Assembly: GCF_003075455.1 (NCBI RefSeq)
Contig: NZ_QDAE01000001.1
Location: 186,001-250,000 of the forward strand
Direction: 5' to 3'
DNA: 64,000 bases
Source: Arthrobacter sp. Bz4
Lineage (GTDB): Bacteria > Actinomycetota > Actinomycetes > Actinomycetales > Micrococcaceae
The number at the start of each line of letters is the position of its first letter. The stretch's first letter is position 1. A program made the position numbers and the translations under genes. The notes under the pieces are model-generated. The model worked only from the letters and a program-made list of their open reading frames with translations. It made no database searches and was not told where the DNA came from. Positions 1 through 64,000 of the stretch are shown here, one piece after another.

Positions 1-2330
1 TCGGGTTGGTTCCCCGGGGTCAACGCGCTGCGCAGGTAGTTGACCGAGCCGGTGACAGCATTCTTGAAGGCCTTGGGGGTGCCCGCACGGTAGACGGCGC
101 GCCAGTCGAACCCGGCGAGCATCTCACGCAGCATCTCCACCAGGGATTTGGTGAGCTCCACCGCCTCGTCGATGTTCTTTCCGATGGGCTTGCTCTGCTG
201 GTCGGTCTTGGAATACTCCGCCAGTGCCTTGGCCAGGTTGTCGGCCAGCGGCGCATACGCCACCAGCAGCCCGTCCTGTTTACCGCGGAAGGTGCGGTTC
301 ACCCGGGCGAGCGTCTGCATCAGCAGGGCACCCTTCAGCGGCCGGTCCAGGTACAGGGTGTGCAGCGGGGGCGAGTCGTACCCGGTGAGCATCATGTCCT
401 TGACGATCACTATCTCGAGTTCGTCGTCGACATTCCGCAGGCGTTCCTTGATGGTCGCGTTCGCCGAGTCCCGGCGCACATGGTCGACCACCGGGGGGAC
501 GTCCGACGGCGTGCCGGAGTACACCACCTTGATCTTGCCCTTGTCGAGGTCATCCGAGTGCCAGTCGGGGCGCAGCGCAATGATGGCCGTATACAGGTTG
601 GCGCAGATTTCCCGGGTGCCGCCGACGATCATGGCCTTGCCGGGCGATTCGATGAACTGGCGCATCTTGCCCGAACGATTTTCCCAGTGCGCCACCAGGT
701 CTTCCGCGAGGGCAGCGATGCGCTGAGGCGCCCCGTAGACCGCGTTTACGACGGCTACACTCGCCTCGATCCGTGCCCGCTCGGTGTCGTCCAGGCTCCG
801 GGTGATGTCATCGGCCGCCTGGTCGAGGGTTTCCTCGGTGACGTCCTTGGCCAGCGCCACCTTGATCAGCCGTGGTTCGAAATACACGGGAACGGTGGCC
901 CCGTCGTCGACCGCCCGGCTGAGGTCGTAGATATCGATGTACTCGCCGAACACGTCACGGGTGTTGCGGTCGTCGAAGGAAATGGGCGTTCCGGTGAACG
1001 CGATCAGGGTGGCCCGCGGCAGCGCGTCGCGCAGGTGGCGGGCGTAGCCGTCGAGGTCGTCGTAGTGGCTGCGGTGAGCTTCATCGACAATCACAATGAT
1101 GTTCCGCCGGTCCGAGAGCAGCGGATGGTCCACGCCGGCGTCCTTCTCCCCCTGGCTGCGGCCGAACTTCTGCAAGGTGGTGAAGTAGATGCCTCCCGTG
1201 GTTCGGCTGGAGAGTTCCTCGCGCAGTTCGGCCCGGCGGCGGATTTGCTGCGGTTTCTCCGGGAGCAGGAGGCTCTGCGCAAAGGTCTCGTACAGCTGGC
1301 CGTCGAGCTCGTTGCGGTCGGTGATCACCACGATGGTGGGATTGAGGAGCTTGGGATGGCGGGTGACCTGGTTGGTGTAGAGCTCCATCTCCATGGACTT
1401 GCCCGAGCCTTGCGTGTGCCAGACGACGCCGGCCTTCCCGTTGCTTGCAACCGCTGTGACGGTGCTGCCGACGGCCTTGGAGACGGCAAAGTATTGGTGG
1501 GGCTTGGCGATGCGTTTGGTCAGCCCCTCCGAGTTTTCATCGAACGCGGTGAAGCTGCGGGTCAGCTGAACGAACCGCTCGAGACTGTAGAGGCCGTCGA
1601 GGGCTAGCTCCAGTTCGGTGACCGGCTCGCCGTCGACGAGGGCGTCGCGGGCCACAGGTTCGCCGTCGTCGTCGACATTCCACGGCGAGAAGTGGTTCAG
1701 CGGGGTGAACGGCGTGCCGTACTTGGCGAGGATCCCATCCGAGGCGAGGGTGAAGACGCAGAAGCGGAAGGCAAGCGGGAATTCGCGGAGGTAGGTCTGC
1801 AGCTGTGCGTGCGCGGCGGGTACATCGGCTGAGCGGCTCCCAGCCCTCTTGAGTTCGATCACGCTGACCGGCATGCCGTTGCAGTAGAGCACGACGTCGA
1901 AGCGTCGTTTGTAGTCGCCCTGCCGGAGTGTGATCTGGTTGACGGCGAGCCAGTCGTTGTCGTCAGCGTCGGCGCTGAGGACGCGGAGGGTGGGATTGTG
2001 TTCGGTGCCGTCGGTGTCGATGTAGCTGATGCCGCGGTAGCCGTCGGTCAGATAGGTGTGGATGCGGTGGTTCTCGGTGATGGCATCAGTTGACTTGGGT
2101 GCCGTGATCTCGGCGACGGCCTGCTGCAGGTACTGCTGCGGCACGGTCGGGTTGAACTTCCGCAGCGCTGCGAGCAACCGCGGCCGGATGAGCAGGTCAT
2201 CCCAGGTGTCGCGCTCCCCTGATCCGGGTGCGATGGACTCACCAGTAACTGGTCGCCAGCCGAGATCGGCCAGCTGTTCCATGGCGAGGCCTTCCCAGAG
2301 CGCTTCGCTGAGACCTGTGGTTACTGTCAT
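1..2330 (-). CDS. hsdR: Type I restriction enzyme R subunit (HsdR), 3' end beyond window
   Basis: This is the motor and nuclease subunit of a type I restriction-modification complex: it translocates DNA with ATP and cuts unmodified DNA. The first 776 codons are present and the frame is still open at the left edge, so the C terminus is missing. The order is an N-terminal PD-(D/E)XK nuclease (FDVVLY then ELK near residue 159), a Walker A motif (TQGSGKS, near 306), a DEAH box (VDEAHRSH, near 415), TGTP near 445, and an arginine-rich helicase motif VI (ARVNRTFRGKQDG, near 675). The ATG at 2330 begins MTVTTGLSEALWE. The matching hsdS and hsdM lie about 4.8 kb away on the same strand, with unrelated genes between them. 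The gene starts 39 bases after the ABC permease stop. Confidence 0.93.
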   Translation of the reverse strand, partial: MTVTTGLSEALWEGLAMEQLADLGWRPVTGESIAPGSGERDTWDDLLIRPRLLAALRKFNPTVPQQYLQQAVAEITAPKSTDAITENHRIHTYLTDGYRGISYIDTDGTEHNPTLRVLSADADDNDWLAVNQITLRQGDYKRRFDVVLYCNGMPVSVIELKRAGSRSADVPAAHAQLQTYLREFPLAFRFCVFTLASDGILAKYGTPFTPLNHFSPWNVDDDGEPVARDALVDGEPVTELELALDGLYSLERFVQLTRSFTAFDENSEGLTKRIAKPHQYFAVSKAVGSTVTAVASNGKAGVVWHTQGSGKSMEMELYTNQVTRHPKLLNPTIVVITDRNELDGQLYETFAQSLLLPEKPQQIRRRAELREELSSRTTGGIYFTTLQKFGRSQGEKDAGVDHPLLSDRRNIIVIVDEAHRSHYDDLDGYARHLRDALPRATLIAFTGTPISFDDRNTRDVFGEYIDIYDLSRAVDDGATVPVYFEPRLIKVALAKDVTEETLDQAADDITRSLDDTERARIEASVAVVNAVYGAPQRIAALAEDLVAHWENRSGKMRQFIESPGKAMIVGGTREICANLYTAIIALRPDWHSDDLDKGKIKVVYSGTPSDVPPVVDHVRRDSANATIKERLRNVDDELEIVIVKDMMLTGYDSPPLHTLYLDRPLKGALLMQTLARVNRTFRGKQDGLLVAYAPLADNLAKALAEYSKTDQQSKPIGKNIDEAVELTKSLVEMLREMLAGFDWRAVYRAGTPKAFKNAVTGSVNYLRSALTPGNQP

Positions 2331-2369
2331 GCTATTTCCCCCAGTGTGTTGCCGATCACTGGCTCCAGT

Positions 2370-3227
2370 CTAGGCGTCGCGTCGGTGCAGCGTGATTGCG
2401 GCCGCCGCGAGGGGGACAACAGCGTAGGCGGCCAGCACGATCAGGCTCGCCTGTGTGGAGAGGTAGACACCTTGCGTCTCGGCTGCTCCGGTGGTGAGCA
2501 ACGCTGAGGACGCCGGCAGCGGTAGGTAGCTGACGATGGTCTCTACCCAGTCCAGGCGGATGAAGCTGAGGGTGCCGGGCAATAGCAGCAGGACGGTCAG
2601 GGCTACGGTCACGCTGGCGGCGGTGGAACGCAGGAGCGTGGCAATCCCAAGGGAGAACAGGGCGGCGGCGATGAGGGAGTAGAGGGTGCCGCCGAGGACG
2701 CGCCAGGTGCCCGGGTCGTCCAGCGCTGGGACGAGGTCGTACTGCGAGAGCTGGAGCATGGTGACGAGGTAGGACAGGGTCGCGCTCACGAGGGTCACGG
2801 CGGCCGTCAGCACAATCAGGACGAGGGCTTTGGCGCCAAGGACGGGGGTCCGGCTCGGAACAGCCGCGAACGTTGAGCGGATCGTGCCGGTGGCGTATTC
2901 CCCGGTGATGAGTAGGGCGCCCAGGACGGCAATGGTGAGCATGCCGAAATGGAAGCCACCTGCGATGACCTCGGCACCATGCATCTGCTCGATGCCCTGG
3001 GCCAGGGCGGGATCGTCGGTCGTGGCGCTCAGGGACATGGCGGAGGCCAGGGCCACCAACGTGATCACTGCGGCGGTGGAGGCCAGCGCCCACCACGTCG
3101 AGCGCAGGGACAGTACCTTGATCCATTCCCCACGCAAGATCCCCGGGAAGGTGGGATGCACCTGTGCAGCGGCGGGCGGGTTGGTGGCGTGTGCGGTCAT
3201 CGGCGGGTTGTCCGTCAACGTGCTCAT
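2370..3227 (-). CDS. ABC transporter permease
   Basis: A 285-residue integral membrane protein of the ABC-2 exporter type. A hydrophilic N-terminal stretch with GEWIKVLSLRSTWW, typical of this permease family just before the first helix, is followed by about six hydrophobic segments (for example residues 45-65, 95-115, 135-160, 180-205, 255-275). Its ATG lies inside the stop of the restored upstream ATPase frame (ATGA at 3224-3227), so the two are almost certainly translated together and form one exporter. The substrate cannot be told from sequence; relatives include drug exporters and bacitracin or lantibiotic immunity transporters. Confidence 0.85.
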   Translation of the reverse strand: MSTLTDNPPMTAHATNPPAAAQVHPTFPGILRGEWIKVLSLRSTWWALASTAAVITLVALASAMSLSATTDDPALAQGIEQMHGAEVIAGGFHFGMLTIAVLGALLITGEYATGTIRSTFAAVPSRTPVLGAKALVLIVLTAAVTLVSATLSYLVTMLQLSQYDLVPALDDPGTWRVLGGTLYSLIAAALFSLGIATLLRSTAASVTVALTVLLLLPGTLSFIRLDWVETIVSYLPLPASSALLTTGAAETQGVYLSTQASLIVLAAYAVVPLAAAAITLHRRDA

Positions 3228-4185
3228 CGGTTCTGGCCCTTCTGGTCTGGGGTGCTGTGGGCGGTGGTGCTGTGGGCGGTGGTGGGCTCGGAGCGGTACT
3301 CGACCGCGTCCTGAGTCAGGAACAGGTACGCCTCTTCGAGCTGGCGCCGCGTGGGGACAACTCGTACAGCGGCAGCCCGTTTCGGAAGGCGACCTGGCCG
3401 ACGTGTTCCGCGGTAGTCCCGCTGACCTCGAGCATGCTGGCGTCCGGAGAAGTGATGGTCACACCGTCGGCAGTCAGGGCGGCGGCGAGCTCGTCGGCGC
3501 GCGGGGAGCGCACCCGCACAGCGCCGCTCGCGACGGAGTCGATGACCTGTTGGACCGAGCCGGTGGCGATGATGTGACCGCGGCCGATCACCAGGAGCTG
3601 GTCCGCGGTCTGGGACATCTCGCTCATCAGGTGCGAGGACAGGAACACCGTCCGTCCCTCGGCGGCCAGGTCGCGCACCAACTGGCGAACCCATTGCACG
3701 CCCTCGGGGTCGAGCCCGTTGACTGGCTCATCCAGGATGAGCGTTCGGGGGTCGCCCAGAAGTGCTGCGGCGATGCCCAGGCGTTGACTCATGCCGAGGG
3801 AGAACCCGCCGACGCGCTTGGTCGCTGCCCCGGCCAGGCCGGTCATCTCGATGACCTCGCTGACGCGGGAGGCCTTGATGTGGTGGGTGGCGGCCATCGT
3901 GCGCAGGTGCGAGCGGGCGCTGCGGCCGGGGTGCACGGCCTTGGCGTCGAGCAGGGCGCCGACCTCCCGCAGCGGGGAACGGTGCTGCCCGTAGGGCTTG
4001 CCGTTTACCAGGACGGTGCCCGACGTCGGCCGGTCCAGTCCCATGATCAAGCGCATCGTCGTGGACTTGCCGGCACCGTTCGGGCCGAGGAACCCGGTCA
4101 CGGTGCCGGGCGCGATGGTGAAGCTGAGGGTGTGCACTGCGGTTTTGTCGCCGTAGCGCTTGGTGAGCTCGTGTGCCTCAATCAT
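3224..4185 (-). CDS. ABC transporter ATP-binding protein, frameshifted near the C terminus
   Basis: The ATPase half of the exporter. Walker A is GPNGAGKS (34-41), the signature is SLGMSQ (129-134) and Walker B is LILDEP (149-154), followed by the H-loop SSHLMSE. As sequenced the frame stops at 3316 after an out-of-place tail (GASSKRRTCS). Adding one C to the CCCC run at 3353-3356 (given as gggg on the plus strand) restores PTRRQLEEAYLFLTQD, the usual C-terminal family motif, and carries the frame to a stop at 3224, where it overlaps the permease start as ATGA. The coordinates given are those of the restored gene; the uninterrupted frame is 3316-4185. The lesion looks like a sequencing error, but a real mutation cannot be excluded. 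Confidence 0.85.
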
Positions 4186-4242
4186 GAGGACCTTCCTGGG
4201 TAACGGTGGGACTGGCGGATCTGATGCGACGGTTCGGCGTGA

Positions 4243-4280
4243 CCGTCCGGTAGGGGCCTCGGAAAGCCCCTACCGGACGG
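4243..4280 (-). terminator. Perfect 15-bp hairpin after the DUF6326 gene
   Basis: Bases 4243-4257 and 4266-4280 are perfectly complementary with an 8-base loop. The hairpin lies between the DUF6326 stop and the ABC ATPase start, in the direction of minus-strand transcription. There is no long T run, so it is either a terminator lacking a strong U tract or an mRNA-stabilising stem that separates the two transcription units. Confidence 0.6.
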
Positions 4281-4294
4281 GATTGCTTTTGAGT

Positions 4295-4792
4295 TCACGC
4301 TTGCTGCCGGGCGCGAATGGCTTCATGGTCCGGGCTGGTCGGCATGGTCGCCGACGGGGCGGTGCGGGGCCAGATCCAGGCGGAGCGCAGGATGAAGGCC
4401 AGGATCAGCAACTCGACTCCGATGGTAAGACCGTAGTAAAAGGCATAGTCCCAGGTCGCCCCTGCCGCGTTGAAGACGGAGAGGGGGATGAACAGCAATG
4501 CAACGACGAGGTTGGTGACGCGGTTCGCCCGGGCGGGCAGCGTCATCGAAAGCAGCACCATCAGACTCGGAATCGCTATGATCACGAAGAAAATGGACAT
4601 CAAGGTCCCGCTGATGTCGAAGACAAAGATCTCGCCACCCCGGATTTGGTCAATCTCGCCGGGCTGGTAGAGGTGGAAGTAGTCGATGTAAATGACGAGG
4701 AACATGAAGCTGGTCCAGGCGGCGGCGAGCTTGGCCTGCACAGGGATTCGCGGGTTGTCGAGCAGGGTCGGGGTTTTCGTTCGGAGGGTCAT
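4295..4792 (-). CDS. DUF6326 family small membrane protein
   Basis: A 165-residue protein with four predicted membrane helices (around 25-42, 60-82, 90-108 and 115-138) and a charged C-terminal tail. The N-terminal region with IDYFHLYQPG resembles DUF6326 proteins, a family of unknown function often found near TetR- or MarR-controlled genes. The hairpin just downstream suggests it is transcribed apart from the ABC genes. No catalytic residues are evident and I assign no function. Confidence 0.72.
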   Translation of the reverse strand: MTLRTKTPTLLDNPRIPVQAKLAAAWTSFMFLVIYIDYFHLYQPGEIDQIRGGEIFVFDISGTLMSIFFVIIAIPSLMVLLSMTLPARANRVTNLVVALLFIPLSVFNAAGATWDYAFYYGLTIGVELLILAFILRSAWIWPRTAPSATMPTSPDHEAIRARQQA

Positions 4793-4888
4793 CGGTCTTT
4801 CTTTCGATTGGAGCGGTCCGTCCGCCGGAGTGGCGGCAGGTTTGGGCGTGCATACGCACGCGTTGGGTCGGTCTCGTCGGTCCGGTCG

Positions 4889-5929
4889 TCAGACGGTGAT
4901 CACGACCTTTCCTCGGGTGTGGCCGGCTCCGACATAGCTGAGCGCGTCGGCCGCGTCGTCCAGCGGGTAGGTGCGGTCAATGACGGGCGTGACCTGCCCG
5001 GTCGTGAGCAGGTCCGCAAGGGTGAGCAGGTCCTGGCGCTTCCCGATCGATGTGAAGGGCTTCAGCTGCTGCCGGGTGAATCCGGACAGCACACGCGCTT
5101 TGACGATCCGGCCGACGGGGCCGAACCAGTGGCCGCCGCGTCCGCTGTTGGGAATCAGGATGCCGGTGGGCGTCAGCGCTCGGCGGACAGCCGCCAGGGG
5201 CTGGGCTTCCACGTTGTCGAGGATGACGTCGTAGCGCTTGTCGCTGCGGGTGAAGTCGGTCGTCGTGTAGTCAATGACGTGGTCGGCACCGAGTGACCGG
5301 ACCAGGTCGACGTTGCGGGTGCTACACACACCCGTCACCTCGGCACCAAACGCCTTGGCGATCTGTACGGCGAAGGAGCCCACGCCGCCTGACGCGCCCG
5401 TGACCAGCACCGTCTGGCCCGGTTGAACGTTCGCGATCTTGCGCAATGCCTGCAACGCCGTCATGGCCGAGGTGGGCACCGCTGCCGCGTCCGCGACCGA
5501 CAGGTTGGCAGGGATGGACACGAGGTTGTCCGCCGGAACGCAGGCGTACTCCGCGAGTGCTCCAGCGGTGCTCCAGCCGAACACCTCGTCGCCGGGGCGG
5601 AGAACGGTGACATCCTTGCCTACCGCTGCCACCACGCCGGCGAGGTCCATGCCAGGGATACCGTGGCGCGGCCGGCGGAGCCCGAACACCAGGCGCACCA
5701 TGTACGGCTCGCCAGTCATGACGAAGTAGTCGCCAGGGTGTACCGAGGCCGCGCTCACCCGGACGAGCACCTCGCCTCGACCGGGTAGCGGTAGCCCGAC
5801 CTCGGACACTTCGAGTACTGAGGGCGGGCCGTAGCGGTATTGGACGGCGGCCCGCATCATCGGCGCCTCGCCCAGCCTCTCCCCCGGCACCAGGGGTGCT
5901 CCGGCATTCGATCGCTGTTCGTTTCCCAC
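4889..5929 (-). CDS. NAD(P)-dependent zinc-free alcohol dehydrogenase / quinone oxidoreductase-like
   Basis: A medium-chain dehydrogenase/reductase of 346 residues. A GroES-like N-terminal half is followed by a Rossmann nucleotide-binding motif, TGASGGVG (177-184), and then SLGADHVIDY. The catalytic-zinc cysteine and histidine pattern is absent, so it belongs to the quinone-reductase side of the superfamily. I chose the GTG at 5929 because AGGAGG lies five bases upstream; the same frame opens further upstream (to 6031) but that part crosses the operator, and an internal ATG at residue 24 is also possible. It is divergent from tetR, with palindromic repeats between them, so repression by that TetR is likely. 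The substrate is unknown. Confidence 0.82.
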   Translation of the reverse strand: MGNEQRSNAGAPLVPGERLGEAPMMRAAVQYRYGPPSVLEVSEVGLPLPGRGEVLVRVSAASVHPGDYFVMTGEPYMVRLVFGLRRPRHGIPGMDLAGVVAAVGKDVTVLRPGDEVFGWSTAGALAEYACVPADNLVSIPANLSVADAAAVPTSAMTALQALRKIANVQPGQTVLVTGASGGVGSFAVQIAKAFGAEVTGVCSTRNVDLVRSLGADHVIDYTTTDFTRSDKRYDVILDNVEAQPLAAVRRALTPTGILIPNSGRGGHWFGPVGRIVKARVLSGFTRQQLKPFTSIGKRQDLLTLADLLTTGQVTPVIDRTYPLDDAADALSYVGAGHTRGKVVITV

Positions 5930-5967
5930 AAAAGCCTCCTTACGTTCAAGCAACGACTTTCGCTGCT

Positions 5968-6018
5968 CGTACACCGTACGACGTACGTTGTACGATAGAG
6001 TGTGAGCGTACGCTGTAC
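5968..6018. promoter_or_regulatory. Probable TetR operator between the oxidoreductase gene and tetR
   Basis: Bases 5968-5994 form a 27-base near-perfect palindrome built from 7-base steps: CGTAC recurs at 5968, 5975 and 5982, with TGTAC at 5989. A second perfect palindrome, AGCGTACGCT, lies at 6005-6014 and is followed by TGTAC. The site sits between two divergent starts, where an autoregulating TetR repressor normally binds. Binding itself is inferred. Confidence 0.75.
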
Positions 6019-6051
6019 TAATGTCAAGCATTTTGGGAAAGCGAGGAATTT

Positions 6052-6726
6052 GTGTCCGCTAGGGAACAACGCCAGGTTGCGTCAGACGCGGGGCTGACCA
6101 AACACCGGGTGGTGGTCGAGGCGATCCGGCTTGCCGACCGCGACGGGGTCGAAGGGTTGAGCATGCGCCGGCTGGCTCGCGAGCTTGGCGCGGGCGCGAT
6201 GTCCCTCTACCACTACGTGGCGAGCAAGGAGGAGTTGCTGGACGCGATGATCGACATCGTGTTCGAGGAGATTGAGCTCCCGCCCGAGGAGACCGACTGG
6301 CAGTCGGCGATGCGACGGCGTTCGGTATCCGCCCGGCAGGTTCTCTCGCGCCACCCGTGGGCGATTGGCCTGATGGACTCGCGGACATCGCCGGGGTCCG
6401 CGCACCTTCGCCACCGTGAGGCCGTCACCGCCTGCCTGCGGGGGGCCGGCTTCTCGGTCTTGATGGCGACGCACGCCAACTGGTTGCTCGACAGCCTTGT
6501 CTATGGTTACGCCCTGCAGGAAGCAAACTTGCCGTTCGATACGGCCGATGAGTTTGCGGACATGGCCGAGGACGTCTACCTGCCTCAGCTTCCTCCAGGC
6601 GAGTTCCCCTACCTCAACGAGTCCGCCGCGGCGCTCCTCGCTGCCGGCTTTGACCCGGCGGAGGAGTTCATCTTCGGCCTCGACCTCGCCCTGGCCGCCC
6701 TGGAGTCCCTGAGAGCTTCCGCATAG
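6052..6726 (+). CDS. TetR/AcrR family transcriptional regulator
   Basis: A 224-residue repressor. The N-terminal helix-turn-helix spans about 37-57 (SMRRLARELGAGAMSLYHYV), the part of the TetR domain that reads the operator; the rest is a helical ligand-binding domain of the TetR_C type. The start is GTG at 6052 with a GAGGAA ribosome site just upstream. It faces the oxidoreductase gene across the 5968-6018 palindromes and probably represses both that gene and itself. The inducer is unknown. Confidence 0.88.
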   Translation: MSAREQRQVASDAGLTKHRVVVEAIRLADRDGVEGLSMRRLARELGAGAMSLYHYVASKEELLDAMIDIVFEEIELPPEETDWQSAMRRRSVSARQVLSRHPWAIGLMDSRTSPGSAHLRHREAVTACLRGAGFSVLMATHANWLLDSLVYGYALQEANLPFDTADEFADMAEDVYLPQLPPGEFPYLNESAAALLAAGFDPAEEFIFGLDLALAALESLRASA

Positions 6727-7090
6727 CGACGCTCGCGGAACGTCGCGCGCCCTCTGCACCGCAATTCCGATCCATGACCGCCGTGTTGAAGTGGGCTCGT
6801 AGCGGCCGTGCGCATGGGGTGCCTACCTGACTTCGTCGACTGCGTCTGCTGCGCTGGCAACAGCAACCACAGCAGCCACAGCCAGTTGTCTGTATCTAAC
6901 AACATTCGCTGCTGAACTCCCCGCGGCCTTTGACCAGATCGAGGCTCCTGCCAACCCAGCGGAGTGTAACCGGCGCGATTGCTGGCCTCCTAAACGCGGA
7001 TGGCTGCTGGAGTTGGCCGGAAGATAGCTCTCTCATCGGCGGCGTCCTTCCCTGACCGGTCATGTGAGGTCGCCGCTGCTGCCATCAGCT
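6727..7090. other. Stretch without a recognisable gene
   Basis: This spacer separates tetR from the hsdS terminator. Short open frames run through it on both strands, but none has a convincing ribosome site or a recognisable product. It is the junction between the oxidoreductase/TetR module and the hsd genes, so it may hold gene remnants; I saw no insertion-sequence ends or direct repeats. Confidence 0.4.
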
Positions 7091-7120
7091 GGATAGGTTG
7101 GTTTCGCTTCGAACCTATCC
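7091..7120 (-). terminator. Hairpin terminator after hsdS
   Basis: GGATAGGTT (7091-7099) pairs perfectly with AACCTATCC (7112-7120) across a 12-base loop, 17 bases past the hsdS stop in the direction of transcription. A clear T run is missing. It probably marks the end of the methylase-like/hsdM/hsdS transcript. Confidence 0.55.
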
Positions 7121-7136
7121 CTCAGCGCGGACATAC

Positions 7137-8327
7137 CTAGACGAGTCCTTCGACCAGCACCTCGGCTTCTTTGACTCGTAGTTTGCCGGACATGAGTTGT
7201 GGCAGGATAAGGTCCCGTAGCTTCGCGAGAGATCCGCTTTCCAGTTCCTTAACGACGCACAAATCTAGAAGCGGACGGGCTCTGTCGCCGAAAGCACCCA
7301 AAGTGCGCTCGTCAGCTACCTCGACTAAGAGCGAGTCCACATCCTTCTTATTGACATGTTGTTGCGCAGCACCGGTGGCCTTCGTTAACAGCTCAGGCAT
7401 TCGCGAGTTAACCTCGAGATAAAGCCAATCATTCAAATCTGGGTTTCCGCTCCAGATACCTACAAGAGACTGATTTCCGCAGGCCGATATTTCAAGTCGC
7501 GCGATTTGTCCCAGCGTTGCCCCAGTGATGGCAACCACGGTAGTCCCCCTGGGCATCAGCTTTGTTGCACTCTTTTCCAAAGCACTTTCCGTGATCCATT
7601 CCGAAGGTTGCGTGATGATTGTTTCATTCGCCTTGCCAGAGTTTATCCATGCCACCGAGCCATTGATCCAAAATTCGGCGTTGTCACGAGAAGGCGTTCC
7701 TCCAAGGACTGTAGTTGCTAATGATCCTAGGGGCGCTTTGCGCACCTCCCTTTGCCGTAACCGTAGGTGTTCGTGAATCGATTGAAGGAGCTGGATCGAA
7801 TTTTTGGCCATCAAGGTGTTGGCGGCGATCTTGTCGTCGAGCGCGCCGAGCACCTCGGCAATCGCTCGTTGATCGCCTATCGGAGGTACTAGAAAGTGGA
7901 ATCTGGCAAGAACTGACTTGTTAATAATTGGTGTTGCCGATCCGGAGGCATGATCCTTCAGCGAGCCGCTCCAGTTTTTTATCATGTAGTAGATAAAACC
8001 GGCATCCGAGATGCTTTCGCGCGCGATGATGCTGTTAATCTGCTGATTGGTGATCGCCGCAGATCGCGTCATAGACACTTTCCCGATAGTGGACCCGATG
8101 CAAGTTAGGTTGGTCGACCGGGCAGGGACGACTCGGCTTTTCAATCGGCTGATGCCCGTTGCTGAAAGCCTTCGAGCGGGAGTTGCTTCCCTCAGACTAT
8201 CGCTTTGGTCAGATGGGGTAATGAAGTCACACTCATCACCCCATGAATCTGTTTGTCCAGAACTAGGAGTCGACCCAGTAATGATGGTGGCAATGGCCGA
8301 CAGCGGTCGGAGCGCGAAGTCAGACAT
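7137..8327 (-). CDS. hsdS: Type I restriction-modification specificity subunit (HsdS)
   Basis: The DNA-recognition subunit, 396 residues. Two target-recognition domains follow each other: the first begins RPLSAIATIITGSTP and the second PLGSLATTVLGGTPS. Each is followed by a conserved helical spacer (for example DQRAIAEVLGALDDKIAAN in the middle, and a C-terminal KLRDLILPQLMSGKL), which set the spacing of the two half-sites. I chose the ATG at 8327 (MSDFALRPL); it overlaps the hsdM stop by eight bases, which couples the two. The target sequence cannot be predicted without comparison to known domains. Base composition is lower in GC than the flanking genes, as is common for exchanged hsdS genes. 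Confidence 0.92.
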   Translation of the reverse strand: MSDFALRPLSAIATIITGSTPSSGQTDSWGDECDFITPSDQSDSLREATPARRLSATGISRLKSRVVPARSTNLTCIGSTIGKVSMTRSAAITNQQINSIIARESISDAGFIYYMIKNWSGSLKDHASGSATPIINKSVLARFHFLVPPIGDQRAIAEVLGALDDKIAANTLMAKNSIQLLQSIHEHLRLRQREVRKAPLGSLATTVLGGTPSRDNAEFWINGSVAWINSGKANETIITQPSEWITESALEKSATKLMPRGTTVVAITGATLGQIARLEISACGNQSLVGIWSGNPDLNDWLYLEVNSRMPELLTKATGAAQQHVNKKDVDSLLVEVADERTLGAFGDRARPLLDLCVVKELESGSLAKLRDLILPQLMSGKLRVKEAEVLVEGLV

Positions 8328-9930
8328 TAACCCGCCCCAACTGCTCCCGCACAACGGCAGCCAGCCGCTCCGACTCGGCGAACTGCTCAAACAGCTCAGC
8401 CGACAGCCGGGCGATCTTCTCCTCGATCGGCTCGCCGTCGTCTTCAACATCGGCCGCGCCGACATATCGACCAGGAGTCAGCGCATAGTCGGCCGCCTTG
8501 ATCCCCGCCAACGGGACAGACTTGCAGAACCCTGCGACGTCGTCGTATTCGATGCCCGACCCCTGAGCAGACGCTGACCCGCGCCACACGTGATAGGTCT
8601 CGGCGATCTTTGCGATGTCCTCGTCCGCGAGAGCACGCTCGGCACGGTCCACCAGGTAACCCAGGTTCCGCGCGTCGATGAAGAGCACCTCACCCGATCG
8701 GTCGACGGCTCCGGACGACTTGTCCTTCGCAAAGAACCACAGACACACCGGGATGCCGGTGCTCCGGAACAGCTGGGTGGGGAGCGCGACCATGCAGGAG
8801 ACCAGATCCGCCTCGACCAACTGCGCACGGATGTCACCCTCGCCGCCGGAATTCGACGACATGGACCCGTTAGCCATCACCACACCGGCGCTGCCACCCG
8901 GGGCGAGCTTCGAGATGATGTGCTGGATCCACGCATAGTTGGCATTGCCCACCGGCGGGACGCCGTACTTCCAGCGGGGATCACTTTCGGAGCGGGCCCA
9001 ATCCTTGATGTTGAAGGGCGGGTTGGCCATGATGAAGTCGGCCTGCAGATCCGGGTGCTGGTCACGCGCGAACGTGTCACCCCAACGGCTGGCCAGGTTA
9101 CCGTTCAGGCCGTGAATGGCAAGGTTCATCTTCGCCATCCGCCAGGTGCGCTCGTTCAGCTCCTGCCCGTAGACGGAGATGCTCGAACCCTCCTTGTTGT
9201 GCGACTCCAAGAACTTCTCGGTCTGCACAAACATGCCACCCGACCCACAGCACGGGTCGTACACGCGCCCGTGATCGGGCTCCAGCACCTCGACCAGCAC
9301 CCGGACGACGTCGGCCGGCGTGTAGAACTCCCCGCCCCGCTTTCCTTCGGCCTTCGCGAACTTCTCAAGGAAATACTCGTAGACCTCACCGAGGAGGTCG
9401 CGGGCCTTCGTAGCACCCTGCCCGGTAAACCGCGCTGAGTTGAAGAGGTCCAGTAGTTCACCAAGACGACGCTGGTCGATGTTGTCCCGGTTGAAGATCC
9501 GCGGCAGCGTTGCCGCGAGCGACGGGTTGGCGCCCATGACGGCGTCCATCGCGTCGTCGATCAACTCGCCAATGGTCTTGGCCGCTTCGCCGGCCGCCGC
9601 CTGCGTCCCCTTGGCGTTCTGCGCCAGATAGGTCCACCGTGCCTGCGTCGGTACCCAGAACACGCCCCGCCCGGTGTACTCGTCGACGTCGTCGATCATC
9701 TGCGCAATCTGATCCTCGCCGAACCCGTCGGCGCCAAGTTCAACCCGGATCTGCTCCCGGCGTTCGTCGAACGCGTCCGAAACGTACTTCAGGAACACCA
9801 GTCCCAGGATCACATCCTTGTACTGGGATGCGTCCATGGAGCCGCGCAGCTTGTCGGCCGCCTTCCACAGGGTGTCCTTGAGTTCCTTCATGGTGGACGG
9901 CAGGGCGTCCACCTTCACTTTCGGGGGCAC
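8320..9930 (-). CDS. hsdM: Type I restriction-modification DNA methyltransferase subunit (HsdM)
   Basis: The N6-adenine methyltransferase of the type I complex, 536 residues. An N-terminal helical domain (KLRGSMDASQYKDVILGLVFLK) precedes the AdoMet-binding motif I, DPCCGSGG (225-232), and the catalytic NPPF (303-306). I chose GTG at 9930 because AAGGA precedes it and because the frame further upstream lies inside the neighbouring gene. Its start overlaps the upstream methylase-like gene by 16 bases and its stop overlaps hsdS by eight, so all three genes are read as one coupled unit. All catalytic residues are present. Confidence 0.94.
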   Translation of the reverse strand: MPPKVKVDALPSTMKELKDTLWKAADKLRGSMDASQYKDVILGLVFLKYVSDAFDERREQIRVELGADGFGEDQIAQMIDDVDEYTGRGVFWVPTQARWTYLAQNAKGTQAAAGEAAKTIGELIDDAMDAVMGANPSLAATLPRIFNRDNIDQRRLGELLDLFNSARFTGQGATKARDLLGEVYEYFLEKFAKAEGKRGGEFYTPADVVRVLVEVLEPDHGRVYDPCCGSGGMFVQTEKFLESHNKEGSSISVYGQELNERTWRMAKMNLAIHGLNGNLASRWGDTFARDQHPDLQADFIMANPPFNIKDWARSESDPRWKYGVPPVGNANYAWIQHIISKLAPGGSAGVVMANGSMSSNSGGEGDIRAQLVEADLVSCMVALPTQLFRSTGIPVCLWFFAKDKSSGAVDRSGEVLFIDARNLGYLVDRAERALADEDIAKIAETYHVWRGSASAQGSGIEYDDVAGFCKSVPLAGIKAADYALTPGRYVGAADVEDDGEPIEEKIARLSAELFEQFAESERLAAVVREQLGRVNV

Positions 9931-11990
9931 TGGGGTGTTCCTTCCATCGGGGCGGCGGGGGTGTGTTCGCCGAGGGTCACGGTGTTGCTGGCTACGCCGT
10001 CCATGATCAGCGTAGCGAGTTGAGTGAGTTGATTGACGCGTTCGAGTGCGGCGAGCCGCTCCTGCTCGACGGCGTCGAGCGTGCGCCTGAGAAGATCCCG
10101 CTGGTCGACGTCGACCGCGCGGACTGTCCACGACCTCCACCTCCGTGCTGTCGGCGGCTGGCTGTTGATGTCGTCGGCGAGCAGCCCCGCTACCAGTCCC
10201 AGCTGACCTCTACTGGTTTGTCCCTCACCGACAATCCTGAGGATGCGGGCTGGGTACGCGACGACGGCTGCGCCGTCGGGATCCACGAGAGCGACGGGCC
10301 TCGGTCCCGTGCAGAAGACGACGTCGCCCGGCTCGGTGAGTCGGCCGGCCGGGTAGTGGGCAGAGAACCGGAACCGGTCCATCACTGCTGGTGGCTCCCC
10401 GTCGAAGAGCGACCCGGCGGTGATCACTGTGACGGCACCGGGCGAGCCGGGGTCGCCAGCGCGAAGATCTGCTGCCTCGATTCGGTTCCCGGGGAGGTAA
10501 ACGACCGCGCCGGCGTCGGCCAGGTCTCCTAGAACCCTCTCGACCGGGCTCTCCGGTTTCTTCGTTGGGATCACCTGCACATCCAGACTCCGAACGGTTT
10601 CCGGCTGTTCGAGTAATGACAGGAGGTTCTCGACGTGTAACACCGCGTCAGCTGGCTGAGCGGTCCTGTTGCGTGGAAGTGGCCGAGCCTTGACCAGCGA
10701 ACCGCGGGCTGCGAGCATCGACGACGTCCTCACCAGCCGCGCGAACCGAAACGAATGCTTCTCCACCGACCGCCGGTTGCCCATCGCAGCGGCGAGATCG
10801 CTGATCAGATCCTCGATGTCCGTTGTGGACAGGGATGTTCCGGAGAGGTCGGACACCATCGTCCACCGATCGGCCAAAGCCACCTCGGCATGTGCGGGGC
10901 CGAGTACCCACAAGGCCATCGCCTGGCGGGGCTTCGAGGTGAGCAAACCTTGAGGCAAGCGGACGACGGCGCGCAGTCGCCCCGTGCGCAAAATGGCTGA
11001 CCGGACGGCTTCGCTCTCCCCCGCCGCGCCCTCCACGCTCAACGCATCACAGAGCGCACTTGCGGGGCCAAATGCTACGGCGCGGTCATCATCGGTGAGC
11101 CGGAGACATATCTTGTCGATGGCGTTCAGGATCGTAACGTCGCCAGGGTCCTGGTTACCTGCGTGAGGAAACTGGGCCAGGTGAAGTGCTGAAGAGCGCT
11201 GGCCAACGGGGCCGGCGTCGTCGTCAATTGCCTCAAGCACCAGGCCATGAGTGTGGAGACGCCGCAAACCGCGCCGAGATGCTGCCGTGTCGAATCCGCC
11301 CCAGGCGAGGGCGCACCGGACAGTCCCGTAACCCTCACTCAGCTTCAGGAGAATGTCGCTGCTCCCCGGCGAGTGATCCACAACCAGCCGTGATCCATCT
11401 CGCGAGCCGAGCAGCGCGGCCACCGCGGCAGCCACCAGGCTGACGGCGTCTCGGTGAATTTCTCCACCCTGCAGCCCGAGCCTCCGCTCGGAGGTGAGCA
11501 GCAGGTCGAATGCGGCCGCCGGGCTGTAGGCTGCGTCCGCCAGTGCGTCTGCCGTCGCTGCGAGGAAGGCCAGCTGGTCGCCGGTCGCTTCCATTTCGCG
11601 ATAGAGGCTTTGGTTATGCGGATCGTGGTCGTCAGCCAAATCCAGCAGTTCGGCATTGGATAGACCGCTCAGTCGCTCACCGCTCAGAACCTTCAGGCAC
11701 AGGAGGGCCGTCAACGCGTCAGTCCCTGACTGGTCGGCAGCTATGCCCGTGCGAAATGCGTCGGCGTCGAGATGAGCGGAGGGATTGTTGCCGCGACCGG
11801 TGTCGTGGAGCCACCGACCAATCTCAGCGGGGTCGAATGCCGGTTGGCTTGATGAGCTGTCGGTAGGCGCTGGAAAAGGTAGATCGGCATCTCGGTAGCG
11901 TCGTCGCCACATGGAGACCACCGGACGTGCAACCTGGGCCAGACGAGCCACATCGGCAAGGGACATATCGGTCTCGGTCATCTTCGGCAT
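9915..11990 (-). CDS. HTH protein with degenerate N6-methylase-like and specificity-like regions
   Basis: A 691-residue protein encoded ahead of hsdM. Residues 8-31 form a helix-turn-helix (MSLADVARLAQVARPVVSMW), followed by FDPAEIGRWL. Residues 200-370 follow the layout of N-6 DNA methylases: VVDHSPGSSDIL sits where motif I (DPxxGSG) belongs, and GRLRAVVRLPQGLL...QAMALWVLGP matches the hsdM stretch VALPTQLFRSTGIPVCLWFF. The NPPF/Y catalytic motif is absent and motif I has lost its second glycine, so methylation is unlikely. Residues 515-590 (ITAGSLFD, then EPGDVVFCTGPRPVALVD) and the helical tail 620-665 resemble an HsdS half. The ATG has GGAGG four bases upstream. Coupling to hsdM suggests a partner or regulator of the type I complex; the function is not known. 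Confidence 0.75.
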   Translation of the reverse strand: MPKMTETDMSLADVARLAQVARPVVSMWRRRYRDADLPFPAPTDSSSSQPAFDPAEIGRWLHDTGRGNNPSAHLDADAFRTGIAADQSGTDALTALLCLKVLSGERLSGLSNAELLDLADDHDPHNQSLYREMEATGDQLAFLAATADALADAAYSPAAAFDLLLTSERRLGLQGGEIHRDAVSLVAAAVAALLGSRDGSRLVVDHSPGSSDILLKLSEGYGTVRCALAWGGFDTAASRRGLRRLHTHGLVLEAIDDDAGPVGQRSSALHLAQFPHAGNQDPGDVTILNAIDKICLRLTDDDRAVAFGPASALCDALSVEGAAGESEAVRSAILRTGRLRAVVRLPQGLLTSKPRQAMALWVLGPAHAEVALADRWTMVSDLSGTSLSTTDIEDLISDLAAAMGNRRSVEKHSFRFARLVRTSSMLAARGSLVKARPLPRNRTAQPADAVLHVENLLSLLEQPETVRSLDVQVIPTKKPESPVERVLGDLADAGAVVYLPGNRIEAADLRAGDPGSPGAVTVITAGSLFDGEPPAVMDRFRFSAHYPAGRLTEPGDVVFCTGPRPVALVDPDGAAVVAYPARILRIVGEGQTSRGQLGLVAGLLADDINSQPPTARRWRSWTVRAVDVDQRDLLRRTLDAVEQERLAALERVNQLTQLATLIMDGVASNTVTLGEHTPAAPMEGTPQCPRK

Positions 11991-12157
11991 GCCTCCTCCT
12001 TTATCCGCGGTTCTGGGATCTGACCCTACCTGTTGTTCGACGCAATCTAGAGCATTTGTTGATAACGGGGGTTATCGCATTCAAACGGCTCTGGATGTGG
12101 GGAGTGACCGTAGCGTTCATTTCCACAAGCACCATGACCTCCCATGAAAGGACTGCC

Positions 12158-12439
12158 ATGAAGTACATTCGCCAGATTCATTTGGATAGCCCCGGCACAA
12201 GAAGCGAGCACATCTCCCGGGTCAACCACTCGGATACCCCTACCGGCTCGCTGTCCGAATCCTCCAGGACGAAGATCGTGCAGCAGATCACGGCTGGTAC
12301 TGAAACCTACCAAAGCCGTAACTCGAACGGCGCGCAGGCCCCGGTGGTGGTGCGAACCAGCGGACTGGGAACCAAGTACATCGCGACTGTCAGCGACGGC
12401 CGCGAGACCAACAATCTGCTGAGTCTTCCCAAGTACTAA
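12158..12439 (+). CDS. DUF3892 domain-containing protein
   Basis: A 93-residue protein. It begins MKYIRQIHLD after an AAAGGA ribosome site six bases upstream of the ATG at 12158 and ends with NNLLSLPKY, the characteristic C terminus of DUF3892, which also carries the YIAT/DG pattern seen here. The family is small, cytoplasmic and of unknown function. The frame extends further upstream but without a ribosome site. A strong hairpin follows the stop, so it is probably a single-gene transcript diverging from the methylase-like gene. Confidence 0.75.
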   Translation: MKYIRQIHLDSPGTRSEHISRVNHSDTPTGSLSESSRTKIVQQITAGTETYQSRNSNGAQAPVVVRTSGLGTKYIATVSDGRETNNLLSLPKY

Positions 12440-12454
12440 GCAAACCCACAGTCT

Positions 12455-12490
12455 GCGGTTGGAAGCGGCATGGGGGCCGCTTCCAACCGC
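12455..12490 (+). terminator. Perfect 15-bp hairpin after the DUF3892 gene
   Basis: Bases 12455-12469 and 12476-12490 are exact reverse complements around a six-base loop. The stem begins 15 bases after the DUF3892 stop. No T run follows it, so termination efficiency is uncertain. Confidence 0.65.
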
Positions 12491-12527
12491 TCCCTACTTG
12501 TCACCAACCTCTTCAGAAGGATCTTCA

Positions 12528-13256
12528 ATGAAAAAGAACTTGGCAATCTACGCAGTCGGCCTACTCGCCCTTACCGGCTGTTCAAACGCGGCGTCCGATC
12601 CGGTGGAGACGCCGGAGACGGCCGCGACGAGCTCGACCGCCCCGGTCGAGTCCACTCCGTCATCGGATGATGCGGCGGCGCCGTCGGCAGCCGGGACCGA
12701 GACCGGGTCCGCGACGCCGTCGCCGTCGCCTGAGGAGACTGAGGAGGCTGAGGAGGCTGAGGAGGCTGAGGAGGCTGAGGAGGCTGAGGAGGCTGAGGAG
12801 CCCGAGACTAGCGACAGGGGAAACCTGGTCAAGGACGTCGGTGAGCCTGCAGGCATCTTCAATACCAATGACCGCAGCACGAACGTCATCGACTTCACCG
12901 TGACGTCGATCGCCCCAGCCAAGTGCACCGAAGAGTACGCTCAGCCGCCGATTAACGGTCACTACCTAGCAGTGCAACTCGATGTCGAAACCCAGCCAGA
13001 GTTGAAAGATGAACTCGGCGGCAGCTTCTACGCTGACGCTGGAGCCTGGAAGTTCATTCAAGCCGACGGAACCACGTTCAACGGCATGTTGTTTGGCAAC
13101 TCCTACGGCTGCCTGCCAGAGACCGCCATTTTGCCGCAGTCAATCGGCCCCGGCGAGACAGCTTCCGGAACGGTTCTCCTCGATGTCCCCGCGCTGGAGG
13201 GAACGCTGGTGTTGTCCTATCTGGGCGAAGACGCCTGGGAATGGGTCATCCCCTAA
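12528..13256 (+). CDS. Repeat-containing lipoprotein with a C-terminal DUF4352-like domain
   Basis: A secreted, lipid-anchored protein of 242 residues. The ATG at 12528 follows an AGAAGGA ribosome site. Its N terminus, MKKNLAIYAVGLLALTGCSN, has a charged start, a hydrophobic core and a lipobox (LTGC) with the cysteine at residue 18. A low-complexity linker rich in T, S, E and A contains six EEA repeats. From about residue 105 an immunoglobulin-like region starts (VGEPAGIF, then NGHYLAVQLDVET), similar in pattern to DUF4352-type domains of actinobacterial lipoproteins. The ligand or role is unknown. The linker probably lifts the domain through the cell wall. Confidence 0.78.
   Translation: MKKNLAIYAVGLLALTGCSNAASDPVETPETAATSSTAPVESTPSSDDAAAPSAAGTETGSATPSPSPEETEEAEEAEEAEEAEEAEEAEEPETSDRGNLVKDVGEPAGIFNTNDRSTNVIDFTVTSIAPAKCTEEYAQPPINGHYLAVQLDVETQPELKDELGGSFYADAGAWKFIQADGTTFNGMLFGNSYGCLPETAILPQSIGPGETASGTVLLDVPALEGTLVLSYLGEDAWEWVIP
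12741..12794. repeat. Six perfect 9-bp tandem repeats inside the lipoprotein gene
   Basis: The unit GAGGAGGCT is repeated six times, flanked by one diverged copy on each side (12732-12740 and 12795-12803). Each unit encodes Glu-Glu-Ala, so copy-number change by slippage would keep the frame and only alter linker length. Confidence 0.95.
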
Positions 13257-13345
13257 CCTCCAGGATGACTCGTCCCCACAAGCTCCCACACAAAACGGTG
13301 AGCAGCTTTTGGGGCCAGCTAACGCCGTCTAGCTCTGCCGTGATC

Positions 13346-13382
13346 CGGCCGAAAAAATTGGTTAAAACTTTTTTTCCGGAGC
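13346..13382 (+). terminator. Possible A/T-rich hairpin between the lipoprotein and HNH genes
   Basis: A CCGAAAAAA arm can pair imperfectly with a TTTTTTTCCGG arm across about 12 bases. The T run is in the right place for a terminator of the lipoprotein gene, but pairing is weak. Confidence 0.3.
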
Positions 13383-13429
13383 TCTTCCACGGACCTCATT
13401 TTGTCAGAGGCAGATGATGGAATGGAGGT

Positions 13430-14947
13430 ATGAAAAGCAGTAAAGCTTCTTCTACCGGACCGGGATTCTCTCCCGAATTCGGCGCGGGTTTGGCCTCCAA
13501 CGGCGGGTCTGCGGATACATCCGCGGGGACTTCGGGGGCCACTGCGACTGCGGGGACTGCGACCGGGTACGGTCCCGGCGGTCCTCTGAGTGTCGAAGCG
13601 ATATGGACGGCTCCCGTGGCTGACACCGTCCCTGACTCAACGGACGCCCAGTCGCCGGACACCCAGTCGCCGGATGCCCAGCCGGAAGATACCCGGGCGT
13701 TGGCGGGCTGGCTGGGGTTAACTGCGGTCGGTGAGCTGGATGGGGCTCAGGCGTTGGATGCGTTGAAGGACGTCAACAGGGCGAGGTCCTGGCTCGATGC
13801 GCAGGAAGCGAAGATCGCCACTCGCCTCCTTGACCTGACCACCGAATCGATGGGCCCCGCTGGCCGCCTCGGGTATGCCCGGACACTGACGGAGTCAGAA
13901 GTTGGAGCCGCCCTGCATCTGCCGGAGCGGACCGCCGGGGCCCTGATCGAACACAGCGAACTCCTGACCCGCCATTATCGGGTGGCTCTGGCCGCCCTTG
14001 AGGACGGGAGGCTATCGAGGCGGCATGCCTGGGCCGTAGTCGAAGAGGCCACCAGTATCCCGGACGCCGCGCCCGAGGTATTGGCGGCATTCGAAAACCG
14101 GCTGGTCGACATGGCGTGCAAAACCACTGTGAGTAGGTTCTGCTATCAGGCCAGACGGCTACGCGAGCAACTGCACCCCGAATCCACCACCACTCGGCAT
14201 AAGAAGGCCGTCGAGGGTCGGTTGCTACAACTAACTCCTGCGTATGACGGGATGGCGTGGCTTGAAGCGTATCTGCCTGTAGAACAAGCCGCAGGGATCT
14301 TCCATCGGGTCGACACCGCCGCCCGCAACCTCCAGGGACCGGATGAGCCCCGGACCCTCACCCAGTTGCGAGCTGACGTGTTTGCTGACGTCCTCACCAG
14401 CTCCGGCCCGGGCGCCGATCAAGCCGGTGGAGCCAGCTATCAGGGCGTCCAGGCGAAAGTGTTTGTCACTGTTCCCGTGATGACCCTCCTTGGCGGGGAT
14501 GTACCGGGAGAACTTGAAGGGTATGGGCCCATCAACCCCGACCTGGCCCGCAAACTCGCGGGGCATGCGCCGTCGTTCACCCGAATCCTCACCCACCCCT
14601 TCACCGGGGCGCGCCTCGGGGCCGATGCCACCACCTATCGGGTGCCGAAGGACCTGCGAGACAGCATCAGAGTGCGGGATCGGACGTGTCGGCATCCAGG
14701 CTGCAACCGGTTGGCAGTGTTTTGCGAACTCGACCATACAAAACCCTGGGCCAACGGTGGAAAGACCAGCTACGGCAACCTCGCCGCCTTGTGCAAACGT
14801 CACCACCGGCTCAAATCCGAAGGCTACTGGCACTATCGACAACCCGAACCGGGGACCATCATCGCCATCTCACCGGCAGGCGAAACCTACATCACCCGGC
14901 CGGACCCACCACCGGCACCGCCGGCACCAGACCCGGCACCGTTCTAA
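13430..14947 (+). CDS. HNH endonuclease with DUF222 (13E12-repeat family)
   Basis: A 505-residue member of the actinobacterial DUF222/HNH family. A variable Pro/Gly/Thr-rich N terminus (about 1-75) precedes the helical DUF222 region (GELDGAQALDAL onward), and a C-terminal HNH nuclease fold has zinc ligands CRHPGC, the catalytic ELDH (near 433) and NLAALCKRHH (near 450). These proteins are multicopy in Arthrobacter and mycobacteria and their biological target is not established. GGAGG lies only one base before the ATG, so the true start may be slightly downstream. It is flanked by intergenic repeats and by the glycerol operon terminator. Confidence 0.85.
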   Translation: MKSSKASSTGPGFSPEFGAGLASNGGSADTSAGTSGATATAGTATGYGPGGPLSVEAIWTAPVADTVPDSTDAQSPDTQSPDAQPEDTRALAGWLGLTAVGELDGAQALDALKDVNRARSWLDAQEAKIATRLLDLTTESMGPAGRLGYARTLTESEVGAALHLPERTAGALIEHSELLTRHYRVALAALEDGRLSRRHAWAVVEEATSIPDAAPEVLAAFENRLVDMACKTTVSRFCYQARRLREQLHPESTTTRHKKAVEGRLLQLTPAYDGMAWLEAYLPVEQAAGIFHRVDTAARNLQGPDEPRTLTQLRADVFADVLTSSGPGADQAGGASYQGVQAKVFVTVPVMTLLGGDVPGELEGYGPINPDLARKLAGHAPSFTRILTHPFTGARLGADATTYRVPKDLRDSIRVRDRTCRHPGCNRLAVFCELDHTKPWANGGKTSYGNLAALCKRHHRLKSEGYWHYRQPEPGTIIAISPAGETYITRPDPPPAPPAPDPAPF

Positions 14948-15032
14948 CCGCGCCGGCCGTGCTGAAAAAGTGCCGTCGAGGCGTTAGCTCTGGAGACTCG
15001 AAAATGCCGTCGGCCCGCCACAGCAAGCTACT

Positions 15033-15086
15033 CGGCGGAGGTTCTGATCGGCGGAAGTACTGACCGGCTAAAGGTGAGGTACCGAC
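15033..15086. repeat. Degenerate short tandem repeats between HNH gene and glpK
   Basis: Two adjacent 16-base units (15033-15048 and 15049-15064), CGGCGGAGGTTCTGAT and CGGCGGAAGTACTGAC, are followed by a longer related copy that begins CGGC and ends ACCGAC. No gene lies here. Confidence 0.6.
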
Positions 15087-15099
15087 CGGCCGATCACGC

Positions 15100-15143
15100 G
15101 GAAGGGGCGGTGACCATCCTTTCGGATAGCCACCGCCCCTTCC
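15100..15143 (-). terminator. Terminator of the glycerol operon (after glpK)
   Basis: A 13-bp perfect stem (15100-15112 with 15131-15143) encloses a smaller ATCC/GGAT stem. It sits 27 bases past the glpK stop. It is long and GC-rich, and could also stop transcription from the convergent HNH gene. Confidence 0.75.
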
Positions 15144-15169
15144 AGTCAAGCCTGGAGTGAAAGTAGGGC

Positions 15170-16684
15170 TTACTTCACGTCCTCGTCAACCCAGTCGAAC
15201 GTCCGGGTGACAGCCTTCTTCCAGAGCCGCAACTGGCGGTCGCGCTCCCCCACATCCATGGACGGCGTCCAGCGCTTGTCCTCGGCCCAGTTGGTAGCCA
15301 ACTCGTCGGTGTCCTTCCAGAAACCCACCGCCAGACCTGCCGCATAGGCTGCGCCCAACGCTGTGGTCTCAGTGACCTTCGGCCGGATCACCGGGATACC
15401 GAGGATGTCGGACTGGAACTGCATCAGCGCGTCGTTGGCGACCATACCGCCGTCAACCCGCAGGTCCTCCATATCCACTCCCGAATCAGCGTTCGCCGCG
15501 TCCAGCACCTCGCGGGTCTGGAACGCGGTGGCTTCGAGGGCGGCCCGCGCGATGTGCCCCTTGTTCACGAATCGGGTGAGACCCACAATGGCGCCGCGGG
15601 CTTCGCCGCGCCAGTACGGTGCAAACAGGCCGGAGAACGCTGGCACGATGTAGACCCCGCCGTTGTCCTCGACCGTTCTGGCAAGCTCCTCCACCTCGGG
15701 AGCCGACTTGATGATGCCGAGGTTGTCCCGCAGCCACTGGATCAGCGACCCGGTCACAGCGATCGAGCCTTCCAGCGCGTAGACGGCCTTGGCGTCGCCG
15801 AGCTTGTAGCAAACGGTGGTCAACAGACCATTCTTCGAGTGAACAATCTCCTCACCGGTGTTGACGATCATGAAGTTACCGGTGCCGTAGGTGTTCTTGG
15901 CGCCGCCCTTCTCGAACGCCGCCTGACCGAACGTTGCCGCCTGCTGGTCGCCCAGGATGCCGGCAACCGGCACCTCGCGCAGCAGCTGGGAGGTGTGGAC
16001 GGTCCCATAGACCTCGGAGGAGGACTTGATCTCCGGCATCATGGACCGCGGCACACCAAAGGCCTCAAGGATTCCGTCGTCCCAGGACAGGGTCTCCAGA
16101 TCCATGAACATGGTCCGCGAGGCATTGGTGACATCGGTGATGTGCACGCCGCCGTCGGTGCCGCCGGTGAGGTTCCAGGTGACCCACGAGTCGGTGTTTC
16201 CGAAGATCAGATCGCCGGCCTCAGCCTTGGCCCGGGCGCCCTCGACGTTGTCCAGGATCCACTTGATCTTGGTGCCCGAGAAATAGGTGGCCAGCGGCAG
16301 CCCGACCTTCTGCTTGAACCGGTCCGGTCCCCCATCAGCCGCCAGCTCGTCAACGATCGACTGGGTCCGGGTATCCTGCCAGACAATCGCGTTGTAGACC
16401 GGCTGTCCGGTCGTCTTGTCCCAGACCACAGCAGTTTCACGCTGATTGGTGATGCCGACGGCGGCAATATCGTGACGGGTCAGGTTGGCCTTCGACAAGG
16501 CGTTGCCGATAACCTCCCTGGTGTTGTTCCAGATCTCCAGGGGATCATGCTCGACCCAGCCGGCCTTGGGGAAAATCTGTTCGTGTTCCTTCTGGCCGGA
16601 GGACACAATGTCCCCGCTGTGATCAAAGACGATCGCCCGGCTGGAAGTAGTGCCCTGATCAATCGCAATTACATACTTCGACAT
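15170..16684 (-). CDS. glpK: Glycerol kinase
   Basis: Phosphorylates glycerol to sn-glycerol 3-phosphate with ATP, trapping it in the cytoplasm. The 504-residue length is standard. It begins [19 protein letters not shown], the phosphate-binding loop of FGGY kinases, and carries the FGGY pattern around [11 protein letters not shown] and the ATP-binding [14 protein letters not shown] near residue 400. GAGGAG lies seven bases before the ATG. It is the last gene of glpD-glpF-glpK, 108 bases after glpF, and is followed by a strong terminator. Confidence 0.97.
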
Positions 16685-16732
16685 GTAGTGCTCCTCTTTG
16701 AGTGTTCCGTCGGTGAATGATGCCGGCGCGGA

Positions 16733-16783
16733 CGGTCGTAGGACCGCCCGGCCGGTTGAGTGCTAGCAAGTGATTGCGCTAGC
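16733..16783 (-). terminator. Two small stem-loops between glpF and glpK
   Basis: GCTAGC at 16762-16767 pairs with GCTAGC at 16778-16783, and CGGTC at 16733-16737 pairs with GACCG at 16742-16746. They start ten bases after the glpF stop and could be a partial terminator or an mRNA-processing site that sets the ratio of transporter to kinase. There is no T run. Confidence 0.3.
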
Positions 16784-16792
16784 GGGGCATTG

Positions 16793-17539
16793 CTACCCGG
16801 TAACCGCGGGGAAGGTGACCAACATGGCGACCAGACCGCCGAGAACGCCACCGATCAGTGGACCAACCACTGGAACCCAGGCGTAACCCCAGTCGCTGCC
16901 GCCCTTGCCCTTGATGGGAAGCAATGCGTGGACGATCCTGGGGCCGAGGTCACGGGCTGGGTTGATGGCGTAGCCGGTGGGCCCACCGAGTGACGCACCG
17001 ATGCCGACAACCAGGAGCGCAACCGCCAGCGGGCCGAGGCCCGAGGGCGTGCCAGCAAACGAAATGACCACGAATACCAGCACGAAAGTACCGATGACTT
17101 CAGTAATCACATTCCAGGCATTCGACCGGATCGCTGGTCCGGTGGAGAACACGCCCAGCTTGTTGGCTGGGTCAGGCTCAGCGTCGAAGTGTTGCTTGTA
17201 TGCCAACCAGCAGAAGAAGGCACCAAGCATGGCTCCAATGATCTGCGCAGCAAAATACAGCAGCACGTTCATGAAGGTCTTGTCGATATCGGGGCCGAGC
17301 GCTTCTATATCTGAATTGACGAGCAGGCCGACCGTAACGGCGGGGTTAAGGTGCGCGCCGGATAGGGCCGCCACATAGACGCCAGCAAAGACGCCGAGAC
17401 CCCAGCCGAAGTTCACCATCAAAAATCCGCCATTGTTGCCCTTGGTACCGGCCAGAGCGACGTTGGCAACGACACCTGTACCCAGCAGCAACAGCAGCAT
17501 GGTGCCGAACATTTCGGCAACGAATGCTTCCAGAGACAT
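16793..17539 (-). CDS. glpF: Glycerol uptake facilitator (aquaglyceroporin)
   Basis: A 248-residue MIP-family channel that lets glycerol diffuse into the cell. Six membrane helices and two half-helices can be seen, with both pore motifs present: HLNPAVTVG in the first half and YAINPARDLGPR in the second. The aspartate after the second NPA box (NPARD) is the mark of glycerol facilitators rather than strict water channels. An AGAGGAG ribosome site precedes the ATG at 17539. It lies between glpD and glpK, so uptake and phosphorylation are expressed together. Confidence 0.95.
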   Translation of the reverse strand: MSLEAFVAEMFGTMLLLLLGTGVVANVALAGTKGNNGGFLMVNFGWGLGVFAGVYVAALSGAHLNPAVTVGLLVNSDIEALGPDIDKTFMNVLLYFAAQIIGAMLGAFFCWLAYKQHFDAEPDPANKLGVFSTGPAIRSNAWNVITEVIGTFVLVFVVISFAGTPSGLGPLAVALLVVGIGASLGGPTGYAINPARDLGPRIVHALLPIKGKGGSDWGYAWVPVVGPLIGGVLGGLVAMLVTFPAVTG

Positions 17540-17671
17540 CTTTGACTCCTCTAATTATTCTTTTTTATCGAACCCAGCCCGCGGCTGTGGCTCTCTTGCT
17601 CCCCCCGGCAACAGCTGCCGTTGGTCCTGCATCCGCTCCGGGAGCGGCAATGGTTGCGCGGCAGATCCCGG

Positions 17672-19420
17672 CTACGCCACCAAATCTTCAACGTGAACGT
17701 TGTGCCAGTCCCGCAGCACCCGTTCAGCCAGCTCAATCTCAGCCTGCACCAACTCGCCGCTCCAGCCCAGCAGCGGCGCGAGCGTGTCCGCTAGCTCGTG
17801 CAACAGTTCGGTACTGACCAGTCCCCTGAAGGCGATCGAGGTCCGGCGGATCAACACGTCAGCCACATGGCCTACCTGTTCCTGTTCGACCATGTACGCC
17901 AACTCGCGGTGGCTGAGCTCGCTGGTGGAGGTAAAGGTTTGATCCTGTCCCGCCCGCAGGTACTCGATGACGTCGACGGCGCGGGTCCCGTATCGGGTCA
18001 GCAGACCCTCGACCCGCTCGGCCGACAGCCCCGGTTCGATGTGGGCGCTCACCCAGGCCTTCTCTGCGGAGGGAGTTCTCGGGAACCCTTTCCCGCCGCC
18101 GATGGCGAGACCCACCGTCGTCGTCGTCCGGCGCTTGCCGAGGATTTCCAGGACGTCGTTGGTCATGTGCTCCGACAGTGCGCGGAAGGTGGTCCACTTG
18201 CCGCCGACCAGGCTGAGCGTGGTCACCGTCCGGGCGCCGGAGCGATCCTGGCGCTTCTCAATCCGGTAGTCCCGGGAGACGAAGCCCGGCTGTGTGTCGT
18301 CGTGCCGTGGCAATGGTCGGACGCCGGAGAAGCTGTAGACCACATGGCCGTGCTCGACGACGATGGCCGGGAAGACGTGTCCGATCAGTTCAATGAAGTA
18401 ATCCACCTCTTCGGGGGTGCACACGGCCGGGGTGTCGACATCGGTATCGATGTCGGTGGTGCCCACCAGAACGCGGTCGCCGATCGGGTAGACCAGCACA
18501 ATCCGGCCGTCGGTGTGCTCGAAGAAAATTTCACGCCCTGCGCAGGCGGCCAGCAGTTCGGGGTGGTCGAGGACAATGTGGGAGCCCTTGGTGCCGCCCA
18601 TGAACTTGCTGCGTTCGCCCAGCGAATCGTTGGTCCCGTCCACCCAGGCGCCGGTCGCGTTCACGACGACGTCGGCGGCGAAGGCGAATTCCTCGCCAGT
18701 GAGCTCGTCGCGGAGCAGCACCGAATCGCCGTCACGGCCGATGGCGCTGACGTAGTTGGTGGCCCGCGCCTCGGCATTGGCGGCAAGGCCGTCGCGGAGC
18801 ACATCGAGGGTCATCCGCTCGGGGTTGTGCACCGACGCATCGAAGTAGGTGGCCGTGTAGCGCACATCAGGCCGCAGGTCCGGCAGCTGGGCGAGCGACG
18901 CCTTGCGACCGGCGAAGCGGTGACGCGGTACGGCGCCGCCATCCCTGGAGAACCAGTCATACATGGTCAGGCCCGCCTTGATCAGGAAGGCACCCCGCTC
19001 GCGGGGCTGGCCGTGCTGACGGTGGGTCAGGAACCGCAGCGGAGCCGCGAGAATCCCGGAGAAGGTACTGAAAATGGGGATGGTGGTCTGAAGGGGCTTG
19101 ACGTAGTGCGGCGCTGTCTTCAGCAGGGCGTTGCGCTCGACCACTGACTCGCGGACCAACCGAAACTCGCCATTCTCGAGGTACCGGATACCGCCGTGGA
19201 TCATGTGCGAGGAAGCACCGGAGGCGCCCTGGCAGTAGTCACCGCGTTCCACCAGTGTTACGTCGACACCCTGCAGCGCCAGGTCCCTGAAGGTTCCTAC
19301 GCCGTTAATGCCGCCACCAATAATCAGCACCGACGCGCGCGGCGTTTCCTTCAACCGTTGCACCCCCGGCCGTTCAGCGGGCGTGCTTGTGGCACCATTC
19401 GCACTGGCGGACTCAGCCAA
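17672..19420 (-). CDS. glpD: Glycerol-3-phosphate dehydrogenase, FAD-dependent (aerobic)
   Basis: Oxidises glycerol 3-phosphate to dihydroxyacetone phosphate at the membrane and passes electrons to quinone. The FAD-binding GGGING lies at about residues 35-40 and is followed by the family signature GASSHMIHGGIRYLE; the conserved C-terminal helical domain begins around residue 410. I chose TTG at 19420 because GAGGAG lies six bases upstream; the same frame opens at 19471 but without a ribosome site. This gives 582 residues, close to the usual length. It is the first gene of the glycerol operon and is divergent from a SorC regulator. Confidence 0.94.
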   Translation of the reverse strand: MAESASANGATSTPAERPGVQRLKETPRASVLIIGGGINGVGTFRDLALQGVDVTLVERGDYCQGASGASSHMIHGGIRYLENGEFRLVRESVVERNALLKTAPHYVKPLQTTIPIFSTFSGILAAPLRFLTHRQHGQPRERGAFLIKAGLTMYDWFSRDGGAVPRHRFAGRKASLAQLPDLRPDVRYTATYFDASVHNPERMTLDVLRDGLAANAEARATNYVSAIGRDGDSVLLRDELTGEEFAFAADVVVNATGAWVDGTNDSLGERSKFMGGTKGSHIVLDHPELLAACAGREIFFEHTDGRIVLVYPIGDRVLVGTTDIDTDVDTPAVCTPEEVDYFIELIGHVFPAIVVEHGHVVYSFSGVRPLPRHDDTQPGFVSRDYRIEKRQDRSGARTVTTLSLVGGKWTTFRALSEHMTNDVLEILGKRRTTTTVGLAIGGGKGFPRTPSAEKAWVSAHIEPGLSAERVEGLLTRYGTRAVDVIEYLRAGQDQTFTSTSELSHRELAYMVEQEQVGHVADVLIRRTSIAFRGLVSTELLHELADTLAPLLGWSGELVQAEIELAERVLRDWHNVHVEDLVA

Positions 19421-19508
19421 AACATTCTCCTCAACAGTTTGCAAGCTGCATCGGATCCGCAGCCGTCCCACCTATTCTTGAAATGCTGGGAATAATAGTC
19501 AATGGTGT

Positions 19509-19522
19509 TGCACATACGTGCA
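19509..19522. promoter_or_regulatory. Candidate SorC operator in the glpD/regulator spacer
   Basis: TGCAC and GTGCA arms are separated by four bases (TGCACATACGTGCA), an inverted repeat in the 123-base spacer between glpD and the divergent regulator. Its location suggests control of one or both genes. Assignment rests on symmetry and position only. Confidence 0.4.
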
Positions 19523-19543
19523 GAAGTGACGGAGGATTTGGCT

Positions 19544-20563
19544 ATGAACGTTCGACCAAAGGCTGAAAGATCGGACCCCGCTGCACAATCTTCCGCTGAG
19601 GACTTCAAGCGGTCCCGGAGCGGTGACGCCCTGCGGGCCGCGCAGATGTACTACCTGCAGGACCTCACGATGAACGCCATCGCGCGGGAATTGCGGACCT
19701 CACGATCTACAGTGTCACGGCTCCTGTCGATGGCCCGGGACACCGGGCTCGTGCAGATCCAGGTCAACAATCCGTTGCAGCGGGCACCGTCGCTGGAACA
19801 GCAGATCCGGCGACAGTTCGGGGTGGAAGCCCATGTGGTGCCGGTGACCGACATCGTGAGCGACTCCGATGTCCTCGACCGGGTAGCCATCCAGGCGGCC
19901 CGGACCATCGGTCCGCTGGTCGATTCGAACGCCATTATCGGCGTCGCCTGGGGTTCGACCCTCAGCGCTGTCAGCCATCATCTGACCCGCAAGGTCACCC
20001 ACGACAGCACCATTGTGCAGTTGAACGGCGCCGGCAACACGCAGACCACCGGCATCACCTACGCCAGCGAAATCCTTCGCCGGTTCGGGCAGGCCTATGG
20101 CGCCCGGGTGGAGCAGTTCCCCGTGCCGGCCTTCTTCGACCACGCCGAAACCAAAACCGCAATGTGGGCCGAACGGAGCGTGATGAGAATCCTGGACCTC
20201 CAGAGACGCATGACGATGGCCATTTTCGGCGTCGGGTCAATCGACGCCAATATCCCCAGTCATGTCTACTCGGGCGGCTACCTCGACGACGACGACCTCC
20301 GGGCGTTGGACGAGCACCAGGTGGTTGGCGATGTCGCAACCATGTTTTTCCGGGCCGACGGCACCCACAGCGACCTGCTCCTCAACCAACGCAGCACCGG
20401 ACCCGAACTGGATCTGCTCCGGCAGGTGCGGCGGCGGATCTGCGTCGTGTCGGGCGAGACAAAGATCAACGGGTTGCGCGGCGCGTTGGCGGCCGGGCTC
20501 GCCACCGACCTCATCCTCGATGAAGGGTCGGCGCGGCGGCTGGTGCACGGCGGGTCCCGCTGA
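19544..20563 (+). CDS. SorC-family sugar-binding transcriptional regulator, probable glycerol operon regulator
   Basis: A 339-residue regulator. An N-terminal helix-turn-helix (LTMNAIARELRTSRSTVSRLL) is followed by a large SorC/DeoR-type effector domain that binds phosphorylated sugars (IIGVAWGSTLSAV, then GDVATMFFRADG). GGAGGA lies eight bases before the ATG at 19544; an open frame 14 codons longer lacks this. It is divergent from glpD, which in SorC-regulated loci usually means it controls the neighbouring operon; the likely effector is glycerol 3-phosphate, by inference. DeoR-type GlpR is the more common regulator of this pathway. Confidence 0.87.
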   Translation: MNVRPKAERSDPAAQSSAEDFKRSRSGDALRAAQMYYLQDLTMNAIARELRTSRSTVSRLLSMARDTGLVQIQVNNPLQRAPSLEQQIRRQFGVEAHVVPVTDIVSDSDVLDRVAIQAARTIGPLVDSNAIIGVAWGSTLSAVSHHLTRKVTHDSTIVQLNGAGNTQTTGITYASEILRRFGQAYGARVEQFPVPAFFDHAETKTAMWAERSVMRILDLQRRMTMAIFGVGSIDANIPSHVYSGGYLDDDDLRALDEHQVVGDVATMFFRADGTHSDLLLNQRSTGPELDLLRQVRRRICVVSGETKINGLRGALAAGLATDLILDEGSARRLVHGGSR

Positions 20564-20591
20564 CCCAATCGCCCTTCGGTATTGTCAAGGT

Positions 20592-21428
20592 ATGCACAAG
20601 GCACCGAAAATCGCGCTCAATAACGGGGTACAAATCGACCAGGTCGGGTACGGCGTCTACAAGGTGCCGCCCGAGACGACCCACGACCTCTGCGCCCAGG
20701 CCCTCGAAATTGGGTATCGCACCATCGATACCGCCGCCATGTACGGCAACGAGGCGGGGGTCGGCGGTGCCATCAACGACGCCGTCGGTGCTGGGTGGCT
20801 GGAGCGCAACGACGTCTTTGTCACCACCAAGCTGTGGAACGACGACCATGGCTACGACTCGACCCTCCGCGCCTTCGACGCCTCCCAGCAGGCGCTCGGT
20901 CTGGACTCCGTTGACCTGTACCTGATTCATTGGCCCTGCCCGGCCCGGGATCAATACGTCGATACCTTTCGCGCCCTGGAGCAGCTGTACCACGATGGCC
21001 GGGTGCGGGCGGTGGGTGTCTCCAACTTCCAGCTTCCCCATTTGGAGCGTCTGCTCGGCGAAACGTCGGTGGTCCCGGTCGTCAACCAGATTGAACTGCA
21101 CCCCTACCTCCAGCAGGAGGAACTGCGGCAGTTCCATGACGTCCACGGCATCCGCACCCAGGCGTGGAGTCCGCTGGGCCGCGGTGCGATCCTGGCCGAC
21201 CCGGTGATCGGGGCGATTGCCGCGGAGCTGAACCGGACCCCGGCGCAGGTTGTCCTCCGCTGGCATGTGCAGTCCGGCCACCTGGTCATCCCCAAGGCCA
21301 GCAGCCCCGACCGGATCGCCAGCAACCTCGATGTCTTCGGCTTCGACCTGAGCCCCGCACAGCTCGCGGCCATTGAGGGTCTTGAGCGGGACACCCGCTT
21401 TGGTTCGCACCCAGACCAGGTGAACTAG
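20592..21428 (+). CDS. Aldo/keto reductase
   Basis: A 278-residue NADPH-dependent (alpha/beta)8-barrel reductase that converts aldehydes or ketones to alcohols. The catalytic tetrad is complete: Asp46 and Tyr51 (DTAAMYGNE), Lys80 (VTTKLW) and His113 (LIHWPCP). The cofactor-binding end IPKASSPDRIASNL is present near the C terminus. It is closest in pattern to 2,5-diketo-D-gluconate reductase-type proteins. The gene lies 28 bases after the SorC regulator and two bases before the hydrolase, so the four may share a transcript. Confidence 0.92.
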   Translation: MHKAPKIALNNGVQIDQVGYGVYKVPPETTHDLCAQALEIGYRTIDTAAMYGNEAGVGGAINDAVGAGWLERNDVFVTTKLWNDDHGYDSTLRAFDASQQALGLDSVDLYLIHWPCPARDQYVDTFRALEQLYHDGRVRAVGVSNFQLPHLERLLGETSVVPVVNQIELHPYLQQEELRQFHDVHGIRTQAWSPLGRGAILADPVIGAIAAELNRTPAQVVLRWHVQSGHLVIPKASSPDRIASNLDVFGFDLSPAQLAAIEGLERDTRFGSHPDQVN

Positions 21429-21430
21429 CA

Positions 21431-22327
21431 TTGGTTCCCGCCACCATCACCGTGACACGCCAGGCCACTGAGACAACCCATTCCTACCTAGGCGCAACGC
21501 AGCGGTACTGGGATTTTGCCCCGACGCCCGGCGCTCCCGCGAACGTGCCCACCCTCTTCATGGTGCACGGGTTCAGGGGCGATCACCACGGCCTGCTCCG
21601 CATCGTCGAAGCGCTGCCGTCTCACCGGATTGTGGTGCCCGACCTCCCCGGTTTCGGCCAGTCCGAGGCGCTCGACGGCGTGCACGACGTCGACGCCTAC
21701 GCCGATTTCGTGGGCTTCAGCTTCACCACATTGGCGTTGGGACCCGCCACGGTGCTGCTCGGCCATTCATTCGGATCCATCGTCGCGGCGCGGTGGGCGG
21801 CCGCCCATCCGTCGGCGATCGCGGCCCTGGTGCTGATCAATCCGATCTGCGAACCCGCGCTGGAAGGTGCCAACCGGCTGGCTTCCAAACTGGCGGCCGT
21901 GTACTACCGGGTGGGGGCGGCCTTGCCCGAGAAGCTGGGCCTCGCGCTGCTCGGTAATCCGGGGATTGTCCTCGGCATGAGTTCGATGATGGCGAAGACC
22001 AAGGACCGGGCGCTGCGCAGGTACATCCACGGACAACATCTGAGCTACTTCAGCACCTACGCCAGCCGCCGGGTGCTGCTGGAGGCGTTTCAGGCCTCCA
22101 TTACCGGGACGGTCAGGGATGTGGCAACGCGACTGGCCATGCCGGTCCTCCTGATTGCCGCAGAAAAGGACGACCTGGGCTCGGTGGCCGGTCAACGTGA
22201 CCTCGCTGGCCTGATCGCGGATGCCCGGCTTGAGATCATTCCCGAGGTGGGTCATCTGGTGCATTACGAGACCCCGGACGAAGCGGCTCGGCTGATCGAA
22301 AACTTCCTGGCAGGACGACCCGAATGA
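21431..22327 (+). CDS. Alpha/beta hydrolase
   Basis: A 298-residue alpha/beta-hydrolase fold protein. The oxyanion region is VHGFRG, the nucleophile elbow is GHSFGS with Ser113, an aspartate is available at EKDDLGS, and the catalytic histidine is in VGHLVHYE near the C terminus. I accept the TTG at 21431 as start because AGGTGA lies seven bases upstream and no ATG in the frame fits better. Its stop overlaps the next start as ATGA. The substrate is unknown; linkage to a glycosyltransferase hints at a lipid or glycoconjugate. Confidence 0.85.
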   Translation: MVPATITVTRQATETTHSYLGATQRYWDFAPTPGAPANVPTLFMVHGFRGDHHGLLRIVEALPSHRIVVPDLPGFGQSEALDGVHDVDAYADFVGFSFTTLALGPATVLLGHSFGSIVAARWAAAHPSAIAALVLINPICEPALEGANRLASKLAAVYYRVGAALPEKLGLALLGNPGIVLGMSSMMAKTKDRALRRYIHGQHLSYFSTYASRRVLLEAFQASITGTVRDVATRLAMPVLLIAAEKDDLGSVAGQRDLAGLIADARLEIIPEVGHLVHYETPDEAARLIENFLAGRPE

Positions 22328-23418
22328 GGATCCTGTTCGACGCCCGGTTCACCCGGCTGGACCATCACGACGGCATCAGCCGCTACGGGGCCAGCCTGAT
22401 TGCGGCGGTTGCGGAACGGGCAGACGTGGCGATGCTCATTTCCGACCACCGGCAGCTCGGCCTCCTGCCCGACGTACCCCACGTGCTGATCACCTCTCCC
22501 CTGTCCCCCCGGGAGCTATTCGTGGCGAGCCAGATCAACGGGCTGCGCCCCGACGTCGTCGTCTGCCCCATGCAGACCATGGGCAGCTGGGGCCGGAAGT
22601 ACCCGCTCGTGCTCACCCTGCATGATCTGATCTACTACCAGAACCCCCAACCGCCCGGTTCCCTGCCCTTGCCGGTCCGGACCCTCTGGCGGCTGTACCA
22701 CCTCGCCTACTGGCCGCAGCGGGTGTTGCTGAACCGGGCCGACGTCGTCGCCACCATCTCCGAAACCACCCGGGGGCAAATAAGTGAGCACCGGCTGACC
22801 CGCCGTCCGGTCCGGATCGTCGGCAACGCACCCCAGCCGGACACCGTGGTGCGCCCCGAGGGAGTTGAACCCGGGCGGGACCTGCTCTACATGGGCTCCT
22901 TCATGCCGTACAAGAATGTCGAAACGATCCTGGCCGGAATGCGAGGAATCGATGGGTACACGCTGCATCTGCTGAGCCGTATCACCGATGCCCGGCGGAG
23001 GGAACTGGAACTGCTGATCCCGCCCGGCCAACAGGTGATCTTCCACAATGGGGTCAGTGACGAGCGGTACCAGGAGCTGCTGCGTTCGGGGGCGGCGCTC
23101 GTGACGCTGTCCCGGGCCGAGGGATACGGGCTGCCGGTCATTGAGGCCATGGCCGCCGGCACCCCGGTGATCGCCGCGGACACCGCGATCTTCAGGGAGG
23201 TGGGCGGGGCTGCGGCCCTCTACGTAGACCCCGACGATCCGACACAGTTCACGGCGGCAGTCAAGACCCTGGCCGAACCTGACCAGTGGCATGCCGCCTC
23301 CCGGGCCGGCAGGATGCAGGCCGGAACGTATTCCTGGGACCGGTCGGCCGAGCAATTGCTTGAGGCTGCCGCTATTGCAACGGTCGAGCATGCCGGCAAG
23401 CCGCGCTGGCGCCGGTAG
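22324..23418 (+). CDS. Glycosyltransferase family 4 (GT-B fold)
   Basis: A 364-residue retaining glycosyltransferase. The N-terminal domain begins MRILFDARFTRLDHHDGISRY, with a glycine-rich acceptor side; the C-terminal nucleotide-sugar domain contains LYMGSFMPYKNVETIL and the E-x7-E motif EGYGLPVIE at about residues 265-273. The protein has no membrane helix. Its start overlaps the hydrolase stop (ATGA). Mannosyl transfer is common in this group in actinobacteria, but donor and acceptor cannot be told here. Confidence 0.9.
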   Translation: MRILFDARFTRLDHHDGISRYGASLIAAVAERADVAMLISDHRQLGLLPDVPHVLITSPLSPRELFVASQINGLRPDVVVCPMQTMGSWGRKYPLVLTLHDLIYYQNPQPPGSLPLPVRTLWRLYHLAYWPQRVLLNRADVVATISETTRGQISEHRLTRRPVRIVGNAPQPDTVVRPEGVEPGRDLLYMGSFMPYKNVETILAGMRGIDGYTLHLLSRITDARRRELELLIPPGQQVIFHNGVSDERYQELLRSGAALVTLSRAEGYGLPVIEAMAAGTPVIAADTAIFREVGGAAALYVDPDDPTQFTAAVKTLAEPDQWHAASRAGRMQAGTYSWDRSAEQLLEAAAIATVEHAGKPRWRR

Positions 23419-23471
23419 TCAGCACGCAGGTGGGCGCCGGTAGATAGCCACCGGCAGGCGGGCGCCGGTAG
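23408..23471. repeat. Three copies of an 11-base unit at the glycosyltransferase 3' end
   Basis: GGCGCCGGTAG occurs at 23408-23418 (including the stop codon of the glycosyltransferase), 23433-23443 and 23461-23471. The sequence between and after them (to about 23515) is also loosely repetitive. No gene is present before priA. Confidence 0.6.
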
Positions 23472-23528
23472 GTGGGCACACGGATGAGCACACGAATGGG
23501 CACCGGGAGATGGGGGTCTTCCAATGCG

Positions 23529-25700
23529 CTAGATCAGATCGGCAGCGTCGCAGCGGACATGGACCGGCTCTGACGTTCCCCTGGCTGACAGGGCTGCCTT
23601 GCGGGCTTTCAGCCAGGCGGTCGCTGCGGGTGCGCTGCGGTAGCTGAAAAACAGCAGGAGCCGGTGCTGGTCCGCGCTGGAGGTCTGGGTGTCGGATTTG
23701 TCGGCTCGTGGGCCTGGTCCCGAAGGACGCCCTCCCGCGGTGCGACCGGGCTGCCCGCCGACAGGCATCGGGCCAACAGTGCGAAGGAAGAGCCGGGAAT
23801 CGAGGTCTGCGGTGAAGACTGCCAGCGCTTCCCGCGATCCCGTCAGCGCCGCGAACCGGACAGCCGGTGGCAGTCCGAGTTCGCTGCGGGTGGCAAGTTC
23901 ACGGCCAGCGGCGCCCTGCGGATCCCAGCGCACCAGATGACCCACCGCCGTCGAATCGTCGGCGGTGATGACCACTAGTCCGCCGTCGGCGGCGGGGCGG
24001 GCCAGCAGCGAAGCGGTGAACCAGCGCCGCAGGGTGTCCTCCCCCGCCCGGAGCGACTCGCGGGAGAGCATCGCCGAACCGTCAAGCAGAATCACCGCCG
24101 CGTAACCGGTGGGGGCCAGTGGCTCTGCGCCGGGGGTGGCGACCACCACCGAGGGCCGGTCGGGCACGGTGTCCAGAATGTGTTCGCCAGCGGAAGAGTA
24201 GACCGTCGCCCCGGGGAAGGCCCGCCCCAGTTCCTCTGCGGTACGGGTTGCCCCTGCAACCGTGGCACGCAACCGCTGGCCCCCGCAGTTGGCACAACTC
24301 CATCGCAGGTCCGGCCTGCCACACCAGCGGCATCCCGGTGCGCCGCCGCGCCCGGTCTGGGCGAGCGGACCGGTGCACGCGGTGCACCGCGCAGGCTCGC
24401 GGCACTCCTCACAGGCCAGCGCCGGCGAAAATCCAGTACGTGCCACCTGCAGCAGCACCGGGCCGTGCGCCAGCCCCTCGGACGCAGCCTTCCACGCGGC
24501 ATGCGGGATGCGGGCCCTGGCAGCGAGCGGATCGCGGGCAAGTTGAAACTCGTCCCCCGTATGGATGACCCGCGGGGTGCTTCGACGAACCTCGGAACGG
24601 TCGGCGACAATTGCCTGCGCCCAGCCGGTGGATACCAACCGGTGCGCCTCGGTGCTTTGGGCTCCGGAGGCGAGCAGCGCAGCGCAACCCTCCTGCTCGG
24701 CGCGAAGCAGTAGCACCTCCCGGACATGTTGGTAGGGAGCGCGCTGCTCCTGATGCAGGTCGTCGCCGTCGTCCCACAGGCACACCAGCCCCAGGTCCTG
24801 GACCGGTGCGTAGGCGGCAGACCGGGTGCCGACGGCCACCCGCACCTGCCCGCTCAGCAGCCTGAGAAAGTTACGGTACCGGGGCGTTGGCCCGTCCTCG
24901 GCGGTTAGCCGGGCAATGTTTCCGGCGCCCAGGCGCTGGTCCAATGCCGCTTCGACCCGTGCCAGGTCCCGCTGGTCAGGGACGACGACGACGGCCCCGC
25001 GTCCCGTGTGCCACACAGCAGCTACCGCCTCGGCGATTTCCGCTGGCCAGTCGCTTGCCCCGTAGCCGCCCAGGCTGGTGAGCACGGCACGGGGACTGTG
25101 CCCGGCAGCGAGGTGCCGCAAAAAGGTGGCACCGTTGGCGTAGCGGGTGAGGAGCGCAGCCCCGGCGCCCGCACCTGTCTCGGGTTGACCTGCTGCGGGC
25201 TCGGAAGTGCCCACAACCCCGACAGCAGCCTCCTCACCTGTCTCCGCGAAGGCAGCGTCAACGCGCGCCATCCGGGGCGGGATGGCGACCTTCAGAACTT
25301 CGCTGACGGTTCCCGCGTACCGGGCGGCGACTGCCCTGCTGAGGGCCAGTACTTCGGGCGTGAGAACCGGCTGCTCGGAGATCACTTTCGCCAGCGGCAG
25401 CAACCGCTTGGCGCTTTCGGTGGTGGCAGTGCGTGCGACGATAAACCCGGTGAATTCCCGCCCGCTGAAGCGCACCTTGACCCGCACCCCGGGTTGGGCT
25501 GCGTCGGCGAGCTCCGCGGGAACGGCGTAGTCGAAGACCCGGTCGAGGTGGGTCAGGGGCGAATCAAGGATGACCTGTGCGACCGGCAGGGTTCCTGCGG
25601 GGACGGTGGCACCGACTGCCCGTGGGGCTGTCGGGAAGCCCTGGAGGAGCGACAGCTGGACAGCCCCGCCGGCCCCGCCGCTGGGGGACGCAGCGGGCAC
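23529..25700 (-). CDS. priA: Primosomal protein N' (PriA), degenerate actinobacterial type
   Basis: Acts in replication restart by recognising forked DNA. An N-terminal DNA-binding domain (HLDRVFDYAVP, then VRVKVRFSGREFTGFIV) is followed by a helicase-like core and by a cysteine-rich zinc region around CEECREPARCTAC and CRWCGRPDLRWSCANC. The Walker A motif GPTGSGKT is missing and the Walker B position reads LWDDGDD, not DEEH, as in other actinobacterial PriA proteins; ATP-driven unwinding is therefore doubtful. I set the start at GTG 25700, the first usable start after metK ends; this gives 723 residues. The ribosome site is weak, so a start further in is possible. Confidence 0.85.
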   Translation of the reverse strand: MPAASPSGGAGGAVQLSLLQGFPTAPRAVGATVPAGTLPVAQVILDSPLTHLDRVFDYAVPAELADAAQPGVRVKVRFSGREFTGFIVARTATTESAKRLLPLAKVISEQPVLTPEVLALSRAVAARYAGTVSEVLKVAIPPRMARVDAAFAETGEEAAVGVVGTSEPAAGQPETGAGAGAALLTRYANGATFLRHLAAGHSPRAVLTSLGGYGASDWPAEIAEAVAAVWHTGRGAVVVVPDQRDLARVEAALDQRLGAGNIARLTAEDGPTPRYRNFLRLLSGQVRVAVGTRSAAYAPVQDLGLVCLWDDGDDLHQEQRAPYQHVREVLLLRAEQEGCAALLASGAQSTEAHRLVSTGWAQAIVADRSEVRRSTPRVIHTGDEFQLARDPLAARARIPHAAWKAASEGLAHGPVLLQVARTGFSPALACEECREPARCTACTGPLAQTGRGGAPGCRWCGRPDLRWSCANCGGQRLRATVAGATRTAEELGRAFPGATVYSSAGEHILDTVPDRPSVVVATPGAEPLAPTGYAAVILLDGSAMLSRESLRAGEDTLRRWFTASLLARPAADGGLVVITADDSTAVGHLVRWDPQGAAGRELATRSELGLPPAVRFAALTGSREALAVFTADLDSRLFLRTVGPMPVGGQPGRTAGGRPSGPGPRADKSDTQTSSADQHRLLLFFSYRSAPAATAWLKARKAALSARGTSEPVHVRCDAADLI

Positions 25701-25773
25701 GGCCCGGTGCGGGGGCTGAGAAGTGACGCCGCCGTCGGAGCCGTCCCCGTGTCCGCTCCCGGACGGATCCGTC

Positions 25774-26988
25774 CTAGGCGTTGAAATAGCTCCGCAGCTT
25801 GTCCACCCGGTCGGTGAGTTCCCAGTTGAAGCCGACGTCCTCGCGGCCGAAATGGCCGTGAGCGGCGGTCTTCTGGTAGATCGGGCGCAGCAGGTCAAGG
25901 GCGTTGATAATGCCCAGCGGGCGAAGGTCGAACACCTCGCGGATGGCCTTGCCAATAGCGGCCGGGTCGACCGTTTCAGTGCCGAAGGTTTCAACGTAGA
26001 TTCCCACTGGCTGGGCCATCCCGATCGCGTAGGCGATCTGAATTTCGGCGCGACGGGCCAGGCCTGCCGCCACCACGTTCTTCGCTACCCAGCGCATCGC
26101 GTAGGCCGCCGAACGGTCGACCTTTGAGGGGTCCTTGCCGCTGAACGCGCCGCCACCGTGCCTGGCCATGCCGCCATAGGTGTCAACGATGATTTTGCGC
26201 CCGGTCAGTCCGGCGTCGCCCACCGGGCCGCCGATCACGAAATCACCACCCGGGTTGAGGATGTGCCGCACGTTGCTGATATCCAGCTCGGACGCCGCCA
26301 GCACCGGATCGATCACGTAGGTGGCGAGGTCGGCCCGCAGCTGGTCCAGGTTCACGCCCTGGGCATGCTGGGAAGAAACGACCACCGAGTCGACCGATAC
26401 CGGGATGTCGCCGTCGTAGCCGATGGTGACCTGGGTCTTGCCGTCGGGACGAAGGTAATCGAGGGTGCCATCCTTCCGGACGGTCGTCAGACGCTCGGAC
26501 AGCCGGTGCGCCAACCAGATGGGCGTCGGCATGAGCACTGCCGTCTCGTCGCTGGCGTAACCGAACATGATGCCCTGGTCGCCGGCGCCCTGCGCGTCGT
26601 ACGGGTCAAGCCCGGTACCCTGGCGGGTCTCCAGGGAGTTGAACACGCCGTTCGCGATATCTGGTGACTGCTGCCCGATGGACACCGACACGCCGCACCG
26701 TGCCCCGTCGAAGCCGTTGGCCGAGGAGTCGTACCCGATACCGAGGAGGGTCTGCCGGACCAGCTCCGGGATTTCCACGTAGGCCTCGGTGGTGACTTCG
26801 CCGGCCACATGCACCAGTCCGGTAGTGACGAGGGTTTCCACGGCAACCCGGGATTTGGGATCCTTCTCAAGCATGGCATCGAGGATGGCGTCACTGATCT
26901 GGTCACAGATCTTGTCCGGATGGCCCTCGGTGACTGATTCCGAGGTAAACAGGCGCAGGTCGCTGCGAACGGGATTGGCTGAATTCAC
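25774..26988 (-). CDS. metK: S-adenosylmethionine synthetase
   Basis: Makes AdoMet from methionine and ATP. The 404-residue length is normal. The methionine-binding start [17 protein letters not shown], the ATP-binding [12 protein letters not shown] and the phosphate loop [19 protein letters not shown] are all intact. The start is GTG at 26988. It is followed by priA at 73 bases and preceded by coaBC on the same strand. I saw no SAM riboswitch in the 80-base upstream spacer. Confidence 0.97.
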
Positions 26989-27068
26989 TTGATCACTCTA
27001 CTTGGTTCGACCGACAGGACGGCGGTTGGGTGACGGACTGTGTGCGGTGCCGGGTGGCGTGCGGGCGG

Positions 27069-28349
27069 CTAGCCCCGGCCCGCAAGGGCTGCTGCTAACC
27101 GGGCCACCACGGCAGTGGCTACCTCGGCTTTGGTTCCGATGACCTCAACAGGTTCGGTGCCACCAGCAGCAAGGATGGTTGCTGCTGTGTCATCCAGTCC
27201 GAACACCCTGCCGTCGCCCACCTGGTTGAGCACCAGATAGTCGCAGCCTTTGCGTGCGAGTTTCTCCCGAGCGTGGCTCAGGGGATCAGCGGTTGGGTCC
27301 CCGGTCTCGGCGGCGAACCCGACGATCACGGGTCCGGCGCCCGCCGCGGTTCGCTGCTCTACGGCTTCCCTGAGGATGTCGGGGTTGCGGACCAGGGTGA
27401 TGACGGGGTCGACGCCGTCGGCACGTTTCTTGATTTTGGTGAGAATTTGTTCGGCGGGGCGGAAATCCGCCACGGCTGCTGCCATGATCAGCGCATCGGC
27501 CTGCTTGGCGGCGCGCAGGGTCGCGGTCCGCAGCTCCTCGGCGGTTTCGACCTGGACCAGTTCGACGCCGTCTGGCGCCGGGACTTCGACGTGGGCGAGG
27601 ATCAGTTCAACAGTTGCCCCCGCGGCGAGAGCCGCCGCGGCCAGCGCCATCCCCTGCTTGCCTGAGGAACGGTTACCGAGGTAGCGCACCGGGTCGATGG
27701 GCTCGCGGGTGCCTCCGGCGGTGATGACCACACGGCGACCGGTGAGGGAACCGGGTGCGGACAGGGTTCCGGCCCCGGTTTTGGCGCCTGACCCGGTGTG
27801 CTGGGCGTCAGGTCGACCGTGGGCAGCGTTATAGGCGGCCATTGCTGCCGCGAAAATTTCGGCGGGCTCGCGGAGTCTGCCAGCACCCGAGTCGGTGCCG
27901 GTCAATCGTCCGGAGGCCGGGTCGAGGATGAGCGTACCCCGGCTCCGCAGGGTGGCCACGTTGGCGACGGTAGCGGGGTGCTGCCACATCTCGGTGTGCA
28001 TGGCGGGTGCCATCAGGACGGGGCAGCTGGCCATCAGCAGAGTCCCGGTGAGAAGGTCGGGGGCCATCCCCGCTGCCGACTTCGCGAGCAGGTCGGCCGT
28101 GGCCGGGGCGATGACCACGAGGTCAGCGAGCTGCCCCAACCGGACGTGGTTGACCTTGTCGACGTCGTCGAACACGCTGTTACTGACTGGATTGCCCGAC
28201 AGGGCCTCCCACGTGGCGGTCCCCACGAACCGGGTGGCAGCATCGGTGGGGATCACCGTCACGTTGTGCCCCGCCTCAGTAAAAAGCCGGAGGAGGGAAG
28301 CCACCTTATAGGCGGCAATCCCTCCCCCGACTCCCAGAATTATGCGCAC
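27069..28349 (-). CDS. coaBC: Bifunctional phosphopantothenoylcysteine decarboxylase / phosphopantothenate-cysteine ligase
   Basis: Two consecutive steps of coenzyme A synthesis. The CoaC half (about 1-185) binds FMN, with GVGGGIAAYK at the start and PAMHTEMW, the family's substrate-recognition motif. The CoaB half begins VVITAGGTREPIDPVR and carries NRSSGKQG and the lysine-rich KIKK loop. The 426-residue length is typical. It follows rpoZ by 21 bases and probably shares its transcript. Confidence 0.96.
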   Translation of the reverse strand: MRIILGVGGGIAAYKVASLLRLFTEAGHNVTVIPTDAATRFVGTATWEALSGNPVSNSVFDDVDKVNHVRLGQLADLVVIAPATADLLAKSAAGMAPDLLTGTLLMASCPVLMAPAMHTEMWQHPATVANVATLRSRGTLILDPASGRLTGTDSGAGRLREPAEIFAAAMAAYNAAHGRPDAQHTGSGAKTGAGTLSAPGSLTGRRVVITAGGTREPIDPVRYLGNRSSGKQGMALAAAALAAGATVELILAHVEVPAPDGVELVQVETAEELRTATLRAAKQADALIMAAAVADFRPAEQILTKIKKRADGVDPVITLVRNPDILREAVEQRTAAGAGPVIVGFAAETGDPTADPLSHAREKLARKGCDYLVLNQVGDGRVFGLDDTAATILAAGGTEPVEVIGTKAEVATAVVARLAAALAGRG

Positions 28350-28370
28350 GTGGTTGGCAGCTGGATAAAG

Positions 28371-28634
28371 CTACTGCTCGGTGGATTCGACCGGCGTGGC
28401 GACGAGCATGCCCTCGTTGATTTCGCGCAGGGCGATTGAGAGTGGCTTTTCGTTCAGACGGGTGTCGACCAGTGGGCCGACGTACTCGAACAGGCCCTCG
28501 TGGAGCTGGGAGTAGTACGCGTTGATCTGGCGGGCGCGCTTGGCTCCGTAGATCACCAGGGCATACTTCGAGTCCGATGCCTCCAACAGGGAGTCAATCG
28601 GCGGGTTGATGATGCCTTCAGGCTGTGTTGACAC
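28371..28634 (-). CDS. rpoZ: DNA-directed RNA polymerase omega subunit
   Basis: A small subunit (87 residues) that helps assemble beta' into RNA polymerase. The conserved N-terminal region reads [29 protein letters not shown], with the YxLVxxxAKRARQI core, and a C-terminal [13 protein letters not shown]. The start is GTG at 28634. It lies between gmk and coaBC, the usual actinobacterial order. Confidence 0.95.
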
Positions 28635-28690
28635 AAATACTCCGTAAATGTTTCAGATTGTTGGTGGAACATCGGCTCGCGGACCGCGTG

Positions 28691-29272
28691 TTAGCGCTCC
28701 TGCGGGCTTAGTCCCATCAGTGATACAAGCTCGTCCGCTGCACGCTGAACACTGTCATTGACCACCGTGTGATCGAATTCAGGTTCCGCAGCAAGTTCTA
28801 GTTTAGCGGTTTCCAGCCGTTGCTGCTGCTCCTGCTCCGTTTCGGTGCCGCGGCCGACCAGCCGACGCACCATTTCATCCCAGCTGGGCGGGGTCAGAAA
28901 CACAAAATTCGCTTCCGGCATTGACTCCTTGACCTGCCGCGCGCCCTGCAGATCGATCTCCAGGAGCACCGATTTGCCGTCGGCCATTGCCGCGTCAACG
29001 GTGCGTCGCAGGGTACCGTACCGGTTCCGCCCATGGACCAGGGCCCATTCGAGCATTTGGCCCGACCCGACCAGGTCATCGAATTCCTCGTTGCTGACGA
29101 AGAAGTAGTGGACGCCGTCGAGCTCGCCGGGACGGGCTGGCCGGGTGGTGGCGGAGACCGACAGCCAGACCTGGGGGTAGTTATCGCGAATGTAGGTCGA
29201 GACGGTTCCCTTGCCGACGGCCGTCGGCCCGGCGAGTACTGTCAGCCGAGGCTGCGACACGTGGTTCCTCAC
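28691..29272 (-). CDS. gmk: Guanylate kinase
   Basis: Converts GMP to GDP with ATP. The P-loop is GPTAVGKGT, followed by the GMP-binding [19 protein letters not shown] and the [13 protein letters not shown] motif. The protein has 193 residues from GTG 29272; a second GTG five codons later ([12 protein letters not shown]) is equally plausible and would give a length nearer to relatives. It sits between mihF and rpoZ. Confidence 0.95.
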
Positions 29273-29298
29273 TCACAGGCGTCCTTGGCTCGCCCCGG

Positions 29299-29628
29299 TC
29301 AGGGCGTTGGATCCTGCTTTGCTAGATGTTCGATCAATGCTTGTCGCTGGTGGACACCCAGCCCGCGCACGCGGCGCGTGGCGGCGATGCCGACGTCGTT
29401 CATGATGCCTGCTGCCCGCACCTCACCGACCCCGGGGAGAGCCTTCAGGAGGTCAAGGACTTTCAACCGGCTGACGGCTTCATCCTCGGACATCCCGTTG
29501 ACCACTTCGCTGACAGTGGTCTCACCGGTCTTCAGTTTCACTTTCAGTTCAGCCCTGACCGCACGGGCGGCAGTGGCTTTCTCGCGCGCTTGCGTCCGTT
29601 CGGAGTCCGATAGCGGCTTCAAGCTCAC
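29299..29628 (-). CDS. mihF: Integration host factor, actinobacterial type (mIHF)
   Basis: A 109-residue nucleoid protein that bends DNA and was first found as a host factor for phage L5 integration. The C-terminal half carries the helix-two-turns-helix core LLKALPGVGEVRAAGIMNDVGI. A basic N-terminal helix (REKATAARAVRAELK) precedes it. I chose GTG at 29628 because GGGGAG lies five bases upstream; the frame opens 18 codons earlier without support. Neighbours pyrF and gmk match other actinobacteria. Confidence 0.93.
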   Translation of the reverse strand: MSLKPLSDSERTQAREKATAARAVRAELKVKLKTGETTVSEVVNGMSEDEAVSRLKVLDLLKALPGVGEVRAAGIMNDVGIAATRRVRGLGVHQRQALIEHLAKQDPTP

Positions 29629-29733
29629 AAGTGCTCCCCTGCAGTAGGCACCGTCCCGCGCTGATCGCTCGGGTAGATGCAAATTCTTGTGGAATGGGCT
29701 TGCACTGAACCTATCCGTAGTTGCGGCCCAAAA

Positions 29734-30601
29734 TCAATTGCCGAGCTCAGCCAGCGCCAGTTCCGCTGCCGCCCGCAACTTGCCGTGCTCGGGACCCGCA
29801 GCGAGGATGCTGCGGCTGGCACTTCCGAGGACCAGGGCTGAGGCCCCGCCAAACGTGTCAGCGATTTCGGCTCGCCCCGCGCCCTGGGCGCCGATCCCGG
29901 GTGCCAGAATCGGACCGTTCAGCTTTCCCAGTTCCAGGCCCAGCGTGCGCACTGCTGCGCCCGCCGTGGCACCCACCACCAGGCCCACCGATCCAAGACC
30001 GACGGCGTCGCGGTTCTCCCACGCAGCAGCGTCGGCAATGATCCGGGCCACTGCACGGCCGATACTGGCCCCACCCTGGTTCCCGGCGGCTGCCGGGTCC
30101 CGGACCTGGGCGTGCTGGATGTCAGCTCCCTCCGGATTGGAGGTCAGCGCGAGCACGAAGACGCCTCGACCGGTTTCTGCGGCAAGGTTGAGGGCGGGGC
30201 GCAGCGATTCAAACCCCAGGTACGGGTTCAGCGTCACCGCATCGGCGGCCAGGGCTGACCCGTCCCGGAGCCACGCGTCGGCGTAGGCGGCCATGGTCGA
30301 GCCGATGTCCCCGCGCTTCGCATCGGCTATCGTCAGCACCTCCCGGTCCGCGGCGGCAGCCAGCAGGCGTTCCAGGGCGGCCAGCCCAGCCGACCCGTGC
30401 CGCTCAAACAATGCCACCTGCGGTTTCAGGATGCAGGCGGTCTCCCCCACCGCGTCCAGCACGGTCAGGGCGAAGCGTTCGCATCCGGCGGCGTCGTCGT
30501 TCAGCCCCCAGTCGCGCAGCAGCGCCGGGTGCGGGTCAATGCCCACACACAGGTTGCCCCTGCTGCGCATCCGCTCCGCAAGCCGGACCCCGAAAGTTCC
30601 G

Positions 30602-30615
<14 letters not shown>
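29734..30615 (-). CDS. pyrF: Orotidine 5'-phosphate decarboxylase (type 2)
   Basis: Last step of UMP synthesis. The catalytic motif is [11 protein letters not shown], and the class-2 features ([23 protein letters not shown]) are present. The ATG at 30615 lies inside the end of carB, giving a 14-base overlap and translational coupling. The 293-residue length fits the longer type-2 family common in actinobacteria and mycobacteria. It is the last gene of the pyrimidine operon. Confidence 0.95.
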
Positions 30616-33915
<3,300 letters not shown>

Positions 33916-35157
33916 CTAGTTTGCTTCCTTATCGTTTGCGGCGCTGTCGTTCGTGTCGCTGTCGTTCGCGTCGCTGCTCGGCTGGTCGGAGGACCGCGTG
34001 TCACCCATCAGCTGGATGAACCGGTCAAAGAGGTACGCCGAATCGTGGGGTCCCGCTGCTGCCTCCGGGTGGTACTGGACGGAGAAGGCCGGCAGGTCGA
34101 GGCAGGCGAGGCCCTCGACGACGTCGTCGTTGAGGCTGACGTGGCTGACTTCGACCCTGCCGAAGCGCCCCTCGGGCGCCTGGGTCGGACCATCGAGGGG
34201 AGCATCGACGGCGAAGCCGTGGTTCTGGGAGGTGATCTCCACCTTTCCGGTGCGCCGGTCCAGCACCGGCTGGTTGATGCCGCGGTGGCCGTACCGGAGT
34301 TTGTAGGTGCCAAACCCCAGGGCGCGCCCCAGGATCTGGTTGCCGAAGCAGATCCCGAAGAAGGGGATCCGCGCGTCGAGCACTTCCCGCAGCAGGGCGA
34401 CCTGGGGGTCGGCGGTCGCAGGGTCGCCGGGCCCGTTGGACATGAACACGCCATCCGGTGACTCCCGGGCGACGTCGTCGAAGGTTGAGCTGGCGGGCAG
34501 CACGACCGTGCGCACGCCGCGCTGGGCGAAGTGCTTGGGGGTCATGGACTTGATGCCCAAATCCAGCGCGGCGACGGTGAACAGGGGCTCACCCTCCCAG
34601 CCGTTGTCGGACGGTTCGACCACATACCGGCTGGTGGCGCTGACTTCCTCGGCCAGCCGGGCACCCTGCATCGACTCCTGGCCGGCGACGAGCGCCAGCA
34701 ATTCGGCATCGGATCCAGCCGCAGCCGGCCCGGAGAAGATTCCCGCCTTCATTGCGCCGCGTTCGCGCAGATGGCGGGTGACCGCCCGGGTGTCGACTCC
34801 CTGGATGCCGACGATGCCCTGGTCGCGGAGCTGACCGTCGAGGCTCTGCTCAGACCGCCAGTTGGAGGGTTTCCGGGCGGCGTCGCGCACAATGTAGCCG
34901 GCCACCCAGATCCGGCGGGACTCGGCGTCGGCGGCGTTGACCCCGGTATTGCCGATGTGGGGCGCCGTCTGGACCACCAGTTGGCGGGCATAGGACGGGT
35001 CGGTGATGGTCTCCTGGTATCCGGTCATGCCGGTGGCGAAGACCGCCTCGCCGAGGGCGGTGCCCTCGGCCCCGTAACTGCGGCCGCGGAAGATCCGGCC
35101 GTCCTCGAGCATCAGAACGGCAGCGCTTTCGGTTGCTGGCTGGCTGGAATCTGTCAC
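33916..35157 (-). CDS. carA: Carbamoyl-phosphate synthase small (glutamine amidotransferase) subunit
   Basis: Hydrolyses glutamine and passes ammonia to CarB. The N-terminal domain has [21 protein letters not shown]; the class I amidotransferase domain has the nucleophile cysteine in [15 protein letters not shown] and the catalytic His-Glu in [12 protein letters not shown]. The 413-residue frame begins with GTG at 35157, overlapping the previous stop as GTGA. An Asn/Asp/Ser-rich tail follows the domain. Confidence 0.96.
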
Positions 35158-35693
35158 TGTGTGTCCTTCGTGGGGTTGTGAACCTGAGCCTGTGAGGTGC
35201 TGGGTGCTGCGGGGGCGAGGGCTGCAGCGGCGTCGAGGAGGCCGGTGCGGGCGGCTGCCTCGCGGGTCCGGAATCCGGTGTCAACGGCTGTCCCGTTCAG
35301 GGTCCAGGTGAACACCACCAGCCCGTCCTTCTCAACGAACTTGCCGGCCATCCCCCGCTCGAGGCGGACGCCGCGCAGGTCCGGACGACTGATGAAGAGG
35401 TCCCGGGCGCCGCTGCGGACAATCAGGATTCCTTCGTCGTGGACGCTCGCCGTGGCGTTGGATTTCACGCCCAGGCCATGGACGGCGATCCGGTCGAGCC
35501 AGTCCCCCGCCGTCGTCGTGACCACGTACTGGCCGTTGGCCAGGTAACGCGGTTCGCTGAGTGTTTCGGGGGCGGGGGACGGCGCCGGGATGTCGCGTTG
35601 CCGGGCCAGGCGGGCACGCCAGCCCAGGGCTCCGAGCGCGACGACGACGGCGATGGTGCCCAGTGAGATGGCGACGGGCATTAGCCAGTCCAT
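35154..35693 (-). CDS. Membrane-anchored PH-like (bPH_6-type) protein of the pyrimidine operon
   Basis: A 179-residue protein with one N-terminal membrane helix (about 5-25, [17 protein letters not shown]) and a cytoplasmic domain with bacterial PH-like character ([23 protein letters not shown], then [14 protein letters not shown]). Genes like this sit between pyrC and carA in many actinobacteria. It overlaps both neighbours (13 bases with pyrC, GTGA with carA), so it is a stable member of the operon. Its job is unknown; a link between pyrimidine synthesis and the membrane is only a guess. Confidence 0.78.
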
Positions 35694-37024
35694 GTGGATT
35701 CCTCAGCTGCAGTTGGGTGCGGTGTGTTCAGTCGGCCAGCCAGGACGGTTGGGTGGCCCCTGAAGAACGTGGCATGCACGGCTCCGGGTAGTTCGGTGCC
35801 GGCGAATGGGCTGTTACGGCCCATCGTGGCCATTTTATCCGGATCGACCACCCAGCGTGCCTCCGGATCGACGAGTGTGACGTTAGCTGCCTCACCCTCG
35901 GCCAGCGGCCGTCCCTGCTGCTCAAGGCCTCCGATCGTTGCCGGGGTGCTCGAGGTGACCCTGGCGAAGCCTTCCCAATCCATCAGGCCGGTGTTGATCA
36001 TGGTGTGCTGCACCACCGAGAGCGCGGTTTCCAGCCCGGTCATGCCCATGGCGGCCTGCGCCCATTCACAGTCCTTGTGCTCGGAAGGATGCGGGGCGTG
36101 GTCGGTGCCGACGACGTCGATGGTCCCATCGGCCAGGGCCTCCCGCAGTGCTTGCACGTCCTCGCTGGTGCGGAGCGGCGGGTTCACCTTGTAGACCGGG
36201 TTGTAGCTACGAACCAGCTCGTCGGTGAGTAGCAGGTGGTGCGGGGTGACCTCGGCGGTCACCCTGATGCCGCGGGCCTTGGCCCAGCGGATAATTTCCA
36301 CCGACCCGGCCGTCGACACGTGGCACACGTGGAGCCGTGACTGCACATGGTGGGCCAGCAGGACGTCCCTGGCAATGATGCTTTCCTCGGCGACGGCGGG
36401 CCAGCCGGTCAGTCCGAGGACCGCGGAGACGGCGCCCTCGTTCATCTGGGCCCCCTCGGTCAGCCGGGGTTCCTGCGCGTGCTGGGCGATGACGCCGTCG
36501 AACGCCTTCACATACTCCAGCGCCCGGCGCATCAGGACGGGGTCGCTGACGCACACGCCGTCGTCGGAGAAGACGCGGACTCGCGCGCGGGAGTCGGCCA
36601 TGGCGCCGAGCTCAGCCAGCTGGGTGCCCCCGAGTCCTACGGTGACGGCACCGACAGGTCGGACTTCCACCCAGCCGGCGCGCCGGCCCAGGCTGTACAC
36701 CTGCTCCACCACTCCGGCGGTGTCCGCGACGGGCGTGCTGTTGGCCATCGCGTGCACGGCCGTGAACCCGCCCCTGGCTGCCGCCCGGGTACCGGTCTCG
36801 ACGGTTTCGGCGTCCTCCCGGCCCGGTTCGCGGAGGTGGGTGTGAAGGTCCACCAGGCCGGGGAGGGCGATCAGGCCGTCAGCGTCAATCACCTCGGCAC
36901 CGGCGGCTGAAAGTCCCTGGCCGACGCCGGCGATGATCCCGTCGGCAATCAGGAGGTCTGCCCGTTCCCGGCCGAGCAGCGCTGCGCCGCGGATGAGATA
37001 GCGGGCCGGGGCTGGTGCGTTCAT
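35681..37024 (-). CDS. pyrC: Dihydroorotase
   Basis: Cyclises carbamoyl-aspartate to dihydroorotate. This is a class I enzyme of 447 residues with the metal-binding [10 protein letters not shown], a histidine-rich [12 protein letters not shown] and [12 protein letters not shown], which carries the catalytic aspartate. The ATG at 37024 overlaps the pyrB stop as ATGA, which fixes the start; the same open frame extends further upstream into pyrB but is out of its reading frame and not used. Confidence 0.96.
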
Positions 37025-38025
37025 CGTGGGTTCTCCTGAGTGGGTTCGGTGGCCGGCGACTGGTGTTCGTCGCCGGAGAGCAGCAGATACAGGGCGGCCA
37101 TTCTGACGGAGACCCCGTTGCGGACCTGGGCCAGGACTGTTGAGCGGGGAGAGTCGGCTGCCGCCGCCGATATTTCCAGGCCCCGGTTCATCGGACCCGG
37201 GTGCATGATGACCGTGTGGTCCAGGCCGTGGGTATCGAGGGCCGCCAGCCGGGCGTCGTCGAACCCCCACCGCCGGGAGTATTCGCGGGTCGAGGGAAAG
37301 AAGGCCGCGTTCATCCGTTCGGCCTGCAGCCGCAGCATCATCACCGCGTCGGGTCCGGCGGCCAGCGCCTCGTCCAGGTTGTAGGTGATCCGGCAGGGCC
37401 ACCGTTCGGCACCGACCGGGACGAGGGTGGGCGGCGCGACCAGGGTGACCGAGGCGCCGAGGGTTTCCAGCAGCCACAGGTTTGAGCGGGCGACCCGGGA
37501 GTGCAGGACGTCGCCGACGATGGTGACGGCCATGCCCGACAGGTCGGATCCGACCGATGGTACGCCCGAGATTTTCGCCCAGTGGCGCCGGAGGGTGAAC
37601 GCGTCGAGCAGCGCCTGGGTGGGATGTTCATGCATCCCGTCCCCGGCGTTGATCACTGCTGCGTCGATCCAGTCCGACGTCGCGAGCCGGGCGGGCGCAC
37701 CGGAAGCCCAGTGCCGGATCACTACGGCGTCGGCGGACATCGCTTCGAGGGTCTGGGCCGTGTCCTTGAGCGATTCGCCCTTGGACACCGAGGAGCCCTT
37801 GACGGCGAACGTGATGACATCCGCCGAGAGTCGTTTGGCCGCGGCTTCGAAGGAAATCCGGGTGCGGGTGGAGTCCTCGAAGAAGAGGTTCACCACGGTG
37901 CGGCCGCGCAGCGCCGGAAGCTTCTTGATCTCCCGTTCACCGACCGCCGACATTTCCTCGGCCACGTCCAGGATGCGGATGGCGTCCTGCCTGGACAGGT
38001 CGCGGGTGGAGAGCAGGTGCCTCAT
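37021..38025 (-). CDS. pyrB: Aspartate carbamoyltransferase catalytic subunit
   Basis: Joins carbamoyl phosphate to aspartate. The carbamoyl-phosphate motif [13 protein letters not shown], the HPTQALLD loop and the aspartate-binding region ending in MHPGPMNRG are present in 334 residues. Its ATG overlaps the pyrR stop (ATGA at 38022-38025). No regulatory-chain gene (pyrI) is nearby, as usual outside enterobacteria. Confidence 0.97.
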
Positions 38026-38627
38026 GCGGGGCCCTCGATGACAACCTCGTTGATGGGCTCCCCGTCGACGGCATCGATTTCCGCGAGGTGGACCCTCACC
38101 TTCTCCGCCGAGGAGGTGGGGAGGTTCTTGCCCACATGGTCGGCGCGGATCGGCAATTCGCGGTGGCCCCGGTCCACCAGGACCGCCAACCGTACCGCCC
38201 GCGGCCGGCCGAGGTCCACGAGAGCGTCGAGGGCAGCCCGGATGGTCCGCCCGGAATACAGGACGTCGTCGACGAGGACCACTACCTTGTTGTCAATGCC
38301 CGACGGCGGCAGCTGGGTTGGCAGTGGCGGCCGGGTGGGGTGGTGGCGCAGATCATCCCGGAACATGGTCACATCGAGCTGGCCGACGATCGCGGTGGGG
38401 TCCAGTGGCGAACCGGTGGTCTGGTTTTCGGCGGCAGCGATTTTCCGGGCCAGGCGCTGGGCTAGCGGATAGCCACGACGGGGAATGCCCAGCAGCACCA
38501 GATCGGTGGTGCCCTTGTTGGCTTCCAGGATCTCGTGGGCGATGCGGGTTAGCGCTCGGTCAATATCGGCTTCGGCGAGAACGACACGCGAAAGAACACT
38601 CTCAGACTGAGGTGCGGGCATAGTCAT
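38022..38627 (-). CDS. pyrR: Pyrimidine operon regulator / uracil phosphoribosyltransferase PyrR
   Basis: An RNA-binding repressor that senses UMP or UTP and binds the operon's leader. The PRPP-binding motif [17 protein letters not shown] is intact. I chose ATG at 38627 (MTMPAPQ), which has GGAGG nine bases upstream and gives 201 residues. It is the first gene of the operon, and a PyrR-type stem-loop lies directly before its ribosome site. Confidence 0.95.
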
Positions 38628-38633
38628 TGGACG

Positions 38634-38661
38634 CTTCCTCCTTCCCCGCCTCACAGGACGG
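38634..38661 (-). promoter_or_regulatory. Probable PyrR-binding stem-loop overlapping the pyrR leader
   Basis: On the minus strand, CCGTC and GGCGG pair around the loop CTGTGA, giving the GTCCTGTGAGGC core that matches the consensus of PyrR-binding loops. The GGAGG ribosome site starts a few bases downstream. In mycobacteria PyrR blocks translation from such a site, so this is likely translational control of the pyr operon. Pairing was judged by eye. Confidence 0.6.
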
Positions 38662-38713
38662 AATTTAAAGGTTGGTTGCGATGTCAAAACTATCACAGCG
38701 CGCCCCGGCTTCC

Positions 38714-38812
38714 CTGTGACACTTCCTCCTGTGACACATCCTTCTGTGACGGCTTAGCCCTGCGACGGCACACCCCTGCGACGTTCTACCCCGTGACGAT
38801 CTACCCTGTGAG
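38714..38812. repeat. Seven degenerate 15-16-base tandem repeats between pyrR and the PrsW gene
   Basis: CTGTGAC or a close variant (CTGCGAC, CCGTGAC, CTGTGAG) starts at 38714, 38729, 38744, 38760, 38776, 38791 and 38806. The bases between are less conserved and often end TACCC or CCC. The array fills the spacer and runs up to the PrsW start, so it covers the place where its promoter should be. Confidence 0.75.
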
Positions 38813-38813
38813 A

Positions 38814-39985
38814 ATGACTATGTCGGCGCCACCGCCCTGGGAATCACAGCAACCTGTTCAGCCGGTCTGGGACCGGGCTGTGCGCCGGGGGCCCGGCGTC
38901 GTCAATGTGCTGCTGGTGATTATCGCGGCGCTGGTCCTCGTGGTGCTCGCCTGGTTCCTCAGCAGCAGCCTTGGTGGCGGGGCCCTGATTTCATGCGGGA
39001 TCCTCGCCCTGATCCCGCTGTCCATCTGTATCGCCGGGCTGATGTGGATTGACCGTTGGGATCCTGAACCCCGCGGTGCCCTCTGGTTCGCGTTCCTGTG
39101 GGGTGCCGGAATCTCGGTGGTCGCAGCCCTGCTGCTGGGTAGCTATGTCACTGAGTTGCTGTCCCTGGCGTTGGCCTCCACCTCCTCCGACGTGATTGGG
39201 CCGGTGCTGCAGGCGCCACTTGTGGAGGAAATCGCCAAGGGGCTCGGCGTCCTGGTGCTGGTCTTCTCCCGGCGCAGCCATTTCGACGGACCGGTGGACG
39301 GCATTGTGTACGCGGGGATGGTCGGCGCAGGCTTCGCATTCACCGAGAACATTCTCTACTTCGGTGCCGCGGCACTGGATGGCGGCGGGCTGGGCGGCTG
39401 GTCGCCGTGTTCGTGATCAGGGGCCTGTTCTCGCCGTTCGCGCACGTCATGTTCACCGCCGCCCTGGGCGTGGTGCTCGGGCTGGCGGTAGCCCGCAGCG
39501 GCACGCGCTTCATTTTCCCGGCCTTCATTGTGGGCCTGGTTCCGGCGATCGCCGGGCACATGCTGTGGAACGGCGGCCTGCTGGTACTCTTCACCGACTT
39601 TTTCGAGTTCTATTTCCTGATTCAGCTGCCCCTGTTTCTTGCTGCGCTGGCCAGCATCATGGCACTGCGACGGGCCGAGCGGCGGGTCACCGAAGACCGG
39701 CTCGGCGGTTACGCGGCAGCAGGCTGGTTCACTGCCCAGGAGGTCCACATGCTGGCCACCCGTGGCGGCCGGTCACAGGCGCTTGGCTGGGCCCGGCGTA
39801 TCGGCCGGCAGCGCACCATGAAGGCATTCATCAGGTCCGCCACCCGGCTGGCCTTCACCCGGCAACGCATCATCGCCGGGCATGACCTGCAGCTCAACGT
39901 CGGCCGGGAACAGCTGCTGCTGGCCGACGTGACCCGGCTCCGCCGCGAGTTACTGACGACGGCGGCGGCCAACACCCGCGGCTGA
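38814..39985 (+). CDS. PrsW family intramembrane protease, frameshifted at about 39398
   Basis: A multi-pass membrane protein of the PrsW/M82 group, proteases that cleave anti-sigma factors or other membrane proteins. The first frame (to a stop at 39416) has several helices, VEEIAKGLGVL and FAFTENILYFG; the second (from about 39399) continues VIRGLFSPFAHVMFTAALG and AGHMLWNGG. These are the conserved glutamate, Glu-Asn and histidine motifs in the right order. One C added at 39398 (GGCTGG to GGCCTGG) joins the frames as GGLVAVFVIRG. The start ATG at 38814 lacks a clear ribosome site; an ATG two codons later is also possible. The coordinates are those of the restored gene. Confidence 0.82.
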
Positions 39986-40051
39986 ATCTCCGAGCGTCTG
40001 CCCCTGGGCCTGCGAGGGAGCGCGGCGTCCGGGATGGCGCGGAATTGCTGT

Positions 40052-40462
40052 CTAGGCGAGCAGCGTCGGTTTCAGCTGCTGGAGACGCCCCAGCAGACCG
40101 TTGACAAACGCTGGAGATTCGTCGGTGGAGAGCATTTTCGCCAGTTCCACCGCCTCGCTGACGGCGACGCCGTCGGGCACGTCCGCGTTGTACAGCAACT
40201 CCCAGGCGCCCACCCTGAGGATCATGCGATCCACGGCTGGCATCCGGTCCAGGGTCCAGCCCTGTGAGTAGGTGCCAAGGAACTCGTCGATTTGCTCGCC
40301 CTGGGTCATGACGCCCTCGATGATGTCCACTGAGTAGGGGGCAACCACCGTGTCGGTCTTTTCCCGACGGGCCTTGAGCGCTTCGAGTGGTGAAACGGCG
40401 CGCTGCTCCGCTTCGAAAAGGATGTCCAGTGCCCGGCGTCGGGCTTTACTGCGGGCACTCAC
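40052..40462 (-). CDS. nusB: Transcription antitermination factor NusB
   Basis: A 136-residue all-helical RNA-binding protein that works with NusE (S10) in rRNA antitermination. It has the basic N terminus [17 protein letters not shown] and the C-terminal VNGLLGRL motif. GTG at 40462 overlaps the efp stop as GTGA. The gap to the PrsW gene end is convergent. Confidence 0.95.
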
Positions 40463-41022
40463 TCGTTGACGCGTCCCAGGTAATCGCCGGTGCGGGTGTC
40501 AACCTTGACCTTGGTCCCGGTTTCCAGGAACAGCGGAACCTGGATGTCGTAACCGGTTTCGACAGTGGCCGGCTTGGTGCCACCGGTGGAGCGGTCGCCC
40601 TGCAGCCCAGGCTCGGTGTAGGTCACTTCGAGAACGACCGACGGCGGAAGCTCAACGTAGAGGGCTGACCCTTCGTGCATGGCAATGGTGACCATGAGGC
40701 TCTCCAGCATGAAGTTCTCGGCCTGACCGACGGTCTTGCCCGGAACGGTGAGCTGATCGTAATCCGACGTGTCCATGAACACGAAGTCTTCGCCGTCCTT
40801 GTACAGGTACTGGTAGTCACGACGGTCCACTGTGGCTGTTTCGATCTTCAGACCGGCGTTGAAGGTCTTGTCGACTACCTTGCCCGACAGGATGTTCCGC
40901 AGCTTGGTGCGCACAAAGGCGCCGCCCTTGCCTGGCTTGACGTGCTGGAACTCGAGAACGTTCCACAGGTTGCCTTCGAGCTTCAGCACCGTGCCGTTTT
41001 TGATGTCGTTTGTGGTAGCCAC
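40459..41022 (-). CDS. efp: Elongation factor P
   Basis: Relieves ribosome stalling at consecutive prolines. The length, 187 residues from GTG 41022, is exactly the family norm. The tip loop [14 protein letters not shown] carries the lysine that is modified in some bacteria, and [19 protein letters not shown] is conserved. An AAAGAGA ribosome site precedes the start. It is coupled to nusB. Confidence 0.97.
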
Positions 41023-41168
41023 AGGTCTCTTTCGGGTAAAACAGCGACGTCCGGGCAGTAAGCATCCGGAGGCCACATGCGATGAGGTGGGAAAAGTCCA
41101 GAGCCCATTCTACCCTGTGGTGCAGGAGGCGGCTGCGGCGGGTGTCGCGGGTGACCTGCCGGGTGCTC

Positions 41169-42831
<1,663 letters not shown>

Positions 42832-42832
<1 letters not shown>

Positions 42833-44031
42833 TAGTTCCCAGCCGAGTTGAGCGAGGTGGGAATGGCCGCCAGATAGGCTGCCAGGTTGCGTGCTGTCTC
42901 CTGGACAGAGTCCCCACCGAACTTCTCGGTGACCGCTTCGGCGATGACCAGGGCCACCATGGCTTCGGCGACCACCCCGGCGGCGGGGACGGCGCAGACG
43001 TCGGACCGCTGGTGGTGCGCGCGGGCGGCGTCACCGGTGCTGACATCAATGGTGCGCAGGGCTCGTGGCACGGTGGCGATGGGTTTCATGGCGGCACGGA
43101 CCCGCAGTGTGTCGCCGATGCTCATCCCACCCTCAATCCCGCCGGCGCGGTTGCTGGTCCGCTCGATCATGCCGGAGTCACCGCGCACAATCTCGTCGTG
43201 GGCTTTTGACCCGCGTCGCGCGGCAGTGAGGAACCCGTCGCCCACCTCGACGCCCTTGATGGCCTGAATGCCCATCAGTGCTGCCGCGAGGCGGGAGTCC
43301 AGGCGCCGGTCCCAGTGAACGTAGCTCCCCAACCCTGGTGGCAGCCCGTAGACCACCACCTCCACCACCCCGCCGAGTGTTTCACCCTCTTTGTGGGCGG
43401 CGTCCACCTCGGACACCATCGCGAGGGAGGTTTCGCGGTCGAAGCAGCGCAGCGGATCCTGATCCAGCGCGATCACATCGGATGGCCCGGGCAGGGGTGA
43501 ACCTTCGGGGACTGCGACCGACGCGATGGCGACCGTGTGGCTGACCAGGGAGATGCCGAGCGCTGACAGGAAGCGGGCGGCTACTTCTCCCAGCGCAACC
43601 CGGGCGGCTGTTTCCCGCGCGCTGGCCCGTTCCAGCACGGGACGCGCCTCGTCGAAGCCGTACTTCTGCATTCCGGTGAAGTCCGCGTGTCCCGGACGGG
43701 GGCGGGTCAGTGGCGCGTTCCGGGCGAGTTCGGATAACTCGGAGGGGTCCACCGGGTCGGCTGACATGATCTGGTCCCACTTGGGCCATTCGGTGTTGCC
43801 CACCTGAATCGCCACGGGTCCGCCCTGGGTCAGCCCGTGCCGGACACCGCCGATGATGCTGACCTGATCCTGCTCGAACTTCATTCGGGCGCCACGCCCA
43901 TAGCCGAGCCGCCTACGGGCCAGCGCAGCCTGAATGTCACTGCTCGTGATCTCCACGCCTGCAGGCATTCCTTCAATAATTCCCACCAGTGCCGGTCCGT
44001 GGGATTCTCCGGCAGTTAACCAACGCAACAT
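42832..44031 (-). CDS. aroC: Chorismate synthase
   Basis: Last common step to aromatic amino acids; needs reduced FMN. Signature sequences [29 protein letters not shown] and [13 protein letters not shown] are all present in 399 residues. The start at 44031 is ATG ([12 protein letters not shown]). It follows aroE by 32 bases. Confidence 0.97.
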
Positions 44032-44063
44032 GCCTCCAATCCTGCCACGGTGTCGCTGCTGTT

Positions 44064-44975
44064 TCAGCGCGAGGGCGCTCCGACTGCGTCACACATGACT
44101 TTTAGGACCGGCAGATCGTCGGTGAAAGCACCGCCGGAGAACAGCCTGACCTGCTCCACCGCCTGATAGATCAGCATCTCCAGTCCCGGCACGATGGCCC
44201 CGCCTCGGGCCTGCCAGACGTCAGCGAGGGGACTCGGCCAGGGGTCATAGGCAACGTCCAGGAGCACCGGCTGGACCCCCGCCAATGCTTCCGGAGCGCA
44301 GGACACTTCCCGGGCGAGCGAATCAGCCCCGTGCGGAGGGAGGGTGGAGATGGCGACGTCGGCGTGTCGCAGACCCTCCACGGCGTCGTTCCACCCGCGG
44401 ACAGCGACGCCGAGCCCGAGGGAGCGTCCGAGGACCTCCAGGGGTGCAGCACGCTCAGGGGATCGGACAAAGACGGTGACCCGGGTGGCACCCAGTTCCT
44501 GCAGGGCGGCCAGGGCGGCGGCAGCGGTCCCGCCGCCACCGAGGATCACCGCAGTCTCCGGCGGCACACGGACTCCGCCGTGCCTGAGCGCACCCACAAT
44601 GCCTGCGACGTCCGTGTTGTGGCCGGTCAGGACGCGGTCTCCCCCCGCGCCGTCGACAGTCACAGTGTTGAGCACGCCCAACGCAGCTGCGTGCCCACTC
44701 ACCTGGTCGACCAGGTCAACCATCGCAGCCTTGTGCGGCATGGTCACCGACAGTCCACGCCAGCCGTCAGCCGTCCGGACCTGGCTGACAAACGACTGGA
44801 GGTCTTCGGGCAACACCTCGATGGCCTCATAGCTGCAATCAAACCCCAGGAGCCGATAGGCGGCCCGGTGAAGCGCAGGCGATTTTGAGTGTCCGATCGG
44901 TGACCCAATCACTGCTGCCCGCAGTGGCTGCCGGGCGCGCGCTGTGCTGGCGGCGGCGTGCGCCGACCGATTCAC
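44064..44975 (-). CDS. aroE: Shikimate dehydrogenase
   Basis: Reduces 3-dehydroshikimate with NADPH. The substrate site [17 protein letters not shown], the catalytic lysine in TMPHKAAM and the aspartate in GHNTDVAG are intact, and a [10 protein letters not shown] nucleotide loop follows. GTG at 44975 begins immediately after the mltG stop. The N terminus has about 18 extra residues rich in Ala and Arg, so the true start may lie slightly downstream. Confidence 0.93.
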
Positions 44976-46213
44976 CTAGCTGCACCGGCCGGGGTTGTCA
45001 GCGCACCAGGCCTGGTATTCCGCGACATAGACGGCGTGCTCGGCGAGTGTTTCCGAGAACTTTGTTTCGCCTGTGTCGAGGTTAACGGTGACCCAGTAGT
45101 AGAAGGGCACGTCCGCGGGATTCACCGCGGCATCGATTGCTTCGGCACCGGGTGACCCGATTGGCCCCACCGGCAGACCCGGGTTGGCGAAGGTGTTGTA
45201 CGGGTTGGACTCGTCGGCGCGTTCCTCTTCGGTGAAGTCGAAGCTGCGCCGGTCCAGCCCATAGGTGACCGTCGCATCCGACTGGATTAGCCCGTTCGTC
45301 TCGGTGTTGTCTTCTCCGAGCCGATTCTCGATAGCCCCGGAGACCGCGGCGTAGTCGCTTCGCCGGCCTCGGCTTCGATGATGCTGCCGATCGTCAGAAT
45401 TCTGAACTGCTCCTCCGGGTCGGTGACCCCTGCGTCCTCGAGGAGGGCGAATGTCCCATCGACCATCGTCTGGATCATCTCAATTGCGGTAGCGTCGACG
45501 TCGAACCGGTACTCTCCCGGAGCGAGATAGCCTTCAAGGCTCAGAGCGTCGTCGGGAAGCCCGAACTGGGTGGGATCGGCGGCCAATTCTTCAAACTCGT
45601 CCCGCGCGATGCCGGTCGACTCGGCGAGAATGTCAAGCGTTTCCCCCTGCCGGAGTCCCTGCGCGACAGCCGCGTAGAGGACCTTGTTCGCTTCGACGTC
45701 CAGCAGTGCCAGCGCCGCACCCTCGGAGGACATCTGGTAGCTGAGTTCGTACTCGCCGGGCTGCACTTCGCGTCCGTCTGCCACTTGTTGCAGCGCGGAA
45801 ACGAATTCGGAGCCGTCAGCGACAATATCGACAGATTCCAGGCCGTTGCCGATGGCGAGTGGGCCCGCACCCTCGGGCACCGTGAAGACAACGCTGCCTT
45901 CGCCGGGTCCGGGATAGTCGGTGATGTCGTTCAGTCCAAGCAGATCGCGAAGCATCAGGGACACCGCAACGACTACCCCGATGAATCCGAGGATGACCAC
46001 CAGCATGACGATGGTGCGACGACGGCGGCGACGCTGCCTGGCTTTCGACGGACGGCGGTTGCGCCGGTGGCCCGACCGGGGTTCGAAGAACTGTTCGACG
46101 GGTTCGACTGTTTCGTCGTGGGAACCCTCGTACCCGTCGTCGTGCTGGGCGTCGTCGGTGTGACGCTCCGGTTCGCTGTCGGCGGCCGGGAACTGGGGGT
46201 GGTGGTGGCTCAC
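44976..46213 (-). CDS. mltG: Endolytic transglycosylase MltG, frameshifted at about 45356
   Basis: A membrane-bound enzyme that cuts nascent peptidoglycan strands. A long charged N terminus (HHHPQFPAADSEPERH...) precedes one membrane helix (IVMLVVILGFIGVVVAVSL, about 68-86) and the YceG domain. The catalytic glutamate motif SIIEAEAGEA is followed directly by the lesion: as read, the frame goes to TTPRSPGLSR and stops at 45287. One G added at 45356-45357 gives EADYAAVSGAIENRL and carries the frame through SDATVTYGLD and PVGPIGSPGAEAI to the stop at 44976. The restored protein has 412 residues. GTG at 46213 overlaps the ruvX stop (GTGA). Confidence 0.9.
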
Positions 46214-46803
46214 AGTTCCAGGTTCCTTTCGCGGCTGTTCTCCGTAATGTCCTGCTCCTTGTTAAGGGTCAGCGGGTCCCCTTGTGGGCGGGCCCGCTGT
46301 CGCGCTGCAACCGGATCCCCCACATCCCGCATTTGTGACCTTTGCATATCCATGGCGTGCTGCAGAATTTCGACAGCCGCCGCCTGATCTACCACCTTAC
46401 GGTGATCGCGGGTATTCAAGCCAGCTTGCCTCAGGGAACGATGTGCCGAAACGGTGCTCAACCGTTCGTCGATCAGCCGGACGCTGGCGGTGAGACCGGC
46501 CCTCTGGATCGCGTTCGCCAGCTCCAGCGCATAGCCGCGGGCCATCTCGGCGGACGCCGATTCGGTGCCGCTCAGGTTCCGCGGCAGACCCACGAACACC
46601 TGGACGGCCTCCCGTTCGGCAATCTCCCGGACCAGAATGTTGAGGTCCGATTTTTTCTTCAGATCCCGTTTCATCGTCCGGACGGGGGTGGCGAGCAGCG
46701 ACCCGCTGTCGCTGCTGGCTACCCCCACCCGTACCATTCCGACGTCGACGCCAATTTTGACGCCCCGCGGGTAGTCCCCGGTGCCGGGTGAAGTGTCAGT
46801 CAT
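46210..46803 (-). CDS. ruvX: Holliday junction resolvase-like protein RuvX (YqgF)
   Basis: An RNase H-fold protein linked to pre-16S rRNA maturation and possibly to Holliday junctions. The catalytic pattern is DVGMVRVGVASSDSG, then LPRNLSGTES, then LIDERLSTVSA and VDQAAAVEILQ. The length (197) includes a charged C-terminal tail longer than in E. coli. It lies 18 bases after alaS and overlaps mltG. Confidence 0.92.
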   Translation of the reverse strand: MTDTSPGTGDYPRGVKIGVDVGMVRVGVASSDSGSLLATPVRTMKRDLKKKSDLNILVREIAEREAVQVFVGLPRNLSGTESASAEMARGYALELANAIQRAGLTASVRLIDERLSTVSAHRSLRQAGLNTRDHRKVVDQAAAVEILQHAMDMQRSQMRDVGDPVAARQRARPQGDPLTLNKEQDITENSRERNLEL

Positions 46804-46821
46804 CGCTGTGCAGGCGGGTGA

Positions 46822-49500
46822 TCAGCGGGACGCGACAGCGGACCGGATGGCGGTCAGGGCAGCCTCGATCTGCGCTGGATCGGACCCTCCGCCCTGGGCC
46901 ACGTCGTCCTTACCGCCGCCGCCGCCGCCGAGGATTCCAGCGGCGACGCGGACCAGCGCGCCGGCCTTCACGCCGGCGGCGCGGGCGTCCTCGTTGGTCG
47001 CGACCAGGACAAGCGGACGGTCGTTGCTGATTCCGGCGGTAGCCACCACTGCAGCGCCTGATCCTAGCCGGCTTCTGAGGTCGAGAGCGAGAATCCGCAG
47101 GTCGTCGGCGCCGCTCACCGTTCCAGCGTCGTGCGCAAGGAGGCGGACGCCGTCGACGTCGACCGCGGAGCCCACCAGGGCCGCAGCCGACGCGCTGAGC
47201 GCTTCCTTCCGCAGCCGTTCAAGTTCCTTTTCGGCGGTCTTGAGCTTCGCCAGGGTGGCTGCGAGCCGTTCCGGCAGCTGGACTGACGGCACCTTGAGCA
47301 TGTCCGACAGCTCGGTCACCAGGGCACGCTCAGCCGCGAGGTGGCGGAACGCGTCCATTCCAACGAACGCCTCAACCCGGCGGTTACCTGAACCGACCGA
47401 CTGTTCGCCCAGCAGGGTCAACGATCCGATGAGCGACGTCGATCCGACGTGGGTGCCTCCACAGAGTTCCCTTGACCAGTCACCGTCAATTTCGACCACC
47501 CGGACGGTGTCGCCGTAGGCTTCGCCGAACAGGGCGGTCGCGCCGAGTGCTTTCGCCTCGTCCAGCTTCATCAGCTTGGTTTCTACCGTGTGGTTGTTGC
47601 GGATGGCGATATTGGAGACTTCTTCGATCTCCGACTTGGCGCTGGCGCTGATGCCTTCGCCCCAGGAGAAGTCGAACCGCAGGTACCCGGCCTTGTTGAA
47701 GGAGCCGCGCTGCAGCGCTTCGGGGCCGAGGATCTGGTGGAGGGCGGCGTGCACGATGTGGGTACCCGAGTGGGCCTGCTCCCCGGCGTGACGGCGCTGC
47801 CGGTCCACGGCCGCCACCACGGGTGCGGTGACCGAAATGTCGCCTTCCCGGACAACCGCGCGGTGGACGCTGAGGCCTTTGATGGGGCGTTGCACGTCGA
47901 GGACTTCGACCACGAAGCCGTTGCCGGTGATGAGCCCGGCGTCTGCGGCCTGGCCGCCTGCCTCAGCGTAGAACGGCGTCTGGTCCAGGATCAGGTCGAT
48001 CTCTTCGCCCTGCGATGCCGCGGGCACGGCAACGCCGTCGCGGACAATTCCGGTGACGATGGCTTCGGTGGTCAGCTCGTCGTACCCGGTGAACACGGTC
48101 TGGCCGCTGGCCAGCAACTCGGTGAAGACGGACAGATCGGCCTGGCCAGCCTTCTTACCGCGGGCGTCAGCCTGGGCGCGTTGGCGTTGCTCGAGCATCA
48201 GCGATCGGAACCCGTCGGCGTCGACCGCGAGGCCGGCTTCGGCAGCCATTTCGAGGGTCAGGTCGATGGGGAAGCCGAAGGTGTCATGCAGCGCGAAGGC
48301 GTCCTCACCGGACAGCGGGCGTCCTGCGGCCTTCGATTCCAGGACCGCGCCCTCAAGGCGGGCGGTACCGGAGGCGATGGTGCGCAGGAAAGCACGTTCC
48401 TCGGCGTAGGCGATCCGGCTGATCCGTTCGAAGTCCTTCTCCACCTCGGGGTAGGTGCCCTTCATCGCGTCCCGGGACGCCGGCAGCAGTTCGGGGAGGC
48501 AGGCGCGTTCGACGCCGAGCAGACGCATGGCACGGACGGCCCGCCGGATCAGGCGGCGCAGCACGTACCCGCGGCCCTCGTTGGAGGGGGTCACACCGTC
48601 GGCTATGAGCATCAGAGCTGAACGGATGTGGTCGGCCACGACGCGCATCCGCACGTCATCGGTGTGGTGCGGGTCCGTGTCTGATTCGGCACTGGTGTAG
48701 GTCTTGCCCGAGAGTTCCGCGGCGCGGTCCAGCACCGGACGCACCTGGTCGGTCTCATACATGTTCTCGACACCCTGCAGCACCATGGCGAGGCGCTCGA
48801 GGCCGAGCCCGGTGTCGATGTTCTTGGCCGGCAGTTCGCCGGCGATGTCGAAATCTTCCTTGCTACGGACTGCTGACAGCTGGTATTGCATGAACACCAG
48901 GTTCCAGATTTCGATGTACCGCGGGGAGTCGGTGGCCGGTCCGCCGGCAATGCCGTACTCGGGGCCCCGGTCGTAGAAGATTTCCGAGCAGGGTCCGCCG
49001 GGCCCGGGCTGCCCGGTGCTCCAGTAGTTTTCCGCTTCGCCGAGCTTCTGGATGCGTTCAACGGGGATACCGACCTGGTCGCGCCAGATGGCGAGGGCCT
49101 CGTCGTCATCCTGGTAGACGGTGACCCAGAGACGATCGGGGTCCAGCCCGAAGCCTCCGGCGTCGAGTGGGGAGGTCAGGAGCTCCCACGCCATCGGGAT
49201 GGCGCCTTCCTTGAAATAGTCTCCGAAGGAGAAGTTGCCGCACATCTGGAAGAACGTTCCGTGGCGGGCCGTTTTGCCTACTTCTTCAATGTCGCCGGTC
49301 CGGATGCACTTCTGGATGCTGGTGGCCCGGTCGAAGGGTGCCTTCTCACGAGCCGTCAGGTACGGGATGAACGGGACCATTCCAGCGATGTTGAAGAGCA
49401 GCGACGGGTCGGTCGATACCAGCGACGCCGACGGCACAACCGTGTGCCCCTTGCCCTCGAAAAACGCGAGCCAGCGCCGTGCAATCTCATGGGATTTCAT
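46822..49500 (-). CDS. alaS: Alanyl-tRNA synthetase
   Basis: Charges tRNA-Ala. The 892 residues include the class II catalytic core (ARRWLAFFEGKGHTVVPSASL, then FNIAGMVPF), the editing domain with HSGTHIVHAAL and CGGTHVGS zinc ligands, and a C-terminal DHHA1 domain rich in glycine (ILGGGGGGKDDVAQGGG). The start is ATG at 49500. The 98-base upstream spacer does not contain an obvious T-box. Confidence 0.97.
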   Translation of the reverse strand: MKSHEIARRWLAFFEGKGHTVVPSASLVSTDPSLLFNIAGMVPFIPYLTAREKAPFDRATSIQKCIRTGDIEEVGKTARHGTFFQMCGNFSFGDYFKEGAIPMAWELLTSPLDAGGFGLDPDRLWVTVYQDDDEALAIWRDQVGIPVERIQKLGEAENYWSTGQPGPGGPCSEIFYDRGPEYGIAGGPATDSPRYIEIWNLVFMQYQLSAVRSKEDFDIAGELPAKNIDTGLGLERLAMVLQGVENMYETDQVRPVLDRAAELSGKTYTSAESDTDPHHTDDVRMRVVADHIRSALMLIADGVTPSNEGRGYVLRRLIRRAVRAMRLLGVERACLPELLPASRDAMKGTYPEVEKDFERISRIAYAEERAFLRTIASGTARLEGAVLESKAAGRPLSGEDAFALHDTFGFPIDLTLEMAAEAGLAVDADGFRSLMLEQRQRAQADARGKKAGQADLSVFTELLASGQTVFTGYDELTTEAIVTGIVRDGVAVPAASQGEEIDLILDQTPFYAEAGGQAADAGLITGNGFVVEVLDVQRPIKGLSVHRAVVREGDISVTAPVVAAVDRQRRHAGEQAHSGTHIVHAALHQILGPEALQRGSFNKAGYLRFDFSWGEGISASAKSEIEEVSNIAIRNNHTVETKLMKLDEAKALGATALFGEAYGDTVRVVEIDGDWSRELCGGTHVGSTSLIGSLTLLGEQSVGSGNRRVEAFVGMDAFRHLAAERALVTELSDMLKVPSVQLPERLAATLAKLKTAEKELERLRKEALSASAAALVGSAVDVDGVRLLAHDAGTVSGADDLRILALDLRSRLGSGAAVVATAGISNDRPLVLVATNEDARAAGVKAGALVRVAAGILGGGGGGKDDVAQGGGSDPAQIEAALTAIRSAVASR

Positions 49501-49598
49501 TGAAGCTTTCAGTCCTTATGGTTTTTTCAGGGCCAGGATCCTGTGGGTCGCACCCCAGCTCGGGGCGCGGGACGGGCTGCCAGGCAGCCCCGGTCCGG

Positions 49599-49856
49599 TT
49601 ACTGGCCGGGACGTTCCGGGCGAACTTCGGCGGGGTCGATGCCGAGGGCGGCACGGAGGTCGGATTCGCGCTCCTGCATCCCTGTCCGCAGCGCATCAGC
49701 GAAGTTGGCGACACCATCAGTCACTTCGCCCATCGCACGGTTCAACCCGGCAGGCCCGTAGCTGTCGGCGACGGAGGCGAGTTTCCGTACGGCGATGACG
49801 CCGATGGCAACTCCTGCGCCCATCCAGATGACGCGCATGATCATTGTGTTTTTCAT
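49599..49856 (-). CDS. DUF6167 family small membrane protein
   Basis: An 85-residue protein with one N-terminal hydrophobic helix (MRVIWMGAGVAIGVIAV) and a helical tail ending in GIDPAEVRPERPG. It matches the DUF6167 pattern seen upstream of alaS in Arthrobacter relatives. An AAGGAAA ribosome site precedes ATG 49856. The function is unknown. Confidence 0.72.
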   Translation of the reverse strand: MKNTMIMRVIWMGAGVAIGVIAVRKLASVADSYGPAGLNRAMGEVTDGVANFADALRTGMQERESDLRAALGIDPAEVRPERPGQ

Positions 49857-49863
49857 CGTTTCC

Positions 49864-50238
49864 TTAGCGGCTGCGGCGGCGGGGAGCGGGCTTGCCTCGA
49901 CCGGCCAGGGCGGTGCGCACCCCGTAGGAGAACGCGGCAACCTTGATCAACGGCGCGCCGACGGTAGCGGCGATCAGGGATGACAGGGCCGAGAGGTTGG
50001 CGGTCGCGTCGGAGACGTTGGACGTGATTCCGTCGACATTCTTCAGCTGCTGATGCGTGGTGGTGACGGTGCTTGTCACTTCCTCGATCAGGGGTGTGGT
50101 TTCGTTGCTGACACTCCTGATGGTGGTCCGCAGTTCGTCAAACACTTTGCCGAGCTTCCACACCGGTATAGCCAGCAGTGCGACCAGCACCGCGAACACA
50201 CCGGCTGCGATGAGACCGGCGATATCTCCACCAGACAT
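49864..50238 (-). CDS. DUF948 domain-containing membrane protein
   Basis: A 124-residue protein: one N-terminal membrane helix (IAGLIAAGVFAVLVALLAIPVW), then a long coiled-coil-like region (LIEEVTSTVTTTHQQLKNVDG) and a basic tail RGKPAPRRRSR. DUF948 proteins are general-stress or methyl-accepting-like membrane proteins of unknown role. GGAGAC lies seven bases before the ATG. The DUF6167 gene follows after seven bases, so they are co-transcribed. Confidence 0.82.
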   Translation of the reverse strand: MSGGDIAGLIAAGVFAVLVALLAIPVWKLGKVFDELRTTIRSVSNETTPLIEEVTSTVTTTHQQLKNVDGITSNVSDATANLSALSSLIAATVGAPLIKVAAFSYGVRTALAGRGKPAPRRRSR

Positions 50239-50320
50239 GGATCGTGTCTCCTTTTGAATCAGGTAGGCCGCCTGGGCGTCGATAGCTCAGCGGCGATAAC
50301 TTACCTATGTACCTTACCTA

Positions 50321-50356
50321 CTCAAAGGCCCGCGGCGTGTGCCGCGGGCCTTTGAG
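50321..50356 (-). terminator. Terminator after rpsD
   Basis: A 16-bp perfect stem (50321-50336 with 50341-50356) has a four-base loop and lies 30 bases past the rpsD stop. It is the strongest hairpin in the window. The T run on the minus strand is short, so it probably ends rpsD transcription by stem strength. Confidence 0.8.
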
Positions 50357-50385
50357 CGCCGGTCCTTGCTGTAAAAGCTAAGGAA

Positions 50386-51012
50386 CTAGCGTGCGTAGTA
50401 CTCCACCACGAGCTGCTCTTCGCAGGTCACTGGGACCTCGGAGCGCTTCGGGCGGCGCACCAGGCGCGCCTGGAGCTTGTCCAGCTGGACCTCCAGGTAG
50501 CCGGGTACTGCGGGCAGCACATCGCGGTGCGCGCCTGCGGCGGCAACCTGCAGTGGGTCGAGGACCTCACTGCGTGGGTGTACGTGAATGAGCTGTCCTT
50601 CGGCGACGCGGTAGGACGGGCGGTCAACGCGTGAACCGTCGACCATGATGTGACGGTGAACGACGAGCTGGCGAGCCTGCGCGCTGGTGCGGGCGAAGCC
50701 GGCGCGGAGCACCAGGGCATCGAGACGCATTTCGAGCAGTTCAATCAGGTTCTCACCGGTCAGGCCCTTGGTGCGGCGAGCTTCCTCGAAGACCCGGGTC
50801 ATCTGGGCTTCGCGGATGCCGTACTGGGCGCGCAGACGCTGCTTTTCGCGCAACCGTACAGCGTAATCGCTGTCCTGCTTGCGGCGGGCGCGTCCGTGCT
50901 GGCCGGGCGCGTACGGCCGACGTTCCAGATACTTTTCGGCCTTAGGGGTCAAAGCAATGCCGAGGGCACGCGAAATGCGAACCTTACGGCGGGCACGTGT
51001 GTTGTTAGCCAC
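50386..51012 (-). CDS. rpsD: 30S ribosomal protein S4
   Basis: A primary 16S rRNA-binding protein, here 208 residues. The RKVRISRALGIALTPKAEKYLERRPYAPGQHGR start and the S4 RNA-binding domain (RLDALVLRAGFARTSAQARQLVVHRHIMVDG) are conserved. No zinc-finger cysteines are present, so it is the C- form. It stands alone rather than in the alpha operon, as usual in actinobacteria of this group. Confidence 0.97.
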   Translation of the reverse strand: MANNTRARRKVRISRALGIALTPKAEKYLERRPYAPGQHGRARRKQDSDYAVRLREKQRLRAQYGIREAQMTRVFEEARRTKGLTGENLIELLEMRLDALVLRAGFARTSAQARQLVVHRHIMVDGSRVDRPSYRVAEGQLIHVHPRSEVLDPLQVAAAGAHRDVLPAVPGYLEVQLDKLQARLVRRPKRSEVPVTCEEQLVVEYYAR

Positions 51013-51289
51013 GAATACCTTCCATTATTTTTGCGGCAAAGTTGCGCTGCTGCCCAGTTGGTTTCCCAGTTGAACGGCAGGCACTTTCAGTGTCGCTGGC
51101 CTCCACTTGCGGAGAGCCGGGAGTGGCCGCTTCCCGGTACTACAGTTCGCAGTGCGCGCAGCCCTGCCCCGAAGTGAACCGCCGGAGCGGGTCATGCCTG
51201 AATGAACCAAACCTTCGATGGTGGGTTGCGCAGAACGCGACTTGCCAGTCAACCGTCAATCCTAGCAGTGCTGCGGGCACCGAGCTGAA

Positions 51290-52684
51290 TCACTTGCCGC
51301 GGATGATCCGCCGCAGTCGGGCGAGCCTGGAGCCAATGTCCCGTTCGGCCCCACGATCGGTGGGCTGGTAGTAGTCGTGGCCGGTCAGATCATCAGGTGC
51401 GTATTGCTGCGCGGCGATGCCGTGCGGCTCGTCGTGGGAGTAGAGGTAGCCGCTGCCGTGCCCCAGTTGTTTGGCCCCCGGGTAGTGGGCGTCCCGCAGG
51501 TGCTGCGGAATGCCCTGCCCCCGCCCGGCGCGCACATCGGCAACGGCTGCGTTGATTCCGTTGTACGAGGCATTGGATTTGGGCGCCGTCGCGATATGCA
51601 CCACCGCCTCGGCCAGGATGATCCGCCCCTCGGGCATGCCGATCAACGCGACGGCCTGTGCTGCAGCGACGGCCGTTTGCAGGGCGGTCGGATCGGCCAT
51701 CCCGACGTCCTCGGCGGCCGAGATCATCAGCCTCCTAGCCACGAAGCGAGGGTCCTCCCCCGCCTCCAGCATCTTCGCTAGATAATGCAGCGCCGCGTCG
51801 ACGTCGGACCCCCTCAACGATTTGATGAAGGCACTGGCGACGTCGTAGTGCTGGTCGCCGGCACGGTCGTAGCGCAGGGCGGCCACGTCGACTGCTTTCT
51901 CGGCATGTTCGAGCTGCACCAGAACCTGCTCCCCGGGCTCGTCGGTGGCCGAGTGGGCCACCCCGGCTGCGGCTTCGAGGGCGGTCAGTCCCCGGCGTGC
52001 GTCCCCTGCGGCCAGCCGAACCAGGTGTTCGAGAGCGTCGTCGCTGACCCGAACCGACCCGTCGAGTCCCCGCGGATCATTCACCGCGCGGGTCAGGAGA
52101 TCGGCGATGTCCGCCTCGGTGAGAGGTTTCAGGGTTTGCAGCAGGGACCGGGACAGCAGGGGTGATACCACCGAGAAGGAGGGGTTTTCGGTGGTGGCGG
52201 CGATAAGCACCACCCAGCGGTTCTCGACCCCGGGCAGCAGCGCGTCCTGTTGTGCCTTATTGAAGCGGTGAATTTCATCGAGGAAGAGGACCGTGGTGGT
52301 GCGGTGCAGATCGCGGGCGGTGAGGGCCTCGTCCATCACCCGGCGGACGTCCTTCACCCCGGCGGTAATGGCCGACAGCTCAACAAAGGTCCGGCCGCGA
52401 CCCCGCGCAATCACATGTGCGAGGGTGGTCTTACCGGTGCCTGGCGGCCCCCAGAGGATCACCGAGGACGGTCCTGCCGGGCCGGTACGGTCGGCGTCGC
52501 CCGCCAGGGTCCGCAGCGGCGACCCTGGGCCGAGGAGGTGTTGCTGACCCACCACTTCGTCAATTGAACGCGGCCGCATCCTCACGGCCAGGGGGCTGCG
52601 GTGGCGTTCGGCACTGCTGACGCTGTGGCTGGTGACGTCGTCGTCGTCGTCGGACCCGTACGCCGCGCTGAATAGATCATTCAC
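51290..52684 (-). CDS. rarA: Replication-associated recombination protein A (RarA/MgsA) AAA+ ATPase
   Basis: A AAA+ ATPase related to clamp loaders that acts at stalled forks. The Walker A motif is [12 protein letters not shown], Walker B is [12 protein letters not shown], sensor 1 is AATTENPSF, and the C-terminal MgsA domain has [16 protein letters not shown] chose GTG at 52684 ([14 protein letters not shown]), the typical N terminus; an open frame extends 41 codons further up without support. It has 464 residues. Confidence 0.93.
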
Positions 52685-52776
52685 ACAGCCAAGGCTACTG
52701 TGAAGCACTGACGGTCGGGCTATCGGCAGCCGGCCCAGCTGAGGGACAACCAGTCGCAGAGGAAACGGAGACGCTA

Positions 52777-53454
52777 GTGGGATCACCGCGCCAGGTGCTG
52801 GTGTCACCCGAGCGGCTGCCCGGCTGGGTGGAGCGGTTCAGTGCGGGGAACGGCGGTTTGGCTCCGACCGACGGGCTCGACCACGACGCCCGGTCGCGCG
52901 GGGCGCTCATGCTCCGCGGCGCCAACGGCTGCGTGGCCGTGCTCCACCCGCCCGGGGAGTCCGGCGGGGAGTCCGGCGGGGAGTCCGCCGGGGACAGCCC
53001 GGGGGGCCCAACGGTCGATGACCTGGTCGCGGCGGCCACCAGCCAGCGTCTCATTGGGCTGCTGCTGGTACGCCGGGGCGGCTATGCGGTGGGTGTGGCC
53101 GAGCACGGCAAGCTGGTGGCGTCGAAGACCGGCACCAAATATGTCCAGTCCCGGACCGCGGCCGGCGGCTGGTCACAGCAGCGCTTCGCGCGGCGGCGGG
53201 CCAATCAGGCGGCCGGGTTGGCCGATGCAGCAGCGGTTCATGCGGCGCGGCTGTTCGCCGAGCACAGCCCCGGCAGCCTGCAGCTGGGCGGAGACCGGCC
53301 GCTGGCCAGCGAAACCCTGGCGAACCCGGTCCTGCGCAGCTATCGGGCGCTGCCGCAGCTGGCATTCCTGGTGGTACCCGATCCGCGGCTGGACATCCTC
53401 AAGCAGGCAGCAATCGACGCCCGCTCGATCAGGATTACCATCACCGACCCGTGA
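52777..53454 (+). CDS. acVLRF1-type peptidyl-tRNA hydrolase (Vms1-like release factor)
   Basis: A 225-residue protein of the actinobacterial Vms1-like family, proposed to cut peptidyl-tRNA on stalled large subunits. The key loop [18 protein letters not shown] (about 127-144) carries the GGxxQ-type catalytic pattern of release factors. A low-complexity insert with three GESGG-like repeats lies at 61-75. The GTG start at 52777 has CGGAG six bases upstream. It is divergent from rarA. The name follows family resemblance; activity in this organism is not shown. Confidence 0.78.
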
Positions 53455-53501
53455 CTCGGGTGCGGGTTGATGCATCGCTGAGCCGGTTGCGGTGCCGGTT
53501 A

Positions 53502-53554
53502 CCGGTTGATGCGTCGGTTGACCTGCCTCAGCCGGTTGATGCGTCGGTTGACCT
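53502..53554. repeat. 23-base direct repeat pair between the acVLRF1 gene and rpe
   Basis: Bases 53502-53524 and 53532-53554 are identical (starting CCGGTTGATGCGTCGGTTG), with a partly matching third copy from about 53465. They occupy the convergent spacer between the two genes. Confidence 0.8.
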
Positions 53555-53568
53555 ACCGGTTGCCGGGC

Positions 53569-54243
53569 TTACCGGCGTTCGTCCGAGGCGCGTTGGGCGG
53601 CGTCGCGGAGACGTATGACAGCCTGATCGGGATCGTCCGCACCGTACACCGCGGAGCCTGCGACAAAGACTGTTGCCCCGGCGTCGGCGGCCCGGAGGAT
53701 GGTGTCCCCGGTGATGCCACCGTCCACCTGAAGTGCCACCGGCAGACCGCTCCCCCTGATCGCTTCGGCCGCGCGCCGGATTTTGGGCAGCATGACGTCG
53801 AGGAACGGCTGGCCGCCGAAACCGGGTTCGACCGTCATGATCAGCAGGAGATCCAGTTCGCCCAGGAGGTCGAGGTAGGGTTCGACGGGTGTCGCCGGGC
53901 GTAGCGCCATGCCTGCCTTGGAGCCGATGCTGCGCAGTTCGCGGGCCAACCGGATCGGCGCCGCCGCTGCTTCGGCATGGAACGTCACTGAGGCTGCACC
54001 GAGTTCGGCGTAACCGGGAGCCCACCGGTCGGCGTCGTCAATCATGAGGTGCACGTCCAGCGGAAGGCTACTGACTTCGTGGATCCGTTTGACCACCGGA
54101 AGACCAAGGGTCAGGTTGGGGACGAAACTGTTGTCCATGACGTCCACGTGCACCGCATCAGCCGACGCAATACGTGCGAGCTCTGCCTGCAGGTTGGCAA
54201 AGTCGGCGGACAGGATGCTCGGGTTGATGCAACAGGCGGTCAT
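53569..54243 (-). CDS. rpe: Ribulose-phosphate 3-epimerase
   Basis: Interconverts ribulose 5-phosphate and xylulose 5-phosphate. The TIM-barrel motifs are [42 protein letters not shown] and VDGGI, all in order. AAGGAG lies four bases before ATG 54243, giving 224 residues; the frame opens further up without a ribosome site. Confidence 0.96.
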
Positions 54244-54363
54244 GGCGCTCCTTGGGCGGGGACAACTTCGGGTGGCTTCCCTCAACCTACCCGCCGAACC
54301 GTGAGCTCTGGCGACTTCCGTAGCGTTTCCAGGGTTTACTCGTCGTCGGAGTTGTGGATATCT

Positions 54364-55932
54364 TTACGCAGTGCGGCGGATCAGGGCCAGATACATCGCA
54401 TCCGTGCCATGGACGTGTGGCCAGAGCTGGGCTGTCGACTCGTGCCCGGCGGCCAGCGACCCGGTGAGGCTGACGCCGTCGAGGACAGCGCCCGCGTCGA
54501 TGAGTTCGACGTCGTCACGGCGGCGCAGGCAATCCTGGACCACCGCCGAGGTCTCGGCCGGGTGCGGGGAACAGGTCACGTAGGCCACAACTCCCCCGGG
54601 TCGGACGGCCGTCAGCGCCGCGGCCAGGAGTTCACGCTGCAGCTTTCCGAGTCCGGCAATGTCGGAAGGCTTGCGCCGCCAGCGGGCTTCCGGGCGGCGG
54701 CGCAGCGCGCCGAGTCCGGTGCAGGGGGCGTCCACCAGGACGCGGTCAAAGGTGTCGGGAAAATCCTCGGCGACCGTTCGACCGTCGCCGACCCGGACGG
54801 ACCAGACCGCAGGGTCGAGCGGCCGGAGTGCCTGCCGCACCAGCTGGGCCCGGTGCTCCAACGGCTCATTGGCCACCAGCGTGTTGCCCCGCTGCTGTGC
54901 CAGGGCACCCAGCAGTGCCGACTTGCCGCCGGGGCCAGCGCACAGGTCCAGCCACTGCTCGGAGTGGCCGGCAGCGCCGGTTTTCACCGACCCCGCTCCG
55001 TCTTCCGCCGCCTCCGGTTTCACGGCTTCCGACTCAACTGGCTCCAGCTTCACTGCCGCGAGGGCACGGGCAACCAACTGGGATCCGGCATCCTGGACCC
55101 GGGTGGTGCCGGTCCTGATGCTTTCCAGGCGGCCGACGTCGCCCGCTGAGAACAGTGCCGATCCTTCGGCCAGCTCCCCGGGAACAGCCCCGGCTTCGAA
55201 CGCCTCATCGAGGGACCCCAGCCCGGGGAGTGCCAGTAAATTGACTACCGGTGCCGCGTTGTTCGCCGCGAGCAGCGTTTCTATCTCGGACACGTCCCGG
55301 CCGTGGTCGACGAGGGCCTGCCGGAGCGCCCGGACAATCCACTCCGGGTGGCTGTGGGTAAGCGAACTGATCTTGGTGGCATCGGTCAGGCCAGCGGTGA
55401 GTTCTGCTGTCCACTCCTCAAGGGATTTCGATGAAACCCGCCGCAGGACTGCATTGATCAGAGCCGACGGTCCGGCACCGATGACGGCGCGGGCGAGGCC
55501 GACGGTCTGGTCCAGTGCAGCATGAGCGGGAACCCGCATGGCGAGCAGCTGGTGCGTGCCGATCCGCAGGGCATCGAGGATGGCAGGATCGAGCTTCTCC
55601 AGGGGGCGGTCGACGCACTTCGCCAACACCGCGTCATACGTGCCCTGGCCGCGCAACGCTCCGTAGGCCAGTTCGGTGGCAAAGCCTGCGTCGCGCTTGT
55701 CGAGCTTGTGTTTGCGGATGCTGACCGGCAGCACCAGGTTGGCGTAGGCGTCGTCGGCGGCGACGGCGCGGAGCACCTCGAAGGCGACCAGTCGTGCCGG
55801 GTCGGCGCGTCGGGTCCGCTCCGATGGTGCGGCGGTGGAGAACCCGCGCGGCTCTGACCTGTTACGTTCCCGTCCGGCCGCATTGCGACGGCGGTCGGAA
55901 CCGCCCGCTTTGCCCTGCCCTGGATTGCTCAC
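54364..55932 (-). CDS. rsmB: 16S rRNA (cytosine-5) methyltransferase RsmB (Sun/NOL1 family)
   Basis: Methylates C967 of 16S rRNA. A NusB-like N-terminal domain (PARLVAFEVLRAVAADDAYANLVL) is followed by the AdoMet domain with DLCAGPGGKSALLG, DAPCTGLGALRRRPEARWR and VTCSPHPAET; both catalytic cysteines (PCTG and TCSP) are present. I chose GTG at 55932 (SNPGQGKAGG) because GAGGTT lies upstream. The chain has 522 residues, with an Ala/Glu-rich insert (about 318-340) before the methyltransferase core. It follows fmt by 13 bases. Confidence 0.93.
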   Translation of the reverse strand: MSNPGQGKAGGSDRRRNAAGRERNRSEPRGFSTAAPSERTRRADPARLVAFEVLRAVAADDAYANLVLPVSIRKHKLDKRDAGFATELAYGALRGQGTYDAVLAKCVDRPLEKLDPAILDALRIGTHQLLAMRVPAHAALDQTVGLARAVIGAGPSALINAVLRRVSSKSLEEWTAELTAGLTDATKISSLTHSHPEWIVRALRQALVDHGRDVSEIETLLAANNAAPVVNLLALPGLGSLDEAFEAGAVPGELAEGSALFSAGDVGRLESIRTGTTRVQDAGSQLVARALAAVKLEPVESEAVKPEAAEDGAGSVKTGAAGHSEQWLDLCAGPGGKSALLGALAQQRGNTLVANEPLEHRAQLVRQALRPLDPAVWSVRVGDGRTVAEDFPDTFDRVLVDAPCTGLGALRRRPEARWRRKPSDIAGLGKLQRELLAAALTAVRPGGVVAYVTCSPHPAETSAVVQDCLRRRDDVELIDAGAVLDGVSLTGSLAAGHESTAQLWPHVHGTDAMYLALIRRTA

Positions 55933-55945
55933 GAAAATAACCTCG

Positions 55946-56890
55946 TCACGAAAAAACCAGCTCTCCTTGTTGAAGGGCGCCGCGCGCCCAGTCCTGTGCA
56001 CGCATCATCTTTTTCCCAGCAGGCTGAATATCGCCCAGCACCACGGGAGTGGAGCCTGTTCCGACCAGCACGGCAGCGCCGGCCATCGTCACTTCGCCCG
56101 GGGCGAGAGCCGCAACCGCGTCCGCACCCACATCGGGATTCGCGACCCACGGCGACACCGGGCCCACCTTTACCCGCTGATCACCCAGCTGGGCCCAGGC
56201 GCCCGGCTCGGGTGTCACACCATTGATCCGTCGGCGGACAGCAAGAGCCGGCTGGCCCCAATCCACCCGGGCATCGTCGATGGTGAGTTTGGGTGCCAGG
56301 CTGATATCTCCCTGTTGGGGAACTGCCACGGCCTGGCCGGCCGCGATGGCCGACAGGGTCTGGACCAGCAGGACGGCGCCACTGTGGGCTAGCCGTTCCA
56401 GCAACTCGCCACTGGTGTCGCTGGGTTGCACCGTTTCGGTCATGGTACCGAAGACCGGCCCCGTGTCGAGGCCCGCTTCCAGGCGGAAGGTGGAGGCTCC
56501 GGTGATTTCGTCGCCGGCGATGACTGAGTGCTGCACCGGGGCGGCACCGCGCCAGGACGGCAGCAGCGAGAAATGGAGGTTGATCCAGCCATGCTGCGGC
56601 AGCTCCAGCGCTGGCTGCGGAACCAGCCCGCCGTAGGCAACGATGGCTGCCACTGCGATATTGAGGTCGGCAATCTGCGCGGTGACTGCGCCGTCAATCC
56701 GGTTGGCGCGAATGACCGGGAGATTTAGTTTAGCTGCTCGGGCGGCTACCGGACTGGGCGTCATGATCCGTTTACGGCCCAGTGGCGCGTCTTCACGTGT
56801 CAGCACCGCGACGACGTCGAACCCGGCAACCACCAGCGCGTCGAGGGAGGGCACCGCCACGGCCGGAGTGCCTGCAAAGAGCACCCTCAT
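55946..56890 (-). CDS. fmt: Methionyl-tRNA formyltransferase
   Basis: Formylates Met-tRNA(fMet). It starts MRVLFAGTPAVAVPSL and has the catalytic region FSLLPSWRGAAPVQHSVIAGD and LEAGLDTGPV; the C-terminal OB-like domain is present. The 314-residue length is normal. ATG overlaps the def stop as ATGA. The order def-fmt-rsmB-rpe is standard in this group. Confidence 0.97.
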   Translation of the reverse strand: MRVLFAGTPAVAVPSLDALVVAGFDVVAVLTREDAPLGRKRIMTPSPVAARAAKLNLPVIRANRIDGAVTAQIADLNIAVAAIVAYGGLVPQPALELPQHGWINLHFSLLPSWRGAAPVQHSVIAGDEITGASTFRLEAGLDTGPVFGTMTETVQPSDTSGELLERLAHSGAVLLVQTLSAIAAGQAVAVPQQGDISLAPKLTIDDARVDWGQPALAVRRRINGVTPEPGAWAQLGDQRVKVGPVSPWVANPDVGADAVAALAPGEVTMAGAAVLVGTGSTPVVLGDIQPAGKKMMRAQDWARGALQQGELVFS

Positions 56891-57495
56891 GATCGTCTGG
56901 CCCCACTCCGGCTCGTCCCAGTGGTCGGTCGGGCGGTTGACGCTCCGAGCCCGAAACTGGAACCGAGTGACTGTGACCGGTCACGGGTGGTCTGGTCGGC
57001 AACCGAGGAGTAGGCCGAGCTCCGGATGGCACGCATGGCGGCTTTGCGGTGCTCCCCGTCGAGGCGTTCGATGTACAGGGAGCCGTTGAGGTGGTCGGTC
57101 TCGTGCTGGAAGCAGCGGGCGAGCATACCGGTGCCCTCATAGGCGACAGCGTCACCATGGATATCCACGCCAGTCACCCGCGCCCAGTCCGCGCGCTTCA
57201 ACGGGTAGCCGAGTCCGGGGATCGACAGGCAACCTTCCAGTTCCTCGTCCCCGGTCCCGGTTTTTACCTCCAGGACAGGGTTGATGACGTACCCGGAAAC
57301 GTCGTCGATCCTGAAGGTGAAGACCCTCAGGCTCACCCCCACCTGGGGCGCTGCGAGTCCGGCGCCATGCACGTCGTCCATGGTTTCCATCATGTCGGAA
57401 ACCAGTCTGGCGAGCTCGGGTCCAAAACTGGTGACCTCGGCAGAGGGGGTTCTCAGTACCGGGTCGCCGATGATCCGAATGCTCAAGACGGCCAT
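56887..57495 (-). CDS. def: Peptide deformylase
   Basis: Removes the formyl group from nascent proteins. The three motifs are HGAGLAAPQVG (44-51), EGCLSIPG with metal-binding Cys89, and QHETDHLNG with His131, Glu132 and His135. The C-terminal tail after residue 160 is Ser/Arg-rich and longer than in many relatives. It starts with ATG at 57495. Confidence 0.96.
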   Translation of the reverse strand: MAVLSIRIIGDPVLRTPSAEVTSFGPELARLVSDMMETMDDVHGAGLAAPQVGVSLRVFTFRIDDVSGYVINPVLEVKTGTGDEELEGCLSIPGLGYPLKRADWARVTGVDIHGDAVAYEGTGMLARCFQHETDHLNGSLYIERLDGEHRKAAMRAIRSSAYSSVADQTTRDRSQSLGSSFGLGASTARPTTGTSRSGARRS

Positions 57496-57599
57496 GCTCT
57501 CCGTGGTCCTAACGTTGGGAATACTTCACTTTGGGTCGATGCCATTCTAGGCGCGAACCTCGTCGACCTCGGTCAAAGGAAGGCTAGCGACCATCCCGC

Positions 57600-58460
57600 C
57601 TACCGTGCGCCCGCGGCGGGTACCGGCGGTGGGCCGATGGGCAGCAGCGCGCGGCCGGCGGCGGCGGCGTCGAGCCCGGCCTCCCAGGACCGGCGCAGGG
57701 CGCAGAACCGGAACCAGTGCTCTTTCAGGACCTCGGGGTTGGCGCGCATGGCGCGTACCTCGGTCTTACCGATTGCGACTCCCAACAGGATCAGCTCGTG
57801 GTCATACTTCCACGGCTCCCAGACCCCCTTCTCACCGTCGACCAGGCTTTCCTGAGCTTTCATGCCGGCCACCAGCTGCATCACCACTTTGTCGTCCAGC
57901 GGCTTGACCTGTCCGTCACGGTCGGTGTTCTTGGTCTTGAAGTCGATCAGGCACAGCCGTCCCCCAATCTCGGCCAGTAGGTCAAGTGTCCCGGCGTAGC
58001 CGACCTCGTCGTTCCAGACGGTCAATTCAGCAGCGATCGGGCGGACCTGGTAGAGCGTCCACCATTCGTCAAACCGGTCAGCGAAGGCTTCCTCGCCGTT
58101 CTCCACCAGGGCTAGCCGGGCGGCGTCGACGTCGTGCGCCTGTTCCAGCTCACGAAGCGCCACCTGTTCGCAGTAGTAGTGCACCCGGGTGCCTCTGCCC
58201 GCTGCCTCATCGCGGTACCGCTCCGCAGCGACGGATGCGTCCTTCACGACGGTCCGGAGCTGCGCCGGATTGCCCAGTGCCGCGGGGACGCGGGGATCAT
58301 TGGCGACGGCGTTGGCAGCCATGTAGCCGATCCACCCGTCCAGCGACGCAGCAGCCTGCGAGATCACTGTGGTGATCGAGGGGACTATCGGGCGGTCCCT
58401 GGTGGAGCGGGAATACATGCGTCCGTGCTCTGTTGAGTGAGCCAGCAGCGGTTGTGTCAT
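57600..58460 (-). CDS. PD-(D/E)XK nuclease superfamily protein (RecB/Cas4-like fold)
   Basis: A 286-residue protein. The core pattern GTLDLLAEI...LCLIDFKTKNTD (about 175-200) has the aspartate, the acidic-x-lysine and the spacing of PD-(D/E)XK nucleases, and a histidine-containing helix (RGTRVHYYCEQ, near 92) precedes it. It has no helicase domain and no cysteine cluster like that of Cas4. Such stand-alone proteins are common in actinobacteria and usually unassigned. It lies just past def; no cas or phage genes are near. Confidence 0.65.
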   Translation of the reverse strand: MTQPLLAHSTEHGRMYSRSTRDRPIVPSITTVISQAAASLDGWIGYMAANAVANDPRVPAALGNPAQLRTVVKDASVAAERYRDEAAGRGTRVHYYCEQVALRELEQAHDVDAARLALVENGEEAFADRFDEWWTLYQVRPIAAELTVWNDEVGYAGTLDLLAEIGGRLCLIDFKTKNTDRDGQVKPLDDKVVMQLVAGMKAQESLVDGEKGVWEPWKYDHELILLGVAIGKTEVRAMRANPEVLKEHWFRFCALRRSWEAGLDAAAAGRALLPIGPPPVPAAGAR

Positions 58461-58527
58461 GCTTCCAGTCTGACATCGGATACTGACAATCTACATTTGG
58501 CCCGAATCTGACGCTGGTGGACGCGGA

Positions 58528-58555
58528 TTGGACGAACCCCATTTCCTCCTATAGA
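58528..58555 (+). promoter_or_regulatory. Candidate promoter of the tRNA cluster
   Basis: TTGGAC (58528-58533) and TATAGA (58550-58555) are spaced by 16 bases, a fair housekeeping sigma match, about 79 bases before the first tRNA. Confidence 0.5.
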
Positions 58556-58582
58556 GTTTTTACTCGTTGGAAAACGACGAAT

Positions 58583-58614
58583 AACCCTGCAAATCCAAGG
58601 ATTTTCACAGGGTT
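58583..58614. other. Two-tier hairpin ahead of the first tRNA-Gly
   Basis: AACCCTG (58583-58589) pairs with CAGGGTT (58608-58614), and inside it AAATCC pairs with GGATTT. It lies between the candidate promoter and the tRNA and has no T run in that direction, so it may be a processing signal, or a terminator for transcription from the other side. Confidence 0.4.
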
Positions 58615-58633
58615 ATGGATCATCACTCAACAT

Positions 58634-58707
58634 GCGGACGTAGCTCAGCTGGCTAGAGCACCACCTTGCCAAGGTGGATGTCGCGGGTTCGAATCCCGTC
58701 GTCCGCT
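58634..58707 (+). tRNA. tRNA-Gly (GCC)
   Basis: A 74-base cloverleaf: acceptor GCGGACG/CGTCCGC, anticodon stem CCACC/GGTGG with loop TTGCCAA, and T arm GCGGG TTCGAAT CCCGT. The anticodon is GCC. It is identical to the copy at 58986. No CCA is encoded. Confidence 0.97.
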
Positions 58708-58762
58708 CGCAAGTCACTGTAGCTGTTGAAGTACGTTTCGGCAGTCCTGGTTTACTAGGCAC

Positions 58763-58833
58763 GGTGGGGTGGCCGAGAGGCGAGGCAGCGGCCTGCAAAG
58801 CCGTATACGCGGGTTCGAATCCCGTCCCCACCT
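58763..58833 (+). tRNA. tRNA-Cys (GCA)
   Basis: A 71-base cloverleaf with acceptor GGTGGGG/CCCCACC, anticodon stem GCGGC/GCCGT with loop CTGCAAA, and T arm GCGGG TTCGAAT CCCGT. The anticodon is GCA. Confidence 0.97.
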
Positions 58834-58862
58834 CCAGTACAGAAGCTTGCACCCATCTCGAT

Positions 58863-58934
58863 GGGCGATTGGCGCAGCGGTAGCGCGCTTCCCTGACACG
58901 GAAGAGGTCACTGGTTCGATCCCAGTATCGCCCA
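58863..58934 (+). tRNA. tRNA-Val (GAC)
   Basis: A 72-base cloverleaf with acceptor GGGCGAT/ATCGCCC, anticodon stem CTTCC/GGAAG with loop CTGACAC, and T arm ACTGG TTCGATC CCAGT. The anticodon is GAC. Confidence 0.97.
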
Positions 58935-58937
58935 CTC

Positions 58938-58984
58938 AAAGCGGTTCCCGTGGTTTCTTCGGAATTCACCGGGTACCGCTTTTT
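58938..58984 (+). terminator. Terminator after tRNA-Val
   Basis: AAAGCGGT (58938-58945) pairs with ACCGCTTT (58975-58982), enclosing a CCCGTG/CACCGGG-like inner stem and followed by T residues. It separates the Gly-Cys-Val unit from the second tRNA-Gly. Confidence 0.7.
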
Positions 58985-58985
58985 C

Positions 58986-59059
58986 GCGGACGTAGCTCAG
59001 CTGGCTAGAGCACCACCTTGCCAAGGTGGATGTCGCGGGTTCGAATCCCGTCGTCCGCT
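58986..59059 (+). tRNA. tRNA-Gly (GCC), second identical copy
   Basis: All 74 bases match the copy at 58634-58707, but the flanks differ. It begins directly after the tRNA-Val terminator and has its own terminator downstream. It must either be made by read-through or from a promoter lying inside the terminator region. Confidence 0.96.
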
Positions 59060-59080
59060 CCACACCACGCAGCACCCAGG

Positions 59081-59111
59081 ACACCCCCAGCTTCGTTTGG
59101 GGGTGTTTTTT
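59081..59111 (+). terminator. Terminator after the second tRNA-Gly
   Basis: ACACCCCCA (59081-59089) pairs with TGGGGGTGT (59098-59106), followed by a run of T. This is a textbook intrinsic terminator. Confidence 0.9.
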
Positions 59112-59234
59112 CTTGCTGGTTCGGCTGCATGCGACCCCGATGCCCTCGCGGTGGACGGTTTCACTGGGCCTGAGCACCTCCGCCCAGCGACAGCCCGCCG
59201 GTAGCGGGCCTCCGTGCAGGGCTTGGCCCCGGGG

Positions 59235-59549
59235 TCAGTGCAGCAGTTTCAGGCCCACCACGCAGGCCACAATCCCGAGGACCAGCAGCACTTTGATGAC
59301 GGACGCGGATTCGCCGTCGAAAATCATCGCGTAGGCCACGGTCAGCGAGGCGCCGATTCCCACCCACACCGCATAGGCGGTCCCGACGGGCAGTGTGCGC
59401 ATGGCCCAGGCCAACCCGACCATGCTCAGCGTCACCGCGACACCGAAAACGATTGAGGGCACCAGCCGGGTGAACCCCTCGGACTTTCCCAGGGCCGTAG
59501 CCCAGACGGCTTCAAGTACGCCGGATATCACTAGAACAATCCATGCCAT
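59235..59549 (-). CDS. sugE: SMR-family guanidinium exporter (SugE/Gdx type)
   Basis: A 104-residue protein with four membrane helices that works as an antiparallel dimer and exchanges guanidinium for protons. The first helix has the essential glutamate in VISGVLEAVWATALGKSEGFTRL, and the MRTLPVGTAYAVWVGIGA segment is the Gdx hallmark. The ATG at 59549 follows AGGAG. A guanidine-III riboswitch lies directly upstream, so guanidinium is the expected substrate rather than drugs. A small GCCCGC/GCGGGC stem at 59193-59209 may end the transcript. Confidence 0.93.
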   Translation of the reverse strand: MAWIVLVISGVLEAVWATALGKSEGFTRLVPSIVFGVAVTLSMVGLAWAMRTLPVGTAYAVWVGIGASLTVAYAMIFDGESASVIKVLLVLGIVACVVGLKLLH

Positions 59550-59569
59550 GACAGTCTCACTCCTGAAAC

Positions 59570-59610
59570 GCCGTCTTGTCGCTGACCGGGTACGGCGCAC
59601 CTCGTCCGGG
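59570..59610 (-). promoter_or_regulatory. Guanidine-III riboswitch (ykkC-III)
   Basis: On the minus strand the sequence starts CCGGACGAGG (from 59609), continues TGCGCCGTACCCGGT, and after a short loop has ACAAGACGGCG ending at 59570. This matches the known guanidine-III aptamer almost base for base, with one extra base in the loop. The CCGG/CCGG stem and the pseudoknot between GCGCCGT and ACGGCG can both form. AGGAG of sugE starts four bases later, which suggests translational control by guanidinium. Confidence 0.95.
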
Positions 59611-59796
59611 TGCCATCTGGCTCGTCAAGGGTGTCACACCCCCGGTGCCGGGGCAATCTGGGTGGGAACTGGGTGGAAATACGCCGAGGGCGGACACCCA
59701 GGTGTTGCACAGGTTACGTCCTTGGAACTGCCATTCCATCGGCCTAAGATATTTAGCAGAGGGAACAACAGGTTCCCGGATCGAAAGGAGGTGCCT

Positions 59797-60048
59797 GTGT
59801 CTGTATTTGACGGGCTCAAAGGCAAGGCCGGGATGCTGAAGGAAAAGGCGACCGAGCTGGTGGGCGAGAACTCTGGCAAGATCAAGGACGGCATCGGTCA
59901 CGCTGGCAACTTTGTTGACAGCAAGACCGGAGGCAAGTACGCCGACAAGATCGACAAGGTTCAGTCCAAAGCCTCCGAAATGGTCGATAAGACCGACCGC
60001 GGGGACACCAACCGGCCAGCTGGCCCCGGGACTCCCCCGGCCGTATAA
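59797..60048 (+). CDS. MT0933/Rv0909-like antitoxin family protein
   Basis: An 83-residue hydrophilic protein, lysine- and glycine-rich: SVFDGLKGKAGMLKEKATEL, then GKIKDGIGHAGNFVDSKTGGKYADKID. This matches the MT0933-type family often named antitoxin in actinobacteria. AGGAGG lies five bases before the GTG at 59797. No toxin gene is adjacent; the family also resembles CsbD-like stress proteins, so a TA role should not be assumed. A strong terminator follows. Confidence 0.75.
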   Translation: MSVFDGLKGKAGMLKEKATELVGENSGKIKDGIGHAGNFVDSKTGGKYADKIDKVQSKASEMVDKTDRGDTNRPAGPGTPPAV

Positions 60049-60066
60049 GACCTACTGCTCGACAAG

Positions 60067-60106
60067 AAAGTGCCGGTCCTGCCGCGAGGCAGCACCGGCA
60101 CTTTTT
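60067..60106 (+). terminator. Terminator after the antitoxin-like gene
   Basis: AAAGTGCCGGT (60067-60077) pairs with ACCGGCACTTT (60094-60104), with an inner CTGCC/GGCAG stem and a T run at 60102-60106. Because both flanks are A/T rich it may also stop zapE transcription from the other strand. Confidence 0.9.
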
Positions 60107-60138
60107 GCGTGCCAGGGGTCTGGCTAGGTTTCACTGCC

Positions 60139-61227
60139 CTAGGCTTCGCTGCCCTGGCGTGCCAGGGCTGTCAGGCGTGACACCGCACGGTGATACTTCT
60201 TCATGTAGCCGCCGGTCATCATTTCCTCGGTGAAGAGCTGGTCGAAGGCTGCGCCGCTAGCCAGCACCGGAATGTCCTTGTCATAAATCCTGTCCGCGAG
60301 GACCACGAAGCGGAGCGCTACCGCCTGCTCCGAAATAGTTGTCACATTGTGCCAGGCAATGAAATCGACGCCGTCGATCAGCTGGCGGTACCGGCTTGGG
60401 TGCACTCCGGACAGGTGCTTCACCAGATCGCTGAACGTATCCTCGGCGAGGATGCCGTCCGGGCCGGTCCTGAGCTCACGTACCCGGTCGTGAAGGCCGG
60501 ATTCGCTGAAGGGGACGGGTGCCTCGGGAAGGCCCCGGTGACGGTAATCCTCGCCATCAATCCGGAGCACGTCGAACTGGTCGGCGAGGACCTGGATCTC
60601 CCGCTGGAAATCCACTGCCGCAAAACGCCCATCCCCCAACGAACCGGGAAGGGTGTTGGACGTGGCCGCGAGCTTGACCCCGGCATCCGCCAATTCACGC
60701 ATCAGGCGGGACATCAGGACCGTGTCGCCTGGATCGTCGAGCTCAAACTCGTCAATGCAGACCAGCGCGTAACCGCTCAGCGCGTCGACGGCCCGACGGA
60801 AGGACAGCGCACCGACCAGGTTGGTGTACTCGACGAAGGTGCCGAAGGCCTTTTTACCGGCTGTTGCATGCCACAGGGAAGCGAGGAGGTGGGTCTTTCC
60901 GACACCAAAACCGCCGTCGAGGTAGATTCCGGCCCGCGCCGCTGGCTTCTTCGCGCCGAAGAGCTTCCGCAACCCTGTCGGCTCCGGCTGATTCACCATG
61001 TCGGCGAACTCGGACAACGCCTTGACGGCCGCGGCCTGCGACGGCTGCGCGGGGTCCGGACGGTAACTGTCGAAGGACACCTCACCGAATCGAGGGGACG
61101 GATAGAACCCGGTCAGGAGTTCGTCGACCGAAACTTTGGGGGTCCGCTGGGAGAGCTGCTCGATTGTTGCCACGGTAGGCAAGAATACGGCACTTTCGCT
61201 GGCCGCCGCGCCCTGCGACGACCCCAC
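60139..61227 (-). CDS. zapE: Cell division protein ZapE (AFG1-like ATPase)
   Basis: A 362-residue P-loop ATPase of the AFG1 family, linked in other bacteria to Z-ring constriction and respiration. Walker A is GGFGVGKT (105-112) and Walker B is LVCIDEFELDD. The AFG1 end motif FTEEMMTGGYMKKYHRAVSRL is present. The start is GTG at 61227. The 102-base spacer to the divergent rhodanese gene holds both promoters. Confidence 0.9.
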   Translation of the reverse strand: MGSSQGAAASESAVFLPTVATIEQLSQRTPKVSVDELLTGFYPSPRFGEVSFDSYRPDPAQPSQAAAVKALSEFADMVNQPEPTGLRKLFGAKKPAARAGIYLDGGFGVGKTHLLASLWHATAGKKAFGTFVEYTNLVGALSFRRAVDALSGYALVCIDEFELDDPGDTVLMSRLMRELADAGVKLAATSNTLPGSLGDGRFAAVDFQREIQVLADQFDVLRIDGEDYRHRGLPEAPVPFSESGLHDRVRELRTGPDGILAEDTFSDLVKHLSGVHPSRYRQLIDGVDFIAWHNVTTISEQAVALRFVVLADRIYDKDIPVLASGAAFDQLFTEEMMTGGYMKKYHRAVSRLTALARQGSEA

Positions 61228-61329
61228 GGCCCGCCATTTATGGCATGCGGTGAACGCATCGGAAATAAATGGGGGAACGCGTGGTTAGGCTAGTAGAGAC
61301 CACAAGAACGTCACGAGAAAGGCCAACGG

Positions 61330-62229
61330 ATGTCAGTCGCAGCAGACCCCCATGAGAAGTTCGCTCACTATGCCCACCCGGAACGGCTCGTCTCCGCGGA
61401 CTGGCTCGCCCAGAATCTCGACAACCCGTCGGTCGTGGTGGTGGAGTCTGATGAAGATGTTCTGCTGTATTCCACGGGCCATATCCCCGGTGCGGTCAAG
61501 GTCGACTGGCACACGGATCTGAACGATGAGGTGACCCGCGACTATGTCGACGGCGCCGCTTTCGCCCGGCTGATGTCGGCCAAGGGAATCACCAGGGATT
61601 CGACAGTCGTCATCTACGGCGACAAGAGCAACTGGTGGGCAGCCTACGCGCTCTGGGTTTTCAGCCTGTTCGGGCACGAGGATGTCCGGCTGCTGGATGG
61701 CGGCCGCGACAAGTGGCTCGCCGAGGGCCGGCCCACCACCACCGAGGTGCCGGCGCCCCAGACCGCCGACTATCCGGTGGTGGAACGCAACGACGCGCCG
61801 ATCCGCGCCTATCTGAGCGACGTCCTCGGTCACCTGGGCAAACCGCTGATCGATGTCCGCTCAGTGGACGAGTACACCGGCGCACGGACCCACATGCCTG
61901 CGTACCCGGAGGAAGGCGCGCTTCGCGGCGGTCATATCCCAACCGCGGCTTCTGTCCCGTGGGCTCGCGCCGCCGCCGAGGATGGCACCTTCAGAAGCCG
62001 GGCCGAACTCGATGCAATCTACCGGGATGAGGTGGGCCTGAAGGACGACGCCGACGTCGTCGCCTACTGCCGTATCGGTGAACGGTCGAGCCACACCTGG
62101 TTTGTCCTGTTCCACCTGCTGGGCTTCACCAAGGTCCGCAACTACGACGGTTCGTGGACCGAGTGGGGCAACGCTGTGCGCGTCCCGATCGTCAAGGGTG
62201 AAGAGCGCGGCGGGGTTCCGGCGTCATGA
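61330..62229 (+). CDS. sseA: Thiosulfate sulfurtransferase (rhodanese, SseA-like)
   Basis: A two-domain rhodanese of 299 residues that transfers sulfur from thiosulfate or a similar donor. The first, inactive domain has [21 protein letters not shown]; the second carries the catalytic cysteine in [12 protein letters not shown] (about residue 246). The ATG follows AGAAAGG. The stop overlaps sufE as ATGA, so both act together. Confidence 0.93.
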
Positions 62230-62669
62230 CCACTGAACTTCCCACCAAATTGAGTGAGATTGTCGAGGACTTTCAGGCCCTCGACGAACCTGACCGGTTG
62301 CAGCTGCTGCTCGAATTCTCCCAGGGTCTCCCCGAGCTCCCCCAGCACCTTCAGGAGCATCCGGAACTGCTGGAACAGGTGGTCGAATGCCAGACTCCCC
62401 TGTTCCTCAGCGTCGACATCGACGACAGCCCGGAGCAGATCGTGCGCCTGTACTTCTCGGCCCCGCCTGAGGCTCCGACAACCCGCGGGTTCGCCGGGGT
62501 GCTGCTGGAAGGTCTCGATGGGCTCTCCTCGGCCGACATCCTCGCCGTGCCGGACGACGTTCCGGACCGGCTGGGACTCACCCGGGCCATCACGCCGCTG
62601 CGGATGCGCGGGATGACGGCCATGCTGGGGCGGATCAAACGCACCGTCAGGGCCGGGCAAACCAGCTAA
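62226..62669 (+). CDS. sufE: SufE-like cysteine desulfurase sulfur acceptor
   Basis: A 147-residue protein that takes persulfide sulfur for Fe-S cluster assembly or related sulfur transfer. The catalytic cysteine lies in [10 protein letters not shown] at residue 55, and the [15 protein letters not shown] helix is conserved. The overlap with the rhodanese suggests that the sulfur relay starts from that enzyme. The suf operon itself is not in the window. The gene ends convergent with the hydrolase, overlapping by four bases. Confidence 0.92.
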
Positions 62670-63919
62670 CCGGCTTGCCCGTTCCGGACGCCCGGGCGGG
62701 CGCGGCCGTGGAGTACGGGGGCAAGCCAATTGGCCACCGTCTGCTCCCATTTCATCGGGTCCACATTCCATTCCTTGGTATGGCGGGCCCGGTGGAACCG
62801 CTCGAAGGTGACAAACGCAGGGTTGCGTTCCGCAAGTTCAGCCGAAGCACCCACCGGCACGAACTCATCGTCCTCGCTGTGGATGATGAGTGTGGGAATG
62901 GTCAGCTGCTCGGCCCGTGACACCCAGTCGAGGCTCTTCAGGTCAAGCGGTGCCGCGAGGCCTGTGGCTTTCCGGCCGGCCCGGTTGGTCAGCAGCCACT
63001 GGCCAAGCCGGCCAATCGGTGCGGGGATGCGGTTGAGCTGGGCGTGATACGCCAGCACCTCAATCCAGTTGACCACCGGACCGTCAAGTACCAGCGCCTT
63101 GATCCGCTGACGATGACCCGAGAGGTCGGCGGTCTGCAGGCAGATGGCGCCACCCATCGACCACCCAAAAAGCACCACGCCCTCGGCACCGTGTGCCACC
63201 GCGTAGTCGATTGCCGCCTCAACGTCACGCCACTCGGTCATCCCGAGTCCGTACCTGCCATCGGCTGCGTGCGGGGCTTCGCCGTCGTTCCGGTAAGAGG
63301 TCAACAAACTGGTCATGCCCAATGACCTGGCCAGACGCACCGCCCGCAGTCCTTCGGTCCGCTGCACTCCCCTGCCGTGGACCATGACCGCCCAATCCTT
63401 CGAGGCTTCCTCGGCGCGGATCAGCCAGGCCGGAGCTACTCCCCCGTCAACCGGGATGTCCACCTCTTCATCAGCGAAGCCAACCGTCGACGGCGACGGG
63501 AAGACCGCGCCGCTCCACCAGCCCCGCGTCGCGCTGGCCAGATGCCCGGAGTACACCGCCTCCACCTCGCGTTGCACAGTCCCTTCACGGGGAACGTAGG
63601 ACAGGATCGCCCCAATCCGGGCATGTCCTGCTCCACCGTCGAAGTAGAGACTGTAGGTCCCTTCGACGGTGGTGTCGTCATTCGCGGGGAGAATGACCTG
63701 CTGGCTACCCCCGGTGCCGATCACCGCCAGGATGTCGAGGTTTTCGTCCCTGACCCGGGCTGGGGTCACTACCTGACGCGCGAAATGCGCGGCGAGACCG
63801 GAGGTGCCGGCCGCAATTGTTGAGCCGACGGCACCACCAATCCCCACCCCGAGCATGGTCCATTTGACCCAGGGGGCGGTGGTGGACTGCTCCGGCACCG
63901 TGGCGGAAAGTTTACGCAT
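62666..63919 (-). CDS. Membrane-anchored alpha/beta hydrolase
   Basis: A 417-residue protein with one N-terminal hydrophobic segment (TMLGVGIGGAVGSTIAAGTSGLA), followed by a beta-rich part and a C-terminal alpha/beta-hydrolase domain. The nucleophile elbow is FGWSMGGA, the acid is in HSEDDEFVP and the histidine in RARHTKEWN. I chose ATG at 63919 (MRKLSATVPEQ), which has GGGGGT directly upstream; the frame opens 13 codons earlier. The substrate is unknown; the domain layout recalls lysophospholipase-like or acyl-peptidase-like family members. Confidence 0.82.
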   Translation of the reverse strand: MRKLSATVPEQSTTAPWVKWTMLGVGIGGAVGSTIAAGTSGLAAHFARQVVTPARVRDENLDILAVIGTGGSQQVILPANDDTTVEGTYSLYFDGGAGHARIGAILSYVPREGTVQREVEAVYSGHLASATRGWWSGAVFPSPSTVGFADEEVDIPVDGGVAPAWLIRAEEASKDWAVMVHGRGVQRTEGLRAVRLARSLGMTSLLTSYRNDGEAPHAADGRYGLGMTEWRDVEAAIDYAVAHGAEGVVLFGWSMGGAICLQTADLSGHRQRIKALVLDGPVVNWIEVLAYHAQLNRIPAPIGRLGQWLLTNRAGRKATGLAAPLDLKSLDWVSRAEQLTIPTLIIHSEDDEFVPVGASAELAERNPAFVTFERFHRARHTKEWNVDPMKWEQTVANWLAPVLHGRARPGVRNGQAG

Positions 63920-64000
63920 ACCCCCATTCTTGCCTGTGGACCGGAGGATCGGCGGCACACGGGAGCGGGGTGTCGTGAGAGCTGCTGTCTCCGTGCACTA

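Follow-up and report, generated by a model that had tools for sequence, protein, structure and literature searches.

Methyltransferases that double as transcriptional regulators have been described in type II restriction-modification (RM) systems, in which M.EcoRII, M.Ecl18kI and M.SsoII are methyltransferase-repressor fusions and, according to a review, catalytically inactive M.EcoRII still represses if another enzyme methylates its sites (PMC12707154). RptR is reported to be a 9-kDa single-domain four-helix repressor of Gammaproteobacteria, encoded first in its type I operon and widely linked to type I loci, with palindromes in its own promoter (a repeated TAGCTA overlapping the -10) (PMC12255303). 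Controller (C) proteins, among them HsdC from type I loci of Mycoplasma, are encoded in RM systems and regulate themselves from sites at their promoters, which for HsdC are reported to be the direct repeats (GTGTTAN5)2 (PMC5282649, PMC12707154). Here we report on a 691-aa pseudo-methyltransferase, working name DM, encoded in a type I RM operon within a 64,000-nucleotide stretch of the Arthrobacter sp. Bz4 genome (the window). DM would resemble M.EcoRII, M.Ecl18kI and M.SsoII in fusing a methyltransferase with a repressor domain controlling its own or a partner gene; however, these are active type II enzymes (PMC12707154), whereas the catalytic motifs of DM are lost (motif IV in 0 of 64 members) and DM is an HsdM/half-HsdS frame heading a type I operon with its own HsdM. 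It differs from RptR in being a 691-aa actinobacterial protein with one 18-bp site located upstream of the -10. C proteins are small single-domain helix-turn-helix (HTH) proteins of about 80-100 aa without a methylase-like domain, whereas DM, at 691 aa, has further domains, and its candidate operator is a palindrome where that of HsdC is a direct repeat. The HTH, the RM-operon location and a conserved putative operator in its own promoter are features that DM shares with RM-linked autoregulators. The features of the locus are as follows.

1..2330, minus strand: 5' part of hsdR; the 1062-aa open reading frame extends past the window start
7137..8327, minus strand: hsdS, with the start inferred at an internal ATG (the longest open reading frame starts at 8465)
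8320..9930, minus strand: hsdM, GTG start at 9930, full-length N6_Mtase match
9915..11990, minus strand: DM, pseudo-methyltransferase gene, 691 aa, first in the type I operon, ATG start at 11990
9990..10109, minus strand: long C-terminal helix, residues 628-667 (model)
10113..10544, minus strand: HsdS-like target recognition domain (TRD), residues about 483-626, not hypervariable (model and profiles)
10659..11771, minus strand: HsdM-like methyltransferase fold with catalytic motifs lost, residues 74-444 (model and structure comparison)
11166..11189, minus strand: ALHLAQFP at the NPPY position, residues 268-275
11355..11378, minus strand: motif I remnant DHSPGSSD, residues 205-212
11799..11966, minus strand: N-terminal HTH, excisionase/AlpA-like, residues 9-64 (model; weak phrog_2620 match)
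11898..11927, minus strand: recognition helix, residues 22-31 (RPVVSMWRRR); changes at residues 24/25 accompany changes of operator base 3
11995..12000, minus strand: AGGAGG, Shine-Dalgarno-like, ahead of the DM start codon (sequence)
12023..12028, minus strand: -10-like hexamer TAGGGT, 31 bp past the operator (conservation)
12060..12077, minus strand: candidate operator CGATAACCCCCGTTATCA, an 18-bp palindrome (sequence conservation)

The original prediction placed the DM gene directly ahead of hsdM with a 16-base stop/start overlap, and its coordinates, minus strand and overlap were all confirmed, the DM stop codon ending at 9915 and the hsdM GTG lying at 9930. The adjacent hsdM and hsdS were matched at once by Pfam, NCBIfam and PADLOC. 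Searches of DM against the same three libraries, PDB sequences and PHROGs produced no convincing family, the PDB profile search giving 2okc_A (StySJI M protein; E 0.015) and two unrelated chains. The domain order was taken from an AlphaFold2 model built on 43 aligned rows (mean pLDDT 83.6, pTM 0.57, the last of which leaves domain placement uncertain). The HTH, HsdM-like region, HsdS-like half and C-terminal helix that had been proposed are all present in this model, and a predicted structure without a methyltransferase fold, which would have spoken against the proposal, was not obtained. Residues 74-444 superimpose on solved HsdM chains (Z 21-22, 319-336 residues, 11-16% identity), and residues 480-668 join an HsdS alignment by hhalign profile comparison (probability 88.9, E 2.7e-7), with one TRD in the model rather than the two of HsdS. 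By analogy with half-HsdS proteins, the C-terminal helix is possibly a dimerisation helix. The HTH, which matches phrog_2620 ('excisionase and transcriptional regulator') weakly (E 0.0089), is the best-conserved part of DM with a median identity of 55%. Profile comparison of the methyltransferase part with the HsdM alignment of the same family's loci gave no match, so the DM-HsdM relation rests on the fold and on HTH-methyltransferase relatives. The best Foldseek match of the whole model was 7EEW, a Vibrio vulnificus 'intact MTase' according to its PDB title (E 1.9e-14), aligned over model residues 77-678 (Z 20.7, 504 aligned residues, and an rmsd of 30 because the domains are placed differently). 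The same title has this methyltransferase solved with Ocr, and as the alignment starts from chain residue 7 there is no room in 7EEW for a DM-type N-terminal HTH.

The window protein was predicted to have a broken motif I (DHSPGSS) and to lack NPPF/Y, and both observations hold: VVDHSPGSSDILL stands at motif I (residues 203-215) and LHLAQFPHAG at motif IV. Across the family [NDS]PP[YFWH] is found at motif IV in 0 of 64 full-length members, which answers the question raised earlier of whether homologues always lack NPPY; close homologues with an intact NPPY, which would have pointed to a decayed copy, were not found, and that alternative is not borne out. A methyltransferase that still works with unusual motifs, methylating either the operator ahead of its gene or some different fixed site, is highly improbable given this absence and a motif I that is unrecognisable in L126-L128, L131 and L134, even though motif I looks intact (DPAAGAG) in 2 of 64 members (L130 and L132), GGSD is common at this position in host-family rows and methylase-like relatives exist. 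Judging by the L130 and L132 sequences, SAM binding may survive in some members. As anticipated, methylase-like relatives with the same HTH N terminus were found and are more distant than the DM family; these HTH-N6-methylases, 27 actinobacterial proteins encoded at 26 loci (L076-L081 and L142-L161), share the order HTH, methyltransferase, TRD with DM (profile probabilities 98.5-99.3). Unlike DM, five of five tested are matched by Pfam N6_Mtase, and loose patterns detect motif I in 26 of 27 and an xPP motif IV in 17 of 27 (8 of 27 with the strict [NDS]PP[YFW]). They are followed by hsdM at 9 of the 26 loci; no exact GATAA-N6-TTATC occurs in their retrieved stretches, and no palindrome is common to the 13 loci inspected.

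Rather than a decayed copy, DM represents a conserved family. Of the 295 host-family genomes, 44 carry the gene, at 46 loci of which some are split or cut, and full-length reading frames occur in 15 of 32 genera (18 of 32 if distant matches are counted). Members are 31-83% identical to the window protein and have invariant residues, mean pairwise identity is 44% (45 rows), and the 26 sampled rows form one clade (support 99/98). A functionless decayed duplicate of hsdM/hsdS, which the missing catalytic motifs and a few broken copies (L075, L139-L141) might suggest, is scarcely credible against this breadth of full-length frames, the invariant residues, the single clade and the operator described below. 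Three rows are absent from alignment A1: L074, at a contig end; L075, which is frameshifted; and L062, a near-copy of L053. The 45- and 66-row sets include L074 and L062 and omit the broken L075, L140 and L141, and the incomplete DM of genome G029, which also lies at a contig end, is in no alignment. Counts of genomes (44, 42 of 44, 26 of 251), genera (15 of 32) and hsdM (44 of 47) were tallied by eye from lists. At class level, 101 of 394 genomes gave matches, mostly over the HTH only, and 40 of these places were retrieved. A scan of viral contigs for DM relatives yielded none, and the scan of genome contigs returned Arthrobacter sp. H20 solely. Two plasmid records with DM annotate it as 'hypothetical protein', and no description of a DM-like protein was found in searches of open-access PMC articles.

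Whether homologues always precede hsdM had also been asked, and this holds for 62 of 64 full-length members, the exceptions being an orphan (L123), which breaks the rule, and L074, which lies at a contig end. Spacing is tight, with a gap of at most 60 nt or an overlap in 60 of 62, and hsdR lies within the retrieved stretch at 26 of 45 family loci and 15 of 20 class loci. Such coupling, together with the HsdM-like fold and the HsdS-like TRD and helix, could indicate that DM is mainly a partner of the type I enzyme that co-assembles with HsdM/HsdS via its HsdM-like and half-HsdS portions and throttles the complex, the operator being secondary. We regard this as unlikely, as HsdM is 85% identical between loci and the DM domains only about 43-55% (43% in the methyltransferase-like part), unlike what a tight obligate interface would predict, and as a sister hsdMSR operon without DM exists (L165). 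Nor does the DM TRD vary as those of HsdS do: median identity between pairs of loci is 18% and 16% for the hypervariable HsdS TRDs but 43% for the DM TRD, which is as constant as the rest of the protein, from which it follows that the two do not track the same DNA target. The suggestion that DM competes for or senses type I target sites is accordingly unsupported.

Upstream of the DM gene lies an 18-bp palindrome with the consensus TGATAACCC|GGGTTATCA, which is new in the present analysis. GATAAN6TTATC occurs in a single copy in the 3.41-Mb host genome, at 12060-12077 of the window, and the exact GATAA-N6-TTATC is found in 61 of 66 rows, the five variants (L049, L129, L131, L133 and L134) scoring 9 or 11 of 12. 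Among the first 45 loci, 44 have a match of 10-12 of 12 to TGATAA-N6-TTATCA within 400 nt upstream, and at the 45th (L042) the operator falls just within an over-extended open reading frame; of 1800 mononucleotide shuffles, 88 score 9, 7 reach 10 and none 11. The operator is also present ahead of DM homologues from other families and orders; two plasmid records and a phage record contain it too. YGATAAN6TTATCR is found in 42 of 44 DM-positive genomes versus 26 of 251 others (Fisher 1.9e-30, ignoring kinship), the latter having one or two each. A conserved site does not by itself name its binder, and these 26 DM-less genomes might favour another host-encoded regulator that binds the palindrome and controls the operons while DM has a different task. 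We consider this very unlikely, since the host genome has its one site ahead of DM, and sites occur on plasmids and across orders. The site is also lost along with DM at L165, where an hsdM of 85% identity is accompanied by hsdS and hsdR (best score 9 of 12 over 1200 nt), and is retained by the orphan L123. The host's own second hsdMSR, without DM (L168), has no exact operator core; there are 16 hsdM rows at 49-57% identity, of which the host's own (C12) and those of G214 and G240 were inspected.

A host regulator is also difficult to reconcile with covariation between the recognition helix of DM and the operator. Base 3 is changed in four operators, to TGGTAA in one arm (L129 and L133) or TGTTAA in both (L131 and L134), the latter two being weak matches (9 of 12) and perfect GTTAA-N6-TTAAC palindromes; one of the four also begins with C. 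Residue 24 or 25 is changed in all four of the corresponding proteins versus 2 of 61 others (Fisher 2.2e-5, ignoring kinship), the two being L034 and L138, in which residue 24 is changed and the operator core is normal. As L129 and L133 are sisters in the tree and L131 and L134 are not, about three separate events are indicated. A search for further base-3 variants, covering the family of G465 and both the family and the order to which G493 belongs, yielded no additional full-length members. The conserved operator and this covariation lend good support, at the level of sequence, to the earlier suggestion that DM binds its own promoter.

The predicted promoter geometry is conserved as well. In 34 of 44 host-family loci a TANNNT begins exactly 31 bp past the palindrome, and in 8 the distance is 32 or 33 bp; in L131 and L134 it is off, at 25 and 35. 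The -10 assignment rests on this conservation, as a generic sigma-70 scan of 11900-12500 returned nothing. No conserved -35 was found in host-family DM loci; -35 boxes are often poor in actinobacterial promoters anyway. The constant 31-bp spacing without a -35 mildly favours activation, or mixed activation and repression as in C proteins.

Taken together, it is likely that DM, a pseudo-methyltransferase, now works as a transcription factor dedicated to the type I operon in which it is encoded, its own gene included; that DM itself binds the palindrome, that it dimerises and where the promoter lies are points we infer. It would descend from an adenine methyltransferase that bore an HTH and had half a specificity domain built in, catalysis having been lost subsequently. 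A DM dimer, perhaps formed via the C-terminal helix, would set two N-terminal HTHs on TGATAACCC|GGGTTATCA, whose centre lies some 52 bp ahead of the predicted start point, and would thereby control transcription of DM-hsdM-hsdS, plus hsdR where it directly follows. Such a role would need no more than an HTH and does not account for the conservation of the rest of this large protein. A speculative and rather doubtful addition is that DM serves as decoy and alarm, whereby anti-restriction proteins, incoming DNA or free HsdM/HsdS would pull it off the operator, so that the restriction operon has its expression re-set. The dead HsdM/half-HsdS module would then keep a type I methylase surface for DNA-like proteins, an idea prompted by the best structural match, 7EEW, having been solved with the DNA mimic Ocr, and the fast divergence of DM (43% in the methyltransferase-like part versus 85% for HsdM) would reflect an arms race.

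Since no family library searched recognises DM, library-based defence-finding tools would miss it. The present study defines the DM family and its operator, predicts the geometry of the promoter, names residues that may set specificity, and points to a whole DNA methyltransferase that has apparently been recycled as a transcription factor, while methylase-like relatives persist in the same class.

DM, a pseudo-methyltransferase, is encoded ahead of hsdM, and the elements of its locus in the window are as follows:

11990..9915, minus strand: DM ORF, 691 aa
9930..8320, minus strand: hsdM, GTG start, 16-nt overlap with the DM ORF
ending at 7137, minus strand: hsdS, downstream of hsdM
from 2330 leftwards, minus strand: hsdR, 1062-aa ORF, after a 4.8-kb insert behind hsdS
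12060-12077: operator, an 18-bp palindrome upstream of DM
12023-12028: predicted -10

DM was not recognised by the sequence libraries searched. An AlphaFold2 model (mean pLDDT 83.6, pTM 0.57) has the order HTH, HsdM-like fold, single HsdS-like TRD and long C-terminal helix. Structure comparison of the HsdM-like fold with EcoR124I, StySJI and PacII chains gave Z scores of 21-22 at 12-16% identity, and the TRD is also joined to HsdS by hhalign (probability 88.9). The top Foldseek match, 7EEW, covers residues 77-678 and is a Vibrio vulnificus 'intact MTase' with Ocr bound, the domain placement of which is unlike that of the DM model.

A search of 295 genomes from the host's family gave matches in 54, of which 44 carry DM proper (at 46 loci) and the other 10 have only distant relatives (a split tallied by eye); a class search matched 101 of 394 genomes, mostly by the HTH alone, and a further 16 full-length DM come from other families and orders. 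Motif IV ([NDS]PP[YFWH]) is found in none of the 64 full-length members and an intact-like motif I in two (L130, L132). Phylogenetic reconstruction places 26 sampled DM in a single clade (support 99/98) relative to 27 more distant HTH-N6-methylase proteins from Actinobacteria. On sequence grounds, the DM family is conserved and its members are dead as enzymes. Degradation extends to the HTH-methylase relatives, since loose patterns find motif I in 26/27 and an xPP motif IV in 17/27, and strict [NDS]PP[YFW] is kept in 8/27. Because motif IV differs between lines, HTH-methylases may have lost catalysis repeatedly. Methylase-like or partly degraded HTH-methylases also precede hsdM in L077-L081, L143, L146, L147, L156 and L169, with motif IV reading DPPYG (L077, L078), EPPLG (L156), EGPWG (L079), HPPFG (L080) or HAPFG (L081).

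The gene next to DM on the same strand is hsdM for 62 of the 64 full-length members, with an overlap or a gap within 60 nt in 60 of these 62. Viewed from hsdM, DM adjoins 44 of the 47 family genes with at least 78% identity; two meet a contig end (G029, G105) and a single one (G079) is without DM. Many relatives carry hsdR directly behind hsdS, unlike the window locus, where 2370-6726 holds a cassette of TetR-like, quinone-oxidoreductase-like, DoxX-like and ABC transporter plus permease ORFs (named by eye from translations), several of which also lie downstream of hsdS in Arthrobacter sp. H20 (L031). Opposite-strand genes for apparently membrane-anchored proteins recur before DM (clusters c3, c4 and c8 in 23, 19 and 9 loci), a place taken by a DUF4352 protein in L162 and in the window by ORF 12459-13256 with a lipobox-like LTGC. 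A human faecal contig labelled 'bacteriophage' but unverified (MT835479.1, L164) carries a DM-hsdM-hsdS-hsdR set, its hsdR cut by the stretch end, with the operator AGATAAGGCCCCTTATCA.

Upstream of DM lies TGATAACCC followed by GGGTTATCA, or a near variant. Scored against TGATAA-N6-TTATCA, the first 45 loci gave 12/12 bases in 29, 11/12 in 14 and 10/12 in one, the operator of the 45th (L042) being recovered after allowing for an over-extended ORF; 1800 mononucleotide shuffles gave seven at 10/12 and none above. Core bases are 97-100% conserved in these loci, and the exact core (GATAAN6TTATC) is present in 61 of all 66 rows. The next conserved block, TAnGCTG, starts exactly 31 bp past the palindrome in 34/44 loci and 32 or 33 bp past it in 8, and no conservation was found at the -35 position of the family loci. 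GATAAN6TTATC occurs once in the 3.41-Mb own genome, as the window operator, and YGATAAN6TTATCR is held by 42 of the 44 genomes with DM versus 26 of the 251 without. Broken DM copies (L139, L140, L075) still have the palindrome, and L141 has the symmetric variant TGATAG-N6-CTATCA.

L165 has hsdM (85% identical), hsdS and hsdR and lacks DM, and no operator was found there (top score 9/12 in 1200 nt). The second type I set of the own genome, hsdM-hsdS-hsdR at C12 (L168), has neither DM nor the exact operator core. L123 retains DM and operator, with no hsdM within the 15 kb fetched.

The original prediction listed competition for the type I complex and sensing of unmethylated sites among possible roles of DM. 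Over 946 pairs of 44 loci, median identity was 55% for the HTH, 43% for the MTase-like region and 43% for the TRD of DM, and 85% for HsdM, 18% for HsdS TRD1 and 16% for TRD2, which speaks against DM competing for or monitoring HsdS targets, since its TRD would then be expected to vary with them. As the DM TRD does not change along with HsdS targets, DM most likely serves one fixed site.

Half-site base 3 is altered in four operators, in one arm (TGGTAA) in L129 and L133 and in both (TGTTAA or CGTTAA) in L134 and L131. Recognition-helix residue 24 or 25 is altered (RPVP, RQAV) in all four of these rows versus 2/61 others. In the tree, L131 falls with L126 and L134 with L127/L128; L126, L127 and L128 have normal operators and V24, and 11 residues distinguish their proteins from L131/L134, four in the HTH and one in the TRD. 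Because residue 24/25 changes go with base-3 changes, this covariation points to the HTH as reader of the palindrome, its weak point being that the L131 and L134 sites score 9/12 with differing spacing to the -10.

A DM dimer on the operator would control its own operon. Since the spacing is constant and a -35 is missing, activation or a dual control like that of C proteins is mildly favoured, a leaning weakened by poor -35 boxes being common in Actinobacteria. The likely ancestor would be an autoregulatory HTH-methylase comparable to M.EcoRII, with catalysis then lost in an operon whose own HsdM methylates and HTH function retained. According to section 11 of PMC12707154, catalytically inactive M.EcoRII still represses provided its sites are methylated. 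RptR (PMC12255303) and Mycoplasma HsdC (PMC5282649) show that the gene heading a type I operon may act as its regulator; both differ from DM in size, make-up and site. No pseudo-methyltransferase regulating a type I operon was found described in the open-access PMC literature searched.

In DM promoters, the DnaA-box-like motif TTRTNCACA lies close to the operator and the -10, or between the two, in 10/44 loci (L047, L051, L054, L055, L056, L059, L060, L061, L063, L068), all of genus g25, and in 17/4400 shuffles. Such DnaA-box-like sites could link RM expression to replication.
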